Position numbers and translations under genes: made by a program. The notes beneath the pieces are model-generated. The model had not been told where the DNA came from and did not search any database. It saw only the letters and a list, made by a program, of their open reading frames with translations. From Geobacter sp. DSM 9736 (lineage in GTDB: Bacteria > Desulfobacterota > Desulfuromonadia > Geobacterales > Geobacteraceae): DNA of 64,000 nt. Where the stretch lies: positions 372,001 to 436,000 of the forward strand of contig NZ_LT896716.1 in the NCBI RefSeq assembly GCF_900187405.1. The letters are read 5' to 3'. Shown here in pieces: positions 1 to 64,000 of the stretch; the stretch's first letter is position 1; every line of letters starts with the position of its first letter.

Positions 1-1010
1 GCATCGCCCACGAGAAGCCATTCCAGATCGACCGAATGGTGCATGTCCGCAAGGACGGCAACGAGATCATAGTCTCCATGCGCGGTAAGATCGTCACGAT
101 CCAGAACGTGGACCTGGTCTACTGCACGGTTCGCGACATCACCGAACGGACCCGCCTCGAGGAGGAAGCCCAACTCATCCAGGCAAAACTCATCCACACC
201 AACAAGATGACTTCGCTGGGGGTCCTGGTTACCAGCATCGCCCATGAAATCAACAACCCGAACAACTTCATAAAGAGCAACGCTCAGCTCATTTCCAGAG
301 CCTGGGGTGATATCAGGAAAATCCTCGACGACTACTACCGGGAGAACGGCGATTTTTCCATGGGGGGACTCCCCTATTCAGAGATGCGCGATTCATCCGG
401 CGACCTTCTGACCGGGATAGCGGACGGCTCTCGCAGGATCAGCGAGATCATCGAGAACCTGAAGGACTTTGCCCGTCAGGACAGTAGCATGATGAACGTA
501 ATGACGGACCTGAACAGGGCCGTCTCCCTGGCTGTCTCCATTCTCGGCTCCCAGATCCGCAGATGTACTGACCACTTCAGCCTGAATCTTGCCGATGACC
601 TCCCGCAGGTAAGGGGCAGCCTTCAGCAACTGGAGCAGGTCGTGATAAACCTCGTCATCAATGCGCTTCAGGCCCTCCCCGCGCGATCGAAGGGGGTCAG
701 TGTCAGCACTTCGGTCAAGAACGGGTTCGTGTCGTTACACGTCAGCGACCAGGGCGTAGGAATTCCTCCGGAGGCAGGAGAGCGGATCATGGAGCCCTTC
801 TTCACGACCAAACTGGGGCAGGGAGGTACGGGTCTGGGGCTCTCCATCTCCCATTCCATAATAAGGGACCACGGAGGCACCATGTCCTTCGAGTCGCGGC
901 CGGGGGAGGGTACTACCTTCACCGTCCTTTTACCGGCTGTTTTCTCCACGGCTACGGAATCCGAATCCATGAGATCGACTGTTACGGAGGTCACAACGCA
1001 TGTCAGCTGA
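1..1010 (+). CDS. PAS-type sensor histidine kinase (5' end outside window)
   Basis: The reading frame is open from the first bases, so the gene begins upstream of the window; an internal ATG at 36 is not a convincing start. The visible part opens with the end of a PAS domain (it finishes with the typical RDITERT stretch near 135-155), then a HisKA dimerisation helix with the phospho-accepting His at 243-245 in SIAHEINNP, then an HATPase_c domain with an N box (NLVINALQAL), a G1 box (DQGVGIPP) and a G2 box (GGTGLGLSIS). This is the autokinase half of a two-component system. The stop overlaps the start of the downstream response regulator by 11 bases, so the two are almost certainly co-translated partners. 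The signal sensed is unknown because the N-terminus is missing. Confidence 0.93.
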   Translation, partial: IAHEKPFQIDRMVHVRKDGNEIIVSMRGKIVTIQNVDLVYCTVRDITERTRLEEEAQLIQAKLIHTNKMTSLGVLVTSIAHEINNPNNFIKSNAQLISRAWGDIRKILDDYYRENGDFSMGGLPYSEMRDSSGDLLTGIADGSRRISEIIENLKDFARQDSSMMNVMTDLNRAVSLAVSILGSQIRRCTDHFSLNLADDLPQVRGSLQQLEQVVINLVINALQALPARSKGVSVSTSVKNGFVSLHVSDQGVGIPPEAGERIMEPFFTTKLGQGGTGLGLSISHSIIRDHGGTMSFESRPGEGTTFTVLLPAVFSTATESESMRSTVTEVTTHVS

Positions 1011-2400
1011 CGTCAAGCCGGTTCTGCTGGTAGACGACGAACCCAATATCCTTACCTCTTCCCGCCTGGCGCTTCGCAGCCAGGGGGTGGATGCCGTGGC
1101 CACGCTGAGTGACAGCAGAGAGGTCCTCCCCTTTCTGGAGGCCAACAGCGTTTCTGCAATCGTGATGGACCTGTTCATGCCGAACCTGTCGGGGCTCGAA
1201 CTGCTGCCGGTTGTTGTGGAGAGGTTTCCTCACATTCCGGTGATCGTGATGACGGCGGTGGGGGAAGCCCAGACCGCCGTTGATTGCATGAAAATGGGGG
1301 CGTGCGACTACCTCGTCAAACCGGTTGATCCGGGACAGCTCTATTCCAGTGTACGAAAGGCGCTGGAGATCCAGTCGCTTTCCAATGAGCTTTCCTCCCT
1401 GAAGGAATGTCTCTTCGACGACAGCCTCCGCAATCCCGAGGCGTTCGCAGCCATCGTCACACGCAGCGACAAGATGCACAAGGTTTTCCAGTATGTGGAG
1501 GTGGTGGCGAACTCACGGCAGCCCCTTCTGGTAACTGGGGAGACGGGTGTCGGCAAGGAACTTTTCGCCCGTGCGATACACACCCTCAGCGGCCGCCGTG
1601 GAGAATTCGTCTCCGTCAATGTGGCGGGGCTCGACGACAATATGTTCTCCGACGCCCTTTTCGGCCACAAGAGAGGAGCGTTCACCGGCGCCGATCAGCC
1701 CCGGGAGGGATTCATTGCACGGGCCGCAGGCGGAACGCTCTTCCTGGACGAGATCGGAGACATGAAGGAGCTCTCCCAGATCAAGCTTCTGCGGCTCCTC
1801 CAGGAGAACGAATACTACCCGGTCGGCTCCGACGTGCCGCGCAAGAGCGAGGCGCGCATTGTCTGCGCCACCAACCGCAACCTGCAGCAGGCGATCTCGG
1901 CGGGGGAGTTCCGCAATGACCTTTACTACCGGCTCTGCGCCCACCAGGTCCGCATCCCCCCTCTGCGGGAGCGCCGGGAGGATATTCCTTTTCTCCTCGA
2001 CCACTTCCTTGCAGAGGCCGCGATGTCTTTCAACAAAAGGAAGCCGACCCCTCCACCGGAGCTGGTTACGCTTCTTTCGCTCCATCCCTTTCCCGGCAAC
2101 GTCAGGGAGCTGCAGGCTCTGGTATTCGATGCGGTCGCCCGGCACGCCTCGGGAGTCCTCTCGATGGAGAGCTTCCGAAGCGCCCTGGGGGACGAACGCC
2201 CCCTGACAGCCGCTACCCCTTCCGAAGAAGACCCGCTCTACAATCTTTTCGGCCATTTCCCGACGATGAGGGAAATGGAGGATCACCTGATCCGGGAAGC
2301 CATGAAACGCGCCAACGGCAACCAGGGGATAGCGGCGTCACTCCTGGGTACGACCCGGCAGACGCTCAACAGGCGGCTCCAGTCGAAAGAAGAATCGTAG
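1000..2400 (+). CDS. Sigma54-dependent response regulator, NtrC family
   Basis: The domain order is receiver (about 1-125), AAA+ sigma54-activator (about 150-385) and Fis-type helix-turn-helix (about 435-460). Seen directly are acidic residues D12/D13, the likely phospho-acceptor D57, T85 and K107 of the receiver, Walker A GETGVGKE at 180-187, the sigma54-contact loop GAFTGA at 226-231 and Walker B ending LFLDE at 251. All signature residues are present, so it should be an active enhancer-binding protein. GGAGG at 985-989 supports the ATG at 1000, which overlaps the kinase stop. It is immediately followed by a secreted-protein/copper-oxidase gene set on the same strand, which makes that set a plausible regulon; this is inferred from position only. 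Confidence 0.95.
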   Translation: MSADVKPVLLVDDEPNILTSSRLALRSQGVDAVATLSDSREVLPFLEANSVSAIVMDLFMPNLSGLELLPVVVERFPHIPVIVMTAVGEAQTAVDCMKMGACDYLVKPVDPGQLYSSVRKALEIQSLSNELSSLKECLFDDSLRNPEAFAAIVTRSDKMHKVFQYVEVVANSRQPLLVTGETGVGKELFARAIHTLSGRRGEFVSVNVAGLDDNMFSDALFGHKRGAFTGADQPREGFIARAAGGTLFLDEIGDMKELSQIKLLRLLQENEYYPVGSDVPRKSEARIVCATNRNLQQAISAGEFRNDLYYRLCAHQVRIPPLRERREDIPFLLDHFLAEAAMSFNKRKPTPPPELVTLLSLHPFPGNVRELQALVFDAVARHASGVLSMESFRSALGDERPLTAATPSEEDPLYNLFGHFPTMREMEDHLIREAMKRANGNQGIAASLLGTTRQTLNRRLQSKEES

Positions 2401-2432
2401 CCCCACTAACTGCTCCCTACCTTTTCGTCGAA

Positions 2433-2457
2433 CCCCTGTCGCAGAAAGCGACAGGGG
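2433..2457 (+). other. Hairpin after the response regulator gene
   Basis: A perfect 10-bp stem (CCCCTGTCGC, loop AGAAA, GCGACAGGGG) lies 33 bases after the response regulator stop. It has no immediate T run, so it may be a weak or Rho-assisted terminator. The rest of the 288-base gap to the next gene carries one copy of a shared 14-base motif and no gene that I can support. Confidence 0.45.
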
Positions 2458-2535
2458 AGTTGCCTCCTTTTCAGCCCTGATCCCCCATTCCTCCTGACTT
2501 TCTCTTCCTCCGCCCGCGGTATCCGCTCAGCACCC

Positions 2536-2549
2536 GTTACACCGGTACA
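2536..2549 (+). promoter_or_regulatory. Candidate regulator site, copy 1 (GTTACACCGGTACA)
   Basis: This 14-base motif matches 12 of 14 positions with one at 5578-5591 (GTTACAGCCGTACA); a shorter match (GTTACACCCGT) lies at 5668. The two good copies lie upstream of the two paralogous secreted-protein genes, about 140 and 250 bases before the starts, a distance typical of enhancer sites for sigma54 activators. No convincing -24/-12 promoter was found; the closest sequence before this gene (GG at 2602, GC at 2614) is weak. Confidence 0.35.
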
Positions 2550-2688
2550 AAACCTCTCATTTTCTATCAAGCCGAAATCATTAATGAATTTCACGTCGGC
2601 GGGCGGGCATGAAGCATGAAGTAAACGGCAGACATCCAATCAAACGCAAAACGCGCAAGCAATGACATAAAGGAAGAGGAGGAGCGTC

Positions 2689-4302
2689 ATGAAGCGGATA
2701 CGTCAATCATGCATCAAAGCCGCGCTGGTCAGTCTCATTGCGGCTGCCGCCGCACCGGCCCATGCCGAACTGAAGGCCATGGGACCGGTCAATCCCGCCA
2801 ACGGTTTCCCGGTCTGGTACCAGGATACCAACAGCCTGTCGTTGGACCTCTGTCTCGATCCTCTCGACGCTTTCTGCCTGCAGCCGATCCCCGTGCCGAA
2901 CCCTGCCCAGCCGGTTTCCTTTCCCGGCAATTTCCCGGACGAGGGGTTCTGGTGGACAGGGGACGCCAGCGTAAATCTGGCGACCGGGGGGACGGCCGAT
3001 CTCGTCCTTGCACTGGAGGCGGCGTTCGGCAACGGTGCGCCGGCAGTGGGCGACCAGATCAGTTTCGGCCGCATCAGGATCAGCATCGACGACCCGCCCG
3101 TCCCGGGGACATACCGGTTCATACACCCTTACGGCGTGCGCGAGGTAACCGTCGGTGCCGGAGAAAGGATATTCGATACCCGGGATATCGGGGCGACGGG
3201 GCAGCAGTTCACGGGTGTCCTGGACCCGGCGCAAAACGACACGGAGCAGGTTACGACGGTGGACATGTACCGCTTCGGACCATACCTGCGGTGGACCGAC
3301 CCTGATTTTCCGGTCACTGACCCTGCTTCGGGCAAGCGCTATGTCGGTAATCCCAACATCCCCCATGCGGTGACAGGCAGTCCCTTCAACACTAACTTCT
3401 TCCGTGTGGAGGGGCCTGCCGGGTCGAACATCGGCGGCCCTGGTGTCGACTTCGTGCAGACATCGCTCTTTACCGTGTCGGGCCGGCTCATCGGGCTCGG
3501 AGTGGAGCCCTTTCCCGCCGCTGCAATGACGGCGGTGGTCGGGACCCCGGTGCTTCAGGAGGTGACGATGACGAATATAACCGGCAGCACCGTAGCCTTC
3601 ACCGGGCAGAATGCTCTCGCCATCACCGGATCCCCCGACTTCACCATCGTCCCCGGGGTGACCGATACCTGTTCCGGGCAGACGCTCCAGGTGCCTCCTG
3701 CAACTCCATCCAGCTGCTCCTTCCAGGTCTCGTTCAATCCGGCTGCCTCCACCGTTGCCGCACGGAGTGCAGTCCTCACCATTACCCCCGACGATACGGC
3801 GACCGCTCCCCCCGTTTCCGTCACCCTGGCGGGCACAGCACGGTTCGCCCTCACCACCTCCACTGCAGCCAGTGCAACCCCTGCCGGCAGCCGCGTCGCC
3901 GGCACCGTCTCACCGGCGGGTACGGTGAACGTCGACGCCGGTGGAAGCCAGACGTATACCTTCACTCCCGAGGCCGGCTATTTTCCGCGGGTCCTGGTGG
4001 ACGGGGTATTGCAGACGGTGACGGACAATACCGTCACGTTCGGCAACCTGGGCGCGAGCCACACCGTCGATGTCAAGTTCGTCCGCAACGGTGACGTGGT
4101 GGAAGACGGAACGATAAACATGAGCGACGCGATCAAGGCGCTCCGGATCGCGGTGGGGCTCGATACCCCTACCAATGACGAGAGAATCGCCGCCGACGTG
4201 GGCCCCCTCGTCGCGGGGAGACCGAAAGCCGACGGCGCCGTGCGGGCGAACGATGTGCTCCTCATCCTGCGGCGGGTAGTCAATCTTGATCCTATCTGGT
4301 GA
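2689..4302 (+). CDS. Secreted protein with dockerin-like C-terminus, unknown function
   Basis: The 537-residue product has a Sec signal peptide ending APAHA near residue 26. Residues about 35-275 are a domain clearly shared with the protein at 5842-7824: GFPVWYQD, an FWW motif, ALEAAFGN, QISFGRIRI and an HPYG motif recur in the same order. Residues about 280-385 look like an Ig-like ASPM/SPD-2/Hydin module, followed by an InlB-repeat-like segment (about 385-465) and a C-terminal stretch rich in Asp/Asn with duplicated D-I-K/D-V-L helices that resembles a type I dockerin. AGGAGGAG lies just before the ATG. The modular architecture suggests a cell-surface or extracellular structural or binding protein. 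No enzyme motif is visible. Confidence 0.85.
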   Translation: MKRIRQSCIKAALVSLIAAAAAPAHAELKAMGPVNPANGFPVWYQDTNSLSLDLCLDPLDAFCLQPIPVPNPAQPVSFPGNFPDEGFWWTGDASVNLATGGTADLVLALEAAFGNGAPAVGDQISFGRIRISIDDPPVPGTYRFIHPYGVREVTVGAGERIFDTRDIGATGQQFTGVLDPAQNDTEQVTTVDMYRFGPYLRWTDPDFPVTDPASGKRYVGNPNIPHAVTGSPFNTNFFRVEGPAGSNIGGPGVDFVQTSLFTVSGRLIGLGVEPFPAAAMTAVVGTPVLQEVTMTNITGSTVAFTGQNALAITGSPDFTIVPGVTDTCSGQTLQVPPATPSSCSFQVSFNPAASTVAARSAVLTITPDDTATAPPVSVTLAGTARFALTTSTAASATPAGSRVAGTVSPAGTVNVDAGGSQTYTFTPEAGYFPRVLVDGVLQTVTDNTVTFGNLGASHTVDVKFVRNGDVVEDGTINMSDAIKALRIAVGLDTPTNDERIAADVGPLVAGRPKADGAVRANDVLLILRRVVNLDPIW

Positions 4303-4327
4303 CCAAAATCTTCGAAAGAGGTGACAT

Positions 4328-5494
4328 ATGAATATTCGATTCCTACTTAGTGTAATTATATCCCTCTCCCTTGCCACCATCTTCGGCTGCGGAGGCGGCG
4401 GGTCTTCCGGGGGGCCTTCGGCCACGGTGGTTTCCGGCACGGCGGCAAAAGGCCCCATCAACGGCGGCACCGTAAACATCTATGCCGTCCGCAGCGGCGC
4501 AGTCGACCGTTCGGCCCCGTTGGGTACCTTCACCCCGACTCCTGCCAGCGGCGTTTACTCCGTCAACATCGGGTCCTATACCGGCCCTGTCCTGATCGAA
4601 GTGACCGGCGGATCGTACACAGACGAGGCGACGGGTGCACAGCTCGACATCAGCGCGGTGCCGCTTCGCGCCTTCGTCGGCAGCGCTTCCGGAAACGTCT
4701 CCGCCTCCGTGACGGCGCTCACCGAGATTGCCGCAAAACGTGTCGTCGACTCGGGTGCCCCCATAACGCCTTCCCTTATAACGAGCACCAATTCCGATGT
4801 GGGAGCCACCTTCGGCGTAGCCGACATCATCGGGACGCAGCCTGTGGATGCGGCTGCGGCGGGGGCCAGTGGTGCTTCCCAGCCTCAGCAGGAGTACGGG
4901 ATGGCGCTGGCAGCCCTCTCTAAATACATGCAGCAGAACACCCGCACTCTCGGGCAGTCGGTTGCCGACTTTACAGCTCCCGCTACAGCTGACCTCCTGA
5001 GCAAGCTGAACACCGCTAGGACCGCCTTCATCGTCGACCCCGACAGGAACAGGACGGCCATAACCGGCAACAGGACCGCCACACGGGCCATACTGAAGCT
5101 GAGCACGGCGGGGGCGCTTACCGCCTCGAACAGTGTCGGCAGCGTGGAGGTAGTGATAAACCTTCCGCAGGGTGTGTCGATACCGCTTCAGGATGCCGGC
5201 ACAGGGGAAATTGCCACCTCCGCCCTGACGCTTTCCGGAGCCATTCCCTCCAACGCCACCATTCTCAGCGGGAAATTTACCCCCGCTACCCTGACTTCGC
5301 CGGCGACGATCATGCTCGTTCTCGCCAGCGTCTCCGGATTCCCGGTCGGGGAGTTCGTGACTGTGAACTGCGACGTCGCCACAGGAAGCGTCGTAACTCC
5401 GGCCCACTTCATTCTCACCGGTTTCCAGTCCACGGACATACTCGGCGCGGCCCTGACCGGTGTTACTCCCGCCCTTGCCGTAACCTTTCAGTGA
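4328..5494 (+). CDS. Surface lipoprotein, unknown function
   Basis: The 388-residue product begins with a lipoprotein signal and lipobox ATIFGC, with the modified Cys at 21 followed by a Gly-rich linker. The first part (about 33-135) looks like a carboxypeptidase-regulatory or Ig-like beta sandwich (SGTAAKGPINGGTVNIYAV start), a pattern common in Geobacter surface lipoproteins; the rest is Ala/Thr/Ser-rich without recognised motifs. The RBS AGAGGTG sits 6 bases before the ATG. It starts 25 bases after the preceding secreted-protein gene, so the two are probably one transcript, ending at tandem terminators at 5501-5562. It may be the membrane anchor for the neighbouring secreted proteins; this is inference. 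Confidence 0.83.
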   Translation: MNIRFLLSVIISLSLATIFGCGGGGSSGGPSATVVSGTAAKGPINGGTVNIYAVRSGAVDRSAPLGTFTPTPASGVYSVNIGSYTGPVLIEVTGGSYTDEATGAQLDISAVPLRAFVGSASGNVSASVTALTEIAAKRVVDSGAPITPSLITSTNSDVGATFGVADIIGTQPVDAAAAGASGASQPQQEYGMALAALSKYMQQNTRTLGQSVADFTAPATADLLSKLNTARTAFIVDPDRNRTAITGNRTATRAILKLSTAGALTASNSVGSVEVVINLPQGVSIPLQDAGTGEIATSALTLSGAIPSNATILSGKFTPATLTSPATIMLVLASVSGFPVGEFVTVNCDVATGSVVTPAHFILTGFQSTDILGAALTGVTPALAVTFQ

Positions 5495-5500
5495 TGTGAT

Positions 5501-5562
5501 GGGGGCTGAAAAAGCTCCCCTTTTTCCATAAGACGGGTGCTTCGCCGCACCCGTTTTCTTTT
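5501..5562 (+). terminator. Tandem Rho-independent terminators
   Basis: The first hairpin (GGGGGCT, loop, AGCTCCCC) is followed by TTTTT at 5521. The second is an 8-bp perfect stem ACGGGTGC/GCACCCGT at 5533-5554 followed by TTTCTTTT. Together they close the 2689-5494 transcript. The rest of the 347-base gap holds two copies of the GTTACA motif and the leader of the next gene. Confidence 0.82.
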
Positions 5563-5577
5563 GGGACACCTCAAGAC

Positions 5578-5591
5578 GTTACAGCCGTACA
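5578..5591 (+). promoter_or_regulatory. Candidate regulator site, copy 2 (GTTACAGCCGTACA)
   Basis: It matches the motif at 2536-2549 at 12 of 14 positions and lies 251 bases before the paralogous gene at 5842. A partial third copy lies at 5668-5678. A sequence resembling a -24 element (GGCACG at 5752-5757) is followed by a poor -12 element, so a sigma54 promoter here is only a possibility. Confidence 0.35.
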
Positions 5592-5841
5592 GAATTTTAC
5601 AGGTGACGAAAAGTGCAGTAAGAACGGCAACTTGTTAATGAGACCCGCTCTTTCCTCTCATGAATTTGTTACACCCGTCTCTCGGCCCACCTCACCTAAA
5701 GTAGTTTCCAAGTTATTGAATTAACGATCAGTTTCCGGCCAGAGAACCCTCGGCACGGAACGTGGAATACAGATATAAAACCGGTGCATTCGCTCCCGAG
5801 TCACTGCAGCGAGATTCGGTCACTACGGAGGTTGATACACA

Positions 5842-7824
5842 ATGGCTGAACTGACTAAAAAACTTCTCCTTGCCCTACTGATCGTAGCAGGGGGGGCTCA
5901 TGATGCCTTCGCGCTGCTGGGGGCGGTTTCCGGAAAGCCGACAGCCGGCACACCGAACCAGCTCACTGAAGTACTTCCGGGAGGAAATCCGGCAGATGTC
6001 GCCACGAGCCTGGCCCACGGCTTCCCCATCTGGTATCGCGACGAAAATGGCGTGAAGCTTGAACTCTGCCTGGACAAGCCGGCCGCGGGTGGTAACGGTA
6101 TTGTCATCCCATGCCTCACGGCGGAGCCATTCACCAACTTCCCGATTTCCTTCCCTGCAAACTTCGGCTCGGAAGCCTTCTGGTGGAACGCTACGGGGGT
6201 GGCGACCTTTACTAGCCTTGACAACGGTACCTCGGTTCCGGGAGGCGACATGCTCGTCGTCATGGCCCTGGAGGCCTCCTTCGGAAATCTGCTGGGGACC
6301 CCGGAAGAGAACCAGCAGGTCGCTTTCGGCCGCATAAGGCTGCGGGCCAACGTTCCGGTAGCAGGCACCTACCAACTTACCCATCCCTACGGCACCCGTG
6401 ATTTTGTAGTTCCGGGCGTGTCCGCAGGGCGGGAGATAAACCAGACCCAGGACCTGGGCATCATAAATCCCCTCGACTTTACGGTAGCCCTCTCCGACGG
6501 CCCCCCCCCACCGGCACCCCCCGCGCCGACTCCCCCTTCCACCGATGCGCAGGTCGTCAATGCGGACGGGCTCAGTGTCGGCCCCTTCCTGGTTCCCGCT
6601 GTGACTCCCTACAATCCGGTAACCCGTATCGGGGGTCCTTTGACTCTGGGGGGAGCGACCTATATCGGGGAACCGGGCGGGGCGGTGCATGTGGAGCAGG
6701 CACTTACCGCGGCTCCGGACGCGGCTCCTTTCGGGCATTCGGTTACACTCACGCTCCTCAATCCCCCCGCGGGCTTCGTACTGAACTCGGCCACCGGCAA
6801 CCAGACGGTCACCATCAGCAACTTTCAGGTGATGGGGAAGCGTTTCAACGACGGACCCAACCTTCGGCCCACCGCCCGGCCCGACTCGGCTACCACCGCA
6901 ATGAACCGCGCCGTCACCATCGATGCCGTGCTCAACGATCTCGATCCCGTCACCGGCGCCAACGTGCACGGAATCAACCGGCAAGCTCTGGGGCTCGTCG
7001 CCGCGGGGGGCGAAATCCTCCGCACCACTCCCGTCGCCACCGCCAACGGCGGAACCGTGCAGCGAACCACCAATCTGGTGACCGGCAAGGCAACCTTCAC
7101 CTACACGCCGGCTGCCGGTTTCACCGGGGAAGACAGCTTCAGCTACGTCGTGCAGGACACAGGCGGCCTGATCTCGGAGCCGGTGCAGGTAACCGTACTG
7201 GTGGAGAACCTCTCCGCCAGCAAGGCCGAATTCAGGCCGAGGACAGGTACCTGGAGGATAGAGGGGACGAGCTCCGATACAACCTCGAATCTCATCACCA
7301 TCCATGGCGGTCCGCGCGCCGTTCTCTCCGGGCCCACCGCGGCCGGAGGAGGGATAGGCCTGCGCGTCACCGATACCGAAATTGCATATCGCCTGACGGC
7401 GGAGCCGCTCCCTTCGACTGTGGCGAGCATCGATATCCGCCTCGACACCGCCGACGGTCCCGCAATCTTCAACCTCTATGACAGGGATTTCGACGGCGCG
7501 GTTACCTTTCCCCGGGAGGGGACCCTGACAACCTTCAACTTGCAGCCGCGCCCGAACGACGGTGTCAGCACCTTCTCCGATGCAGTGGCCAGGATACTGG
7601 CCGGAAGCGCCTTCCTGACCGTAAGGACAACCGCCCGCCCCACCGGCACCGGTGAGATGAGCGGAAGGATCAGCCGTCCCGTCATCGGTACGGCAGCCGT
7701 TAGGCCGGGAGGAAGATGGGCCTTCCGCGGCAAGTCCACCGCAAGCCCCGGCCCCTTCGCCTCGGTGAGCATTACGTCCTCCAACGGCATCAGCGCGCCC
7801 ACCCTGCCTGTGCGGATGCGGTAA
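5842..7824 (+). CDS. Secreted multidomain protein with cadherin-like module, paralogue of 2689-4302
   Basis: The 660-residue product has an N-terminal signal peptide (about 1-24). Residues about 50-330 match the paralogue upstream (GFPIWYRD, FWW, ALEASFGN, QVAFGRIRL, HPYG in the same order), interrupted by a Pro-rich linker near 215-230. Residues about 345-455 are a cadherin/VCBS-like module (the RPDSATT start and FTYTPAAGFTGEDSFSYV strands). The last 200 residues end in a segment that resembles the C-terminal tail of the next gene's copper oxidase (IGTAAV, GGRWAFRG, SVSITSSNG). GGAGG at 5827-5831 fits the ATG. It starts a second unit with the copper oxidases. Its function is unknown; it is probably an extracellular scaffold or partner of the oxidase. 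Confidence 0.85.
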   Translation: MAELTKKLLLALLIVAGGAHDAFALLGAVSGKPTAGTPNQLTEVLPGGNPADVATSLAHGFPIWYRDENGVKLELCLDKPAAGGNGIVIPCLTAEPFTNFPISFPANFGSEAFWWNATGVATFTSLDNGTSVPGGDMLVVMALEASFGNLLGTPEENQQVAFGRIRLRANVPVAGTYQLTHPYGTRDFVVPGVSAGREINQTQDLGIINPLDFTVALSDGPPPPAPPAPTPPSTDAQVVNADGLSVGPFLVPAVTPYNPVTRIGGPLTLGGATYIGEPGGAVHVEQALTAAPDAAPFGHSVTLTLLNPPAGFVLNSATGNQTVTISNFQVMGKRFNDGPNLRPTARPDSATTAMNRAVTIDAVLNDLDPVTGANVHGINRQALGLVAAGGEILRTTPVATANGGTVQRTTNLVTGKATFTYTPAAGFTGEDSFSYVVQDTGGLISEPVQVTVLVENLSASKAEFRPRTGTWRIEGTSSDTTSNLITIHGGPRAVLSGPTAAGGGIGLRVTDTEIAYRLTAEPLPSTVASIDIRLDTADGPAIFNLYDRDFDGAVTFPREGTLTTFNLQPRPNDGVSTFSDAVARILAGSAFLTVRTTARPTGTGEMSGRISRPVIGTAAVRPGGRWAFRGKSTASPGPFASVSITSSNGISAPTLPVRMR

Positions 7825-7862
7825 CGAAGCATAACCTGAAGAACGTCTTAAGGAGTCTGTTT

Positions 7863-9260
7863 ATGACAATGTCGCGACGTGATTTTCTGAAACTCAGCTC
7901 CGCCGGGCTTGCCGCCGTCGCCGTCGGAACCGCCGGCACACACTTTTTCTGGCGGGGTGGGGAAGCCATAGCCGCGGCGCCCATGGTGGACCTGGAGATA
8001 GTGGAGGCGTTTCATGAGATGACAGACAAGGTGCAGATTCCGGTCTGGGCCTTCAAGATGGCCGGAGACGTGCCGCGGGTTCCGGGTATGATGATTGCCG
8101 CCGTGGAGGGGGATGAGGTCGAGATCAGGGTGACCAACCGCCACAGCATAACCCATGGGTTCAGCATTCCCGGCGTAGTTACGGCCACCATCTCTCCCGG
8201 AGCAACCACGACCATCCGTTTCAACGCGCCCTCCGCCGGCACCTACCTCTATTTCGACCACCTCAACGCACCGGTGAACCGGGTAATGGGGCTGCACGGT
8301 GCTCTGGTCACCGTGCCGAGGATACCCTTTACACCTTATTCGCAGCCCACCAGCAACGTAACCAGGCTATTCCGTGATTTCGGTACGACGGACCATTTCC
8401 CCGGCAATCCCTGGGACCCGGCCCGATCCTGGATCTGGCTCGTCAACAGCTATGACCCGGTGAAGAACAATCTGGCATCTCTTTCGCCCAACCTCAGCGC
8501 TGCGGCGTTCACCGGCGGGTATGTTCCCCAATATTTCACCATCAGCGGGAAGAGCGGTTTCTTCGCGTCCCACGATCCTCACATTGCCGTCTCCGGCCAC
8601 ATCGGGCAGCCGGCAATCGTCCGCTGCCTCAATGCCGGATTGGTATGGCACTCCATGCACCTGCACGGAAACCATGTGTACGTCCTGACCGAGAGCAACT
8701 TCAGCGCCGGGACCCGTACTATCCAGCAGAACATAGTAGTTGTCGATGTGTGGAGCCTGCCGCCGATGATCGGGCGGGACGTGATCATTCCGTTCATCAA
8801 ACCCCCCGACATCCCCCAGGACACATGGACGAGGATGTTGGCCGGCGCAAGCGACGAGATATTCCCCCTCGACTTCCCCATGCACTGCCACGCAGAGCCG
8901 TCCCAGACTGCGGCCGGGGGGAACTATCCCAACGGGCTGCTGACACACTTCATGATCGAGGGACCCACCAATCCGGCAGATGCGGTGATTCAGGTGACCA
9001 AGGCGGAGCTGCGGCTGAAGTTCGGGAAGCTTTCTCTCAGGGGAGTCACATCCCTTCCCGCCGGCTCTACCCTCGAAATCCACGCGGGTTCTACCATAGC
9101 TCCCCAGAGCCAGCCGGTGGGGACGGCCATAGTTCAGGGTGGGGGAGCCTGGTCCTTCAGCGGCAGGGCACTTCGGGCTCTCGCCACTCGCTCGGTGAGC
9201 ATCACCGCCGCGAACGGAGGAGACCCGCAGCGGCTGGACATAAGGCCGACCATCAGGTGA
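7863..9260 (+). CDS. Tat-exported multicopper oxidase-like protein
   Basis: The 465-residue product starts at the ATG at 7863, chosen because AAGGAG lies at 7849-7854 and the N-terminus is a Tat signal (SRRDFLK at 4-10, hydrophobic core to about 38). It has two cupredoxin domains. In the first the usual His-X-His pairs are degraded (HSITH at 94-98; FDH at 131-133 where HCH is usual). In the second the HxxHxHG motif is intact (H263, H266, H268, plus H271), as is HCH at 341-343, but the third His expected four residues later is Ser and a His appears only at 362. Residues about 375-465 are an extra tail shared with the preceding secreted protein. It is probably periplasmic or extracellular. Confidence 0.88.
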   Translation: MTMSRRDFLKLSSAGLAAVAVGTAGTHFFWRGGEAIAAAPMVDLEIVEAFHEMTDKVQIPVWAFKMAGDVPRVPGMMIAAVEGDEVEIRVTNRHSITHGFSIPGVVTATISPGATTTIRFNAPSAGTYLYFDHLNAPVNRVMGLHGALVTVPRIPFTPYSQPTSNVTRLFRDFGTTDHFPGNPWDPARSWIWLVNSYDPVKNNLASLSPNLSAAAFTGGYVPQYFTISGKSGFFASHDPHIAVSGHIGQPAIVRCLNAGLVWHSMHLHGNHVYVLTESNFSAGTRTIQQNIVVVDVWSLPPMIGRDVIIPFIKPPDIPQDTWTRMLAGASDEIFPLDFPMHCHAEPSQTAAGGNYPNGLLTHFMIEGPTNPADAVIQVTKAELRLKFGKLSLRGVTSLPAGSTLEIHAGSTIAPQSQPVGTAIVQGGGAWSFSGRALRALATRSVSITAANGGDPQRLDIRPTIR

Positions 9261-9277
9261 GGGCACCTGTAGGTAGC

Positions 9278-9416
9278 AGGTTGTTGAAAAACAGCCATCT
9301 CGCCGCCGTCCTCGAAAGCCACCGTGTGCGGCGTAGCGCTGTTTATGCCCCAGAGGGTACTACGCCTCCGTGGGGCTTTCTGCGGGTGCGACGATCTGAC
9401 TATTTTTGAACAACCT
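9278..9416. repeat. Element A, copy 1 (139 bp, terminal inverted repeats)
   Basis: It is bounded by AGGTTGTTGAAAAACAG at the left and the reverse complement AGGTTGTTCAAAAATAG at the right (15 of 17 identical). The interior holds GGCGTAG-type hairpin arms with an 18-bp insert (TACCCTCTGGGGCATAAA on the minus strand). It lies 18 bases after the stop of the copper oxidase gene. A second copy of the same 139-bp length is at 18600-18738 and a longer inverted copy is at 14673-14862. No coding capacity is seen; it is MITE-like. Confidence 0.88.
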
Positions 9417-9448
9417 GAGTTTATAAACAGTCGTACGTAAAGGTTAAA

Positions 9449-9583
9449 GCGGCGACAGATTCGCGATGATTCCGTCGTCGGCGACCGATGGCCCGCAGGC
9501 GTAGTACCCACAGGGCATAAACAGTGCTACGTCGAGGAGCCTGAGTAGGAGCCGGCGGCGGAAGGGCGCGAATATGGCGCCGC
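9449..9583. repeat. Element B, copy 1 (135 bp, terminal inverted repeats)
   Basis: The left end GCGGCGACAGATTCGCG and the inverted right end GCGGCGCCATATTCGCG form imperfect terminal repeats. The interior aligns closely with the copy at 25499-25619. At its centre the GGCGTAG...GCTACG hairpin carries a 17-bp insert (TACCCACAGGGCATAAA) that copy 2 lacks and that element A shares. The right end is only 18 bases before the next start codon, so the AAGGAGAAGG ribosome-binding site of the next gene abuts the element. Confidence 0.85.
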
Positions 9584-9601
9584 TGAAAAGGAGAAGGAAT
9601 C

Positions 9602-10933
9602 ATGCCAGTAATACCGCGAGACATAGACCACCCTCTGAACGAGGCCAGCTACGACGAGATGATCCGCTTCTGGCAGCACGGCGTGGCCCAGCCGACCAGC
9701 GTTGCTCTTCTCGACCCGAACAACACGAAGGGGTTCGAGCCGCCGCCGAACCTGGCCGCCGGTCAGCCACCTTCTCCCAACGACCGCCGCCTCACCATGC
9801 TTAGCGCGAACTTCCGTAACAACGTCCTGGCTCCCATTCTCGACCCGGCCGCCCCGCTCCCTACGCCGGACAGCATCCCTACGCCGGCACGCACTTTCGA
9901 ACTGAGCAATGTTGCTGGGGGAGGAGTGCTTCCTGTCCCGTATCCCACCAAAGGAGGCGCCAACACCCTCGAAGTCTGGGGATTCAACGCAAGCGGTGGT
10001 GCCGGCGAGACATGGTTCCCCGGCACCACCATTCGCGTCAGGGAGGGAGAACTGGTCCACTCCTTCCTGGGCCCCAAGTTCGGCAGCCATACCATCCATC
10101 ATCACGGCGTCGAACCTACCCCCATGAACGACGGAGTCGGCCATGCCACCTTCCTGGTGGGAGAGGGGGGGTACACCTACCAATGGATTGCCCCGGAAGC
10201 CGGCACCTACTTCTATCACTGTCATAAAAACACGGTGCTCCACTTCGAGATGGGGATGTACGGCCTTCTCATTTCCGATCCCGATGTCCCCGGCGCCCCC
10301 TTCATCGACGGCGGCTCCGGCATGGTCTACCGCCGGGACAGCCTGAGGAGCTACCAGAGGGAGGTCTTCTGGGTGATCGATGATTTCGACAGCCGCTGGC
10401 ATGAAGATGTCATCGGCATGGGGCATAGTGTCGGCATCGGCACCGTTGGAAACGAGTTCCTCCCAATCGGAGGGGTCCCCGAGAACTCGACGGTCCAGCT
10501 CCACCGTTTCGACCCGGACTATTTCCTCGTCTCAGGCGTGATTGCCGATCCCCAGAGCCAGGCCGGCGGCCGCCAGAACGTGATCACGAATCCATCCGTA
10601 TCGCCGACCGCCCAGCGGGGGGAGACGCTCCTCTTCAGGGTCCTCAACGCCTCCTACACCTCGGTGACCATCAACTTTCCGGCGCACTTGAACCCGGAGG
10701 TGATCGCGATGGACGGCCGCACCTTGGGGCGGGCGCCCTTCGTCCAGTATTCGAACCCGTTCAGCATGTCGAGCATTGGGGGGCGGATGACCCTCTCCAC
10801 CGCCCAGCGCTGGGATCTGCTTCTAAACACGAACGTTCCGGCGGGGACATACTTCGTCGATATCGAATACCGGCACTGGGTAACTCAGGAACTGCTGCGG
10901 ACCATTTCCATCCCAGTAATCATCGTCAGCTGA
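9602..10933 (+). CDS. Multicopper oxidase-like protein without signal peptide
   Basis: The 443-residue product starts at an ATG preceded by AAGGAGAAGG. No Sec, Tat or lipoprotein signal is seen. A first cupredoxin domain has a dense copper motif HTIHHHG (H163, H166-H168) and YHCHKN followed by LHFEMGMYG (HCH at 206-208, H214, M217/M219), giving a plausible type 1 site plus trinuclear-centre ligands of the N-terminal type. The second cupredoxin domain (about 320-443) lacks His clusters. The upstream Tat protein instead keeps the C-terminal-type motifs (HxxHxHG and HCH). The two could assemble as a split oxidase with this subunit carried out by its Tat partner, or this could be a blue-copper electron carrier. 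Only the motifs are seen; the rest is inference. Confidence 0.85.
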   Translation: MPVIPRDIDHPLNEASYDEMIRFWQHGVAQPTSVALLDPNNTKGFEPPPNLAAGQPPSPNDRRLTMLSANFRNNVLAPILDPAAPLPTPDSIPTPARTFELSNVAGGGVLPVPYPTKGGANTLEVWGFNASGGAGETWFPGTTIRVREGELVHSFLGPKFGSHTIHHHGVEPTPMNDGVGHATFLVGEGGYTYQWIAPEAGTYFYHCHKNTVLHFEMGMYGLLISDPDVPGAPFIDGGSGMVYRRDSLRSYQREVFWVIDDFDSRWHEDVIGMGHSVGIGTVGNEFLPIGGVPENSTVQLHRFDPDYFLVSGVIADPQSQAGGRQNVITNPSVSPTAQRGETLLFRVLNASYTSVTINFPAHLNPEVIAMDGRTLGRAPFVQYSNPFSMSSIGGRMTLSTAQRWDLLLNTNVPAGTYFVDIEYRHWVTQELLRTISIPVIIVS

Positions 10934-10947
10934 ATGCGGGGTCTGTC

Positions 10948-13089
10948 ATGAAGTATCTGCAAACGAAAACAAGTTGGAGAAGTAGGGGAGGAGGGGGCAC
11001 CTTCCTGTCGGCCTGCCTCATGCTCCTCTGCCTGGCGGCTGACGCGATAGCCCCCTACGGTGCCGCTCTCGCAGCGACACCCGCGTCTCTCAGGGGAGTT
11101 CCGGTTCCCGAGCCGAGCGACCTTTCACTGTTCATTTCCAACCGCGAAGCGGCGGTCAGGCTGGGAAAGGCCCTTTTCTGGGACATGCAGGTAGGAAGCG
11201 ACGGGAAGACCTCCTGCGCCACGTGCCACTTTCATGCGGGCACCGACAGCCGCACCGGCAATTCCGTCAGCCCCGGTCTTCTCGGGGGGGACTCTGATTT
11301 CACGCTGGCGGTGAACGGCACACTCACCGCAGGGGATTTCCCGCTGACACGCCTTGCCGACCCCCACGACCGTTTTTCTGCCCGCACGCACACCAACGAC
11401 GTCGTCTCTTCCCAGGGAGTTCCCCTGACCGCTTTCCAGCCGGGACGGACGGGGACCGCCGTCGAGGCGGGGCGCGCGCTTCGCGACACCGTCTTTACCA
11501 AAAACGGCAGGAATGTACGCCGGGTCGAGCCCCGCAACACTCCATCGGTGATCAACGCCGTATTCAACTTCGCCAACTTCTGGGACGGCCGGGCCAATCA
11601 TTTCTTCAACGGCGTCAACCCCTTCGGCATCCAGGACGTGAGCGCCCGGATCTACGTCAGCAACAACGGGACGATCGAGCCGCTGGAGCTCAACAGGCTC
11701 ACCGATCCCGTCACCGGGGCCCGGGTCAACCTCCTCGACAATTCGAGCCTCGCCTCGCAGGCGGTGGGGCCGCCCCTCAGCGACATCGAGATGTCGTGGC
11801 GCGACCGGAGCTTCCCGGAGATCGGAAAGAAGCTTCTCTCCCTCCGCCCCCTGTCGGGGCAGGTCGTACACAGAAACGACAGCGTTCTCGGGTCCCTCTC
11901 GCGAAGCCCTCAACCCGGCCTAGCAACGACATATGCGGAGATGATCCGGGAGGCGTTCCCCGCCCGGTTCTGGGACAGCACACAAACGGTGCAGCTCCAG
12001 AAGTCGGCGGCGCGCAAGGTGCTCCCCAGCCGCCAGGAGCCGCGGACCTTCCTCCTCAATGGTGGGAAGGCTCTTCCGAAACGGGCCGCGGCGGCACTTC
12101 CCGGGACGACTTCATACACGCTGATGGAGGCAAATTTCGCCTTCTTCTTCGGCTTGGCGGTGCAGCTCTACGAGGCGACTCTGGTTTCGGACGACACCCC
12201 CTTCGACCGCTTCGTTTCGGGAGACCCCACCGCGCTGACTGCACGGCAGCAGCGGGGGATGAACCTCTTTTTCTCAGGCGCAGCCGGCTGCGCCGACTGC
12301 CACGTGGGGGCAGAGCTGACGGCGGCATCCATCACCAATGCTCGCAATGCGCTGGAGCCTGGGCTCATCGAGCTGATGGCGGTAGGTGACGGAGCGCTGG
12401 CCAACTATGACATCGGTTTCTACAACGTCGGCGTTACCCCCACCGGAGAAGATATCGGCCGGGGAGCAGACGACCCGTTCGGCTTCCCTCTGGCGTTCTC
12501 CAGGCAGAACTTTCTCCAGCCACCTCCGCCATTCACCTTCCCGAAGCCGGGGTGCGTCAATGACTTCATAGGAGACCCACCGAATATCTGCCCCCCCACA
12601 GCAGGGGAGGTCACCAGGGTGGCGGTCAACGGGGCATTCAAGACACCGGGACTTCGCAATGTGGAGCTCACCGGCCCCTACTTCCACAACGGCAGCCTTC
12701 TCACCCTCCGGCAGACAGTGGATTTCTACGTCAGGGGTGGGAACTTCCGTGAGGCGAACATCGCCAATATCGATCCGGTCATCACCGACATCAATGGTCT
12801 CAAGGGCGCCGGAAAGGAGGAGGACCGCGCCGCTCTCGTCGATTTCCTCCTGGCGCTGACCGACGAGCGGGTCCGATGGGAACGGGCTCCCTTCGATCAC
12901 CCTCAGCTTTTCGTACCGGATGGCCATTCGTCCAAGGTTAGCGGCGACCCGAGGCGCAAGAGGACGCTGGATGACAGGATGATGGAAATTCCCGCAGTAG
13001 GTGCGGCAGGAAGGCAGAGCCAGGGATTGCCCCCGTTGCGCCCCTTTCTCGACACAACCGGTGATCCGCAGTTTCACTACAGGAATTAA
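10948..13089 (+). CDS. MauG/cytochrome c peroxidase family dihaem protein
   Basis: The 713-residue product, much longer than ordinary dihaem peroxidases (about 330-350), has an N-terminal signal segment to about residue 46. Two c-type haem sites are visible: CATCH at about 90-94 and CADCH at about 448-452. Motifs typical of the CCP/MauG family are present, including GKALFWD before the first haem, RNTPSV and NFWDGRA, and the late segment FKTPGLRNVELTGPYFHNG. Wide spacing between the haems reflects large insertions. It starts 14 bases after the copper-oxidase-like gene, so it is co-transcribed. It probably reduces peroxide or performs long-range oxidation of a partner in the periplasm; the substrate is unknown. 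Confidence 0.9.
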   Translation: MKYLQTKTSWRSRGGGGTFLSACLMLLCLAADAIAPYGAALAATPASLRGVPVPEPSDLSLFISNREAAVRLGKALFWDMQVGSDGKTSCATCHFHAGTDSRTGNSVSPGLLGGDSDFTLAVNGTLTAGDFPLTRLADPHDRFSARTHTNDVVSSQGVPLTAFQPGRTGTAVEAGRALRDTVFTKNGRNVRRVEPRNTPSVINAVFNFANFWDGRANHFFNGVNPFGIQDVSARIYVSNNGTIEPLELNRLTDPVTGARVNLLDNSSLASQAVGPPLSDIEMSWRDRSFPEIGKKLLSLRPLSGQVVHRNDSVLGSLSRSPQPGLATTYAEMIREAFPARFWDSTQTVQLQKSAARKVLPSRQEPRTFLLNGGKALPKRAAAALPGTTSYTLMEANFAFFFGLAVQLYEATLVSDDTPFDRFVSGDPTALTARQQRGMNLFFSGAAGCADCHVGAELTAASITNARNALEPGLIELMAVGDGALANYDIGFYNVGVTPTGEDIGRGADDPFGFPLAFSRQNFLQPPPPFTFPKPGCVNDFIGDPPNICPPTAGEVTRVAVNGAFKTPGLRNVELTGPYFHNGSLLTLRQTVDFYVRGGNFREANIANIDPVITDINGLKGAGKEEDRAALVDFLLALTDERVRWERAPFDHPQLFVPDGHSSKVSGDPRRKRTLDDRMMEIPAVGAAGRQSQGLPPLRPFLDTTGDPQFHYRN

Positions 13090-13157
13090 GCGGCAGGCGA
13101 AATCCGCCGGCCCGCACGAAATAGACAGCTTGCGAATCTGATGGAAGGAGAAAGACC

Positions 13158-14324
13158 ATGGAAAAACTCAAAAGAATACTGACAGGGCTGCTGATAGCGG
13201 CGATGTTTGCCCTCCCGGGATGCGGCGGAGGAGGAGGGGGCGGGGGACCCAGCGATCTGGACGGGGATGGTGTGCCCAACGCTCAGGATGCTTTCCCCAA
13301 TGACGCGGCGAAATTTTCGGCTTTTGCCACGAAGCAGCTTTCGCCTCTCTCCGGCGGCATTTTCAGCGCAGCCATAGGGATCAACAGCGCCATGAAAGTG
13401 ATCGGCATGTCCGACAACGGCTCGCAGCAGATACAGGGGGTTCTGTGGAGCGTGGCGGCGGACGGTACGCAAACCGACCAGGTGAGACTTAAGCCGCTTG
13501 GCTCCAACTCCTACAGCGCCGCTTACGGGATCAACGATTCGGGGATCATCGTAGGGGAGTCATCCAAGGGGAGCGATACCGTGGCGGTATGGTGGCCGTC
13601 TGGAGCGACTGCGTCAAGCGAACCGACGGAGCTCCTGCTTCTTTCCGCCACCGGTCCCAGCGCCGCGTACTCCATCAACAACCGTGGTGTGAAGGTCGGA
13701 GAGGCGCTCGACAGCAACGGCAGGATGGTCGCTGTGGTATGGAGGAGCGGCGACACCGCCCCGGTTCCTCTCGGGGGACTCGCTTCCGACGCTACCAGTG
13801 CTGCCTTCGCGGTTAACGAGAGCATGAAAGCCGTGGGAGAGTCGGAGGTGTCGGCGGGCGGCGCGGTGCATGCCGTGATCTGGAGCATGGATGCCAACGG
13901 TGTTCTCACCGACGGCCCCACCGATCTCGGCACTCTGTCGGGCCACCTCAACAGCACCGCCCTCGGTGTGGCTACCCTCCCCAACGGGAAAACAGTCATA
14001 GTGGGGGAGTCTGAGTCGGCAACCGGCGAGGTTCACGCGGTGATGTGGCAGGAGGGCCTTCTCTTCGGGTACAATATCGTCGACCTGGGTCCCGCTGGGG
14101 CGAGGGGCAGCGCTGCAGCCATCAGCAGCCTGGGGCTGATCGCAGGGTTCACTGACACTACAGGTTCACTGGCAACCGTCTGGCACGCAATGCACAGCAC
14201 TCCGGTCACTACCAACCCGGTGTTTTCCGATTCATCCCTCGGGCAGGCGCTGGGGATCAACAATGCGGGGTACCTGGTGGGGATCTCTGCCGACCGGGCG
14301 TTCGTTGCAGTGCCTACGCCGTAA
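13158..14324 (+). CDS. HAF-repeat lipoprotein
   Basis: The 388-residue product has a lipobox (ALPGC, Cys22) followed by a poly-Gly linker, then a Ca-binding thrombospondin-type-3-like motif (DLDGDGVPNAQDAFPNDA). From about residue 70 to the end come tandem HAF-type repeats of 45-60 residues with the pattern S-A-A-Y-G-I-N-(D/N)-x-G-x-x-V-G-E, predicted to form a beta-propeller or beta-solenoid. GGAAGGAG precedes the ATG. It is the last gene of the copper/cytochrome unit and is followed by a strong terminator. It is likely displayed on the outer membrane. A binding role is a guess. Confidence 0.87.
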   Translation: MEKLKRILTGLLIAAMFALPGCGGGGGGGGPSDLDGDGVPNAQDAFPNDAAKFSAFATKQLSPLSGGIFSAAIGINSAMKVIGMSDNGSQQIQGVLWSVAADGTQTDQVRLKPLGSNSYSAAYGINDSGIIVGESSKGSDTVAVWWPSGATASSEPTELLLLSATGPSAAYSINNRGVKVGEALDSNGRMVAVVWRSGDTAPVPLGGLASDATSAAFAVNESMKAVGESEVSAGGAVHAVIWSMDANGVLTDGPTDLGTLSGHLNSTALGVATLPNGKTVIVGESESATGEVHAVMWQEGLLFGYNIVDLGPAGARGSAAAISSLGLIAGFTDTTGSLATVWHAMHSTPVTTNPVFSDSSLGQALGINNAGYLVGISADRAFVAVPTP

Positions 14325-14363
14325 CAGCCGGTATCGCTGAGGCGGCCCACGGCTGGTTATTTA

Positions 14364-14398
14364 AGGCGCAGTCCATCCGGATTGCGCCTCTTTTTTTC
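14364..14398 (+). terminator. Rho-independent terminator of the redox locus
   Basis: Stem AGGCGCA/TGCGCCT is followed by C and seven T residues, 40 bases after the stop of the HAF lipoprotein gene. It marks the end of the 5842-14324 unit. Confidence 0.9.
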
Positions 14399-14672
14399 TA
14401 AAAGCCAGGGAGGGGGCTTGCCCCCTCACCCCCACTTCATTTCTTTTGCTTGCCCAAAAGAAACGAAGCAAAGAAAAGGGCACCCCTGCGACCTGGCCTC
14501 TTTCGCGGTTCCCTCGCTGCGAGCACCGACGGCGCGACGATCAGATTCGCTTCGCTCAGGAGATCGTCGAAAACCCGCCGCCGGTGTTCTCACTCGGCCA
14601 TGCCGAAGGGGAAAACTGCTTAGAAGCTAAAGCTTTAAGCCCTTAGGCCGCGTCCGCGGCCTCCCCCATTAC
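14399..14672. other. Palindrome-rich intergenic block, no gene
   Basis: This stretch has GGGGGCTTGCCCCC near 14411, a CTTTTGCTTGCCCAAAAG hairpin near 14447-14464 followed by a related AAACGAAGCAAAG, and a GC-rich palindromic tail (GGCCGCGTCCGCGGCC) near 14646. Open frames across it have no ribosome-binding site and no protein-like composition. It resembles non-coding dispersed repeats seen between genes in related genomes; no second copy of this block occurs in the window. Confidence 0.5.
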
Positions 14673-14862
14673 AGGTTGCTCAAAAACAGTCAGATCGTCG
14701 CACCCGCAGAAAACCCCGCGGAGGCGTAGCAGCGCTACGCCGCACACTTTTCACTTGTGAAAAGTGGACCGCAGCTTCAAGCGCCCGAAGGGTGAGGCCG
14801 CAGGCCGAAGTCACAAGGTGGCTTTCGAGGACGGCGGTGAGATGGCTGTTTTTCAGCAACCT
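14673..14862. repeat. Element A, copy 3 (190 bp, inverted, expanded)
   Basis: Read on the plus strand it aligns with the reverse complement of copies 1 and 2, with ends AGGTTGCTCAAAAACAG and (inverted) AGGTTGCTGAAAAACAG. It differs in two clean ways. The central hairpin is the short form GGCGTAGCAGCGCTACGCC without the 18-bp insert, and a roughly 70-bp block containing a perfect palindrome (CACTTTTCAC, TT, GTGAAAAGTG) is inserted before the GGTGGCTTTCGAGG segment. Confidence 0.87.
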
Positions 14863-15002
14863 ATGCATTTCGCCGAGTGAGGAGGCCGGGCGGGAAGGGG
14901 TATGCTGCCCAGGAGCGGAGCGACTTTGCAGAATCCCCCGCCCGGCTGACGAGGGAGGGCATCCCGAAGGGACGGAATGTTCCGGGGCGGATCTTTCTTT
15001 GC

Positions 15003-15035
15003 GTACTTTCTTTGGAGCCTAGCCAAAGAAAGTAC
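15003..15035. repeat. Perfect 13-bp stem palindrome in the leader of the DUF255 gene
   Basis: GTACTTTCTTTGG, loop AGCCTAG, CCAAAGAAAGTAC. A smaller CGGGGCAACGCCCCG hairpin follows at about 15045. There is no T run, so terminator function is unlikely. The region from 14863 to 15160 otherwise shows no supported gene. Confidence 0.6.
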
Positions 15036-15160
15036 GTGGGGTACGGGGCAACGCCCCGAAGGCTTAACTATGTACATCAGCAAGAATGCCGGCCGGGAAA
15101 GAGGCGCAAAAATAATCTGGTAAAATTTGAAGACAAGCCAACCGAGTGGAAGGAGCCGTT

Positions 15161-17266
15161 ATGGGAAATACAGCCAGGGATGAGAACGAGCGGATCAGGC
15201 GCTTCATCGCGCTGGATAAAAACACTCTTCCGGCCGACGGCGGTTCCGGTTTCAATCGGCTTATCTTCGCCACGAGCCCTTACCTTCTCCAGCACGCAGA
15301 CAATCCGGTGGACTGGCACCCGTGGGGTGAGGAAGCTTTCGCTGCCGCCCGGCGGGAGCACAAGCCTGTATTCCTCTCCATAGGTTATGCGACCTGCCAC
15401 TGGTGCCATGTAATGGCCCACGAGTCGTTCGAGGATGGGGACGTTGCGGCCGTGCTCAACCGGGACTTCATACCGGTGAAAGTGGACCGGGAGGAACGCC
15501 CCGACATAGATGCCCAGTACATGACGGTGGCCCAGATGATGACCGGCAGCGGGGGATGGCCTCTCACCATCGTGATGACCCCGGACCGGGAGCCTTTCTT
15601 CGCAGCCACGTATCTTCCGAGGACTGCCCGAATGGGAATGCCCGGTATCATTACGGTACTCGACCGGATCACCCATTTCTGGCGGACGGAGCCGGACCGA
15701 GTAGCCGAGAATTGCGCTGCTATCCTGGAAAACCTGGGCCACGTCCATCGCTTCTCCCCCGGGCCCGCACCTGCCGGGGACGTGCAGCAGGGAGCCCGAC
15801 GTCAGTTGGAGGAGATATACGACCAGGAATGGGGCGGGTTCGGGGATGCCCCCAAATTTCCGATGCCGTTCAATATCATGTTCCTTTTGCGCTGCTGGCG
15901 CAGAAATGGTGACCGGAAAGCCCTTGAAATGGTGGAGCATACCCTGCGGAAGATGCGTGAGGGGGGTATCTTCGACCAGATCGGTTACGGCTTCCACCGC
16001 TACAGCGTCGATCGGCAGTGGCTCGTCCCCCATTTCGAGAAGATGCTGTATGACCAGGCGCTCCTCTCCATGGCGTACGTCGAGGCCTGGAAAGCCACGG
16101 GAGACATTTACCATCTCAATGTGGCCGAAGAGGTCTTCACATACGTGCTGAGGGAGATGGCGGCGCCTGAGGGGGGCTTCTTTTCGGCGCTGGACGCCGA
16201 CAGCGAGGGGGAGGAAGGCAAGTTCTACGTCTGGACTCCCGGCGAGATACGGGATCTTCTCGGTGAAGACGCAGGTCTATTCTGCCGGCTCTTTGATGTC
16301 ACGGAGCGGGGAAATTTCGAGGAGAGCAACGTCCTCCATCTGCCGGCGCCTCTTGACGAAGCTGCGAAACGCGAAGGTCTCGATCTCTCACAGCTGAACG
16401 AGAAGGTGGCGTTATGGTGCGAGAGGCTGCTGGCCGTGCGGGAGCGTCGCATCCGCCCCTTCCGGGACGAGAAGATCCTGAGCGCCTGGAACGGCATGAT
16501 GATCGCTTCGCTGGCGGCAGGGTATGCGGCAACGGGAAAACAATCGTACCTCACCGCCGCCGAGAGCGCGGCCATCTTCATTGCCCGGCGGCTCGTCAAT
16601 GGCGAGGGGAGGCTCATGCGTAGCTTTCATCTGGGCAGAGGTGTCGTTCCCGGTTTTCTGGAGGACTATGCTGCATTCGCCTGGGGACTCTCCGTTTTGT
16701 ACGAGGTGACCGGAAAGAGTTCCCATCTGGATCTTTCGGAAAAACTCTGCCACGAGATCCTGCGGCTGTTCAGGGACCGGGAGAGCGGGCTATGCTACGA
16801 CACGGGAAGCGATACCGAGGAGATACTCTTGAGGATCAGCGACAGCCACGACGGCGTGGTGCCGTCGGGGAACTCACTGGCAGCTTACGTCCTGTGCAAG
16901 GTCGGGAAACTGACGGGTGATCTGGAGCTTCAAGAGGCGGGGCGCGCAATAATGGCCGGTGTTATGGGTAAGGCTGCCAGACAGCCTACAGGGCATCTTG
17001 CTCTTCTGATTGCATCCGATGCCGATGCTTTCCCCATCGAACTCACGGTGGCGGGTAAGCTTGATGAAGCAGCGACCAGGGCTCTGGTGCTGGCGGTGGG
17101 CAAGCTGTTCCTTCCCGGACTCGTCATCCGGTTCGCCGGGGAGGGGGATAAGGCCTATTCGCCCCTGGATGGCCGCCCCGCCTTCTACCTGTGCGCTGCG
17201 GGAAGGTGCCGCCCTCCCGTTGTCGACCTGACAGAGCTGGAGCGGCTACTCGCGGAGGTGGCGTAG
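15161..17266 (+). CDS. DUF255 thioredoxin-fold protein (YyaL family)
   Basis: The ATG at 15161 is preferred over an in-frame GTG at 15146 because GGAAGGAG lies at 15148-15155. The 701-residue product has an N-terminal thioredoxin-like domain with the hallmark [17 protein letters not shown] and the CHWCH motif in place of a thioredoxin CxxC, followed by a long (alpha/alpha)6-barrel resembling N-acylglucosamine epimerases and glycosidases. The length is normal for the family. Its substrate is not established. It is a lone gene with a complex palindromic leader, and it converges with the HNH gene downstream. Confidence 0.92.
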
Positions 17267-17298
17267 CAATCCTGCAAACCTTTCCGTCGTTGAGGCTC

Positions 17299-17631
17299 CT
17301 ACTTCCTGCCCGCCAGGTAATCGGCAAGGATGGACCGGCTGTGCTCATCGTCGTGGCAGTAGATGCAGAGGTTTTCCCAGTTGCTTCCGTCGGCAGGGTT
17401 GTTGTTGTGATTCCCGTCCTTGTGGTGGACCGTGAGCAGGTGGAGGTTGTGGAGCTCGAACTCCCGGCCGCATTTGGCGCAGATCCACCCGTGAAGTTTC
17501 AGTGACTTCTCCCGGTAGTTCTCCCCTCGCGACTGCCCTTCGCGCATCTTTCTGACGATTTCGTCCGCTTCCTCCTGGGTTACCGCTTTACCCGCGCCGG
17601 GGCGGCGCGGCCTGCTGGAATAGGCCGACAT
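17299..17631 (-). CDS. Small HNH-endonuclease-fold protein (YajD-like)
   Basis: The 110-residue product was assigned the ATG at 17631 because GGAGGC lies just upstream; longer in-frame extensions start without a ribosome-binding site. It carries two Cys pairs (CAKC and CIYC) and an HHKDGNHNNNP core, which together form the zinc-stabilised HNH fold of YajD-type proteins. The upstream half is basic and helical. It is a lone gene, convergent with the DUF255 gene. Nuclease activity is expected from the fold but not shown. Confidence 0.88.
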   Translation of the reverse strand: MSAYSSRPRRPGAGKAVTQEEADEIVRKMREGQSRGENYREKSLKLHGWICAKCGREFELHNLHLLTVHHKDGNHNNNPADGSNWENLCIYCHDDEHSRSILADYLAGRK

Positions 17632-17789
17632 GATGCCTCCTTTTTCGTCTCCCACGTCATGATTATACGTTATTCGGCAGGCAAGGGAAGAGATGTGAAT
17701 GCTGCAGCCCCTCGTCTTGCAGTATCCCCTTTGCATCATAGCGTGCTATCTGCTATAAACGGTAACCTTTGGGAATGGGGTGAGACGGC

Positions 17790-18590
17790 ATGGTGAAGCT
17801 TGCGGTAAGGAACATCCTCGTACTGCTCGGTGCAGCCTGCTCTTTCTCTGCCGCTTCTGCGGCAGAGGTGAAGGAAGTCAGGGTAACGGGAAAAGCGGAC
17901 GATGTGCGGATCGAAGTGGTTTCCGATTTCCCCATCAGATACACGCACTACACCATGTCGGCACCTCCCCGGGGGATCATTCACATCATCGGCGCGGAAC
18001 CGGGTCAGGTGGAGCCGGTTACCGACGTCAGGGAAGGCCCCCTCTCCAGGGTGGTGGTGACCAAAAAGGACCTGAAGTCGATGATGGCGACACGGGTCGT
18101 GGCCGAACTGCGAAAAGAGGTCGATCTGGTCACCGAAACGTCCGACGGGGGCAGAAGGCTGACTGTTTCCTTTGCTCCCCTGGGAGCGGGGGGGGCAGCC
18201 AAGCCGGCTCGGAGACAGGGGGAACCAGGCACCGAACCGAATGCCGCTCCCGCTGCTGCGGTGCGGGAGCGTGTCGCAGCTAAGCCGCCGGTTGTGCCCC
18301 ATGTGCGGGGCGTGAGGATCAACGGTAGAAGCGTGGAAATCGTCGGCACCGGAATCGAAGCCTACAAGGCATTCACCCTGGACGGTCCGAACCGGCTCAT
18401 CCTGGATTTCGCGGGAGCCCGGAACGGCGTCGCTGCAAAAAAGATCGACATCCCCCACTCGAAGGTGCGCCGCTGCCGGCTCGGGGAGATTCCAGGGCGC
18501 CTGCGCCTGGTGTTCGATCTGGTCGACGGAAGCGGGCCCCAGTACAGTGTCGAAAAGATCGAGTCCGGGTTGCGCATCACGTTCCCCTGA
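17790..18590 (+). CDS. Periplasmic AMIN-domain protein
   Basis: The 266-residue product has a signal peptide (about 1-24). Two AMIN-like beta domains are visible, at about 27-135 and about 170-265; each has the V-x-I-x-(V/I)-x-(T/S) opening and the RL(I)LDF or RGIIHI strand. The domains are joined by an Ala/Pro/Arg-rich linker. AMIN domains usually target proteins to peptidoglycan or to secretin complexes such as type IV pilus assemblies. There is no catalytic domain. The divergent HNH gene shares the upstream region. Element A copy 2 begins 10 bases after the stop. Confidence 0.85.
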   Translation: MVKLAVRNILVLLGAACSFSAASAAEVKEVRVTGKADDVRIEVVSDFPIRYTHYTMSAPPRGIIHIIGAEPGQVEPVTDVREGPLSRVVVTKKDLKSMMATRVVAELRKEVDLVTETSDGGRRLTVSFAPLGAGGAAKPARRQGEPGTEPNAAPAAAVRERVAAKPPVVPHVRGVRINGRSVEIVGTGIEAYKAFTLDGPNRLILDFAGARNGVAAKKIDIPHSKVRRCRLGEIPGRLRLVFDLVDGSGPQYSVEKIESGLRITFP

Positions 18591-18599
18591 TCTTCTGGA

Positions 18600-18738
18600 A
18601 GGTTGTTGAAAAACAGCCATCTAGCCCCCCTCCTCGAAATCCGCCATGTGCGGCGTAGCGCTGTTTATGCCCCAGAGGGTACTACGTCTCCGTACGGCTT
18701 TCTGCGGGTGCGGCGATCTGTCTATTTTTGAACAACCT
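18600..18738. repeat. Element A, copy 2 (139 bp)
   Basis: It has the same length, ends (AGGTTGTTGAAAAACAG and inverted AGGTTGTTCAAAAATAG) and long form of the central hairpin as copy 1 at 9278-9416, with scattered substitutions. It begins 10 bases after the AMIN gene stop and ends 32 bases before the murJ start. Confidence 0.9.
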
Positions 18739-18770
18739 GATTTTTCAACAAGCTCTCTGATAGAAACCCA

Positions 18771-20339
18771 ATGTCCGAAAAAAAGAACATAGCCCGCGCG
18801 GCGGGGGTCCTCGGCTTTGCCACCATACTCTCCCGTATCATGGGAATGGTGCGGGACATCGTCGTTTCGCGCATATTCGGGGCGGGCTTTGCCACCGACG
18901 CGTTCTTCGCCGCTTTCCAGATACCGAACATGCTTCGGCGCTTTTTTGCCGAAGGTGCACTCACTTCGGCCTTCGTCCCGACTTTCGCCGAGTACCGGAC
19001 CAGAGAAGGTGAGGAGAGCGCCCGGGAGCTGGCTAATATCTGCTTTACCCTGCTCACCATAGTAATGGCCGGCATCACCCTTTTCGGCATCCTCTTTTCT
19101 CCGCAGATCGTCCATCTGATGTTTCCAGGATTCGCCTCGCAGCCGAGCAAGATGGAACTGACGGTATTTCTCAACCGCCTCATGTTTCCCTACATCTTCT
19201 TCATCAGCCTGGTCGCCCTCTGCATGGGGATTCTGAATACGCTACGCCACTTCTTCACCCCTGCCATATCGACCGTCTTTCTCAATATTGCGATGATTGT
19301 TTGCGCGCTCTTCCTCCACGACAGGTTCGCGGTGCCGATTACCGCTCTCGCCGTAGGGGTCCTCGTGGGAGGGCTCCTGCAGCTCCTCCTGCAGCTTCCC
19401 ACGCTCTACCGTCTCGGGTTTCCAATCCGGCCGAACTTCAGCTTCGGACACCCGGCGGTAAAGCGGATTTCGCTGCTGATGGGGCCATCGATCTTCGGCG
19501 CGGGGGTCTACTATCTCAATATCATGGTGGGGGCAATCCTCGCGTCATTCCTTCCCCAGGGAAGCGTCTCCTACCTCTATTATGCACAACGCCTGTTCGA
19601 GTTCCCCCAGGGGATCTTCACGGTCTCCATAGCCCAGGCGGTCCTCCCTTCCCTCAGCAGCCAGGCGGCCGCCGGCCGGTACGAGGAGATGAAGGAATCC
19701 CTTGCCTTCGGAATGCGGCTCACCCTTTTCATTACGGTGCCTGCAGCCCTGGGGCTCATGGTCTGCTCGACACCCATTTTCAGCCTCATCTTCATGGGGG
19801 GAGCCTTCGATTACGAGAAGGCGGTGCGTTCTGGGGAAGCACTTTTCTACTACTCCATGGGGCTCACTGTGGTCGCCATGGTGCGGGTGCTCGTGCCCGC
19901 CTTTTACGCCCAGAAGGATACAAAGACCCCTGTCGCCACTGCTTTTGCGGCATTCCTGCTTAACGTGATATTCAGCCTGCTTCTCATGAAACCACTTCTA
20001 CATGGTGGCCTGGCTCTGGCAACCACTCTGTCATCGCTGGTCAACCTGCTGCTGCTCGTTTGGCTGCTTCGCCGCAAGATCGGTCCCTTCGGAGGGAAGA
20101 GCCTTGCCCTTTCCGGCTTGAAGGCACTGCTCGCTTCGCTTCCGATGGCGGGGCTCGTCTACTTCATCATGGGCGCCATCGACTGGTCGGTTCCGGGAGA
20201 GAAGGTTTTGAAGACCGGCGTGCTCGGCGGGGCGATAGTGGCCGGAATGGCTCTGTTCATGCTCTGCGCGCACCTTTTGCGGTGCGAGGAGGCGCATGAG
20301 GTGGTGCGTCTGGTCCGTCGCAAGATTCTGAAAAAATGA
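18771..20339 (+). CDS. murJ: Lipid II flippase MurJ
   Basis: The 522-residue product has about 14 hydrophobic segments, the size and pattern of MurJ/MviN. The N-terminus (RAAGVLGFATILSRIMGMVRD) and the loop GAGFATDAFFAAFQIPNMLRRFFAEGA, given here only as landmarks in short pieces, are characteristic of the family. It translocates lipid-linked peptidoglycan precursor across the inner membrane. The start is followed by MSEKKNIA. No good Shine-Dalgarno sequence precedes it, and element A copy 2 lies directly upstream, so the leader may have been replaced. It is followed after 7 bases by the ogt-like gene. Confidence 0.96.
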   Translation: MSEKKNIARAAGVLGFATILSRIMGMVRDIVVSRIFGAGFATDAFFAAFQIPNMLRRFFAEGALTSAFVPTFAEYRTREGEESARELANICFTLLTIVMAGITLFGILFSPQIVHLMFPGFASQPSKMELTVFLNRLMFPYIFFISLVALCMGILNTLRHFFTPAISTVFLNIAMIVCALFLHDRFAVPITALAVGVLVGGLLQLLLQLPTLYRLGFPIRPNFSFGHPAVKRISLLMGPSIFGAGVYYLNIMVGAILASFLPQGSVSYLYYAQRLFEFPQGIFTVSIAQAVLPSLSSQAAAGRYEEMKESLAFGMRLTLFITVPAALGLMVCSTPIFSLIFMGGAFDYEKAVRSGEALFYYSMGLTVVAMVRVLVPAFYAQKDTKTPVATAFAAFLLNVIFSLLLMKPLLHGGLALATTLSSLVNLLLLVWLLRRKIGPFGGKSLALSGLKALLASLPMAGLVYFIMGAIDWSVPGEKVLKTGVLGGAIVAGMALFMLCAHLLRCEEAHEVVRLVRRKILKK

Positions 20340-20346
20340 GGATACC

Positions 20347-20916
20347 ATGAAACATGCCAGAGACCGGGAAGCCGGCAGATACTGTTCGTTCTACGACACC
20401 GCGCTGGGATGCGGCGCCGTGGTGGCGGGGGGTGAAGGTCTCGTCGAGATCTTCCTTCCATTCGCCGGCAGGACGAGGGATGAGATTTCGAATGATGTCA
20501 GGGAAGCGTATCCCGCCGCCAACGGTGCAAGTCCGCTTGCCGAAGAGGCGGCTGCGCGGCTTGTCCGGTATTTTGCCGGAGAAGATGTCACCTTCAACTT
20601 CCCCCTGGATCTGGGGCGATATACCCCTTTTCAGCAGGCGGTCTACAGGGTGGTCGCCGCCATCCCCTGGGGAACCGTGCGAACGTACACCGAAGTCGCT
20701 GCACAAGCCGGGTCGCCGCGGGGGGCAAGGGGGATAGGGCAGGCAATGGCGCGAAACCTCCTCCCCATCATCATTCCCTGTCACCGGGTCGTCGGCGCCT
20801 CAGGGTGCATGACCGGGTATTCCGCCCCCGGTGGGATTTCTTCGAAGCAGTGGCTGCTGCGGCTGGAGGGGGTGAGGGTGACGGAGCGGGGAAGGGTCGG
20901 GCGGACGGAAGCGTGA
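20347..20916 (+). CDS. ogt: Methylated-DNA--protein-cysteine methyltransferase
   Basis: The 189-residue product ends with the conserved helix-turn-helix and active site: VRTYTEVAAQAG, RAxGQAMxxN, and IIPCHRVVG with the acceptor Cys at 145. The N-terminal half is the short ribonuclease-H-like domain. It repairs O6-alkylguanine by a suicide transfer to Cys145. TGAGGA lies just upstream of the ATG, and the gene starts 7 bases after murJ, so it is translationally linked to it. The choice between Ogt and the Ada C-terminal type rests on the absence of an Ada N-terminal domain. Confidence 0.93.
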   Translation: MKHARDREAGRYCSFYDTALGCGAVVAGGEGLVEIFLPFAGRTRDEISNDVREAYPAANGASPLAEEAAARLVRYFAGEDVTFNFPLDLGRYTPFQQAVYRVVAAIPWGTVRTYTEVAAQAGSPRGARGIGQAMARNLLPIIIPCHRVVGASGCMTGYSAPGGISSKQWLLRLEGVRVTERGRVGRTEA

Positions 20917-20957
20917 AGGCACATTCGGCGGCACCAAGTTACAGATAAGGACATGTA

Positions 20958-21521
20958 ATGGATTGGATGACTATTTTGGGTATTGCAGTGGCTCTGGCAA
21001 TGGACGCCTTTGCCGTCGCCCTGGCGGCCGGAGCTGTTCTCAATCCTCTTACCAGGCGCCACCTGTTCCGTCTGGGATTTCATTTCGGCCTGTTCCAGGC
21101 GTTGATGCCGGTGGCAGGTTGGCTCATCGGCATGACGGTCCAGAAATGGATCTCGGCCTATGATCACTGGATCGCCTGCGGGCTTCTCTCCTTCGTGGGG
21201 GGGAGGATGATTCTGGAAGCTTTCGACAAAAAGGAGGAGAAAGCCGCCTCCGACCCGACAAAAGGCTTCACCATGGTCATGCTGTCGGTGGCTACCAGCA
21301 TCGATGCTCTGGCGGTGGGGCTGTCTCTTGCAATGCTCGGCATAAGCATCTGGCTTCCCGCTACGATCATAGGCGTTGTTGCTGCGGTGCTTACCGTCAC
21401 AGGCATGCTGCTGGGCCGCCGGTTGGGGGGGAGCTGGGGGAAGCCTGTGGAAATTCTCGGCGGCCTGGTGCTCATAGGGATAGGGGTGAAGATACTCCTG
21501 GAGCACACCCTGTTCAGTTGA
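20958..21521 (+). CDS. mntP: Manganese efflux pump MntP
   Basis: The 187-residue product has six hydrophobic segments and the paired acidic motifs of MntP: ALAMDAFAVALAAG near the N-terminus and SIDALAVGLSLA in the second half. It exports Mn(II) from the cytoplasm. I looked for the yybP-ykoY manganese riboswitch usual in some lineages, but the 41-base gap after ogt is too short to hold one. AAGGA precedes the ATG. The gene ends at a strong terminator. Confidence 0.94.
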   Translation: MDWMTILGIAVALAMDAFAVALAAGAVLNPLTRRHLFRLGFHFGLFQALMPVAGWLIGMTVQKWISAYDHWIACGLLSFVGGRMILEAFDKKEEKAASDPTKGFTMVMLSVATSIDALAVGLSLAMLGISIWLPATIIGVVAAVLTVTGMLLGRRLGGSWGKPVEILGGLVLIGIGVKILLEHTLFS

Positions 21522-21609
21522 ATGTTCTTCACTATCTTCCATGCTGGTTGAGCGGTTCAGGTGGCGGGTGCAACCGCTCCATGCCCGTCCGGGTCGCATT
21601 GCCAAGCAA

Positions 21610-21645
21610 GGGGGCAGGCCCCGGGTGCCTGCCCCCCTTTTGCTT
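21610..21645 (+). terminator. Terminator after mntP
   Basis: A 9-bp perfect stem GGGGGCAGG/CCTGCCCCC (21610-21618 and 21628-21636) is followed by CTTTTGCTTT. Confidence 0.9.
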
Positions 21646-21740
21646 TCGTTCACAGTAAACAGCCGCCGCTGACATCCCTTTCTTTTAAATCATCCACCTT
21701 CCCTTTGAAAACCTTTCGGTGCCGAAACCGACGTGGAGGA

Positions 21741-23282
21741 TCACAGCGCTCGCATGAAAGAGACGAGACTTCCCTTTTCCTCTTTCGTCAGCCTCAGGCC
21801 CAGCACCAGGTTGAATAGCTCGACAGTGTCTTCCAGGGTAAGACAGCGGCCATCGTGCATGTAGGGAGGACTGTCCTTGATCCCTCGCAGGGTGAAGGTT
21901 TTGATCGGCCCGTCCCCCGGTTCCGTGGTGAAACGCTCCATCTGAAGGTCATGCATCTGATGGTCGAGGTACGTGGGTGGAAGATGGCACTCTCCACATT
22001 TCCCCTTGCCGAAGAAGATCTTCTCGCCGGCCAGTTCCGCTTCGGTAGCTTTTGCGGGGTCGAGCCGACCCATGGGGCTCAGCTTCGGTGCGGGGGGGAA
22101 GTCGAGCATGTTCTGCATCTGGGCCATGTGCGGGACGAGTAGCCGTGGGATCTCCACTATCCCTTTTTTCATCGCGTGGATCGGATCTCCGTTGAAGTAT
22201 GCCGTCCGCTGCTCAAATTCGGTGAAATCCTCGACGGAACGGAGGCTTCGCTTCGAGGCGTGGAGCTGCTGGTTGAACATGCCCCTCAGGCTTGTCGTAT
22301 CCAGCCGGAACCGTCGCTCCTGGGGGCGGATGTCCGGGCTGAGGTGAAACTGACCCGTGGTGTGACCGTTCACGTGGCAATCGAAACATGCGACCCCGAG
22401 GCTAGGCTGCTCCGTCTTCCGGTCATCGGTGGCGTTGAACTCCTCCTGTGGAAGCGGTGTGAGGAGCAATCGCAGGCCGTCGAGCTGAACCGGAGTGATG
22501 AGATCCTTGAACAGGCGGTGGAAGTTGTTTATCGATACGACTTCACCTCGGGAGACGTCGCCGAGCTCCGGACGGTTCTGCAGGAATATCGCCGGGGGGA
22601 ACTCGGGGAGAAACTCCTCCGGGAGGTCGAAATCGACGTCGAAGCGCTGAAGCCTCGGGAACATGTCGATCTGCATCTGGGGGAATACCTGGCCGCCGGT
22701 GGACTGCTTCGGGTGTGGAAGAGGGGGATACGGGAAGATGTTCCGCTTACGGATTTCCTCCGGGGTCAGACCCGCCAGCGACTCCCAAGTTTCCCCCTTT
22801 GAGAGACGTGCCGTCGGCCCTACCGCCAGCGGTTTCCCCCGCGACATCTTCGCGTCCGTCGCCAGGCGGGGCTTCAGGTCGTAACGTTTTTCCAGAAGCT
22901 CGCGCTGCGCTTCCATCACTTTCTTTTTCTCGGCCACATCCGCCTTGTAGATCTCTTCGAACGTCATCATCGGCTTCTTTGCGTTCAGAGGGTCACGGGC
23001 GAAATCGAACCCTTTGACCTTCCCCTCGTCGGGTTGACCGGCGAATGCAGAGGATGCCGGTGCAGCCTTGTCGGGAGCAAATTTTTCCGGAGCATCCTGT
23101 TCCGTTTTCTTCTGCTCCGGTCGCGTAATCTCAACCTTCCTCGGCGTCTGTGCCTCCTGCACCGCATCCGGAAGTGTCCGTGACTTTGCCGGAGCTTTCG
23201 TCTCGGTTCTCGACTCCGAAGAGAGTAGAACAGCGCAGATCAGGCTGATTACCGTAACTGCCATCGTCGGCTTCTTTCGCAT
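21741..23282 (-). CDS. Periplasmic dihaem c-type cytochrome, peroxidase-like
   Basis: The 513-residue product has an N-terminal signal segment and a charged Ala/Pro/Lys-rich stretch to about 110. Two c-type haem motifs are visible: CFDCH at about 299-303 and CGECH at about 428-432. The C-terminal half has cytochrome c peroxidase family features (IKTFTLRGIKDSPPYMHDG followed by a TLEDTVELFN helix). AAGGAG precedes the ATG at 23282. It is not next to the other MauG-like gene but belongs to the same broad family. Whether it is a peroxidase or an electron-transfer protein cannot be told from the sequence. Confidence 0.88.
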   Translation of the reverse strand: MRKKPTMAVTVISLICAVLLSSESRTETKAPAKSRTLPDAVQEAQTPRKVEITRPEQKKTEQDAPEKFAPDKAAPASSAFAGQPDEGKVKGFDFARDPLNAKKPMMTFEEIYKADVAEKKKVMEAQRELLEKRYDLKPRLATDAKMSRGKPLAVGPTARLSKGETWESLAGLTPEEIRKRNIFPYPPLPHPKQSTGGQVFPQMQIDMFPRLQRFDVDFDLPEEFLPEFPPAIFLQNRPELGDVSRGEVVSINNFHRLFKDLITPVQLDGLRLLLTPLPQEEFNATDDRKTEQPSLGVACFDCHVNGHTTGQFHLSPDIRPQERRFRLDTTSLRGMFNQQLHASKRSLRSVEDFTEFEQRTAYFNGDPIHAMKKGIVEIPRLLVPHMAQMQNMLDFPPAPKLSPMGRLDPAKATEAELAGEKIFFGKGKCGECHLPPTYLDHQMHDLQMERFTTEPGDGPIKTFTLRGIKDSPPYMHDGRCLTLEDTVELFNLVLGLRLTKEEKGSLVSFMRAL

Positions 23283-23469
23283 CGAAGGGGCTCCTTTCTC
23301 ATTTATTATGGATATTTAATATAGTGGCAGGGGTTACCGTAAAGTCAATACAGGTATGGCCGACACCTTGAGAAAGCAGAGATCGATTGCAAAGCGAATG
23401 GGGGGGCGATGTACTCTTGCCTCTTTTGTTTGCATCGGCATGAAGCGTGTCCGGAGTTCGGAAAAGGGG

Positions 23470-23475
23470 TATAAT
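23470..23475 (+). promoter_or_regulatory. -10 element (TATAAT) for the small Cys/His gene
   Basis: A consensus TATAAT lies 42 bases before the ATG at 23517. No clear -35 hexamer is found at 16-18 bases upstream. The rest of the 23283-23516 gap shows nothing else. Confidence 0.5.
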
Positions 23476-23516
23476 ACAGATAGGTAGCAAATCCAATACA
23501 AGGGAGTTGAGGGCTG

Positions 23517-23693
23517 ATGTTGGAGAAATGCAGCCACAGCATGCAGCACTGGGAGCACATGTGCTCATTGACCGAGAACGGTTGTGCTGCGATGGAAACA
23601 TTGCGCCACAACATGGATCACGACTGCACCCCGTGTGAAGACAAGTCGCACCGGCATTTTGCAGGATGCACATCCAGCTATGTAGCAGCGTGA
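23517..23693 (+). CDS. Small Cys/His/Met-rich protein (58 aa), candidate new gene
   Basis: The product is 58 residues with 6 Cys, 7 His and 5 Met. Spaced motifs include KCSHSMQHWEHMCS near the N-terminus, NGCAAM in the middle, and MDHDCTPCEDKSHRHFAGC near the end. AGGGAG at 23501-23506 lies 10 bases before the ATG, a consensus TATAAT lies at 23470, and a terminator follows at 23721. The complete transcription unit makes it a real gene despite its size. The composition suggests metal or redox-cofactor binding. No signal peptide is seen, so it is probably cytoplasmic. I do not recognise the family. Confidence 0.75.
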   Translation: MLEKCSHSMQHWEHMCSLTENGCAAMETLRHNMDHDCTPCEDKSHRHFAGCTSSYVAA

Positions 23694-23720
23694 CGAAACC
23701 AGATGGCTCTGTAAGTTGCG

Positions 23721-23754
23721 GGGCGGCTTCGAGAGAAGACCGCCCTTTTCTTTT
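23721..23754 (+). terminator. Terminator after the small Cys/His gene
   Basis: Stem GGGCGG-CTTC/GAAG-A-CCGCCC with a single bulge, followed by TTTTCTTTT. Confidence 0.87.
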
Positions 23755-23901
23755 GCACTTTCCGAGTGCGTTTGACATGAGGGGTTTCGGCATTAAAATG
23801 AAGCATGTGCGCGCGAGCAGCGGATGCTGAAGCGGCTTTCGCGCGGGCTGAAAACCGGACACCGTGAGAAAACGCCGTACACGGCAGAAAGGGCGCATGC
23901 G

Positions 23902-24252
23902 ATGAAGGCGGGATGGAGGAATGCAGTGATGATTTCGGCAGTGGTTACGGCCTCATTTATGGGGGGCGAACCGGTGCAGGGCCTTGAGTGCGGGTTCATC
24001 ACACGTGACAAGTGCGAAGAGGTCTGCCAGGGGAAGGAGATACGCGGGTGCAGGAGTTGCGGCTTCTTGTGCGAGGAGTGTGACTGCGGCCTTCCGGTTA
24101 ATGACGAAATGGTCTGCTGCCACATGAAGGGTCCTTCCTGTGACAGCGCTACTGTTCCGGATGCCTTTCAGTGGCTTAGAAAAGACGAGTGCGACCGGTT
24201 CTGGGCCGGCACCGGTGAAAAAACATGCCCGAGGGAGCTGTGCGACCAGTAA
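23902..24252 (+). CDS. Exported Cys-rich protein, unknown
   Basis: From the ATG at 23902 (AGAAAGG upstream) the product is 116 residues and begins with a signal-peptide-like hydrophobic segment ending near GGEPVQG. An alternative ATG at 23824 would add 26 basic residues in front of the signal and lacks a ribosome-binding site. The mature part has 14 Cys in under 100 residues, in closely spaced pairs (CRSC, CEECDC, VCCH), which suggests disulfide bonding or metal ligation outside the cytoplasm. I know no family that matches. It converges with msrA, with only 4 bases between the stops. Confidence 0.72.
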   Translation: MKAGWRNAVMISAVVTASFMGGEPVQGLECGFITRDKCEEVCQGKEIRGCRSCGFLCEECDCGLPVNDEMVCCHMKGPSCDSATVPDAFQWLRKDECDRFWAGTGEKTCPRELCDQ

Positions 24253-24256
24253 CAAC

Positions 24257-24808
24257 TTACTGCTCGGGGTCCTTCAACTTATCGGGGAACTGCCGGAACA
24301 GCTTGGTTACCTTCGGGTCGATGACGATTCTGCAATAAGGCTGGTCGCGATTCAGGCGGTAATAATCCCTGTGATAGCTTTCGGCGGGATAGAAGGTAGT
24401 GAGCGGCACGACCTCTGTCACGATATGTCCCGGCCACAGCTTTCGTTCCGCGACCCGCCGCAGCGACCGCTCGGCTACCTCCTGCTGTTCCGGATCATGG
24501 AAGAAGATCGCTGATCGGTACTGGGTCCCCTCATCTGCTCCCTGGCGATTGCGGGACGTGGGGTCATGGGTCTGCCAGAAAACATCCAGAAGTTCTTCGA
24601 ATGAAATCTCCTCCGGGTCGAATACGATCTGCACAGCCTCCGCATGCCCGGTCGATCCGCTGCATACATCCTCATAAGTTGGATTGAGCGCCGTTCCACC
24701 GGCATAGCCCGGCATAACCTCCATGACCCCCCTCAGACGCGCAAATACCGCTTCCGTGCACCAGAAACATCCACCGGCCAGTGTTGCAGTCTCACGGCGT
24801 TCGGACAT
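24257..24808 (-). CDS. msrA: Peptide-methionine (S)-S-oxide reductase MsrA
   Basis: The 183-residue product has the family signature GGCFWCTEAVF with the catalytic Cys14, then PGYAGG, ETxxGSTGHAEAVQI-like and the FYPAESYHRDYY segment. It reduces the S-epimer of methionine sulfoxide. The ATG at 24808 was chosen because AGGAGG lies 7 bases upstream; an in-frame GTG at 24814 is too close to that site. Confidence 0.95.
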   Translation of the reverse strand: MSERRETATLAGGCFWCTEAVFARLRGVMEVMPGYAGGTALNPTYEDVCSGSTGHAEAVQIVFDPEEISFEELLDVFWQTHDPTSRNRQGADEGTQYRSAIFFHDPEQQEVAERSLRRVAERKLWPGHIVTEVVPLTTFYPAESYHRDYYRLNRDQPYCRIVIDPKVTKLFRQFPDKLKDPEQ

Positions 24809-24894
24809 GGTCACCTCCTGATGACAGTGAAGGGCCGATTATAGTGTTTTCATGAATTTTACCACGAAAGTGAGGGTATTGCAGGCAGGGAGAC

Positions 24895-24922
24895 AAAAAG
24901 CTGCTGCGGGTGACGCAGCAGC
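24895..24922 (-). terminator. Terminator of the small riboswitch-controlled gene
   Basis: On the minus strand, stem GCTGCTGCG/CGCAGCAGC with loop TCACC is followed by TTTTTG, 29 bases after the stop of the gene at 24951. Confidence 0.88.
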
Positions 24923-24950
24923 AGGAAGAATGGGACTGCGTGTAGTTGTT

Positions 24951-25139
24951 TCAGGTGGAGCTGAACCTGTCCGATTCCTTGCCCGACCTACGTTTTCTGC
25001 GGATCGGGTCGCGTGCGATCCATGCGAGGCCGTTGGAGCGTTCGAATGCTATGATTTCGCGCCGGTCGATCAGGTCGTCCAGGGCACCCGACTCGACCCA
25101 TCCGGTAGCGCCGTCGGAATATATAACCTTGATTTGCAT
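24951..25139 (-). CDS. Small protein resembling the GSU3473 family
   Basis: The 62-residue product starts MQIKVIYSDG and ends in a basic tail. The pattern (a beta strand, a V-x-x-x-x-L-D-x-L-I-D segment, a short strand IIAFERSNG and then RDPIR) resembles small Geobacter proteins annotated as the GSU3473 family, whose function is unknown. GGGAG lies before the ATG at 25139. It has its own sigma70 promoter (25355-25382), a GEMM-like riboswitch, an internal terminator and a final terminator, so it is a self-contained regulated unit. The family name is from memory and should be confirmed by search. Confidence 0.83.
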   Translation of the reverse strand: MQIKVIYSDGATGWVESGALDDLIDRREIIAFERSNGLAWIARDPIRRKRRSGKESDRFSST

Positions 25140-25194
25140 CGTTTCTCCCTTTCCGTCCCTGTCAATAGTATACCCGAGGCACGACTCGGGGAGC

Positions 25195-25236
25195 AAAAAG
25201 AAAAGCCGCCCCGGTCGCGGGTGCCGGTGCGGCTTT
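25195..25236 (-). terminator. Riboswitch expression-platform terminator
   Basis: On the minus strand, stem AAAGCCGC-ACCGG/CCGG-GGCGGCTTT is followed by TCTTTTT, between the aptamer and the gene it controls. A second hairpin (CCCGAG/CTCGGG, 25173-25190) follows in the leader. Confidence 0.8.
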
Positions 25237-25248
25237 CTATGCAGTTTC

Positions 25249-25347
25249 GCCTGTTTCTTCGGCAGCCCGGCTGTCTGTTACCTAATAACAGACCCGTTAG
25301 CTTTGTGTACCGGAAATTTCTTTTCGGCAACCCTTTCGGAAACAGGC
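25249..25347 (-). ncRNA. GEMM-I-like cyclic dinucleotide riboswitch, variant
   Basis: On the minus strand the 3' half matches the GEMM-I consensus closely: CACAAAGCTAACGGGTCT, a 7-bp P3 stem (TCTGTTA, loop TTAGG, TAACAGA), then CAGCCGGGCTGCCGAAG. A perfect 9-bp closing stem (GCCTGTTTC/GAAACAGGC) encloses it. The 5' half is divergent: the conserved GGGCAAACC appears as GGGTTGCC and P2 is only CCG/CGG with a large A-rich loop instead of a GNRA tetraloop. The related Geobacter cGAMP-type (GEMM-Ib) aptamers share the same 3' segment. A terminator and then the gene at 25139 follow. Whether the ligand is c-di-GMP, cGAMP or neither is open. Confidence 0.6.
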
Positions 25348-25354
25348 TGACTTC

Positions 25355-25382
25355 AGTTTATCGCAGCTACGGGGGATGTAAA
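25355..25382 (-). promoter_or_regulatory. Sigma70 promoter of the riboswitch transcript
   Basis: On the minus strand, -35 TTTACA (25377-25382), 16-base spacer, -10 TAAACT (25355-25360). The predicted transcription start falls just before the aptamer closing stem, which supports both calls. Confidence 0.68.
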
Positions 25383-25498
25383 GGGCTTGCGCGGAAAATT
25401 CTGCAGCACTCGGTTCCTCTGTTTAAAGGGCACTGATTACTTCATTGTCGGCATAATTTTATTCGCACCCGGAAGTTTCGCTTAGCCAGGATAGTTAA

Positions 25499-25619
25499 GC
25501 GGCGTCAGATTCGCGATGATTCCGTGGTCGGTGACGACCGATGGCCCGCAGGCGTAGCAGCGCTACGTCGAGGAGCCTGAGGAGGAACCGGCGCGGAAGG
25601 GCGCGAATATGGCGTCGCC
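25499..25619. repeat. Element B, copy 2 (121 bp)
   Basis: It aligns along its length with copy 1 at 9449-9583 (ends GCGGCGTCAGATTCGCG and inverted GGCGACGCCATATTCGCG). It lacks the 17-bp hairpin insert, having GGCGTAGCAGCGCTACG instead. Both copies follow a GTTAAA or GTTAAG sequence at the left. It ends 5 bases from the stop codon of the ABC transporter gene. Confidence 0.87.
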
Positions 25620-25623
25620 CCTC

Positions 25624-27405
25624 CTAGCTCGCCAGGAGTAGGCCCCGCGACTGGCTTCTGACCAGCGACGCATAGTACCCGTTGCGCCGCATGAGGCGCT
25701 CGTGATTGTCGGACTCGATGATCCGACCGTTCTTCAGGACGAGAATGCGATCCGCACCTACGACGGTATCGAGGCGGTGAGCGATGATGAAGCTGGTCCG
25801 TCCCTTGACGAGCCGGTCGAGAGCTTCCTGGACGAGAGCCTCGGATTCGGCATCCAGGGCGGAGGTCGCTTCGTCGAGAATCAGAAGCGACGGGCTCTTG
25901 AGCAGCGCGCGCGCAATGCTGATCCGCTGCCGTTCTCCCACCGAAATGCGGCACCCACGCTCTCCTACCACAAAGTCATACTTTTCGGGGAGCTGGGAGA
26001 TGAACGCATGGGCGTTGGCGGCGCGGGCGGCAGCCTCTATTTCCGCATCGCTCGCATCGGGTCTCCCGTAGGCTATGTTGTTGCGGATGGTGTCGTTGAA
26101 GACAAGGGCGTCCTGTAGAACGACACCGATCTGCTGCCGCAGGGATCGCTGCTGGAGGGAGCGAAGGTCCTGTCCGTCGAGCTTTATGGAGCCGTCGGTG
26201 GGGTCGTAGAAGCGCTGCAGGAGCGAAACCATTGTTGTTTTTCCGGAGCCGCTGGGCCCCACTATGGCCACCGTCTCCCCGGGGCGAACATGGAGGTCGA
26301 TGTTGTCCAGAATGCGGCGGTCCCTCGTGTAGGAGAAGCTGACATTGCGGAAGCTCACTTCCCCTTGGACCGATCTGACCGGGAGGGCATGGGGAGCATC
26401 CTTCAGCCGATCCTCCGCATCGAGGATCGAGAAGACAATGTCGAAGGAGATGCTCGCCTTGCGAAGGGTCTGGTAGATCCCGGTGAGGTTGTTCACCGGG
26501 CCGAAGATCCCTCCCTGATACCCGAGAAATGCCATCAGGGTTCCTACCGTCGTCTCGCCCCGCTGGATGAGCAAGACGGCGAACCCGATGGAAGCCGTCT
26601 TGGCCAGCATGATCACCAGGTTCTGGATGGCCCCTATCTTGGTGTCTGTGACCACCCCTCTCCGCACGATCCCGTGCGCCTCCGCCACGTCTCCCATGAA
26701 CCGCTTCCGCTCCGCCTCCTCCATTGCGAAACTCTTCACGGTAACTATCCCCGAAAGCACCTCGTTGAACCGAGAGAAAATGATCCCCCAGCGGTTGAGC
26801 AGAGCGGATTCCCGTGCTGTCTGCTCCCGTGAGGCATAAATGCCTATGAGGGCGGGAAGCGGCGCAAAGAGTACCACCACCAGCGACAGCCGCCAGTCGA
26901 GGCGGATCATGATCACTACAGAGATGGAAAGGTAGATGAGACCTGGGAGAATATTGAAGGCGATATCGGCGACGGCTGCCACGAATCCGTTTATCCCGTG
27001 ATTGAGCCTGGTCATGAGGCTCCCGACGGTTTCCCCACGATGGTAGGAGAGGGGAAGGGAGTGGAGGCGCGCCGTGGTGGCATCCAGAAGGTGATAATTG
27101 ACAGCCAGCCGGATCTTCCAGCAGAGCCTGTTGGAAAATCCGTTAAGGGTCTCCCTCGCCACCGCGGCGGCCATTATTGCACCGACTGCCATGAGCAGGC
27201 TGGCGATGTTCGACCCACTTCCCAGGCGGTCGAAGACCACCTTGTAGATGAGTGGCTCCAGAGCCCCCAGGGCGGCCACCATGAGCATGAACAGAAGGAT
27301 GAACGGAATCGTTTTCCTGTGCGGCCTGATGAAGGAGAGCGCCCGGCGGGCCTGCTTCCTTTTTTCATCGTTGAAACCGGCATATGTGATGAGTTTTCTA
27401 AGCAT
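25624..27405 (-). CDS. ABC exporter, fused permease/ATPase (MsbA-like)
   Basis: The 593-residue product has an N-terminal six-helix ABC_membrane domain (about 30-315) and a C-terminal nucleotide-binding domain with Walker A GPSGSGKTT, Q-loop GVVLQDALVF, Walker B LLILDEATSALD and H-loop AHRLDT. The usual LSGGQ signature reads ISVGE. The N-terminal half and length fit lipid or multidrug exporters of the MsbA/LmrA group; it would act as a homodimer in the inner membrane. GAGAGG precedes the ATG. It is a lone gene; the substrate cannot be told. Confidence 0.93.
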   Translation of the reverse strand: MLRKLITYAGFNDEKRKQARRALSFIRPHRKTIPFILLFMLMVAALGALEPLIYKVVFDRLGSGSNIASLLMAVGAIMAAAVARETLNGFSNRLCWKIRLAVNYHLLDATTARLHSLPLSYHRGETVGSLMTRLNHGINGFVAAVADIAFNILPGLIYLSISVVIMIRLDWRLSLVVVLFAPLPALIGIYASREQTARESALLNRWGIIFSRFNEVLSGIVTVKSFAMEEAERKRFMGDVAEAHGIVRRGVVTDTKIGAIQNLVIMLAKTASIGFAVLLIQRGETTVGTLMAFLGYQGGIFGPVNNLTGIYQTLRKASISFDIVFSILDAEDRLKDAPHALPVRSVQGEVSFRNVSFSYTRDRRILDNIDLHVRPGETVAIVGPSGSGKTTMVSLLQRFYDPTDGSIKLDGQDLRSLQQRSLRQQIGVVLQDALVFNDTIRNNIAYGRPDASDAEIEAAARAANAHAFISQLPEKYDFVVGERGCRISVGERQRISIARALLKSPSLLILDEATSALDAESEALVQEALDRLVKGRTSFIIAHRLDTVVGADRILVLKNGRIIESDNHERLMRRNGYYASLVRSQSRGLLLAS

Positions 27406-27498
27406 CGGAAACCTCTCTCAGTCACTTGAAAGCTTACTGCTCACCCACCCTAGTGAATCGGTATCGAAAATACAGTGACGGGAGTCACAGGGGTGCCG

Positions 27499-27526
27499 TT
27501 GCAGATGGGGCGGAGGCTGTTATAGT
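27499..27526 (+). promoter_or_regulatory. Sigma70-like promoter before the glycosidase gene
   Basis: -35 TTGCAG (27499-27504), 16-base spacer, -10 TATAGT (27521-27526), 24 bases before the ATG. A GTGAC-GGGA-GTCAC palindrome at 27475-27488 just upstream could be a regulator site. Confidence 0.6.
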
Positions 27527-27550
27527 GGGATCAGGAGGTAGGAAGGGGGA

Positions 27551-28909
27551 ATGAGACGAAACCTGTTTTTCCTCGTGATATGGCTCTGCGCGGCGCAGAT
27601 TGGTTTGATCGCCACGGTTCCCGCATCGGCGAAAGGGAGTGCCGTCCGTGCAGCTGCCGCCTTTACTAAGCCGGTGTCCTTCAGCCTGCTTCAGGACTAC
27701 CCGAAGGGTGAGGATATCCGGGAGGTGGAGCGGGACTTCCAGTTGATGAAGGAGCTTGGGATAAGCACCTGGCGTGGGAGCTTCAGCTGGATCGATTACG
27801 AACCGCGTCCAAAAAAATACGATTTCGCGTGGCTTCACCGATTCCTGCAACTGGCGGAACGTCACGGGCTAACACTCCGCCCCTACCTCGGCTACACACC
27901 TGCATGGGCGGCAAGGGGGGGGAAAGACGGTGAAGCCTGGAACGATCCCCCGAAACGGCTGGATGACTGGCGGGGATTCGTCACCCGGATAGTTACCGAA
28001 ACCAAGCGGTACCGTAACATCGAGTCGTTCGAGATTTATAACGAGGAAAATGTCGCGCAGTGGTGGGACGGACGCGCTGCTGATTATAACCAGGTTCTCC
28101 GCGCAGGTTCCGTTGCGGTCAAGACGGTGATCCCTGCAACGGAGGTGATTTTCGGGGGCATGGTGTACCCCGACGTGGATTGGGTGGAGCAGGCGTGCGC
28201 CGTTCACGGCAACGCGCGAACCTTCGACATCCTGCCCTTCCACGCCTATCCCGAAACCTGGACTCCTAAAGAAGTGACTGTGGAGAATTACCTGGATCAG
28301 GGGGATCCCGGTTTTTTCGGCAAACACTTTCTGGCAACGGTGGATAAAAAGTGCGACGGGCAGCCGATCTGGATCAATGAGGCCGGCTTCGCCACCGCAC
28401 CGGGTAAGACCGAAAAGGACCAGGCGAACTGGTGGGCGCGTGCCATAGCCACCTTCCTGGCGGACCCGCGGGTGGAGCATCTCGGGATTTACCAGATGAG
28501 GGACAGGAAGAAGTCGGAGAAGGTCATCGGCGAGAGCGAGAACTACCATCTCGGAATCACGCGCGCCGACCGCACCAAGAAGCTCGCCTTTCATCTCCTC
28601 AAGCGGCTCATTCCCCTGATGAATACCGGATATCTCACTGTGGCCGACCGGGAGCTCGCACTGGAGGTCGTCGGAGGGAAGAGGGGGGAGCTCTATCATC
28701 ACCTCTTTGTGCGTCCGGACGGGGAGCAGGTGCTCTTCGTATGGGACCGGAAGGGAAATCCAGTGCTCCGGATTCGCCCCCGAGCCGCAACCGCCGTGAC
28801 CGAAATCTTCCTTGACGGCACTTCGGCTCCGGTTGAGTCATTTGACGGCCGTGAGCTGGACCGGGTCAGCCTCAGTCCCGGAACCGTTAGGATCTTCCAT
28901 TTCAGGTAG
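27551..28909 (+). CDS. Exported clan GH-A glycoside hydrolase-like protein
   Basis: The 452-residue product has a signal peptide (about 1-27). The TIM-barrel shows clan GH-A landmarks: SWIDYEP, PYLGYTPAWA, acid/base Glu165 in IYNEENV (the Asn-Glu pair) and nucleophile Glu277 in WINEAGFA. It is closest in feel to GH39/GH5-type enzymes; the family assignment is not certain. A C-terminal beta domain follows (about 365-452). It probably acts on an oligosaccharide or surface polysaccharide in the periplasm. AGGAGGT and GGAAGGGGG lie before the ATG. Confidence 0.85.
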   Translation: MRRNLFFLVIWLCAAQIGLIATVPASAKGSAVRAAAAFTKPVSFSLLQDYPKGEDIREVERDFQLMKELGISTWRGSFSWIDYEPRPKKYDFAWLHRFLQLAERHGLTLRPYLGYTPAWAARGGKDGEAWNDPPKRLDDWRGFVTRIVTETKRYRNIESFEIYNEENVAQWWDGRAADYNQVLRAGSVAVKTVIPATEVIFGGMVYPDVDWVEQACAVHGNARTFDILPFHAYPETWTPKEVTVENYLDQGDPGFFGKHFLATVDKKCDGQPIWINEAGFATAPGKTEKDQANWWARAIATFLADPRVEHLGIYQMRDRKKSEKVIGESENYHLGITRADRTKKLAFHLLKRLIPLMNTGYLTVADRELALEVVGGKRGELYHHLFVRPDGEQVLFVWDRKGNPVLRIRPRAATAVTEIFLDGTSAPVESFDGRELDRVSLSPGTVRIFHFR

Positions 28910-29041
28910 CGCCTGCGGATCGCCGGGTGCTGCAGCCTCCTTCTATCGAAACCTTTTCAATCAACGTTCAAGTTGGGCCCTCGCTCTCCGATAACAACTG
29001 TAGCCTCCCTTCGACAGACCTACATCCCTGCAGGAGAATCA

Positions 29042-29722
29042 ATGTCAGATCTTCGCATGCTGCTTATCGCCCGCGAGGGTGAAGCGCGTGAAGCATACCG
29101 TGCCGCGCTGGACCGTCTCGGCGTTCCCTATGATATTGCCGCCTCCTTCGGTGAGGTCCCTGCTCTGGCCGGAGGAAACGCCTACAGCGGACTTCTGATG
29201 GATATCCTTACCCTGGTCCGGACCAAAAAGGAGGAGGAGAAGACGGTGGCATACGAATGCATCAACTTCTACCCCTCAACTCGTTTGAAGTGGGATTCCA
29301 AACGGGATCGCATCAGTCTTCTCGCTTTCGATCATGGGACTGCGGACGAGGCGGAATCTGCCCTGGAAACATTCATAGAGGAGCGGTGCCGCAGTTTCCC
29401 GCCGCGAGCCCTCCGCAGCTCCATCAGAAAGGATCTGGTGCTCAACCTGTATCTGAGCGGAAGAAGCCTGAGTGCTGAGGAGAAAACCTTTTCCCTCAAC
29501 GTTTCCCGTGGGGGAGCGTTCATACAGACCATTCATTCGTACGAAAAGGGGGACGACGTCTCGATCAGGTTCAGGGAATTATTCGAAGGTACCGAGGTGA
29601 GAGGGGTGGTCTGCTGGCGGCTTGCGTGGGGGGAGCGCCGTGCGGTCCCCGGGATAGGCATCCGGTTTGAGGGGTTGTCGGAGGCTCAGGCAGCGGAGTT
29701 GGCCCGGCTACTGAAAAAATAG
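29042..29722 (+). CDS. PilZ-domain protein with receiver-like N-terminus
   Basis: The 226-residue product starts at the ATG at 29042, supported by AGGAGA. The C-terminal PilZ domain (about 120-226) has the c-di-GMP-binding residues R125xxxR129 and N153xSxxG157. The N-terminal 110 residues look like a degenerate response-regulator fold (MLLIAREGEA opening, D54 in LLMDILT) but lack the usual acidic pair. It probably reads c-di-GMP for motility, exopolysaccharide or transcription control. Its N-terminal domain recurs in related Geobacter PilZ proteins as far as I recall. A hairpin after the stop terminates the convergent gene. Confidence 0.88.
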   Translation: MSDLRMLLIAREGEAREAYRAALDRLGVPYDIAASFGEVPALAGGNAYSGLLMDILTLVRTKKEEEKTVAYECINFYPSTRLKWDSKRDRISLLAFDHGTADEAESALETFIEERCRSFPPRALRSSIRKDLVLNLYLSGRSLSAEEKTFSLNVSRGGAFIQTIHSYEKGDDVSIRFRELFEGTEVRGVVCWRLAWGERRAVPGIGIRFEGLSEAQAAELARLLKK

Positions 29723-29723
29723 G

Positions 29724-29758
29724 AAAAGCCAGCAGCAGCCGAAGCGCTGCTGCTGGCT
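29724..29758 (-). terminator. Terminator of the acyl-CoA synthetase gene
   Basis: On the minus strand, a 13-bp stem AGCCAGCAGCAGC/GCTGCTGCTGGCT followed by TTTT. On the plus strand there is no T run. Confidence 0.82.
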
Positions 29759-29789
29759 AAATGTTTGAAGGGGTTCGCGCGGAGATGCG

Positions 29790-31448
29790 TCAGGCGGTTG
29801 CACACGCCAATTCGAGCTGCAATTCCTCGATGGCCATCTCCTGCAGTTTGAACTTCTGAATTTTTCCCGAAGCGGTCATCGGATAGCTGCTGACGAATTT
29901 AACGTAGCGCGGAATCTTGTAGTTGGCTATCTTCCCCCTGCAGAAAGCCTTCACCTCCTCCTCGGTCATCTCTTCCCCCTTCTTCAGAATGATGGCTGCC
30001 ATAACCTGCTCGCCATATTTCCGGTCGGGGACGCCGTAGACCTGCACGTCCGAGATCTTCGGATGGGTGTAGAGGAACTCCTCGATTTCCCGGGGATAGA
30101 TGTTTTCGCCGCCGCGGATAATGATATTCTTGATCCGGCCGGTGATCTTGCAGTAGCCGTTCTCGTCCATGACCGCCAGGTCCCCGGTATGGAGCCAGCC
30201 TTCGGCGTCTATTGCCTTGGCTGTCTCCTCCACCATCTTGTAGTAGCCCTTCATGACCAGATAACCGCGCGTGCAAAGCTCTCCCTGTGTTCCGGGGGCG
30301 ACGGTGGCGCCCGTCTCGATATCGACGATCTTCACCTCCACATTGGGGAGCGAGCGGCCGACAGAGGCGACCCGTAACTCGATCGGGTCGTCGGTGCGCG
30401 TCTGGGTGATGACGGGTGAGGACTCGGTCTGTCCGTAGGCGATGGTGATCTCGGTGGCGTTCATATCCCGTATGACCCGCTTCATCACCTCTATTGGACA
30501 GGGGCTTCCGGCCATTATTCCGGTCCGCAGGCTAGAAAGGTCGAAGAGCTCGAAGGCCGGATGCTCCAGCTCAGCGATGAACATTGTCGGCACGCCATGG
30601 AGAGCCGTGCACCGCTCCTTCTCCACCGTCTGAAGCACTTTGAGCGGGTCGAAAACTTCGACCGGCACCATGGCTGCTCCGTGGGTAACGCAGGCCATCA
30701 CGCCGAGAACGCAACCGAAACAGTGGAAGAAGGGGACCGGGATGCAGAGGCGGTCCTTGTCGGTAAACTTCATGCACTCGCCGATGTAGAAGCCGTTGTT
30801 CACGACGTTATAGTGGGTGAGCATCACTCCCTTGGGGAAGCCGGTCGTACCCGAGGTGTACTGCATGTTTATCACTTCGTGGCAGTCGAGGCCGGCCTCC
30901 ACGGCGGCAAGCTCTGCATCGGTCACCTCCTTGCCTGATTCCACAAGGCTCGAAAAGCTGAACATTCCGGATGGGGTTTGCTCTCCCAGAAAGACGACAT
31001 TCTTCAGGAAAGGGAGTGTGTTGCTTGAAAGCTTCCCGGGTTCGGAGGTTCTCAGTTCAGGGACAACCTCGTAGACTGTATCTACGTAATCGGTATCCTT
31101 GAACGACTTGACGAGGAAGAGGGTAGTGGAGTCGGACTGGTTGAGAATGTACTCCAGTTCACGGGATTTGTAGTTGGTGTTTACGGTGACCAGGACTGCG
31201 CCGATTTTAGCGGTGGCGAACTGAAGCACCACCCACTCCGGGACGTTGTATGCCCAGATGGAAACATGGTCCCCCTTTTTGATGCCGAGCCGCAGAAGCC
31301 CCTTTGCCACCTGCCTGCACACGTCGTTGAACTGCCGGTAGCTGTAGCGCAGCCCTTTATCGGGATATACCAGTGCATCGTTATCAGGATACCGATCGGC
31401 TATATGGTCAAGTAGACCGCCTGCGGTAAAGGGAAGAAGTTCCGCCAT
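29790..31448 (-). CDS. AMP-forming acyl-CoA synthetase
   Basis: The start is the second ATG of an ATGATG pair, with GGAGG 6 bases upstream. The 552-residue product carries the AMP-binding family motifs: [11 protein letters not shown] (phosphate-binding loop), the late YGQTESSP segment, GWLHTGDLA, the hinge region [18 protein letters not shown], and a C-terminal Lys in TASGKIQK. It activates a carboxylic acid, probably a medium- or long-chain fatty acid, with ATP and CoA. It lies alone; the divergent gene at 31733 uses the other side of the intergenic region. Confidence 0.93.
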
Positions 31449-31637
31449 CATGTTCCTCCAGTGTGCGCCGTGCTTGCGGTGGCGAGAAAGGGCAAAATTC
31501 ATTAAGTAGCAGGTACATACACGAAGGGGCGTCACCTGTCAATACGCAATCTGTGAATAGCGATTCCCGATTCAGGGGGGATGGCACGATGGCGGGGAGA
31601 GGTGCGTCAAACTGCGCCGCAGAGGGGGAAAAGAGGG

Positions 31638-31665
31638 TTGACCGCAGTGTCCAATGCTGTATAGT
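31638..31665 (+). promoter_or_regulatory. Sigma70 promoter before the small membrane protein
   Basis: -35 TTGACC (31638-31643), 16-base spacer, -10 TATAGT (31660-31665), 67 bases before the ATG at 31733. Confidence 0.65.
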
Positions 31666-31732
31666 ATGGCCGCCCGGGGAGTATTCGCCCCAATTGATTC
31701 AGTCGTGCAAGAGTGTAAATCGGAAGTGTGAA

Positions 31733-31999
31733 ATGAAAGACGCAAAGAACAGCACCGCCGGTGCCAGGAAATACTTCATATACACCGGGATCGCCGTAGG
31801 AACCGCCTTAAGTCTCTGGTACCTCTACCGGATACACCTCCAGCGCATCGAGCCTGGAGTGCCGGTCAAGTACGACCCTGTGTGGACTCAGTTCGTGAAC
31901 ATCGCCCTCATCTACTTTGCAGCAATTTTCCAGTTCAGCCTTCTGCACAAGCTGTATGGCCTTGTGATGCGTTTTGTGAGGAAAGATCGTCCCCGGTAA
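31733..31999 (+). CDS. Small membrane protein, unknown
   Basis: The product is 88 residues with two hydrophobic segments (about 13-33 and 54-74) separated by a short charged loop (HLQRIEPGVPVKYDPVW). GGAAG lies 9 bases before the ATG, and a sigma70 promoter lies at 31638-31665. An upstream extension of the frame has no start signal. It is followed 20 bases later by an HD-domain gene, likely in the same transcript. I do not recognise the family. Confidence 0.72.
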   Translation: MKDAKNSTAGARKYFIYTGIAVGTALSLWYLYRIHLQRIEPGVPVKYDPVWTQFVNIALIYFAAIFQFSLLHKLYGLVMRFVRKDRPR

Positions 32000-32019
32000 A
32001 AGCCGCCGGGGGAACGCCT

Positions 32020-32802
32020 ATGGATAAAGAAACTCTCGACCGGCTCAAAAGCTGGTTTTCCGATTACTGCTCCGGATTCCGGTTCTCCTCCACGGAAGAC
32101 CAGCGGAATATTGCTCTGAAGGAAATCCATACCCGCAACGTCTGTGCGGACATGGTCCGTATCGCCGGAGAGGAGAGGGTAGCCGGAAAATCTCTCCTCG
32201 TAGCCGAGACGGTTGCTCTGTTTCACGATGTGGGCAGGTTCGAGCAGTACCGGCGCTATCGTACGTATCGTGACAGCGACTCGGAGAACCACGCTCTGCT
32301 GGGCGCCCGGATTCTTCAGGAGACCCGCGTGCTCGAAATGCTGGAAGAGCCGGAGCGGCGGATCATCATTGAGTCGGTCCGGCTGCACAACCTCTTTTCG
32401 ATTCCGCGTGATGTGGCCTCCGATGTGAAGCCCTTTCTCGAGCTGATCAGGGATGCAGACAAGCTGGACATCTGGCGGGTCTTCATCGAGCAGTTCAGGC
32501 TTCCCGTTGCCGAGCAGGCTTCCGCCGCTTTCCTCGGCCTCCCCCTTACGACCACCTACACGAGCGATCTGCTTGCATATCTTCACCGTGGTGAGATGAT
32601 TAGCTTGTCCAGGGTGAAAGTCGTCAACGATTTCAAACTGCTCCAGATGTCCTGGATTTTCGACCTCAACTGCAAGGCGTCCCTCCGGATGGTGGAGGAG
32701 CGGGAGTACATCAGCCACCTTGCCGAAACCCTTCCCGATGATGAGGCTATCCGGGAGGTAGTGGAGGTGCTGCGGAAGCATCTGAAGGAGCGGGTTGCGT
32801 GA
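32020..32802 (+). CDS. HD-domain phosphohydrolase
   Basis: The 260-residue product has a metal-binding HD signature (ETVALFHDVGRFEQY) with an upstream His in KEIHTRNVCADMV, and a later DADKLD motif that completes the HD metal-site set. There is no GYP motif. The substrate is probably a nucleotide or cyclic nucleotide but is unknown. The start ATG at 32020 was chosen because GGGGGAA lies just before it. It lies second in a likely operon with the small membrane protein, followed by the PLDc_N-type protein. Confidence 0.85.
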   Translation: MDKETLDRLKSWFSDYCSGFRFSSTEDQRNIALKEIHTRNVCADMVRIAGEERVAGKSLLVAETVALFHDVGRFEQYRRYRTYRDSDSENHALLGARILQETRVLEMLEEPERRIIIESVRLHNLFSIPRDVASDVKPFLELIRDADKLDIWRVFIEQFRLPVAEQASAAFLGLPLTTTYTSDLLAYLHRGEMISLSRVKVVNDFKLLQMSWIFDLNCKASLRMVEEREYISHLAETLPDDEAIREVVEVLRKHLKERVA

Positions 32803-32813
32803 CGGGAGGCGAA

Positions 32814-33095
32814 ATGCACGGGTTCGAGATCATAGGTGCAGTCGGAATTGCGATGATGTTCGTCTTCTGGCTCATTTTCGCCGCCGGGTTCGTGGTATGG
32901 CTTTGGGCGCTGGTGGATATTCTGCGCCATGAATTCAGTGGGAACAACAAGCTGATCTGGCTCCTCGTCGTGATCAGTCTCCCTCTGCTTGGGGTATTGC
33001 TTTACTGGTTCATAGGCCGGGAACAGAAGGTTTCCAGTGACGTTCATGCTCCGTTTTCCGGGCATGGCGAGGATAATAAGGAAGAGGAGAGATAG
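32814..33095 (+). CDS. Small membrane protein with PLDc_N-type domain
   Basis: The 93-residue product has two transmembrane segments and the W-x-L-V-D-I-L-(R)-(H)-E-F, IWLLVV and YWFIGR signature of the phospholipase D N-terminal (PLDc_N) domain, here standing alone without a phospholipase. The start at 32814 is set by GGGAGG. It ends with a short acidic tail. It starts 11 bases after the HD gene and 3 bases separate its stop from the Tim44-domain gene, so these are co-transcribed. Confidence 0.83.
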   Translation: MHGFEIIGAVGIAMMFVFWLIFAAGFVVWLWALVDILRHEFSGNNKLIWLLVVISLPLLGVLLYWFIGREQKVSSDVHAPFSGHGEDNKEEER

Positions 33096-33098
33096 AGT

Positions 33099-34073
33099 AT
33101 GAAGAACAATGCGATGAAGTTATTCGTTGCCGCAGTGACCCTCCTGTTGCTAGCCGCCGCCCTTCCTGACAGGAGCGCCGACGCCCGGGCCGGCGGTGGG
33201 AGGTCTTCGGGGAGCCGAGGATCCCGCAGCTACTCTCCCCCAAACCGTTCCTATTCGCGCCCGGCCCCGGCGCCGTCGAGAGATGCTTTCCCCGGTTCAG
33301 CGCCGGTTCAGCGCCAGACCGGTTCCGGCGGTTTTCTCCGGAGCATGGCGGGGGGAATCGTGGGCGGGGTGCTTGGAGGAATGCTCTTCCGCAGCCTCGG
33401 GTTCGGCGGGATGGGAGGACTCGGCGGAAGCGGCATCGGCCTCTTCGAGATCATACTCATCGCCGGCATCGGATATCTGATCTACCGGATGGTGGCGAAA
33501 CGCAGAGCCGCGGCCTCCGCCCCCGGTTACGGCCCGGGAACGCAGAATGTACCATCTTACGAGCGGCCCGATTACCGTGAGCAGGCGTCCATGGCTCCGG
33601 CATGGCAAGCTTCTCCAGGCGAGGCCGACGTCCAGGCGGGTATCTCCCACATCCGGCAGATGGACCCGAACTTCGACGAAGGGCGTTTCAAGGATATGGT
33701 AATGGATGTGTTCTTCAAGATTCAGGGTGCCTGGATGAACCGGAATCTGTCGGGTGTGTTGCCGCTTCTGACCGAAGAGATGCAGCATATCCTGCAGGAG
33801 GACGTGGACCGGCTTCTGCGGGAGAAGCGGATCAACCGGCTCGAGAACATTGCCGTGCGGAGCGTCGATATTTCGGAGGCATGGCAGGAGGGGGGGCAGG
33901 ATTTCGTTACGGCCCTGATCTACGCCAACCTCCTCGACTATACCGTTGACGATCAGAGCGGCGCGGTAGTTGCCGGAAGCAACATCGAGCCGGTCAAATT
34001 CGAAGAGTACTGGACCTTCGCACGCCCGGTCGGGAACAATCAGTGGAGGCTGTCGGCAATTGACCAGAAATAA
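33099..34073 (+). CDS. Tim44-domain membrane protein
   Basis: The 324-residue product has an N-terminal hydrophobic signal or anchor (about 1-29), a Ser/Arg/Pro/Gly-rich low-complexity stretch (30-80), a Gly-rich transmembrane pair (MAGGIVGGVLGGMLFRS and IGLFEIILIAGIGYLIYRM) and a C-terminal Tim44-like domain (about 180-324) with FKDMVMDVFFKIQGAWMN and EEYWTFAR landmarks. Bacterial Tim44-like proteins are of uncertain role. It is the last gene of the 31733 operon and is followed by a terminator at 34125. Confidence 0.88.
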   Translation: MKNNAMKLFVAAVTLLLLAAALPDRSADARAGGGRSSGSRGSRSYSPPNRSYSRPAPAPSRDAFPGSAPVQRQTGSGGFLRSMAGGIVGGVLGGMLFRSLGFGGMGGLGGSGIGLFEIILIAGIGYLIYRMVAKRRAAASAPGYGPGTQNVPSYERPDYREQASMAPAWQASPGEADVQAGISHIRQMDPNFDEGRFKDMVMDVFFKIQGAWMNRNLSGVLPLLTEEMQHILQEDVDRLLREKRINRLENIAVRSVDISEAWQEGGQDFVTALIYANLLDYTVDDQSGAVVAGSNIEPVKFEEYWTFARPVGNNQWRLSAIDQK

Positions 34074-34124
34074 CTTCGACTTCAGGTTTTCTCGGGACTA
34101 AAGGATAAGCCGGTTCTGCAGCCC

Positions 34125-34157
34125 GGCCGGAGGTTTTCAGGCGGCCTCCGGCCTTTT
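34125..34157 (+). terminator. Terminator after the Tim44-domain gene
   Basis: A 9-bp stem GGCCGGAGG/CCTCCGGCC (34125-34133 and 34145-34153) followed by TTTT. Confidence 0.85.
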
Positions 34158-34174
34158 CGTTTCGGCAGCTTTGA

Positions 34175-34555
34175 CTATCTGGCCATGTGCCGCATCCCGT
34201 AGAAGGCACCGCTGGCGAAGGCGATGACCCAGAGAGTGTAGATCGTGAGGCTGACTTTGTGGAAGGTCCTGTTTATCGGCTCGGCTCGGCGGAGCAGGCT
34301 GGCGAAAGTGGCCAGTAGAAAGTGGAAGGCCATCCCGCCGAGGGAAAGAATGCCGGTGACATGGTGCATCTGCGGCGCTTTACCGAATGCTAGTGCGTAG
34401 CGGTTCATCTGCAGTGTGCCCAGGTAGTCGCAAAGCAGGCCGAGCCCGAAGACCAGAAGATGTTTTCGGTGCAGCCCTTCTTTTCGGCCGCTGAACACGG
34501 CATAGGTATAGAAGAGGAGGGCGAGGCTCATGAAGAGGATGGCTCGAAGGAGCAT
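34175..34555 (-). CDS. Small four-helix membrane protein (HsmA/TIGR03987-like)
   Basis: The 126-residue product has four predicted transmembrane helices, with conserved-looking features QMNRYALAFGKAP and MHHVTGILSLGGMAFH. The pattern matches the TIGR03987/HsmA-like family of small membrane proteins, whose function is not known to me. Its ATG overlaps the stop of trmL (TGATG), so translation is coupled. Confidence 0.75.
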   Translation of the reverse strand: MLLRAILFMSLALLFYTYAVFSGRKEGLHRKHLLVFGLGLLCDYLGTLQMNRYALAFGKAPQMHHVTGILSLGGMAFHFLLATFASLLRRAEPINRTFHKVSLTIYTLWVIAFASGAFYGMRHMAR

Positions 34556-35025
34556 CAGCTGAGCCTCCCCGTCTGGCGCAAGGCTTCGTAGAGAACGATT
34601 CCTGCAGCGGTAGACAGATTGAGGCTGCGGACCTTTCCGAAGATCGGAATCCGGATCGTGCTGTCACGGTTGTTTTCGAGAAGCTCCTCCGGCAGCCCCT
34701 GGGTCTCCTTGCCGAAGACAAGGAAATCCCCCTCCCGGAAGGAAAAGGAGACGTAGCTGGTTTCCCCTTTTTTGCTCGTATAGACGAAGCGCCCGCCGGG
34801 ATGTGCAGCCTTGAGCTCGTCAAGGTCCTGCCAATAGCGGACATCGATCTCGCTCCAGTAGTCGAGCCCGGCCCGTTTCAGGGAACGGTCGTCGGTGGAG
34901 AAGCCGAGCTTCCCCACGAGATGCAGCACCGTGCGGGTCGCACCGCAGAGGCGGGCGATGTTTCCCGTATTGGGAGGGATCTCCGGTTCGATGAGGACGA
35001 TGTTGAAGGGTATGGCAGGTTCCAT
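34555..35025 (-). CDS. trmL: tRNA (cytidine(34)-2'-O)-methyltransferase
   Basis: The 156-residue product is a minimal SPOUT methyltransferase. The family motifs are clear: NIVLIEPEIPPNTGNIARLC near the start, VFGKETQGLPEELL in the middle, and RSLNLSTAAGIVLYEALRQ at the end, forming the trefoil-knot AdoMet site. It methylates the ribose of C34/U34 in tRNA(Leu). The length is normal. It is coupled to the small membrane protein gene downstream. Confidence 0.94.
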   Translation of the reverse strand: MEPAIPFNIVLIEPEIPPNTGNIARLCGATRTVLHLVGKLGFSTDDRSLKRAGLDYWSEIDVRYWQDLDELKAAHPGGRFVYTSKKGETSYVSFSFREGDFLVFGKETQGLPEELLENNRDSTIRIPIFGKVRSLNLSTAAGIVLYEALRQTGRLS

Positions 35026-35145
35026 AGGCTCGCGGCGGTAATGTATACCATGAAGTGCTGCCGCCGGTCTTGAAATTTTTAGCGGTGGGGGCTATTATTC
35101 AGCTTTTCTTCCGTAGCCACACAATCCCAATCCAGAGGAGCCGCA

Positions 35146-36774
35146 ATGAAGGTAATCGTTACCGACGAGGTTGCCAGCGAAGGTCTGGCGCTGCTGTCAC
35201 AGGACCCCCGCATTAAAATGGACGTCCGACTCGGCCTGAGCAAGGAGCAGCTGCTCGACGTCATCGGTGAGTACGAGGTGATCATAACCCGGAGCGGCAC
35301 CACGGTCGACCGTGATGTTCTCGATGCGGGAAAGAAGCTGAAGATGGTTGCCCGTGCAGGGGTCGGCATAGACAATGTGGATGTCGATTATGCGAGCACG
35401 AAAGGGGTCATCGTCGTCAATGCACCCTTCGGCAACACCAACAGCGCGGCAGAGCACACGCTCTCCCTCCTTCTCTCCTTCTGCCGCAACGTCCCCAAAG
35501 CGAACGCGAGCCTGAAAGGAGGGGACTGGAAGAGGGCCCCCTTCACTGGGTATGAACTGAAGGGGAAGGTGGCGGGAGTCATCGGCCTCGGCAAGGTAGG
35601 GGGACGGGTTGCCACGCGCCTCAAGGCGTTCGAGTGCGAAGTGCTTGCCTGCGATCCTTATATTTCGGTCAAACGCGCTCACGATCTTGGCGTCAAGCTG
35701 GTTTCCCACGATGAAATCTACAAGCAGTGCGACATAGTCACGGTTCATACTCCCCTCAATGACGAGACGAAAAACATGATCGGGGAGCGTGAGCTGGGGA
35801 TGATGAAGCAGGGGGTGATCGTCCTCAATGTTGCCAGGGGGGGCATACTCAACGAGGAGGCTCTTCTTTCCTTCCTCGAAAAAGGGAAGGTGGCCGGTGC
35901 CGCCATTGACGTATTCAGTGAAGAGCCACCTAAATCCGAAGCAGTCAAGCGGCTCATCGCCCACGACAAGGTCGTAGTCACCCCGCACCTGGGTGCCAAC
36001 ACCTTCGAGGCACAGGTAAATGTGGCGGTGGATGTCTCCAGGGAGATCCTCAACTATCTGGACGACCAGCCCCTGGAAAATGCGGTCAACATTCCCCGCT
36101 TCGACCTGGCGCTCATGGACCAGATGCGCCCTTTCCTCAATCTGATGAGCGCCATGTGCGATTTCGGCATTCAGCTCCTGGACACGAACCCTGCCAAGGT
36201 CACCTTCGGCTATTCGGGTACCATCGCCCACTACGACTGCACCCCCCTTACGGTGTGTGGGATAGCCGCTCTCCTCAACCGCCGGGTTGAGCAGGACGTC
36301 AACATGGTGAACGCCACCCTAATCGCTGAGAACATGGGGATCGTCATCGAAGAGACGAAATCGACACAGGTGGACGCTTTTTCCAATCTGGTCACCCTCG
36401 CCATCGAGGGTGAGGGGGGGAAGCGCCGGCTGATTTCCGGGACCCTCTTCGAGGGAGCGCCGCGGATCGTAAGGCTGCGCGACTATTCGATAGAATTCGC
36501 TCTCGACGAGCACATGCTGCTCCTCAACTATGAAGACCGGCCCGGCATGATCGGCAAGATCGGCACCATCATGGGGACGCACGGAATAAATATCGCCTCC
36601 ATGAGTCTTGGTCGACGCGAGAAGAAGGGAGAGGCGATGGTCATCCTGTCTCTCGACTCGGCGGTGCCGCCGGAGGTGGTGGAAGAGGTTCGAGACTCCA
36701 TTTCGGCAAGCTTCATCCGTGCGATCCACATGCGGATCGGCACCTGCAACCGCGGCTGCGGCTGCGGCGTGTAA
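35146..36774 (+). CDS. serA: D-3-phosphoglycerate dehydrogenase
   Basis: The 542-residue product has a substrate/NAD-binding part with GLGKVGGRVA and the catalytic histidine in VTPHLGANT, then an intervening domain and a C-terminal ACT domain (about 450-530, MLLNYEDRPGMIGKIG). It catalyses the first step of serine synthesis. The extra tail after the ACT domain is unusual: it ends TCNRGCGCGV, a Cys-rich peptide not part of the standard enzyme. AGAGGAG precedes the ATG. The following gene is in the same direction after a hairpin at 36795-36823. Confidence 0.96.
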   Translation: MKVIVTDEVASEGLALLSQDPRIKMDVRLGLSKEQLLDVIGEYEVIITRSGTTVDRDVLDAGKKLKMVARAGVGIDNVDVDYASTKGVIVVNAPFGNTNSAAEHTLSLLLSFCRNVPKANASLKGGDWKRAPFTGYELKGKVAGVIGLGKVGGRVATRLKAFECEVLACDPYISVKRAHDLGVKLVSHDEIYKQCDIVTVHTPLNDETKNMIGERELGMMKQGVIVLNVARGGILNEEALLSFLEKGKVAGAAIDVFSEEPPKSEAVKRLIAHDKVVVTPHLGANTFEAQVNVAVDVSREILNYLDDQPLENAVNIPRFDLALMDQMRPFLNLMSAMCDFGIQLLDTNPAKVTFGYSGTIAHYDCTPLTVCGIAALLNRRVEQDVNMVNATLIAENMGIVIEETKSTQVDAFSNLVTLAIEGEGGKRRLISGTLFEGAPRIVRLRDYSIEFALDEHMLLLNYEDRPGMIGKIGTIMGTHGINIASMSLGRREKKGEAMVILSLDSAVPPEVVEEVRDSISASFIRAIHMRIGTCNRGCGCGV

Positions 36775-36794
36775 ACTGAAAACAATGCATTTCC

Positions 36795-36823
36795 CCCCCC
36801 GCAGACCGGAAGGCTGCGGGGGG
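36795..36823 (+). other. Strong hairpin between serA and the GT-C-like gene
   Basis: A perfect 10-bp stem CCCCCCGCAG/CTGCGGGGGG is present, but no T run follows. It may attenuate or stabilise rather than terminate. It also shows that an ATG at 36785 is an unlikely start for the next gene. Confidence 0.55.
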
Positions 36824-36844
36824 ACTGTTATCACGGGAGGAACG

Positions 36845-38233
36845 GTGTCCCTGGCAGGTCGTCGCAGCTTCCATATCTTTCCTCTTTTCGCCGTCGCCAT
36901 AGCGCTTCTCTATTACGGGCGGTTTCTCGACAACTTTTTTACCTTCGACGACTTCAAGTACCTGGAGAACATGTACCGGACGCGGGCCGATGTCCTCATC
37001 GGCTACGGATCTCTCAGGCTCTTGAGCAATGCGTCATGGTGGCCGCTCTTTGCGCTTTCGGGCTTCGACCCCCTCGGTTACAACCTCTTCGCACTCATCC
37101 TCTTCACAGCCAACGCCATTCTGCTTTACGTACTCCTTCTGCGTCTCATACGGGACCGGCAAACTGCCTTTCTGGCGGCAGCATTCTTCGTCGCGGGAAG
37201 TGTCGGAGCCGACGCAATCTTCTGGAAGGCCACCAACAGTTCGCTCATCAGCCTGTTTTTCTACCTGGGAAGCCTCATCCTCTACGTCGAGAGCCGCCGC
37301 GACGGTTCCACCGGGAAATTCGTAACCGCCTTTCTTCTTTTTGCAGCAGCGATGTTCAGCAAGGAAGAAGCTGCCTCTCTTCCCCTTGTGGCCGCCATGG
37401 TCGACATCCTCTTCCTGGACGGCTGGCGGGACCGGCGAGGGCTCGCCAAAAGATTCACCATTCTTTCCACCGTCGTGTTCCTTTACCTGGCAGGAAACGC
37501 GCTAGTCTTCAACTACCTGCTGAACGGCCAGGCGGAGCCACAGAAGCTGTTCCGGCTCCGTCCCCTCTATTCGTTCCTGGGGGGTGGCACAGCGTTCTAT
37601 CTTCACCCGGACGGCTTCATCAGGGTCAACTCGCTGCCGGTCTACCTGACGGTTCTTCTGATCCCGGTCAGTTTCCTCATTGTCCGCGACCGGCGGCTTC
37701 TCCTTTTCGGCTACCTCTGGGTCTTTCTGGCCTTCCTTCCCCAGAGCCTCACCGGACTCGGCCAGTTCGAACCTCGCGTCATCGTCAACTCCGTCAGCCG
37801 TTATCTCTACATCACATCCATAGGCTCCAGCATCGTCTTCGCCTCCATCCTGATGAGAGGCCGGGGGATTCTTCCCAAGCGTTGGTGGTATCTTCTCTGC
37901 GCAGCTGTTCTTGTGATCTTCGTATTTTTTCATTACCAGCGGGTGAAGGTGCGCGGGGAGCTATGGATGAAGTACGGGAACGACATGAAGGAGTTTGTGG
38001 CGGAGATGAAGCGGGTGGTGCCGGCGCTTTCGGGGAAATGTCACGTGCATGTGGTGAACGGTCCGGGTGGAAGAGCGTTCATTCAGCAGGCGTTACGGGC
38101 GTTTTACGCCAACCCGGAGATATACTGGATTGATGATCCTGAGCAAACCGGGGTTCCTGCGGGAGAGCCGGTTTTCGTTGTGCTCTACCAGGTTCGCCCG
38201 GAGGACCCGCTTCAGGTTTTCCAAGTGAGATAG
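36845..38233 (+). CDS. Multi-spanning membrane protein, GT-C-like
   Basis: The GTG at 36845 is favoured because GGGAGG lies 4 bases before it; an upstream ATG at 36785 would place a stable hairpin inside the gene. The 462-residue product has about 10 transmembrane segments. The first loop has an acidic Asp-Asp pair (FFTFDDFKYLEN) like the catalytic loop of GT-C glycosyltransferases that use lipid-phosphate sugars. A short C-terminal soluble part follows. No specific substrate can be named. The gene ends at a terminator shared with the convergent DAHP synthase gene. Confidence 0.78.
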   Translation: MSLAGRRSFHIFPLFAVAIALLYYGRFLDNFFTFDDFKYLENMYRTRADVLIGYGSLRLLSNASWWPLFALSGFDPLGYNLFALILFTANAILLYVLLLRLIRDRQTAFLAAAFFVAGSVGADAIFWKATNSSLISLFFYLGSLILYVESRRDGSTGKFVTAFLLFAAAMFSKEEAASLPLVAAMVDILFLDGWRDRRGLAKRFTILSTVVFLYLAGNALVFNYLLNGQAEPQKLFRLRPLYSFLGGGTAFYLHPDGFIRVNSLPVYLTVLLIPVSFLIVRDRRLLLFGYLWVFLAFLPQSLTGLGQFEPRVIVNSVSRYLYITSIGSSIVFASILMRGRGILPKRWWYLLCAAVLVIFVFFHYQRVKVRGELWMKYGNDMKEFVAEMKRVVPALSGKCHVHVVNGPGGRAFIQQALRAFYANPEIYWIDDPEQTGVPAGEPVFVVLYQVRPEDPLQVFQVR

Positions 38234-38256
38234 AGAAGGCTTCAAAGGATGTAAAG

Positions 38257-38287
38257 AAAAAGCCCCACCGGCAGGAGGGGCTTTTTT
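38257..38287. terminator. Bidirectional terminator
   Basis: Stem AAAAAGCCCC/GGGGCTTTTT flanked by A and T runs on the two sides serves both convergent genes. Confidence 0.9.
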
Positions 38288-38308
38288 TGCAAGATTTGAA
38301 ACGATAGC

Positions 38309-39373
38309 TCAGGCTAGACGGCGCCCGCCGCACGCCTTCAGGCGGGCATGGGCTTCTCTCAGAATCCTTTCGGTGGTGGCCCAGTCCAGGCACTTGTCGG
38401 TAATGGATACTCCGTACCTCAGGGCGGAAGTGTCCTCCCCCATAGGTTGATTACCCCCTTCAAGATAGCTTTCTATCATCACTCCCGAAATCGAGCGGTT
38501 CCCCTCTTCGATCTGCCGAACCACCTCCTCGAGTACTAGCGGCTGCCGCTCATGATCCTTGCTGGAGTTCCCATGGCTGCAGTCAACCATGATAGTCGGG
38601 AAGAGCCCTGACTTTTCAAGCATCTGCTCGGTCTTGGCGATATCTTCCGGGTGGTAGTTGGGTTTGTGGCCTCCCCGCAGGACTATGTGTACATCCGGGT
38701 TGCCGGTCGTGCGGATAATGGATGTGAGTCCCTCCCGGTTGATGCCGAGGAAGCTGTGGGGGTGCAGAGCCGCCTTCATTGCATCAATGGCGATCTGGAG
38801 GTTTCCGTCGGTGCCGTTCTTGAATCCGATGGGAAAGGAAAGGCCGCTAGCCATCTCCCGGTGTGTCTGCGACTCGGTGGTACGGGCTCCGATGGCGCCC
38901 CACGAGAGATGGTCGGCCAGGTATTCGGGGGTGATCGGGTCGAGCATCTCCGTAGCTACCGGAAGCTGCATCGAGGTTATCTTGGAGAGCAGGCCTCGGG
39001 CTATGCCGAGCCCCTTGGAGATGAGATGAGTACCGTTCATGTCGGGGTCGTTGATGAGCCCCTTCCAGCCGATGGTGGTCCGCGGTTTCTCGAAGTAGAC
39101 ACGCATTATCAGGAGGAGCTGGTCGGAGAGCTCACCCGAGAGTCTCGCCAGTCTTCGTGCGTAATCCAGCGCTCCCTCTGCATCGTGGATGGAGCAGGGG
39201 CCTACAACGACCATGAGCCGGCGGTCTTTACCCTTGAGGATGTCGGTGATCTGGGCGCGGCTGCTGCTGACGAATTCGCTTGCCCTGTCGGATAGGGGGA
39301 AAACCTGCCGCAGGTCGGTGGGGGCGATGATGGGGGTGATGCTGGTGATCTTTAGGTTGTTGGTTCTGATCAT
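38309..39373 (-). CDS. 3-deoxy-7-phosphoheptulonate synthase (AroG/AroF class)
   Basis: The 354-residue product is a class I DAHP synthase of the E. coli AroG/F/H type: VVGPCSIHD, GARTTESQTHREMASGL (key Arg and Glu), MVDCSHGNSSKDH and the late ESYLEGGNQP. It condenses PEP with erythrose 4-phosphate in the first step of the shikimate pathway. The N-terminal extension that carries feedback regulation is present. AGGAAGGCAGG precedes the ATG. The exact isozyme cannot be told from this sequence. Confidence 0.95.
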   Translation of the reverse strand: MIRTNNLKITSITPIIAPTDLRQVFPLSDRASEFVSSSRAQITDILKGKDRRLMVVVGPCSIHDAEGALDYARRLARLSGELSDQLLLIMRVYFEKPRTTIGWKGLINDPDMNGTHLISKGLGIARGLLSKITSMQLPVATEMLDPITPEYLADHLSWGAIGARTTESQTHREMASGLSFPIGFKNGTDGNLQIAIDAMKAALHPHSFLGINREGLTSIIRTTGNPDVHIVLRGGHKPNYHPEDIAKTEQMLEKSGLFPTIMVDCSHGNSSKDHERQPLVLEEVVRQIEEGNRSISGVMIESYLEGGNQPMGEDTSALRYGVSITDKCLDWATTERILREAHARLKACGGRRLA

Positions 39374-39431
39374 GGCCTGCCTTCCTGAACGGTTTTAGGG
39401 GCCACAATCTAGCGCGTTTCGGTCGGTTTGT

Positions 39432-39456
39432 CAAAAAAATCGTGCCTTTCAGGCAC
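39432..39456 (-). terminator. Terminator after pncA
   Basis: On the minus strand, stem GTGCCT/AGGCAC with loop GAA is followed by GATTTTTTTG. Confidence 0.75.
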
Positions 39457-39497
39457 CTGCCGCTCATTTTGAAAGGATCGGAGGGTAGCTCCTTCCA

Positions 39498-40100
39498 TCA
39501 CTGATTTTTGAGGCTGCTCGACAATTTTTCAATGGTGGTGCTTTCCGCCCCCGCGGTGAGCATGTCCGCCACAGCCCGGGCCGAGTCCCCTGAGACGGCG
39601 TCGATTCCCCGGATTGCCTCTTCCAGGAGGGTCACTGCGTAGCCGCGGTGCAATGCATCGAGCACGGTCTGACGGACGCAATAATCGGTGGCGAGACCTC
39701 CCACATAGAGCCTGACGACTCCCCTGCTTTCGACAAGCTCCTGGAAGGTTTCACCGTTCGGGGTTACTGCAAGAAAACCCGAATATCCATCCTCTCCGGT
39801 CTTCATCCCCTTGGATAGGATCGTTACTTCCGGCGGCAGTTCGAGCCCCGGATGAAACCGCGCTCCGTCGGATTCCTGCACACAGTGCCGCGGCCACACT
39901 CCGCCATCCTCCCGGAAGTGAAGCGTGTGGAGCGGGTGCCAGTCCCGTGTGGCGAAAATGGGTAGCGCGTATTTCCGGAAGAGCCGGATGTAGCTGTTCA
40001 GGAACGGTATGATCCTGTCCCCTTCGGGCACAGGTAACGCGCCCCCCGGACAGAAATCCTTCTGTACATCGATGATCAGTAATGCCGCACCGTTTGGCAT
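39498..40100 (-). CDS. pncA: Nicotinamidase
   Basis: The 200-residue product from the ATG at 40100 (AAGGAG upstream) has the cysteine-hydrolase triad D11, K97 and C141 (LLIIDVQKDF, LSKGM, ATDYCVRQT) and the metal ligands D53, H55 and H72. It deamidates nicotinamide to nicotinate for NAD salvage. pncB, encoding the next enzyme of the pathway, lies 0.8 kb away on the same strand. Confidence 0.94.
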   Translation of the reverse strand: MPNGAALLIIDVQKDFCPGGALPVPEGDRIIPFLNSYIRLFRKYALPIFATRDWHPLHTLHFREDGGVWPRHCVQESDGARFHPGLELPPEVTILSKGMKTGEDGYSGFLAVTPNGETFQELVESRGVVRLYVGGLATDYCVRQTVLDALHRGYAVTLLEEAIRGIDAVSGDSARAVADMLTAGAESTTIEKLSSSLKNQ

Positions 40101-40185
40101 GGCTGCACTCCTTCTATGCATTCTATTGTAGAGCATTCTCCGGCAATTGCCACTATCCGAACATGACGCAACGGCTATAAATTGT

Positions 40186-40215
40186 TTGACATATATATTA
40201 TTCGAAATATATATT
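40186..40215 (+). promoter_or_regulatory. Promoter with embedded 9-bp palindromic operator
   Basis: -35 TTGACA (40186-40191) and -10 TATATT (40210-40215, 18-base spacer) or TATATA (40208-40213, 16-base spacer). A perfect inverted repeat ATATATATT/AATATATAT (40191-40199 and 40206-40214, centre ATTCGA) lies in the promoter, so a repressor bound here would block RNA polymerase. Confidence 0.6.
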
Positions 40216-40239
40216 GCTCTAAAATTATCGGGGGAGCAT

Positions 40240-40923
40240 GTGAAAAGTCAGGATCAGTCATACGAGTACCCATGGGCACAGCCGGTTCGGCACAATCACC
40301 GCTGGCTTCTTGCAGGCGTGATGGTTCTTGTGATCGCCACAGGCTGGCGCTATCCGGTCTTCGGTTTCGTCGTGCCCGTAGCCATGCTCACCGGGATACT
40401 GGGGAGCTTGCTGCGGGGCCGATATGTTTGCGGCAACATCTGTCCGAGGGGTAGCTTTTACGATACCGCCTTCCGCTTCGTGGGAGGGTCACGCCCGATA
40501 CCTCCGTTGCTACGATCGCCTCTGTTCCGCTGGCTATTCATGGCGCTGCTCATGACCGCTCTTGCACTTCAGATCGCGCAGAAGCCCCACGATCCATTGC
40601 ACTGGGGGTTCGTCTTCTGGACTGCATGTGCCGTCACCACGGCTCTCGGCATAATACTGGGAACGATATACCGGGCACGCACCTGGTGTTCCTTTTGCCC
40701 CGTCGGAACCATTGCTTCCGCGCTCGGCGGAAAGAAATACCAGCTGCAGATCGCGGATCATTGTCGCAGATGTGCCGCCTGCGAGAAGAGCTGTCCAATG
40801 GGCTTCTCCATTTCCGCCCACAGTGGCGCAGGCGCCTTGTCCGAAAAGGACTGCCTCAAGTGCTCATCCTGCACAGCTGCCTGTCCGGTCGGCGCCTTGA
40901 GCTGGCCGCAGGAGGGGAGTTGA
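40240..40923 (+). CDS. Membrane 4Fe-4S protein (NapH/CcoG-like)
   Basis: The GTG at 40240 is the likely start (GGGGGAG upstream). The 227-residue product has about four transmembrane segments, with Cys motifs in or near the loops (CGNICPRG, CSFCPVG), then two ferredoxin-type 4Fe-4S motifs at the C-terminus (CRRCAACEKSCPMG and CLKCSSCTAACPVG). This is the quinol-to-periplasm or accessory iron-sulfur membrane protein type. The specific partner is unknown because it stands alone between the NAD salvage genes. The operator-like palindrome upstream suggests regulation by iron-sulfur, nitric oxide or redox state, which is inference. Confidence 0.88.
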   Translation: MKSQDQSYEYPWAQPVRHNHRWLLAGVMVLVIATGWRYPVFGFVVPVAMLTGILGSLLRGRYVCGNICPRGSFYDTAFRFVGGSRPIPPLLRSPLFRWLFMALLMTALALQIAQKPHDPLHWGFVFWTACAVTTALGIILGTIYRARTWCSFCPVGTIASALGGKKYQLQIADHCRRCAACEKSCPMGFSISAHSGAGALSEKDCLKCSSCTAACPVGALSWPQEGS

Positions 40924-40924
40924 T

Positions 40925-42355
40925 TCAGCTTGTTCCCCTGCGGACTTTTTCCAGGAGTTCCCGCCGCAGTTGGTTTAGTTTTCCGCTGATGGATACCTTG
41001 TAGATATGTGGATTTGCGAAACGCAGGCACCCTTCGGGAAGAAGTTGGAGCTCCCGCTTGCACCGCTCGGCCATCTCGTTCAGATCGTCCGATGCCTCCT
41101 CCGCGCGTATCCCCTCTCTCATGACGACCTTCCGTAAATCGACCAGTCGTGCGCCCGCCGGGATATAGGTGTACTCCGCGTCGTTGACGGGGTTGTAGAC
41201 CATCTCTCCCGGACCGCCCATTTCTACCTCCAGGGTAATGACATCCTGAATGAAGGAGCCGTCAGGGGCGACGGCACGCAGGAGCCGCTTCCGGTCGGGA
41301 AGGGTCGCCTTGGCGGCCTCGCTCGTAGTCTTCAGTCTGGGCTGATCGCCGATTCGTACCAGTTTGTACACTCCGCCCAGAGCGCCTCCTCCATCCCCCA
41401 TACATGTCGCAAGTTTCGTCCCTACGCCGTAGGTATCGACCTTTCCCCCCTCCCTCACGATCGACTCGATTACATACTCATCGATCTCGTTGGAAGCTAC
41501 GATCTGCACCTCTGGGAACCCCGCGTCGTCCAGCATCCGGCGTGCGGTCTTGCTGAGCCAGGCAAGATCCCCCGAGTCGAGACGTATGCCCCACAGATTG
41601 TGCCCCCGGCTTCGAAGTTCGCGCGCGACGGTGATCGCGTTGGGGACGCCGCTCTTGAGCGTGTCGTAGGTGTCTACCAGCAGAATGCACTTGTCAGGGA
41701 AAGTCTCCGCATAGGCGCGGAAGGCCGAGAGTTCGTCGGGGAAGGACATGATCCAGCTGTGGGCGTGGGTTCCTGCGACGGGAATGCCGAACTGCATCCC
41801 GGCCATCACATTGCTCGTGCTGCGAACTCCCCCCACGTATGCAGCACGGGCGACGCTGATGCCCCCGTCGGGGCCGTGGGCGCGGCGCAGTCCGAACTCG
41901 ATTACGCGGGCGGTTCCCGCAGCGTGAGAGACGCGGGCGGCCTTGGTGGCTACGAGGGTCTGGAAGTTGACGATGTTGAGGAGCGCCGTCTCCACGAATT
42001 GCGCTTCCGACAGCGTCCCCTCGACGGTCAGGAGCGGTTCCCGTTCAAAGACCACGGTACCTTCAGGTACGGCGGTCACCTTGCCGCGAAAGCGGAATTC
42101 CCTGAGATAGTCGAAGAAGGAGGGAAGGAAGATGTCAAGCCTCTGGAGGTAGGCCAGCTCTTCCTCTGCAAAGCGCAGGTTTTCCAGATAGGACAATGCT
42201 GTATCGAGGCCGGCGAAGACGGCGTACCCGCCACGGAAGGGGTTTTTGCGGTAGAAGAGGTCGAAGACGGCGGGAGTCTGATGCATCCCCTTTGAGACAT
42301 ATCCGGCGAGCATGGTCAGCTCGTACAGGTCGGTGATGAGGGGGGAGTAGCGCAT
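40925..42355 (-). CDS. pncB: Nicotinate phosphoribosyltransferase
   Basis: The 476-residue product shows the family landmarks: YELTMLAGY, FRGGYAVFAG, EFGLRRAHGPDGG with the phospho-accepting region, the TAHSWIM-like stretch GTHAHSWIMSFP, and IRLDSGDLA. It makes nicotinate mononucleotide from nicotinate and PRPP in NAD salvage. GGAGCC precedes the ATG. It converges with the iron-sulfur protein gene, with the stops 1 base apart. Confidence 0.95.
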   Translation of the reverse strand: MRYSPLITDLYELTMLAGYVSKGMHQTPAVFDLFYRKNPFRGGYAVFAGLDTALSYLENLRFAEEELAYLQRLDIFLPSFFDYLREFRFRGKVTAVPEGTVVFEREPLLTVEGTLSEAQFVETALLNIVNFQTLVATKAARVSHAAGTARVIEFGLRRAHGPDGGISVARAAYVGGVRSTSNVMAGMQFGIPVAGTHAHSWIMSFPDELSAFRAYAETFPDKCILLVDTYDTLKSGVPNAITVARELRSRGHNLWGIRLDSGDLAWLSKTARRMLDDAGFPEVQIVASNEIDEYVIESIVREGGKVDTYGVGTKLATCMGDGGGALGGVYKLVRIGDQPRLKTTSEAAKATLPDRKRLLRAVAPDGSFIQDVITLEVEMGGPGEMVYNPVNDAEYTYIPAGARLVDLRKVVMREGIRAEEASDDLNEMAERCKRELQLLPEGCLRFANPHIYKVSISGKLNQLRRELLEKVRRGTS

Positions 42356-42423
42356 TGGAGGCTCCGTCTGGGTGCCTCAATTGTAGCACCTTCCGCTCCT
42401 TATGCACTTGCCGGTCTGCAATG

Positions 42424-42450
42424 AAAAAAGGCAGGGGGGCGCCCCTGCCT
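42424..42450 (-). terminator. Terminator after eno
   Basis: On the minus strand, stem AGGCAGGGG/CCCCTGCCT is followed by TTTTTT. Confidence 0.88.
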
Positions 42451-42475
42451 TGCTATCTCATTCCGTTGTTCGTCG

Positions 42476-43844
<1,369 letters not shown>

Positions 43845-43868
43845 GGAATTTGTACTTCATGTTACTAT

Positions 43869-43898
43869 TTGACATTCCCGGGATGACACGGCTATAGT
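43869..43898 (+). promoter_or_regulatory. Sigma70 promoter of the pgpH operon
   Basis: -35 TTGACA (43869-43874), 18-base spacer, -10 TATAGT (43893-43898), 51 bases before the ATG at 43950. Confidence 0.7.
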
Positions 43899-43949
43899 AG
43901 CTCTTTCGGTCGCACTTCGAACAGCAACCACGGAACATTCACATACCTT

Positions 43950-46334
43950 ATGCCAGACGGCGGCAGCAACGTTAACAAAACAGGCGGATCACTTCTCCTC
44001 CTTGGCGGGCGTTTTCGCGAGGTGCTGATGGAACGGCTCTCGGACCCCCGGCATGCACACAGGAACAGGATCATCCTCCTTCTCCTCACTGCACTTATCC
44101 TTACTTTCCTCATAATCCCCCGTCAGCAGCTAATGACTACCAGCTTCAAGGCCGGGGATATAGCTACCTCCGATGTCCGCGCGACCCAGGATTACCTTCT
44201 GGAAGACCGCCCGCTCACCCAGAAAAAAAGGGCAGAGGCGGAAATGGGGACTCCAAACGTCTATAACCTTAACGAAGATATGGCGCAGGAGCTTCTGCGC
44301 AGCTTTGAGAAGGCGCTCGTAATCGCCAGAGAAGGGAAAAACATAGGTGGTGGCGGGGCCGTTGATGCTGTGCACGAGGTGCTGGGTGTCAATGTTTCTC
44401 CTCGCGATGTTGCGGCCCTTGCACGGGTGCGGCCGGAGAAGGTGCTTTCAGAAGTCGGTAGGCTGGCCGGGCAGGTTTACACCCGGAACGTGGTTACGGA
44501 GAAACGGCGGTTCTCGCTGGATAGCGCCCACGGTATTCTCGTTCTCGATGGAGGCACCGGAGAAATTGCCGGAGCCGGAGATCAACCGGCGTCGGCAATC
44601 GATCTTTCCGATGCACGAAAGATGATCGGAGCGGCGCGCCCCGCCGGAGGGGAAGATTCTGCGGATATCCAGACGATCAGGGAGCTGTTGGCCCGCGCGC
44701 TTCAGCCCAACCTGACATTCGATCACGAGGCCACGGAGCACAGGCGCAGAGCCGCTGCGGCAGCGGTAGGGCCGGTGCTTTTTCAGGTCAAACGGGGAGA
44801 AATGATCGTCAGGGTCGGTGACAGGATCACCGAAGCCCAGGCTCTCAAACTTCAAAAGATATTCGATTCCCGCCACGGCGTTAACAGCGTCTTCATGGGC
44901 GCCGGAATCTTCGGCCTCCTGCTGGTCCTCTTCTATTTCCCCTACCGGTTCGCGCGGAAGAACATCCGCAAGTTCCAGCCGACGAACAAGGACATCCTGC
45001 TCTTGTCGCTGGCCACCGTATTCCACTTCCTGATGTTGAAGATCGGCCTGGTAATTTCCACTGCTCTGGGGGGGGTATTCCCCTTCGCCGGGACATCGGA
45101 TTACTACTACCTCTTCCCCTTCGCGGTGAGCAGCATGCTTGTGCGGATAGTGCTCAACTCGGAGGTCGCCCTCGTCTATTGCGCCATCACCGCACCTCTT
45201 CTAGGCTTCATGTTCGACAGCAGCCTTCTGGTGGTCGTCTACGCATTGATGGGGGGAGTGGTAGGAGCGCACGGAGTTCGCCAGTGCAAGGACCGGGGAA
45301 CGATCTACACCGCGGGTCTCAAGGTCAGCGTCGTCAACATGGCGCTGGTTCTCTCGTTCCAGCTTCACAACGGCGCCCTTCTCACCACCGAAACCTTGTT
45401 CTGCATCGTTTTCGCCTTCATAGGCGGCTTCTTTAACGCAGTTCTCGTAACCGGAACGATTCCGCTCATAGAAAATCTGCTCCACTACACTACGGACATC
45501 AAACTGCTCGAACTGGCCAACCTGAACAGCCGCATTCTGCGAGAACTCATGGTAAGGGCGCCAGGCACCTACCACCACAGCGTGATGGTAGGGAACATGG
45601 TGGAGGCTGCTGCCGAAGCCATTCACGCCAATCCCCTTCTCGCCAGGGTAGCCGCTTACTACCACGATGTCGGCAAGGTCAGCAAACCTCTCTATTTCAT
45701 CGAGAATGTTTCGGGAGGAGAGAACCGCCACGACAAGCTGTCGCCAAGCATGAGTGCACTGATCCTGATCTCCCACGTGAAGGAGGGAGTGGAGCTGGCC
45801 CGGGAGCACAAGCTTGGTTTGCCCATCATCGACATTATCCGGCAGTCCCACGGGACCCAGCTCATCAGCTATTTTTACCAGAAGGCCCGCAACCTTGCCG
45901 GCCCCGACACTACAATCGACGAACGCGACTTCCGATACCCGGGACCCAAGCCGCAGACAAGGGAAGCGGGACTAGTGCTGCTGGCGGACTGCGTGGAAGC
46001 TGCATCACGGACGCTGGCCGATCCTACTCCTGCACGAATCCAGGGGCTGGTGCAGAAGATCATCAACAACATATTCATCGACGGCCAGCTTGACGAGTGT
46101 GAGCTGACCCTGAAGAACATTCACGAAATCGCAAAAAGCTTTATCCGGATTCTCACAGGTGTGTACCATCACCGGATCGAATATCCGGAGCCTGCCTACA
46201 AGGAGAAAGGGAACGGGGGAAGGAAGACTGCCGATGATAGCCCTGGACAATCGCCAAAGACGCCACTCGATCGAGACGAAGAGGCTAAGAAGGGCAGCGG
46301 AGAAGATCTTAGGCGCCTTGGGATATCCCGATAG
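43950..46334 (+). CDS. pgpH: 7TM-HD family cyclic dinucleotide phosphodiesterase-like protein
   Basis: The 794-residue product has one N-terminal transmembrane helix, an extracellular domain (about 60-315), seven membrane segments (about 320-530) and a cytoplasmic HD domain with HSVMVGNMVEAAAE, YYHDVGK and the late DCVEAASR. In Firmicutes PgpH hydrolyses c-di-AMP; the substrate here is not certain. The ATG at 43950 is a choice; an in-frame ATG at 44028 is also possible. The usual upstream phoH partner is absent. It is the first gene of a run with ybeY, a dgkA/PAP2 fusion, corC and lnt. Confidence 0.9.
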   Translation: MPDGGSNVNKTGGSLLLLGGRFREVLMERLSDPRHAHRNRIILLLLTALILTFLIIPRQQLMTTSFKAGDIATSDVRATQDYLLEDRPLTQKKRAEAEMGTPNVYNLNEDMAQELLRSFEKALVIAREGKNIGGGGAVDAVHEVLGVNVSPRDVAALARVRPEKVLSEVGRLAGQVYTRNVVTEKRRFSLDSAHGILVLDGGTGEIAGAGDQPASAIDLSDARKMIGAARPAGGEDSADIQTIRELLARALQPNLTFDHEATEHRRRAAAAAVGPVLFQVKRGEMIVRVGDRITEAQALKLQKIFDSRHGVNSVFMGAGIFGLLLVLFYFPYRFARKNIRKFQPTNKDILLLSLATVFHFLMLKIGLVISTALGGVFPFAGTSDYYYLFPFAVSSMLVRIVLNSEVALVYCAITAPLLGFMFDSSLLVVVYALMGGVVGAHGVRQCKDRGTIYTAGLKVSVVNMALVLSFQLHNGALLTTETLFCIVFAFIGGFFNAVLVTGTIPLIENLLHYTTDIKLLELANLNSRILRELMVRAPGTYHHSVMVGNMVEAAAEAIHANPLLARVAAYYHDVGKVSKPLYFIENVSGGENRHDKLSPSMSALILISHVKEGVELAREHKLGLPIIDIIRQSHGTQLISYFYQKARNLAGPDTTIDERDFRYPGPKPQTREAGLVLLADCVEAASRTLADPTPARIQGLVQKIINNIFIDGQLDECELTLKNIHEIAKSFIRILTGVYHHRIEYPEPAYKEKGNGGRKTADDSPGQSPKTPLDRDEEAKKGSGEDLRRLGISR

Positions 46335-46683
46335 CGACCTATCGGTTTCCTTTGTGGGCGACCGTACCATACGCCGCCTGAACCGGGAGTACCTGCAACG
46401 GGACAAGCCGACCAACGTCATCTCCTTTTCCCTCCAGGAGGGAGAATTCGCGGGGGTGAACCCGCAGGCACTCGGAGACGTCGTCGTTTCCGTCGACACC
46501 GCCCGTCGGGAAGCGGATGAGGGGGAGATGACCCTTCATGCCAGGCTAGTCTTTCTGCTGCTTCACGGGATACTTCACCTGACCGGGTTTGATCATGAGC
46601 GGAGCGGGCCTGTGGAGGCTGAGCGGATGGAGGCGAAGGAACGTGAACTGTTCGAGCTGCTGAAGCGTGAAGGACTGGCTTAG
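46234..46683 (+). CDS. ybeY: Endoribonuclease YbeY
   Basis: The 149-residue product starts at the ATG at 46234, chosen because GGAAGGAAG lies just upstream. It therefore overlaps the end of pgpH by about 100 bases in another frame. The zinc-binding HGILHLTGFDH motif is intact. It acts in 16S rRNA maturation and ribosome quality control. Confidence 0.93.
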   Translation: MIALDNRQRRHSIETKRLRRAAEKILGALGYPDSDLSVSFVGDRTIRRLNREYLQRDKPTNVISFSLQEGEFAGVNPQALGDVVVSVDTARREADEGEMTLHARLVFLLLHGILHLTGFDHERSGPVEAERMEAKERELFELLKREGLA

Positions 46684-46687
46684 GCCG

Positions 46688-47434
46688 ATGGAGAAACCCT
46701 CGGACAACAGCCGCAGTGGCCCGCCGTTGAAGCCGACGCGTTTCATCGATTCCGCGAACTGTGCCATCGAGGGCATCATTTACACTGCCAGAACCCAGAA
46801 GCATATGCGGAACCACTTCGTGTTCGCTCTGGTTGTGCTGTTGGCGGTGCTTTTCCTGAAGGTAACCGCGGTCGAGTTTACCCTTCTGGTACTGACAGTC
46901 TGCTTCGTACTCTTTGCCGAGCTTATGAACACGGCCATCGAGGTTGTGGTGGACATGATCTCTCCCGACTATCACCCCCTTGCAAAGACCGCCAAGGATG
47001 TCGCCGCAGGCAGTGTTCTGGTGGCCGCCGTCGGTGCAGGAGTGATGGGGTATCTGATCCTGTCCAAGTATATTTTTCCGCTGTACAAGGAGGGGCTCGG
47101 CATGATAGGTACCCCCACGGAGATGGGCGCGCTGGTGTCGCTCCTAATGGTGGTGATCGTAGTGGTCATACTCAAGGCCCTGTCGCACCGGGGGACACCT
47201 CTTGAAGGGGGGATGCCGAGCGGGCACGCGGCTGTCGCCTTTTCGATTGCGACGCTGGTTTCGGTCGCCACCCAGGAGCCCCTAATTTCCATCCTGACTA
47301 CGGCGCTGGCAGCCATGGTGAGCCATTCCCGGTTGCTGCTGAACATACATTCGGTGCGGGAGGTTGTCCTGGGGGCGGTAACGGGGACGCTGATCACTCT
47401 GCTCGTGATGTTCCTGTTCAGGACCATGGCGTAA
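46688..47434 (+). CDS. Diacylglycerol/undecaprenol kinase fused to a PAP2 phosphatase domain
   Basis: The 248-residue product joins two enzymes. Residues about 20-125 are a DgkA-type kinase with three membrane helices and the ELMNTAIEVVVD signature. Residues about 130-248 carry PAP2 motifs: GGMPSGHA and SHSRLLLNIHSVREVVLG, the second and third phosphatase motifs (the last with Arg and His). The stand-alone DgkA is about 120 residues. A kinase and a phosphatase for prenyl or lipid phosphates in one chain would recycle undecaprenyl lipids. It starts 4 bases after ybeY. Confidence 0.9.
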   Translation: MEKPSDNSRSGPPLKPTRFIDSANCAIEGIIYTARTQKHMRNHFVFALVVLLAVLFLKVTAVEFTLLVLTVCFVLFAELMNTAIEVVVDMISPDYHPLAKTAKDVAAGSVLVAAVGAGVMGYLILSKYIFPLYKEGLGMIGTPTEMGALVSLLMVVIVVVILKALSHRGTPLEGGMPSGHAAVAFSIATLVSVATQEPLISILTTALAAMVSHSRLLLNIHSVREVVLGAVTGTLITLLVMFLFRTMA

Positions 47435-47482
47435 TTTGCAGGCACATCTATTGTCAACTACACCACAGGAGGTGTAACGGGT

Positions 47483-48334
47483 TTGGACGACGGGCCAAGT
47501 AGGAAGAACCAGGGGTTGTGGGAACTTGTCAATCGCTTTGTTTCCGGGCGCAGAAAGATCACCGAAGAAGAGATCCACGAGCTGATGGATGCCGGGGAAG
47601 AAGAGGGATTGATCAACGAGGAAGAGAACGAGATGATCCGCGCCATCTTCACCCTGCGGGACACGGTGGTCCGGGAGATCATGGTGCCCCGCACCGATAT
47701 GGCCTGCATCTCGGTTGACGCAACTGTGCGGGAAATCATCAGCCAGATTATCGGTTGCGGCCACTCCCGAATCCCGGTTTTCGACGGTACCGTGGACAAT
47801 ATCGTCGGGCTGGCGTATGCGAAGGATCTTCTGAAATACTGGGGAATGAACGATGCGGCAATCGTCCTCAGGAAGATCATGCGCCCTCCCTACTTTATCC
47901 CTGAGGCGAAGAACCTGGAGGAGCTGCTCCAGGAGTTCAGGAAAAAACGTGTTCACATAGCCATCGTCATCGATGAGTATGGTGGGACTTCGGGGCTCGT
48001 CACAATAGAGGATCTCCTGGAGCAGATCGTAGGGGACATTCAGGACGAGTACGACCTTGAAGAAGAGTGGCTCGTGGAGGAGCCGGAGGGGTCGGTGCTC
48101 GTTGACGCGCGGCTTCCCATCGAGGAGCTGGAAGAGTATTTCGATATTCAGATCGAGCGGGAAAAGTTCGACACGGTGGGGGGGCTAATCTTCCACCTGA
48201 CCGGCAAAATCCCCAAGGCTGGCGAGGAAGTTTCCAATCATTCAATTGTGATGACGGTGCTTCAGGCAGACGAACGGAAGATCAGCAAGGTGCGGATAAG
48301 GCGGCTGGAGAGAAGGGAAGAAGGCGTACAGTAG
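47483..48334 (+). CDS. CorC/TlyC-like CBS-domain protein
   Basis: The 283-residue product has an acidic N-terminus, two CBS domains (about 65-190, including [14 protein letters not shown] and [22 protein letters not shown]) and a C-terminal CorC_HlyC domain (about 210-283). There is no DUF21 membrane domain, so it is the soluble CorC type associated with Mg/Co homeostasis. The start is a rare TTG at 47483; AGGAGG at 47467-47472 sits 10 bases before it and an out-of-frame GTG hits a stop. Its stop overlaps the lnt start by one base. Confidence 0.9.
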
Positions 48335-49890
48335 TGGCCAAGCGCAGATTCAAAACACCGGGATCCAAGGGGATACAGCGTCGCGACTACCTGCTGGCCC
48401 TCCTGTCGGGGGTGCTGCTGGCCCTCTCTTTCCCGAAGCCGGGGTTGTCGCTTCTAGCGTGGTTCGCTTTTGTTCCGCTTCTGCTGGCCCTCGGCAGGAA
48501 GAGCCCCAAAGACGCCTTCAAGCTTGGTTTCACGACCGGCATGGCTGCGTATGCCGGGATTCTCTACTGGCTCAACATCGTCATGGTGACCTACGGCAAG
48601 CTCAACTGGGGTGTCAGCGGTTCGCTTTACCTGGTGCTGTCGGCGTATCTGGCCCTTTACGTCGGCATCGTCACCTGGGCGGTCGCTCGGGGCACTGCAG
48701 CGGGAATTTCGCCCTTCCTCTCCTTTCCGGTCTTCTGGGTTTCGATGGAGTATCTCCGCTCCTTTCTTCTTACCGGCTTTCCCTGGGCGAGCCTCGGGTA
48801 TTCACAGTTCAAGACGCTGCCCCTGATACAGGTGGCGGACGTGACCGGCGTGTACGGGCTCAGCTTTCTCGTCGTAATGGGGAACGTCCTGCTCTACCTT
48901 ATACTGAGAGCAGTGGCAGGAAGGGACAAGGCATCCTACCCGACCAGGGAAGCGGTCCTTTTTCTGCTACTGCTGGTCGTTACTCTCGGGTACGGTTTCA
49001 GCCGTCTCAACCGGCCCGATACAGGAAAGCCCATCAAGGTCTCGCTGATCCAGGGAAACATCGCCCAGGACGTGAAATGGAATCCGGCTTTTCAGGAAGA
49101 GACGGTGGCAATCTACGAGCGGCTCTCCCGGCGGCCGGAGACGGCGGGTAGTGATCTCGTCATATGGCCCGAAAGCGCTGCTCCTTTCTTCTTCCAGGAC
49201 GATGCCAGGTATGCCGACCGGATAAGGAAGGTCGCAAGCGGCCTGAAGACTAACCTCGTTACCGGCAGCCCCGCCTACGACATGACTGCCGCTGGCCCCA
49301 TGTATTTCAACAGTGCCTTTCTCATCGGCGCCGACGGACGGACCATGGGGCGCAGCGACAAGATACACCTCGTTCCTTTCGGGGAGTACGTTCCGATGGC
49401 CCGTCTGCTTCCGTTCGTAAACAAGCTGGTGACGGGGATAGGGGATTTTTCACCGGGTGCGGCGGCTGTACCTCTCGACATCGGCAAGGGGCGAATAGGC
49501 ATCCTCATATGTTTCGAAGGGATATTCCCCGAGCTGGCACGAGAGTACGTCCGGGAGGGAAGCCGGGTGCTCGTCAACATTTCCAACGATGCCTGGTACA
49601 AACGCTCTTCGGCACCGCACCAGCACCTTTCCATGACGGTCTTCCGGGCGGTGGAGAACCGGGTGCCCCTGGTGCGCTCGACTAACACCGGAATCTCCGC
49701 TATCATCGACAGCAAGGGGCACATCCGCGGTATGACTCCTCTGTTCGAGGAGGCCGTTCTTGCAGGGGAAGTAAGGAGCGGCGAAGGCGGGTCGCTTTAC
49801 ACCGCCTATGGTGACTTCTTCGCCATAGCATGTCTCCTCCTGGGGGGCATCACACTGGTTACGGGCCTGGTAAGATTAAAAACACGATAA
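48334..49890 (+). CDS. lnt: Apolipoprotein N-acyltransferase
   Basis: The 518-residue product has about seven N-terminal membrane segments and a C-terminal nitrilase-fold periplasmic domain. The catalytic Glu-Lys-Cys set is seen in [20 protein letters not shown] and [11 protein letters not shown]. It adds the third acyl chain to lipoproteins, several of which are encoded in this window. The start is GTG at 48334, overlapping the corC stop by one base, so translation is coupled. Confidence 0.95.
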
Positions 49891-49899
49891 GGAGCAGCA

Positions 49900-51013
49900 A
49901 TGTACCGTGAAGAAATAGCAACCATCGAAGCTCTTGCCGAGCGGATCGCCAAACTTCGGGGGTCTCTTTGACGTAGACAGGAAGCGGGAGGATATCCGGG
50001 AGCTTGAGGCAGCCATTGCCGCACCCGGTTTCTGGGACGACCAGGAACGTGCGCAGAAGGTACTCAAGGAGCGGACGGCCATGGAGAAAACGGTCGAAAT
50101 ATGGGACCGGCTCCAGCGGCAGGCGGACGATATCCGGGTGCTCATCGAACTAGGCGCGGAAGCGGAGGACGAGGCCACTCTCGCCGAAGTCCATCAGCTG
50201 AACGAAGAGCTCGAACAGAAGGTGGAGCAGGCTGAGTTTCAGAAGATGCTCTCCGGTCCCCATGACCGAAGCAACTGTTTCGTCTCCATCAACGCCGGGG
50301 CAGGGGGTACCGAATCCCAGGACTGGGCGGAAATGCTCCTGCGGATGTACCTCCGCTACTGCGAGCGGAAGGGATGGAAGACCGATATTACCGACTATCA
50401 GGCAGGTGACGAGGCGGGGGTCAAGGGTGTCACCTTCGCGGTGTCGGGGGAGTGCAGCTACGGATATCTAAAGGCCGAGGCGGGCATTCATCGTCTGGTG
50501 CGGATATCCCCTTTCGACAGCAATGCCAGGCGCCACACTTCTTTCGCTTCGGTCTTCGTATTTCCCGAGATAGAAGACGACATCGAGGTGAAGATCAACG
50601 AGTCGGAACTGCGGGTCGATACGTACCGGTCCAGCGGGGCCGGCGGCCAGCACGTCAACACCACCGACTCGGCGATCCGCATCACACATCTTCCAACCGG
50701 TATAGTCGTCGCTTGTCAGACCGAGCGGAGCCAGCATCTGAACAAGGCCACGGCGATGCGTGTTCTGCGGGCGAAACTCTATGAGCGTGAACTTGAGGAG
50801 CGGGAAGCGAAGGCGGCCGAAATCAGCGGCGAGAAGAAGGAGATCGGCTGGGGGAGCCAGATACGCTCCTATGTACTCCATCCTTACAAGATGGTGAAGG
50901 ATCTGCGGACCGGAGTTGAGACGGGAAACCCCGATGGCGTGCTCGACGGCGATCTGGAAGATTTCATTGTGGCTTATCTGATGGGGGTCCGCCGCGAAGT
51001 TCAGGATGTCTAG
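49900..51013 (+). CDS. prfB: Peptide chain release factor 2, with programmed +1 frameshift
   Basis: The ATG at 49900 follows AAGGAG. After 23 codons an in-frame TGA occurs at 49969-49971 in the context CGGGGGTCTCTTTGAC: an internal Shine-Dalgarno-like GGGGG, a CTT slippery codon and TGA followed by C. A +1 shift at CTT continues in the frame that ends at 51013, giving a 370-residue protein. The RF2 peptide-recognition SPF motif (RISPFDSN) and the catalytic GGQ motif (GAGGQHVN) are both present. RF2 recognises UGA and UAA and so autoregulates its own frameshift. Confidence 0.97.
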
Positions 51014-51073
51014 CCTATTAATGCTTTGATTCGATGTTTTACGCATTGAGCTGAACCGGGTAAAAAGAGGATT

Positions 51074-51853
51074 ATGATGCACCGCAGTACCATTCTTCTT
51101 CTGTCGCTCCTCATCCTCCTTTCCACCGCCGCTGCCGGTTGTGCGGCTCATCTGAAGGAAACGAAGGGGGTTTCGCGGCTAGGATACTCCATTCAGGTGG
51201 GGGCATTTTCCGATGTAAAGAATGCGGAGCGTCTCACGGCGCGGCTTCAGGAGAAGGGGATCGACGCTTTCTACTTCAAGCGGGACAGCCGCATCTACGC
51301 GGTACGTTTCGGCGACTATCCGACTTGGGACGCAGCGAAGAAGCACGCTAAAAAGCTCGTCTCAGACAAGATGATCGACTCCTACTTTATCGCTTCCCCT
51401 CAAAGCGAATTCATCGAGAAGGGTAAAAAAACCGAGCTGAAGAAGTATTCCTCTCCGGTGCCCCGTCCCAAACCTACGAGTGACATGGGGGGAATCGCCG
51501 CTCGCACTGCAGAACGCTTTGTCGGCATCCCTTACCGGTGGGGGGGGAACAACGTGGTGGACGGCATGGATTGCAGTGGTTTTGTTCGTGCGGTCTACAA
51601 CTTGTGCGGGGTCAACATCCCGCGTACGTCACGGGAGCAGTTCGGCACCGGTGAAAACATCGACAGAGACGATCTGAAGGATGGCGACCTCGTCTTCTTC
51701 GGTGCCTCTCGAGACGAGATCAATCATGTCGGCATCTATGTCGGCAACCGTCGCTTCGTCCACGCGCCCCGGCGTGGTGCTGACATCAAGATTTCTTCCC
51801 TCGACGAGGAATATTTCGTCAAGAAATTCATCGGCGGCAAACGCTACTTCTAA
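51074..51853 (+). CDS. SPOR plus NlpC/P60 peptidoglycan hydrolase lipoprotein
   Basis: The 259-residue product has a lipobox (TAAAGC, Cys23), then a SPOR domain (about 38-120, YSIQVGAFSDVKNAERL) and a C-terminal NlpC/P60 domain (about 140-259) with the catalytic Cys in DCSGFV and His in NHVGIYVG. It should bind denuded glycan strands and cut peptide stems at sites of cell wall remodelling. The start is the first of two ATG codons with AGAGG upstream. Confidence 0.92.
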   Translation: MMHRSTILLLSLLILLSTAAAGCAAHLKETKGVSRLGYSIQVGAFSDVKNAERLTARLQEKGIDAFYFKRDSRIYAVRFGDYPTWDAAKKHAKKLVSDKMIDSYFIASPQSEFIEKGKKTELKKYSSPVPRPKPTSDMGGIAARTAERFVGIPYRWGGNNVVDGMDCSGFVRAVYNLCGVNIPRTSREQFGTGENIDRDDLKDGDLVFFGASRDEINHVGIYVGNRRFVHAPRRGADIKISSLDEEYFVKKFIGGKRYF

Positions 51854-51887
51854 TTTTCAGTATCAATTACCTACAGAGGAAATCATC

Positions 51888-53129
51888 ATGGCATTGATTA
51901 AACCGTTCCGGGCGCTGCGGCCGGCGTCCGATCTGGCCGAACGTGTGGCTGCGCTTCCGTATGACGTCATGAACGTGGAGGAAGCCCAAATGATGGCGGC
52001 AGGGAATCCCTACAGCTTCCTCCACATATCACGGCCGGAGATCGATCTGCCTTCAGAGGTCGATGTCCATTCGGAGCCCGTGTATGTGAAGGGGCACGAA
52101 AACCTTATGCACTTCATGAAAAACCGTGTTCTCATCCAGGATCAGCATGACTGCTACTACGTCTATCGGCAGAAAATGGGAGAAATCGTTCAGACAGGTC
52201 TCGTCGCCTGCGCCAGCGTTGACGACTACCAGTCGGGCGTGATTAAAAAACATGAGCTCACACGTGCCGACAAGGAAGAGGACCGCGTCATGCACATAGA
52301 CCGGCTCGATGCCAACGATGAGCCGGTCTTTTACACCTATCGCCACGATGCACGAATAGCAGCTCTGGTAGCTGAAGTGACGCGGGGAGAGGCCGTTTAC
52401 GATTTTACCACCGATGACGGCGTCGAGCATGCCCTGTGGGTGATCGACAAGACTGACGCTATTGCCGACCTTACGGCTCTCTTCGCAGCCATTCCGGTAC
52501 TCTATGTCGCAGATGGCCATCATCGGAGTGCGGCCGCGAGCCGGGTTCGCGACCTTCGCATGAAGGCGAATCCGCACCATACAGGGGGGGAGGAATACAA
52601 CTTCTTCCTTACGGTCATTTTTCCGGATGACGAGATGAACATCATGCCGTACAACCGTGCCGTGAAGGACCTGAACGGCCTCAGTCCGGAGCAGTTCATT
52701 GCCGGCGTCTCCGAGCAGTTCGAAATCGCACCTGTCGCTGGCCCGTTCCAGCCGGAGCGCACTCATCAATTCTGCATGGTCATGAATGGGAAATGGTTCG
52801 AACTCCGTGCACGTCAGGGATCGTTCAATCCCGATGATGCAGTATCGAGGCTGGATGTATCAATTCTCCAGAACAATCTTCTGAGTCCGATTCTTGGAAT
52901 TCATAATCCCCGTACAGATCAGCGGATCCATTTTGTCGGCGGCATCCGGGGGCTTGCAGAGCTTGAGCGCCTTGTTGCCGGTGGTGAATACCAGGTCGCC
53001 TTCGCCCTCCATCCCACCTCGCTGGATGAATTGATGGCTCTGGCGGACGAAGGAAAAATCATGCCCCCTAAATCAACCTGGTTCGAACCGAAGTTGCGAA
53101 GCGGGCTGTTCGTCCACCTTCTTTCGTAG
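51888..53129 (+). CDS. DUF1015 family protein
   Basis: The 413-residue product starts at the ATG at 51888 (AGAGGAAATC upstream), with the family opening [10 protein letters not shown] and [13 protein letters not shown], and the later [15 protein letters not shown] segment that is characteristic of DUF1015. The fold is thought to be ParB/sulfiredoxin-like, but no activity is established. Members commonly sit near serine or NAD metabolism genes. Confidence 0.92.
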
Positions 53130-53229
53130 ATACGTAAAAAATTCTAAAGAAACGAATAAGCAGTTCGATACATGCAAGTACGCAAACGGAAACGCTCCGA
53201 AAATTCATAATCAACAGCAGGAGGTTGCA

Positions 53230-53700
53230 GTGAGAGGTGTAGAAAAGTTGATTGTAGTTCTTCTTCTGATCGCAGGGATCATCATCCCGGCATGTGCACA
53301 GAAGGAGCAGAAGCCTGCAGGCGATAATGCGAAACAGCCCGCAGCCGCCGCACAGGCGGCCGTAAAGACTCCGTCGGGGCTGTCCTATGTTGATCTGGTC
53401 ACCGGTACTGGAGCGGCCCCAACACCCGGCAAGCAGGTAAAGGTCCACTACACCGGGTGGCTTGAGGACGGCACCAAGTTCGACAGTTCGCTCGATTCAG
53501 GGCAGCCCTTCGTGTTCACACTGGGTGTGGGACAGGTGATTCCGGGATGGGACGAAGGGGTCCAAACCATGAAGACCGGCGGCAAGCGGAAGCTGATCGT
53601 GCCTCCTCAGCTCGGGTATGGTGCGGCCGGGGCCGGTGGCGTTATTCCTCCCAATGCGACCCTTATTTTCGAAGTGGAGCTTCTCGAAGTGCAGAACTGA
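53230..53700 (+). CDS. FKBP-type peptidyl-prolyl isomerase lipoprotein
   Basis: The 156-residue product starts at GTG 53230, with AGGAGG 6 bases upstream. It has a lipobox-like IIIPAC (Cys22), an Ala/Lys/Gln-rich linker and an FKBP domain (about 46-156) with [25 protein letters not shown] and [18 protein letters not shown]. It should isomerise proline bonds in the periplasm as an outer- or inner-membrane-anchored folding helper. Confidence 0.94.
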
Positions 53701-53731
53701 CACCTGTGGAGTGTGAGGCGGAGGTTGCAGC

Positions 53732-54730
53732 ATGCAGCGAAAAGCATCGATAAGTATCCTCCTTCTCACACTCTTCCTACCAGGCCTTTGCAGTTTCCCT
53801 TCCTCAGTGGTGGCCGGGACCACCGGAACCACCTTCTATCTTGACGCTGCAATCATAGAGTTCGACGCGGTTGCCACCGCTAGAACCATTGACCTTCTGC
53901 TTCCTGCAGGGGTGAAGCCCGGTTCGCTCCGTCTCAAACCGGCTGGCCGGCAGGTGATTGAGATGGTGGAATTTCTTCCAATGCCTCGCAGCAAGGAACG
54001 GGAGCAAGAAGCTGCGCGGCTGTCGGAGCGCCGGGGGCACCTGTCGGACCGCCTGAAAGCGCTGGAGGCAAGGGAAGAGATCTTCCGCTCAGCCGCGAAG
54101 TCCCAGAGCGGGAAGGCGCCCCGCAAGACGAAGGGGAACCCCGAGCCGCTGGCCACCATCCGTCAAGGCACGGAATTCGCCATAGCCCAGCTGGAAGAGG
54201 TCTATCGGGCGCGTCGCAAGGCTGAGACGGAGCTGAAGGGGGTGGAGGCGCAGCTGGCCCGGCTCGGAGGAGAGGCGGAGAAAAAGGGGCAACGCGTCCG
54301 GATCAGGCTCTCCGGTAAAGGTGGCAAGATCAGGGGGAGCTACATACGTACCGACCTTGCCTGGACTCCCCGCTACGATTTCCGCCTTTCGGGAAATGGA
54401 AACGCCGATGTTGCCGTCCGGGCGACTCTTCCCGATTTCAAGGACACCGGCAGCTGGACCGTGGTACCCGCCACCATTTCGGATTCAGCATCTACCTCTT
54501 TTCCAGTGATCTCTCCGGATCGCCCCGTGGCAGCCTATCTGCTTCCGGTCGAAAAGGAAGCTTATCTGCCCGGAGCCCGTTCCCATCTTTCCTTTACCGT
54601 CACCAATACCGGGCAGACCGGGTTCCCTCCCGGCGAGGCGACGTGCTATCGGCAGGGTGAGTATGTTGGTACTCTCTCCTTCCCCGGTCTTCTTCCTGGT
54701 GAGAGCAGCACGATTTCAGCTGGAAGGTGA
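53732..54730 (+). CDS. Exported coiled-coil protein, possibly related to DUF4139/DUF4140 proteins
   Basis: The 332-residue product has a signal peptide (about 1-28), a beta-rich part (about 30-80), a charged coiled-coil (about 85-195 with many Arg/Glu heptads) and a C-terminal beta-rich domain. The order resembles the mucoidy-inhibitor MuiA-like family (N-terminal strand, coiled coil, DUF4139), but the C-terminal part seems short and ends GESSTISAGR. The sequence could be shortened relative to the family. It is placed after the FKBP gene in the same direction. The function is unknown. Confidence 0.65.
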   Translation: MQRKASISILLLTLFLPGLCSFPSSVVAGTTGTTFYLDAAIIEFDAVATARTIDLLLPAGVKPGSLRLKPAGRQVIEMVEFLPMPRSKEREQEAARLSERRGHLSDRLKALEAREEIFRSAAKSQSGKAPRKTKGNPEPLATIRQGTEFAIAQLEEVYRARRKAETELKGVEAQLARLGGEAEKKGQRVRIRLSGKGGKIRGSYIRTDLAWTPRYDFRLSGNGNADVAVRATLPDFKDTGSWTVVPATISDSASTSFPVISPDRPVAAYLLPVEKEAYLPGARSHLSFTVTNTGQTGFPPGEATCYRQGEYVGTLSFPGLLPGESSTISAGR

Positions 54731-54827
54731 AGAAGCCACCTCGCTAACCTTGCCCCCTCCCTTGACTTTTCCACGTTTCTGTAGTTGAATCCAACGCCGG
54801 AACAGAATCCATAGCCTGAGGATCAAT

Positions 54828-56063
54828 ATGTTATCGTTCAAGTTCACGTGGCTTCGCCACGCTTCTCTTTTCGTGCCCCTCCTCGTCGCAGGGTGCGGCG
54901 GCAGCACGCAGGAAACAGTCGCGTTCAGCACCAGGACTCCCGCGTTCTATTATGCCCACGCGGCAGCAGTTAAAGATGGAACTGTGTATTCCTGGGGGTA
55001 CAATGCCAACGGCCAGCTCGGGGCGGGCGGCACCAGTGGGAACACGCGGTATCTTGTCGATCCTGTTACTGTTGCGAGCAATGTACCGCCCCTTGAAGGG
55101 GTGACGGACGTTGCTGTGGGCGGGTCCCATACGCTGGCTTTCCGGAATGTGAGCGGGGCCACTATGTGGGCATGGGGCAATAACGGCTACGGGCAGGTGG
55201 GTACCGGGGACACTAATGTGCAGACGAGCGCCATGACCGTGAAGCGGGAGGGTGGTGCGGAGCTGATCAGTGTGAAGGGGGTGGCCGCCGGTACCGATTT
55301 CAGTCTTGCAGTGCGGTGGGACGGAACGGTGTGGTCCTGGGGGTCCAACAACTATGGGCAGCTAGGTGATAGCGGCTCTGAGAGAGCTCTTGCGAAGCCC
55401 ATCAATGGTTTGAGCGGCATCCAGCAGGTCGCAGCGGGGAGCTATCACGGACTTGCGCTTACCGCCGACGGTAAAGTCTTCGGGTGGGGGCGTAATGACT
55501 ATGGGCAGCTGGGGGTGGGGAGCACGGGCAGCCCTGCGACAGAGACTGCTCCGGTAGCCATCGCCTTTCCCGACGGTATCGAGATTATCGCTATTGCCGC
55601 AGGTGGACTGAACAGCTACGCCATCGACAGTACCAACCGTGTCTGGGCATGGGGCTATAACCAGTTCGGGCAGGTTGGGAAACCAAAGTTAGAGGACCAG
55701 GAGCGGCAGCCGACTCCCCAACGGGTTCCCGGACTCCCCGGTATCGTACAGATATCGGCCGGCCTCGATCACTGTCTGGCCCTGGGAGCAGACGGAACGG
55801 TCTGGGGCTGGGGATATAACGGCTACGGGCAGATAGGCCGTGCTGAAGTGCCCTCTGTTCCCGATGATAAAGATTATCCCACCCCTCAACTGATAACAGG
55901 CATAGAGGGCGCGGTAGTGAAAATCCGCGCCGTCGGCCACTACAGCCTTGCTTTTACAGCCGACTCGGTCTGGGCATGGGGCAGCAATGCCCAAGGCCAG
56001 CTGGCGCAGGGAGAAGGTGATAAAAAGCCTTCCGGCATCCCTCGCCGGGTTGGAGGGTTCTGA
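54828..56063 (+). CDS. RCC1-repeat lipoprotein
   Basis: The 411-residue product has a lipobox (LLVAGC, Cys23) and about seven RCC1-type repeats of roughly 50 residues, each with the W-G-x-N-x-(Y/F)-G-Q-(L/V)-G core, predicted to form a seven-bladed propeller. It is likely anchored on the cell surface and used for binding. A strong terminator follows at 56081. Confidence 0.9.
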   Translation: MLSFKFTWLRHASLFVPLLVAGCGGSTQETVAFSTRTPAFYYAHAAAVKDGTVYSWGYNANGQLGAGGTSGNTRYLVDPVTVASNVPPLEGVTDVAVGGSHTLAFRNVSGATMWAWGNNGYGQVGTGDTNVQTSAMTVKREGGAELISVKGVAAGTDFSLAVRWDGTVWSWGSNNYGQLGDSGSERALAKPINGLSGIQQVAAGSYHGLALTADGKVFGWGRNDYGQLGVGSTGSPATETAPVAIAFPDGIEIIAIAAGGLNSYAIDSTNRVWAWGYNQFGQVGKPKLEDQERQPTPQRVPGLPGIVQISAGLDHCLALGADGTVWGWGYNGYGQIGRAEVPSVPDDKDYPTPQLITGIEGAVVKIRAVGHYSLAFTADSVWAWGSNAQGQLAQGEGDKKPSGIPRRVGGF

Positions 56064-56080
56064 GGATGGGCGCAGAGAAA

Positions 56081-56112
56081 AGGCCGGATTTCGATCCGGC
56101 CTCTTTGTTTTT
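56081..56112 (+). terminator. Terminator after the RCC1 gene
   Basis: A 9-bp perfect stem AGGCCGGAT/ATCCGGCCT with TTCG loop followed by CTTTGTTTTT. Confidence 0.92.
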
Positions 56113-56257
56113 GCAGCGCCACGGGAAAAAGTGGATAGTGTCCTCGGCTGGTGCTTTTCTATAGCCGCTACTTGGCATGTGCAGGAACGGGCAGAGAGCG
56201 ATATCTGAAGCTGTCATAACAACTTGCAGCCACCGGTAGCCGTCCCATCGGCATGAG

Positions 56258-57448
56258 CTACTTTACAAATTTCCGGTACGCCTCATGGGGGAACTCCACC
56301 TGCGGCTTCACCGGGAACCCCGACATTGCATCCCGCCCGGCCATGCCGATGGCGAGGACGTAGGTCCGTGAGTCACCGGGAGCGAGGCTTCTTGGACCCC
56401 ACTGCAGCCCGAGGAAGCGGGTGTCGCTCGAGAGCGGTTTCTTTCGGTCGTCGAAATAGCCGGGGTTGTTGGAGAAGAAGGCGACGTCAGGTTTTTCCCC
56501 GAGCCACTCGATGAAGCTCGCCATGCGGGTGAAGTTATGGCTTTCGTTTATGAGGGGGTTGCCGTAATCGAATATGCCGGCATAGCTGTACTTGTCGGTA
56601 TCGATGGAACCTTCGACATTGATGATGCTGTCCTGTAACCACCCTACGTCTCCCCTGGAAGTTCCGTAGTTACCCACCCATGGCTCGTCACCATAAACAT
56701 ACGAAAAATTGGCCTCCACTTTGCCGACGTTCCGTATTCTGGTAACGAGGGTAAAGTGAATGTCCCCCGCCGAAAACAGCGCGTAACGCTCCATGAGCAG
56801 AGTTGCATCCCCCAGTTTCACCTCGTGATTACTCATGATGGCGACCTTTTCATCAGTCGCGGACAGGATCCGGCTTCCCAGGAATTTCATCCGTGAAGGG
56901 GGGACGTTGAGCGGTTGCGGCCCATCGGTCAGGATCGCCTCGTTAACGCTGCACCAGATGTGGTTCCAGCGTGCTCCGTCATAGAAGGACATGCCGGTGG
57001 CATTAGGTGCAGTACGTTTCGCCAGTCGCAGGGAGAAGGGGAGGTTTCCCCCGACGAACAGGCCGGATGGAGCCCGGCCCGAGCCTTCGATGAACCTGCT
57101 GAAGCAGGTGACAAGCTTGGTACCGTTGGGGTAGTGGTTTATGACGTAGCCGCGCCCTGTTTTCTCATTCCAGTTGCAGGAAAGGCTCATGGGGGGGGCG
57201 GAGCTGGATTGTGCCAGCTCCGAATCATGCGGTCTCAGAAAGAAAGAGAGGAGCAGCTTCTCCTGCTCTCCGTGGAACAGGTCGTCGGTTATCCTGAAGG
57301 AGGAAATTCCATCCCCTTTCAGGAGAAAGATTCCTTCGTAACCGTTCCGCAGTTCCACGTGATAGGCAGCAGCCCCTCCCAGTGCGAGAACAATTGCTAC
57401 AGCAGCAAAGAGGTAGTTCTTTTTCAGAGCCGATATCCGGAGCTTCAT
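56258..57448 (-). CDS. Membrane-anchored protein of unknown function
   Basis: From the ATG at 57448 the product is 396 residues, with one N-terminal transmembrane segment (about 10-30) and a large extracytoplasmic part without recognised motifs (landmarks RYALFSAGDIHFTL, VYGDEPWVGNYGTSRGDVGW and DTRFLGLQWGPRSL). It contains a few aromatic and Asn/Gly-rich loops suggestive of a beta-rich carbohydrate-active or binding domain. No Shine-Dalgarno is clear. It is a lone gene, opposite in direction to its left neighbour. Confidence 0.78.
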   Translation of the reverse strand: MKLRISALKKNYLFAAVAIVLALGGAAAYHVELRNGYEGIFLLKGDGISSFRITDDLFHGEQEKLLLSFFLRPHDSELAQSSSAPPMSLSCNWNEKTGRGYVINHYPNGTKLVTCFSRFIEGSGRAPSGLFVGGNLPFSLRLAKRTAPNATGMSFYDGARWNHIWCSVNEAILTDGPQPLNVPPSRMKFLGSRILSATDEKVAIMSNHEVKLGDATLLMERYALFSAGDIHFTLVTRIRNVGKVEANFSYVYGDEPWVGNYGTSRGDVGWLQDSIINVEGSIDTDKYSYAGIFDYGNPLINESHNFTRMASFIEWLGEKPDVAFFSNNPGYFDDRKKPLSSDTRFLGLQWGPRSLAPGDSRTYVLAIGMAGRDAMSGFPVKPQVEFPHEAYRKFVK

Positions 57449-57647
57449 ATTCACTGATTTCTAAGAGGGATTCCGGGTCGGCGGTTGCAGGGGTGGCGTC
57501 TTGACCGTTGTGTCCGACGGTGGGAGTCAATTGCTCATTAAAATTACCGCGACCGCAGACGAATAGCCACATAATTTTTTTTCATCCCCCATTTTGATCC
57601 ACAGTAAATGTGGGAGGTATTGCCCTCACCTGCTTGTCCTGACGAAG

Positions 57648-58262
57648 CTACGGCCTTGCAAGCCGCGCTGCGATGTCGGCGACATGCCGTCCCTGGAAAC
57701 GTGCGGCGGCCAACTCGTTTTCGCTGGGCATGCGTTCGCCACGCCCACCGGCGATGGTGCTGGCGCCGTATGGTGAGCCGCCGGTAATCTCGTCTATCCT
57801 CATCTGCTGGGCGAACGAGTAGGGAAGGCCTACGATGACCATACCGAAATGGAGCAGATTGACGTGGAAGGTGAGGATGGTTGATTCCTGCCCCCCGTGC
57901 TGCGTTGCCGAGCTTGCGAAAACACTTGCCACCTTGCCGACAAGCGCTCCTTTCAGCCAGAGCTGTCCGGTCGCATCGAGGAACTGGCGCATCTGGCCGC
58001 ACATGTTTCCGTACCGCGTCGGCGTTCCGAAGATGATGGCATCATAATCGACAAGCTCATCGACGGTGCAGATGGGTACGTGGGCAAACGCCTTCTGGGC
58101 CTCCACCGCTCCCATCAGCTCCAGGACCTTCGGGGGGAGGGTTTCGGGGACACGCCTAAGTACCGCTTCCGCGTCGGCTATCTCCCGTACTCCTTCGGCA
58201 ACTGCCTCAGCCATTCTGTGGATGTGTCCGTACAGCGAGTAGTATAGAACCAGAGCTTTCAT
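57648..58262 (-). CDS. wrbA: NAD(P)H:quinone oxidoreductase WrbA
   Basis: The 204-residue product is a flavodoxin-like protein with [19 protein letters not shown] near the start, [16 protein letters not shown] and [14 protein letters not shown], the FMN-binding loops of WrbA. It performs two-electron reduction of quinones. GAGGAGG precedes the ATG. Confidence 0.95.
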
Positions 58263-58410
58263 GACTTCCTCCTCTGCGTCATAGATTCAGGAAGCTTAGC
58301 GTATCGTGACGCTTTCGCAAGAGTCCAGGGCATTTAGCGGCTTCCCCTTTTTCGGTTCAAGTTCTCTAACCGCTCGTCGATAAGCTTGCAAAAGACGAAG
58401 GAGCAGAATC

Positions 58411-59307
58411 ATGAGGGAGAAGATCACGACATACGATTTCGGAACCGGGAGCAAAATGGCTCTTGCTATCACCGGTTTTATTCTTTGGTGGACACTGGGC
58501 GGACATCTGACTGAGTCGAGACTTGTTGCCGCCGGCTACGTGGTTTTGCTCATGACTGCGCTCTACTTTGTCCTGCGTCAGATGGAGCGTGCTTCCGCTC
58601 TGAGGCTCGTCGAGAAGAATTGGTCTCTGGCTGGGGAAAAGGTCGATCTCAACGAGACACTGTCCGTTCTGGAGGAGACATTCACTACTACGCTTCAATC
58701 GATAGCCGAAGCAGCAGACAACAACGACACGTACGCCAGTGGGCATAGTGCGCGTGTTGCTGACTTTTCTGTCAAGATCGGAAAAGCGATGGGACTTGCC
58801 GATGAGGAGCTGGAGTCTCTTCGGAAGGCGGCACTTTTCCACGATATCGGTAGAATATGGATTCCCGGCTATGTCCTCAGCAAGGAAGGCCCACTCAATG
58901 CTGAAGAACAATCCATGGTTCGAAAGCATCCTGTAATCGGTGCCGAACTCCTCGATTCCTCCCGGGCGCTCCCGAGCGAAACTGCAGCCGTTCTTCACCA
59001 TCACGAACGCTTCGACGGTACAGGCTACCCCAACGGCCTCAAGGGACTGGCGATTCCTCTGGAGGCCCGGATACTGGCAGTGGCAGACGCATTCGATGCT
59101 ATGACGTCGGATCGCCCTTACAGGAGCGCGCTGCTCATGCGTGACGCGCTCAACGAGCTTTACTCCAATGCCGGTACTCAATTCGACCCGCGTGTTGTAG
59201 AAGCCTTCATAAGTGTCCTCGACGACATTACCCAGGAAAATGACGTTGTACTCATGACTGACAAGCATTTCGGCGCGCGTCTTTACAGCACGATCGGAAA
59301 TTGCTGA
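58411..59307 (+). CDS. HD-GYP domain protein with N-terminal membrane segments
   Basis: The 298-residue product has two membrane segments (about 14-30 and 36-58), a short coiled linker and an HD-GYP domain (about 95-290) with HSARVADFSVKIG, FHDIGRI and HHHERFDGTGYPNGLKG. All metal-binding residues of the HD-GYP core are seen, so it is a probable c-di-GMP phosphodiesterase. AAGGAG precedes the ATG. It is one of several cyclic-dinucleotide-related genes in the window. Confidence 0.93.
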   Translation: MREKITTYDFGTGSKMALAITGFILWWTLGGHLTESRLVAAGYVVLLMTALYFVLRQMERASALRLVEKNWSLAGEKVDLNETLSVLEETFTTTLQSIAEAADNNDTYASGHSARVADFSVKIGKAMGLADEELESLRKAALFHDIGRIWIPGYVLSKEGPLNAEEQSMVRKHPVIGAELLDSSRALPSETAAVLHHHERFDGTGYPNGLKGLAIPLEARILAVADAFDAMTSDRPYRSALLMRDALNELYSNAGTQFDPRVVEAFISVLDDITQENDVVLMTDKHFGARLYSTIGNC

Positions 59308-59444
59308 AACCGCTGCCGCTGTTAATCTGAAAGGGAAAGATCATCGAATACGGCAGGCATTTCCGCCTAAGCCGTATACAAAAACCTCCTAGAATTTTCG
59401 TTACTTGCCTTATTCACCCCCCTGTTTTTCCCCCCCCTTTTTGC

Positions 59445-59473
59445 TTGACTTACCCTGATGAACACGCTAATTT
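59445..59473 (+). promoter_or_regulatory. Sigma70 promoter of the lysS operon
   Basis: -35 TTGACT (59445-59450), 17-base spacer, -10 TAATTT (59468-59473), 54 bases before the lysS ATG. The rest of the gap from 59308 shows nothing else that I can support. Confidence 0.7.
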
Positions 59474-59527
59474 GTCGGTTTGGTAATCCGGCTGCGCAAG
59501 CAGCCCCCAGAAAGGGTGTATGGTGCA

Positions 59528-61006
59528 ATGGAAGAGTTGAGCGAGTTGCTGCTCCAGAGAAGGCGGAAAGTCGATGCGCTGTGGGAAGCCGGAATCAACC
59601 CGTACCCCAACGATTTCAAGCCTGCGCATACTTCGGCCGACCTTCAGGCCGCTTACGGTGAAGTGCAGCAGATCGAGGAGAATCCGACCAGCTTCGTCGT
59701 CGCAGGAAGAATTCTCGCCCGCCGTTCGTTCGGCAAGGCTGCATTCATCCAGGTACAGGACCGGAAAGGGCGCATGCAGCTCTACGTCAAGAAGGATGCG
59801 GTCGGCCCCGACGTGTTCGAACAGTTTGAAACCTTCGACATAGGCGATATCATCGGTGCCGAAGGCTATCCGTTCCGCACCAAGACGGGAGAACTTTCAC
59901 TTCATGTGACCAGCCTCAGGCTGCTTACCAAATCGCTACTGCCCTTGCCCGAAAAGTTTCACGGGCTGACCGATGTGGAGACCCGCTACAGGCAGCGCTA
60001 CGTCGATCTTATCGTGAATCCGGAGGTGAGGGAAGTCTTCGCCAAGCGCTCCCGCATTGTAAATCTCATCCGGGAATTCATGACGGACAACGACTTCCTT
60101 GAAGTCGAAACGCCCATGATGCAGCAGATTCCCGGTGGAGCCACGGCGCGCCCCTTCGTGACCCATCATAACGCACTGGATATGGAGCTGTTTCTGCGGA
60201 TTGCCCCGGAACTCTACCTGAAGCGGCTCGTAGTGGGCGGGTTCGAGAAGGTGTTCGAGATAAACCGTAATTTCCGCAACGAGGGAATTTCGGTTCGGCA
60301 CAATCCGGAATTCACGATGATGGAGTTCTACCAGGCTTATGCTACCTTCGAAGACTTGATGAACTTTACTGAAGAACTCCTCTGCTATGTCTCAGAGCAG
60401 CTACTTGGAACGCTTGATATTGTGTATCAGGGCGAGGCGATTTCCCTTCAGCGTCCATGGCGGCGGCTGACCGTGCGGGAGGCGATTCTCGAGTATGGCG
60501 ACATCGACTCGAAATCCCTGGACGATAGAGACCTTGCATATGCCTACGCCCAGAAGATAGGTCTCGACCTTCCCGGCGATGTAGGATATGGAAAACTGAT
60601 AACCGAAATCTTCGAAGAGGTAGCCGAGCCGAAGCTTATTCAGCCTACGTTCATTACCGCCTATCCCACGGAAGTCTCTCCGCTCTCGCGTAGGAATGAC
60701 CACGATCCCGAGATCGTCGACAGGTTTGAGTTTTTCTGCGCAGGACGTGAGATGGCAAATGCATTTTCCGAGCTAAACGATCCTCGCGACCAGAAGGAGC
60801 GTTTCCTCGCGCAGGTCGCGGCCAAGGCCAAGGGGGATGAAGAGGCTCACTACATGGATGAGGATTACATCCGTGCGCTTGAATACGGTATGCCTCCCAC
60901 CGCCGGCGAGGGGATCGGAATCGATCGTCTGGTCATGCTGCTCACCGATTCGCCATCGATTCGCGACGTCATACTGTTTCCCCAGCTGCGAAAAGAGATA
61001 AAATAA
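59528..61006 (+). CDS. lysS: Lysyl-tRNA synthetase, class II
   Basis: The 492-residue product starts at the ATG at 59528 ([14 protein letters not shown]); an upstream GTG at 59480 has no ribosome-binding site. It has the OB-fold anticodon domain (about 50-150) and class II core motifs: [55 protein letters not shown] and [12 protein letters not shown]. It is first in a lysS-lolC-lolD-bamA order. Confidence 0.97.
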
Positions 61007-61080
61007 CGGTACTGGCAGCTTTATGCCTGCTGCGCCGGCCAGGGCGGCGGGAGTATCAATTCCAATATCACGGGACCTGA

Positions 61081-62355
61081 ATGCCCTACGAACTCTTCAT
61101 TGGCCTGCGTTATCTGAAAGCGAAGCGCAAGTCGACCTTCATTTCGATCATTACGGTCATTTCGACCGCGGGGGTGGCCCTCGGCGTCATGGCTCTCATC
61201 ATCGTTCTGGCGGTGATGACAGGGTTTGAGGAGGACCTTAAGGATAAGATTCTCGGCACCAACGCCCACATCGTCGTTCTCAAGTCCACGGGGGGGATCG
61301 AAGGTTATGACGCACTCATGGGGAGGCTCAAGAAGATAGATGGTGTTGTTGCCGCGACCCCGTTCATCTATAACCAGGTTATGCTCTCCAGCGGGAAGAA
61401 TGTCTCCGGTGTAGTTCTGCGCGGGGTGGATGTCGCCACCGATCCACTGGTTACGAACCTGAGCAAGTCACTGGTGGAGGGGAAGCTCCAGCAGCTGGAA
61501 AAGCCCGCGCAGGTACCTCTGGCAGGAAGCGAGCCTGCGCGTCCGGGTCTGATAATTGGTAAAGAGCTGGCAAAAAACCTGAACCTTTATACCGGCGACA
61601 CCGTCAACGTCATCTCTCCCCTCGGAAACATCACGCCGCTAGGAATGGTGCCTAAGATGAAGCAGTTCCGCGTTGTCGGAATCTTCAATACCGGCATGTT
61701 CGAGTATGATTCGACCCTGGGGTATGTTTCGCTTCCGGAAGCGCAGGAGTTCCTGGGGCTGGGTGACACCGTCACCGGTATCCAGCTCAAGGTGTCCGAT
61801 GTGTACGCGACGGGACGGATCGCGGCCCAGATCAACACCAAGATCGGTTTCCCCTATTTTGCCCGCGACTGGATGCAGATGAACAAGAACATCCTCTTCG
61901 CTCTCAAGACGGAAAAGCTAGTCATGTTCATCATCCTGACCCTGATCGTGCTCGTTGCAGCGTTCGGTATAGCATCAACCCTCTTTATGGTTGTGATGGA
62001 GAAGACCAAGGATATCGCCATACTCAAGTCTATGGGTGCCACCGGCACGAGCATCATGAAGATTTTCGTCATAGAGGGGCTGATCATAGGTATTTTCGGT
62101 ACTCTCATCGGCGTGCTGGGGGGGCTGCTCGTTGCCACGAACCTGGAGCCTATCATTACCGTGGTTCAACACGTGACGGGTTTTGAGCTGTTCAGCAAGG
62201 ATGTCTACTACCTTGACCATTTCCCTTCACGGGTCGTTCCCTCCGATGTGCTGCTCATTTCAGTCACTGCGGTTCTGATCTCGTTCCTGGCCACTCTCTA
62301 CCCCTCCTGGCAGGCATCGCGGCTTTCCCCTGCGGAGGCTCTTAGATATGAATAG
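61081..62355 (+). CDS. lolC: Lipoprotein-releasing ABC transporter permease
   Basis: The 424-residue product has the LolC/LolE layout: one N-terminal membrane helix, a large periplasmic domain (about 45-265) and three C-terminal helices (FtsX-like). The N-terminal FIGLRYLKAKRKSTFISIIT stretch is typical. A single permease gene in the operon suggests a LolC-LolC or LolF-type homodimer rather than the LolCE heterodimer. It extracts mature lipoproteins from the inner membrane with LolD. Confidence 0.94.
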   Translation: MPYELFIGLRYLKAKRKSTFISIITVISTAGVALGVMALIIVLAVMTGFEEDLKDKILGTNAHIVVLKSTGGIEGYDALMGRLKKIDGVVAATPFIYNQVMLSSGKNVSGVVLRGVDVATDPLVTNLSKSLVEGKLQQLEKPAQVPLAGSEPARPGLIIGKELAKNLNLYTGDTVNVISPLGNITPLGMVPKMKQFRVVGIFNTGMFEYDSTLGYVSLPEAQEFLGLGDTVTGIQLKVSDVYATGRIAAQINTKIGFPYFARDWMQMNKNILFALKTEKLVMFIILTLIVLVAAFGIASTLFMVVMEKTKDIAILKSMGATGTSIMKIFVIEGLIIGIFGTLIGVLGGLLVATNLEPIITVVQHVTGFELFSKDVYYLDHFPSRVVPSDVLLISVTAVLISFLATLYPSWQASRLSPAEALRYE

Positions 62356-62441
62356 GCCGAGGTTTTTAGCAGCACCAACAGGTTCAGGCACAGGCTCGAT
62401 CCTTAACCTCGGCCTTGAGCTGATCTCGGGTGTCGCCGTCT

Positions 62442-63113
62442 ATGGCTGAGCTCCTCGATACAGTTGATCTGCGCAAGTCGTACGGATCCGGAGAAGGTAA
62501 GGTCGAAGTCCTCAAGGGAGTGACCCTTCAGGTTGAGGCAGGTGCCACTGTTGCCCTCGTCGGTGCTTCGGGAGCCGGGAAGAGCACGCTTCTCCACCTT
62601 CTCGGAGCCCTTGACCGCCCCAGTTCGGGCACCGTCAAGTTCCGGGGGGAAGACATTTTTCGCCAGAGCGATTCTGCTCTCGCGCTGTTCCGCAACAGGT
62701 CCATCGGTTTCGTGTTCCAGTTTCACCATCTCCTTCCCGAGTTCACCGCGCTCGAAAACTCGATGATGCCGCTGCTGATTTCAGGAATGAAGAGGGACGA
62801 GGCGGCAGTCATCGCTGAGGAGATGCTTTCCAACGTCGGATTGTCGCACCGCCTCACTCACAAGCCGGGGGAGCTTTCGGGAGGGGAGCAGCAGCGGGTG
62901 GCCATTGCCCGGTCACTGGTCCTGTCTCCGCAACTGCTCCTGGCCGACGAGCCGACCGGAAACCTGGACATGAAGACCAGTGAGGGTATTCACGACCTTC
63001 TGTCCGAGATTAACGGCAGGACTGGTATAACCATAATCATAGTAACCCATAACGAACTCCTGGCAGCCCGCATGGGAAGGACCATACGGCTCGTCGACGG
63101 CCGGCTGGACTAG
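62442..63113 (+). CDS. lolD: Lipoprotein-releasing ABC transporter ATPase
   Basis: From the ATG at 62442 the product is 223 residues with Walker [10 protein letters not shown], signature LSGGEQQR, Walker [13 protein letters not shown] and an H-loop VTHNE. An in-frame GTG at 62430 is a possible start. It powers LolC. The stop is 31 bases before the bamA start. Confidence 0.95.
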
Positions 63114-63144
63114 AGGACAGGTGTGACATGAAGGTGAGGGTTTC

Positions 63145-64000
63145 TTGCTGAACAGACTGTTCCTCCTACTGCTTCTCTTGATACTCGCCATCCCCGCGGC
63201 TCATGCCGACGACGAGAGGGTCGTCGAAGTGCTCGTGAAGGGCAACCGGCGCATTGAGGCCGCCGCTATTGCAAATGTGCTGAAGACCACTGCCGGCAGC
63301 TATCTTTTTCCGGAGCAGGTGGACGAAGATGTCCGCGCCATCTTCCGGCTCGGCCATTTCCAGGACGTAAAGGCCGAGATCAGCCGGGGGGACAAAGGGA
63401 CTGTCCTTACCTTCCTAGTCACCGAGAAGCCGGTCGTTCGTGAGATCCGCATTGAGGGAAACAAGGAAGTCTCTACGGAAAAAATCAGGGAAGTGCTGGA
63501 GATCAGGACCAATACCATCTACTCCCCCAATGATGTCGCTAAGAGCATCAAGAAGGTCAAGAAGCTCTATGCAGACGACGGTTACTACCTTGCGGAGATC
63601 GACACCCGCACGGAGAAGCGGTCCGCCAACGAGGTGAGGGTTCTGCTGACTGTAAAGGAGGGGGACAAGGTCCTCATCCGGAAGATACTCTTCGAGGGAA
63701 ACAGGGCCTTTTCCGATCGCAAGCTGAAGAAGGTTATGGAAACCAACGAGAAAGGCTGGTTTTCATGGCTTACCAGTTCGGGTACCTATAAGGAAGAAGT
63801 ACTGAAAAACGACGCGAACCTGATTGCCGACCTCTACTACAACAACGGGTATGTCAACGTGAAGGTGGGCGAGCCGGTCGTGACGGTAATGCCCGACAAG
63901 CGGGGCCTTGAAGTCCGCATCGGCATCACCGAGGGTGAGCAGTTCAGTGTAGGCGCTCTCGGCTTCAAGGGTGACCTTCTCGAATCCGAAGCAGAACTGG
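63145..64000 (+). CDS. bamA: Outer membrane protein assembly factor BamA (3' end outside window)
   Basis: The frame is open to the window edge, so only 285 residues are seen. The start is a TTG at 63145 with AAGGTGAGGG at 63131-63140; an ATG at 63128 is in a frame that hits a stop after seven codons. A signal peptide (ending AAHA) is followed by successive POTRA domains, each with the V-x-x-I-x-(F/I)-x-G-N pattern (VLVKGNRRI, EIRIEGNKEV, KILFEGNRAF). The beta-barrel is not in the window. BamA folds outer-membrane proteins. Confidence 0.95.
   Translation, partial: MLNRLFLLLLLLILAIPAAHADDERVVEVLVKGNRRIEAAAIANVLKTTAGSYLFPEQVDEDVRAIFRLGHFQDVKAEISRGDKGTVLTFLVTEKPVVREIRIEGNKEVSTEKIREVLEIRTNTIYSPNDVAKSIKKVKKLYADDGYYLAEIDTRTEKRSANEVRVLLTVKEGDKVLIRKILFEGNRAFSDRKLKKVMETNEKGWFSWLTSSGTYKEEVLKNDANLIADLYYNNGYVNVKVGEPVVTVMPDKRGLEVRIGITEGEQFSVGALGFKGDLLESEAEL

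Follow-up and report, generated by a model that had tools for sequence, protein, structure and literature searches.

Two adjacent genes of Geobacter sp. DSM 9736 as putative complementary subunits of a Tat-exported multicopper oxidase

The window analyzed here, a 64,000-nucleotide stretch of DNA from Geobacter sp. DSM 9736, contains two neighboring genes, A and B, annotated as a hypothetical protein and a multicopper oxidase domain-containing protein, respectively. Both open reading frames lie at the coordinates given in Table 1 and translate without internal stops. Pfam places Cu-oxidase_3 at residues 73-150 and Cu-oxidase_2 at residues 248-301 of A, and domain 1 of B at residues 139-224. The ligand-free domain 2 of B was recognized by its fold in the model of a relative, and both A and B accordingly have the two cupredoxin domains per chain that define a two-domain architecture.

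Table 1. Coordinates of the A/B gene pair, its putative copper ligands and its surroundings within the window.
Feature	Position	Strand	Description
Protein A, 465 aa	7863..9260	+	Tat signal, degenerate cupredoxin domain 1, putative half-trinuclear domain 2, extra C-terminal domain
Tat signal peptide of A (SRRDFLK), residues ~1-38	7863..7976	+	PF10518
A H263-H271 (HSMHLHGNH)	8649..8675	+	H266, H268 putative trinuclear ligands
A M340-E345 (MHCHAE)	8880..8897	+	H341, H343 putative trinuclear ligands; C342 optional type 1 ligand
C-terminal domain of A	8985..9257	+	Found in 7/86 loci; resembles C-terminus of upstream 660-aa protein
Protein B, 443 aa	9602..10933	+	Signal absent; putative type 1 site and half-trinuclear site in cupredoxin domain 1
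B H163-G169 (HTIHHHG)	10088..10108	+	H163 putative type 1 ligand; H166, H168 putative trinuclear ligands
B H206-M219 (HCHKNTVLHFEMGM)	10217..10258	+	H206, H208 putative trinuclear ligands; C207, H214 and axial M219 putative type 1 ligands
Interspersed repeat in the A-B gap, this genome only	9278..9583	.	88 genome matches, inverted arms; not part of the enzyme
Upstream secreted-type 660-aa protein	5842..7824	+	Big_9 match; CHRD below cut-off
Downstream di-haem MauG/cytochrome c peroxidase-like protein	10948..13089	+	PF03150, 79 bits

Inspection of the surroundings reveals no fixed third component. The N-terminal domain of the upstream 660-aa protein recurs near A-B pairs in 12/86 loci. Relatives of the di-haem MauG-like gene occur in only 14/86 loci, and this gene was rejected as an obligatory part. 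The SCO1/SenC copper-chaperone family was likewise rejected as an obligatory partner; it forms only a 12-locus neighbor cluster in the 80 loci plus window genes (best 80 of 500), where its identity was taken from one representative. Its occurrence near the pair in that cluster counts in favor of the two-subunit reading.

Copper ligands were assessed across the best 80 of 500 B relatives, fetched from public genomes, where the conservation of HTIHHHG in B is partly selected because the motif had served as part of the search seed. Of the 18 histidines in A, exactly four (H266, H268, H341 and H343) are invariant in the 76 aligned A proteins of this best-80-of-500 set, and these, beyond what chance would give, are the four expected trinuclear ligands. 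E345 is kept in 76/76 of the same proteins, while the type 1 cysteine C342 is present in 40/76 and the H-C-H type 1 set is intact in 30/76. The HxH places of the first domain of A now read S101/P103 and F131/H133, such that this set is lost, and a four-histidine first-domain set was found in 0/72 A proteins with that domain aligned (best 80 of 500). For B, residues H163, H166 and H168 of the HTIHHHG motif and residues H206, C207, H208 and H214 are each present in 81/81 proteins, with position 219 occupied by M in 56 and L in 25 (again best 80 of 500). The type 1 set of H163, C207 and H214 is whole and lies in the first domain in all 81 of these proteins. Judged from residue conservation, it is B and not A that has the obligatory type 1 copper, which persists in every relative compared among the best 80 of 500.

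The second domain of B offers no comparable set. Only columns 267, 275 and 425 carry histidine at a frequency of at least 30%, and these form no HxH pair; within the best 80 of 500, H267 is kept in 69/81 and H425 in 36/81. An HxH after residue 240 occurs in 11/81 B proteins, two of which (L058 and L065) have two, at no recognizable common position (best 80 of 500). The initial annotation had described A as keeping last-domain motifs with its first-domain pairs lost, and B as keeping first-domain motifs, and the alignments bear out both descriptions. Homologues with a complete set in each half, which would have refuted its proposal of a split site, were not found among these best 80 of 500 relatives.

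Neither A nor B carries both trinuclear halves on one polypeptide, as the known two-domain oxidases (2dMCOs) do. Taken together, A and B do supply eight trinuclear histidines from domains 1 and 2 of neighboring chains, and all eight (four from A, four from B) are kept in 76/76 aligned pairs from the best 80 of 500. A three-domain laccase, with three cupredoxin domains in one chain and type 1 copper in the last, is not matched, since each chain has two domains and the invariant type 1 set lies in domain 1 of B. The CopA/PcoA family TIGR01480 (NCBIfam) is not matched either, where A and B score 32.4 and 34 bits against a cut-off of 478.95. The initial annotation had envisaged that A and B could make one active center, as a possible split oxidase. 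The complementary ligand sets in its favor are supported at the level of sequence, with a cut three-domain enzyme giving way to two two-domain proteins; the same evidence supports a heteromeric two-domain oxidase with complementary losses. Two-domain oxidases form their trinuclear site where the second domain of one chain faces the first domain of its neighbor (PMC13151041). The reversed gene order is therefore no longer puzzling, as this arrangement corresponds to the second domain of A set against the first domain of B.

The two genes are consistently found together. Upstream sequence is available for 76 of the 80 B loci (best 80 of 500), and A immediately precedes B on the same strand in 76/76, with five of these A frames cut or fragmentary. 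One gene broken by a frameshift was rejected as an explanation, since across many lineages these 76 loci repeat one arrangement of two genes in constant order, each with its own start (best 80 of 500). Strong matches (>300 bits) across 297 genomes of the phylum number 16 for A and 13 for B, all in the same 9 genomes. B adjoins 14 of the 16 A matches, and the other two belong to a single genome for which only three candidate B proteins were scored. Mirror-tree distances of A and B correlate with r = 0.77 over 76 pairs, against a maximum of 0.08 in 1000 permutations (best 80 of 500), but this is not counted as evidence of contact because neighboring genes share their history anyway. By record titles, the two-gene form extends through Desulfuromonadales and other Deltaproteobacteria, Alpha- and Gammaproteobacteria, Nitrospirae, Planctomycetes, Chloroflexi, Actinobacteria, Armatimonadetes and Bacillus relatives. 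The same genome also holds a related three-gene version with signals that appear Sec-like by eye.

A single fused homologue, which the initial annotation had suggested seeking in related genomes, did not emerge: 0 of the 80 loci (best 80 of 500) hold an A-B fusion, and A tails gave no match to the B profile. Relatives of B with 751-767 aa had appeared to be fusions by open-frame length and were rejected, as their alignment shows a B protein extended at its C-terminus by a long repeat tail, with a separate A adjoining. On Arthrobacter plasmid L213, A overruns the beginning of B in another frame; its tail resembles the first strands of B by eye, and the B profile gave no match to it.

Export signals differ between the two proteins, as the initial annotation had proposed. 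A begins MTMSRRDFLKLSSAGLAAVAVG and exceeds the cut-off of the Pfam Tat-signal family PF10518 (23.6 vs 22.7 bits). Among A leaders from the best 80 of 500 loci, 68/72 contain RRx[FLMVI] and the remaining 4 have RR with A or W by eye; a stricter Tat pattern is met by 65/76 A proteins of this set, with four of the misses being rows without a leader. One A protein outside the 80, on an Arthrobacter plasmid, shows no Tat signal either as annotated or in its upstream open frame. In the window B there is no space for a signal: the ATG, preceded by AAAGGAGAAGGAATC, lies only five codons downstream of the point where the frame opens. Its most hydrophobic 15-residue window within the first 60 residues averages 0.52, versus 1.57 for A. 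Across B leaders from the best 80 of 500, a loose Tat pattern is matched by 2/81, neither convincing, and a hydrophobic stretch occurs in 6/81. In four B proteins (L080, L089, L100 and L101) the N-terminus contains an Ala-rich stretch, possibly what is left of a signal. A and the window B thus meet both marks of a Tat hitchhiker pair, a twin-arginine signal on one partner and none on the other, and a TatC gene is present in the genome. That B rides on A through Tat is inferred from the signals, their conservation and this gene; co-export itself has not been shown.

AlphaFold2 was used to predict the joint fold from two natural A-B read-throughs that stay in frame, with glycine put in place of stop codons. 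The modeled chains are fused and come from relatives 47-61% alike to the window proteins, rather than from the window pair. The first model reached pLDDT 89.0 and pTM 0.91 and the second pLDDT 84.5 and pTM 0.87. The joint prediction that the initial annotation had called for is thereby answered in part, with confident models in which the halves are not left unrelated, for fused relatives only. The first model aligns to ceruloplasmin 4enz with Z 23.6 over 515 residues at 4.1 A and 16% identity (model 9-749 on chain 1-697). Ceruloplasmin has six domains, four of which the joint model spans. For the second model, ceruloplasmin is absent from the 50 VIA-align rows shown, and Foldseek TM scores to it are 0.45-0.46, with 0.26 in one row. 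The second search is headed by 3g5w (Z 28.3) and 2zwn (Z 27.9), which match the A half, and its rows for SufI, nitrite reductases and laccases each span one half only. SufI is also among the fold matches of the first model.

Taken as a whole, these data are best explained by A and B being two subunits of one heteromeric multicopper oxidase, with B carried by A via Tat, and we hold this explanation with good confidence. In such an enzyme, domain 2 of A would meet domain 1 of B to bring eight histidines around one trinuclear copper cluster. A reduced substrate would give electrons to the type 1 copper of B's first domain, from which they would pass over the Cys-His bridge to the cluster, where O2 would be reduced to water; copper content and oxidase activity are inferred. 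Domain 1 of A and domain 2 of B, having lost their ligands, would serve as scaffold. The proteins would bind in the cytoplasm, and the Tat pore would then pass B across the membrane together with A. By inference again, the most likely origin of the pair is a duplicated two-domain oxidase whose copies underwent complementary losses. The substrate may be a metal ion such as Mn(II), Fe(II) or Cu(I), which is a guess.

The most serious competitor accepts the pair and alters its stoichiometry, such that three two-domain chains would form a ring (A2B, AB2, or AB with a further protein) instead of a 1:1 dimer. The three-gene cluster contains a third, ligand-free two-domain protein, the joint model leaves two ceruloplasmin domains unmatched, and two-domain oxidases are trimers with a site common to two protomers (PMC13151041). 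Pfam identified no third cupredoxin gene among the proteins tested around the window, and a ring remains a real possibility that we rate somewhat below an even chance. It is unlikely, by comparison, that B is exported alone or stays cytoplasmic while the Tat signal serves A only. Co-export of A and B is only inferred, four B proteins have the signal-like stretches noted above, and every subunit of the three-gene version has a Sec-like leader by eye; against this, the window B lacks room for a signal and no twin-arginine leader among the 81 B proteins (best 80 of 500) is convincing.

Independent homo-oligomers, in which B would be a nitrite-reductase-like or plain blue-copper trimer working from its own type 1 site and A a separate copper-binding protein, are slightly less credible still. 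Copper nitrite reductases and two-domain laccases head the PDB sequence matches of each chain, 3g5w and 2zwn top the second fold search, and some histidines are retained in domain 2 of B (H267 and H425, best 80 of 500). Against such oligomers, both HxH pairs are invariant in A and in B while the partner pairs are absent from the other domain, pairing and co-occurrence are strict, and A and B (33.1 and 25.1 bits) fall far below the cut-off of 296.3 bits for the copper nitrite reductase NirK family TIGR02376 (NCBIfam). Least credible, and very improbable, is that A and B are degenerate structural relatives akin to SufI/FtsP without a copper center. SufI does appear among the fold matches and ligands are lost in two of four domains, but the ligand residues are the most conserved histidines of both proteins across phyla.

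If the two-subunit oxidase is real, widespread genes annotated as unrelated oxidase-like or hypothetical proteins are halves of one enzyme, and A or B expressed alone would yield inactive protein. It would build a trinuclear copper center between non-identical subunits, provide a copper-enzyme case of Tat co-export testable in E. coli, and represent an intermediate from two-domain to long-chain oxidases such as ceruloplasmin, by duplication followed by opposite-half loss. We further lean, with less assurance, toward heteromeric multicopper oxidases being an unrecognized class, in which two separately encoded proteins with complementary losses together build one trinuclear copper cluster. This class would comprise a two-gene Tat form, whose type 1 subunit has no signal and travels with its partner, and a three-gene Sec form, in which three chains reconstitute a six-domain ring like that of ceruloplasmin.

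Neither a two-subunit bacterial oxidase in the open-access titles and abstracts matched (subscription journals and preprints being outside this scope) nor an open-access paper on a "split multicopper oxidase" was found. A survey of laccase-like genes was filtered on copper-binding regions (PMC3192119), which may explain why it missed such pairs; this inference is our own. The closest known systems are the two-domain oxidases of types A, B and C (2zwn, 3g5w, CjMCO), which have two cupredoxin domains per chain and a site between chains (PMC13151041). These are homotrimers with both halves on every chain, whereas here the halves are split over two gene products, each having lost the other half. 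In Sideroxydans lithotrophicus ES-1, Slit_1816-1818 comprise two proteins that have multicopper-oxidase motifs and a larger third protein that lacks them, lie beside SCO1/SenC and are more abundant on magnetite (PMC12016527). In gene make-up they resemble the three-gene kin of this genome; the accessible text of that paper proposes no common copper site, and the window pair is a distinct, Tat-borne form. OmpB and MofA (Geobacter, Leptothrix) are also multicopper proteins of metal-cycling bacteria, in clusters with SCO1 and cytochrome-type genes, but are single large proteins, unlike A and B (PMC5566968). The Tat hitchhiker NxrA/NxrB resembles A/B in bearing a twin-arginine signal on one subunit and none on the other, although the hitchhikers named in the accessible text of PMC3578206 are molybdopterin enzymes, with no copper oxidase among them. 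The likeness to ceruloplasmin and other six-domain oxidases rests on the alignment of the first A-B model to 4enz; ceruloplasmin is one long chain, unlike the two (or three) chains proposed for A/B, and shares only the low sequence identity given above.

Inspection of the translated sequences bore out the division of copper motifs between proteins A and B on which the initial annotation had based a possible split oxidase. Both are real open reading frames with ribosome sites. Protein A (465 aa) combines a Tat signal with two cupredoxin domains; domain 1 lacks the copper pairs and domain 2 carries the HxxHxHG- and HCH-type motifs HSMHLHGNH and MHCHAE. Protein B (443 aa) has no export signal and holds the first-domain motifs HTIHHHG and HCHKNTVLHFEMGM, with no ligand set recognisable in the sequence of its domain 2. 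By the usual multicopper-oxidase assignment, we take the trinuclear ligands to be H266, H268, H341 and H343 of A with H166, H168, H206 and H208 of B, and B also to have a type 1 site, made of H163, C207, H214 and M219. Invariant residues beside the ligands (Glu345 and Tyr355 in A, Asp177 in B) are candidates for proton delivery.

Features of the pair and its relatives (window coordinates unless a locus is named)
Feature	Position	Strand	Remark
660-aa protein	5842-7824		N-terminal-domain relatives in 12/86 loci
Protein A	7863-9260	plus	first gene of pair
C-terminal domain of A	8985-9257		similar to C-terminus of 660-aa protein
A-B gap	9261-9601		341 bases
Protein B	9602-10933	plus	second gene of pair
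Three-gene cupredoxin cluster, own genome	L039 (G000:C1:3788000-3804000), 5289-9810	minus	same ligand division, ligand-free third protein
Arthrobacter plasmid A-B pair	L213, 2538-4885		A and B overlap in different frames

Searching 58 genomes of the same bacterial order, own genome included, with B gave six further A-B loci, spread over five genomes; in each, A precedes B on one strand, with a twin-arginine leader on A and none on B. In a more distant kind of pair the A cysteine is aspartate (HDH) in two loci, and both histidines are kept. One scan with a B alignment, covering 84,980 species genomes, returned 500 relatives, and the best 80 were kept. Of these 80, 76 have an A reading frame immediately before B in the same orientation, broken or fragmentary in three (L068, L070, L074) and truncated by the contig end in two (L069, L094); in the remaining four (L085, L101, L121, L130) the contig ends before the possible place of A. 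The fused homologue that the initial annotation had proposed seeking was not found among these best 80 of 500 (0/80).

The A alignment (n=76) comprised the window and 75 loci, leaving out the broken L068 and the four loci without A. H266, H268, H341, H343, E345 and Y355 are invariant in 76/76, and the type 1 cysteine of A occurs in 40/76 (otherwise L, D, S, G or F), with a complete H-C-H set in 30/76. In B, H163, H166, H168, H206, C207, H208 and H214 are invariant in 81/81, and the axial residue is M (n=56) or L (n=25). Two B motifs served as seeds of the scan, which accounts for part of the conservation at H163-H168 and H206-C207 but for none of that in A, nor of that at H208 and H214 in B. 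A complete copper set in each half would have refuted the shared centre. For A this does not arise: the first-domain ligands that a lone A would need appear in 0/76 rows, including four in which that domain is missing. By these tallies, evolution retains in each pair a single trinuclear set and a single type 1 site, divided between two chains.

Co-occurrence was scored across 297 genomes sampled from the phylum, taking for each no more than its five best A and three best B candidates. The matches above 300 bits, 16 for A and 13 for B, come from one shared set of nine genomes, and the best of the remaining matches reach 68 bits for A and 84 for B; no tenth genome with a strong A or B appeared among these top candidates. 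One more B is split into two pieces, scoring 167 and 128 bits, and adjoins an A in one of the nine. Five strong A matches fall in a single genome, G196, indicating that several A-B pairs coexist in some bacteria.

Export signals are similarly divided. RRx[FLMVI] is present in 68 of 72 A leaders, the other four having RRDA, RRAA or RRDW. A stricter Tat test with a hydrophobic window is passed by 65 of 76; the failures are four rows without a leader and seven with RR by eye. For B, a loose Tat pattern matches 2/81, neither convincingly (L093 reflects an upstream start call, L119 has no hydrophobic stretch), and the leader contains a hydrophobic stretch in 6/81. An Ala-rich stretch with AQ at its end, present in four Rhizobiales-like B proteins (L080, L089, L100, L101), may be an old signal. 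The genome has a TatC gene. The Arthrobacter plasmid A, outside the 80, lacks a Tat signal as annotated.

The window pair is flanked by the 660-aa protein and a di-haem MauG-like protein (relatives in 14/86 loci). The resemblance between the C-terminal domain of A and the C-terminus of the 660-aa protein perhaps reflects a common domain for anchoring or sorting. The A-B gap, mostly under 60 bases at other loci, is here an interspersed genome-wide repeat (88 matches) with two inverted related parts; the two co-dependent genes have not been separated by its insertion. An Nramp metal transporter is encoded beside the Arthrobacter pair, together with a metal-dependent regulator, which merely hints at a metal substrate.

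Because A and B share one frame by chance in 25 loci, natural single chains could be made by reading the intervening stops as glycine. AlphaFold2 led by L060 (56 rows) gave pLDDT 89.0 and pTM 0.91, residues 340-373 forming a disordered linker; led by L055 from Pelotalea, the second-closest relative (53 rows), it gave 84.5 and 0.87. Residues 9-749 of the L060-led model align to chain 1-697 of human ceruloplasmin (Z 23.6, 515 residues, 4.1 Å), a stretch that spans four of the six ceruloplasmin domains, counted from the N-terminus. In that protein, domain 2 of one pair is positioned relative to domain 1 of the following pair in the same way as the domains that hold the trinuclear site. The alignment thus predicts the placement of A domain 2 relative to B domain 1 that is expected for a shared site, with ligand distances unmeasured. 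Ceruloplasmin is absent among the 50 VIA-align rows listed for the L055-led model, and Foldseek TM values for that comparison were 0.45-0.46, once 0.26. Chain fusion may itself favour contact.

At 3.795 Mb in the same genome, three adjacent genes encode a B-like protein (HTVHWHG, YHCHVEATEHM), an A-like protein (HPLHTHGN, FMLHSH) and a third protein of the two-domain type in which these motifs are missing; by eye, all three have Sec-like leaders. Nine of 14 loci examined hold the full series, B then A then the third gene; a tenth, L046, meets the contig end after A. Both B motifs occur in 10/10 B-like proteins and HPxHxHGN in 10/10 A-like proteins, the HSH pattern matching in 7/10. Cupriavidus metallidurans CH34 also has such a set. 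Without sequence comparison, the arrangement looks like the Sideroxydans three-cupredoxin cluster Slit_1816-1818, described as more abundant on magnetite (PMC12016527).

We consider it quite likely that A and B share one copper centre and that Tat exports them together. The pair would then function as a two-domain multicopper oxidase does, with the shared site built from two different chains. Members of the two-domain multicopper oxidase family carry both halves on a single chain, whereas such a chain was sought for the A-B pair and is absent; the pair is therefore not filed in that family.
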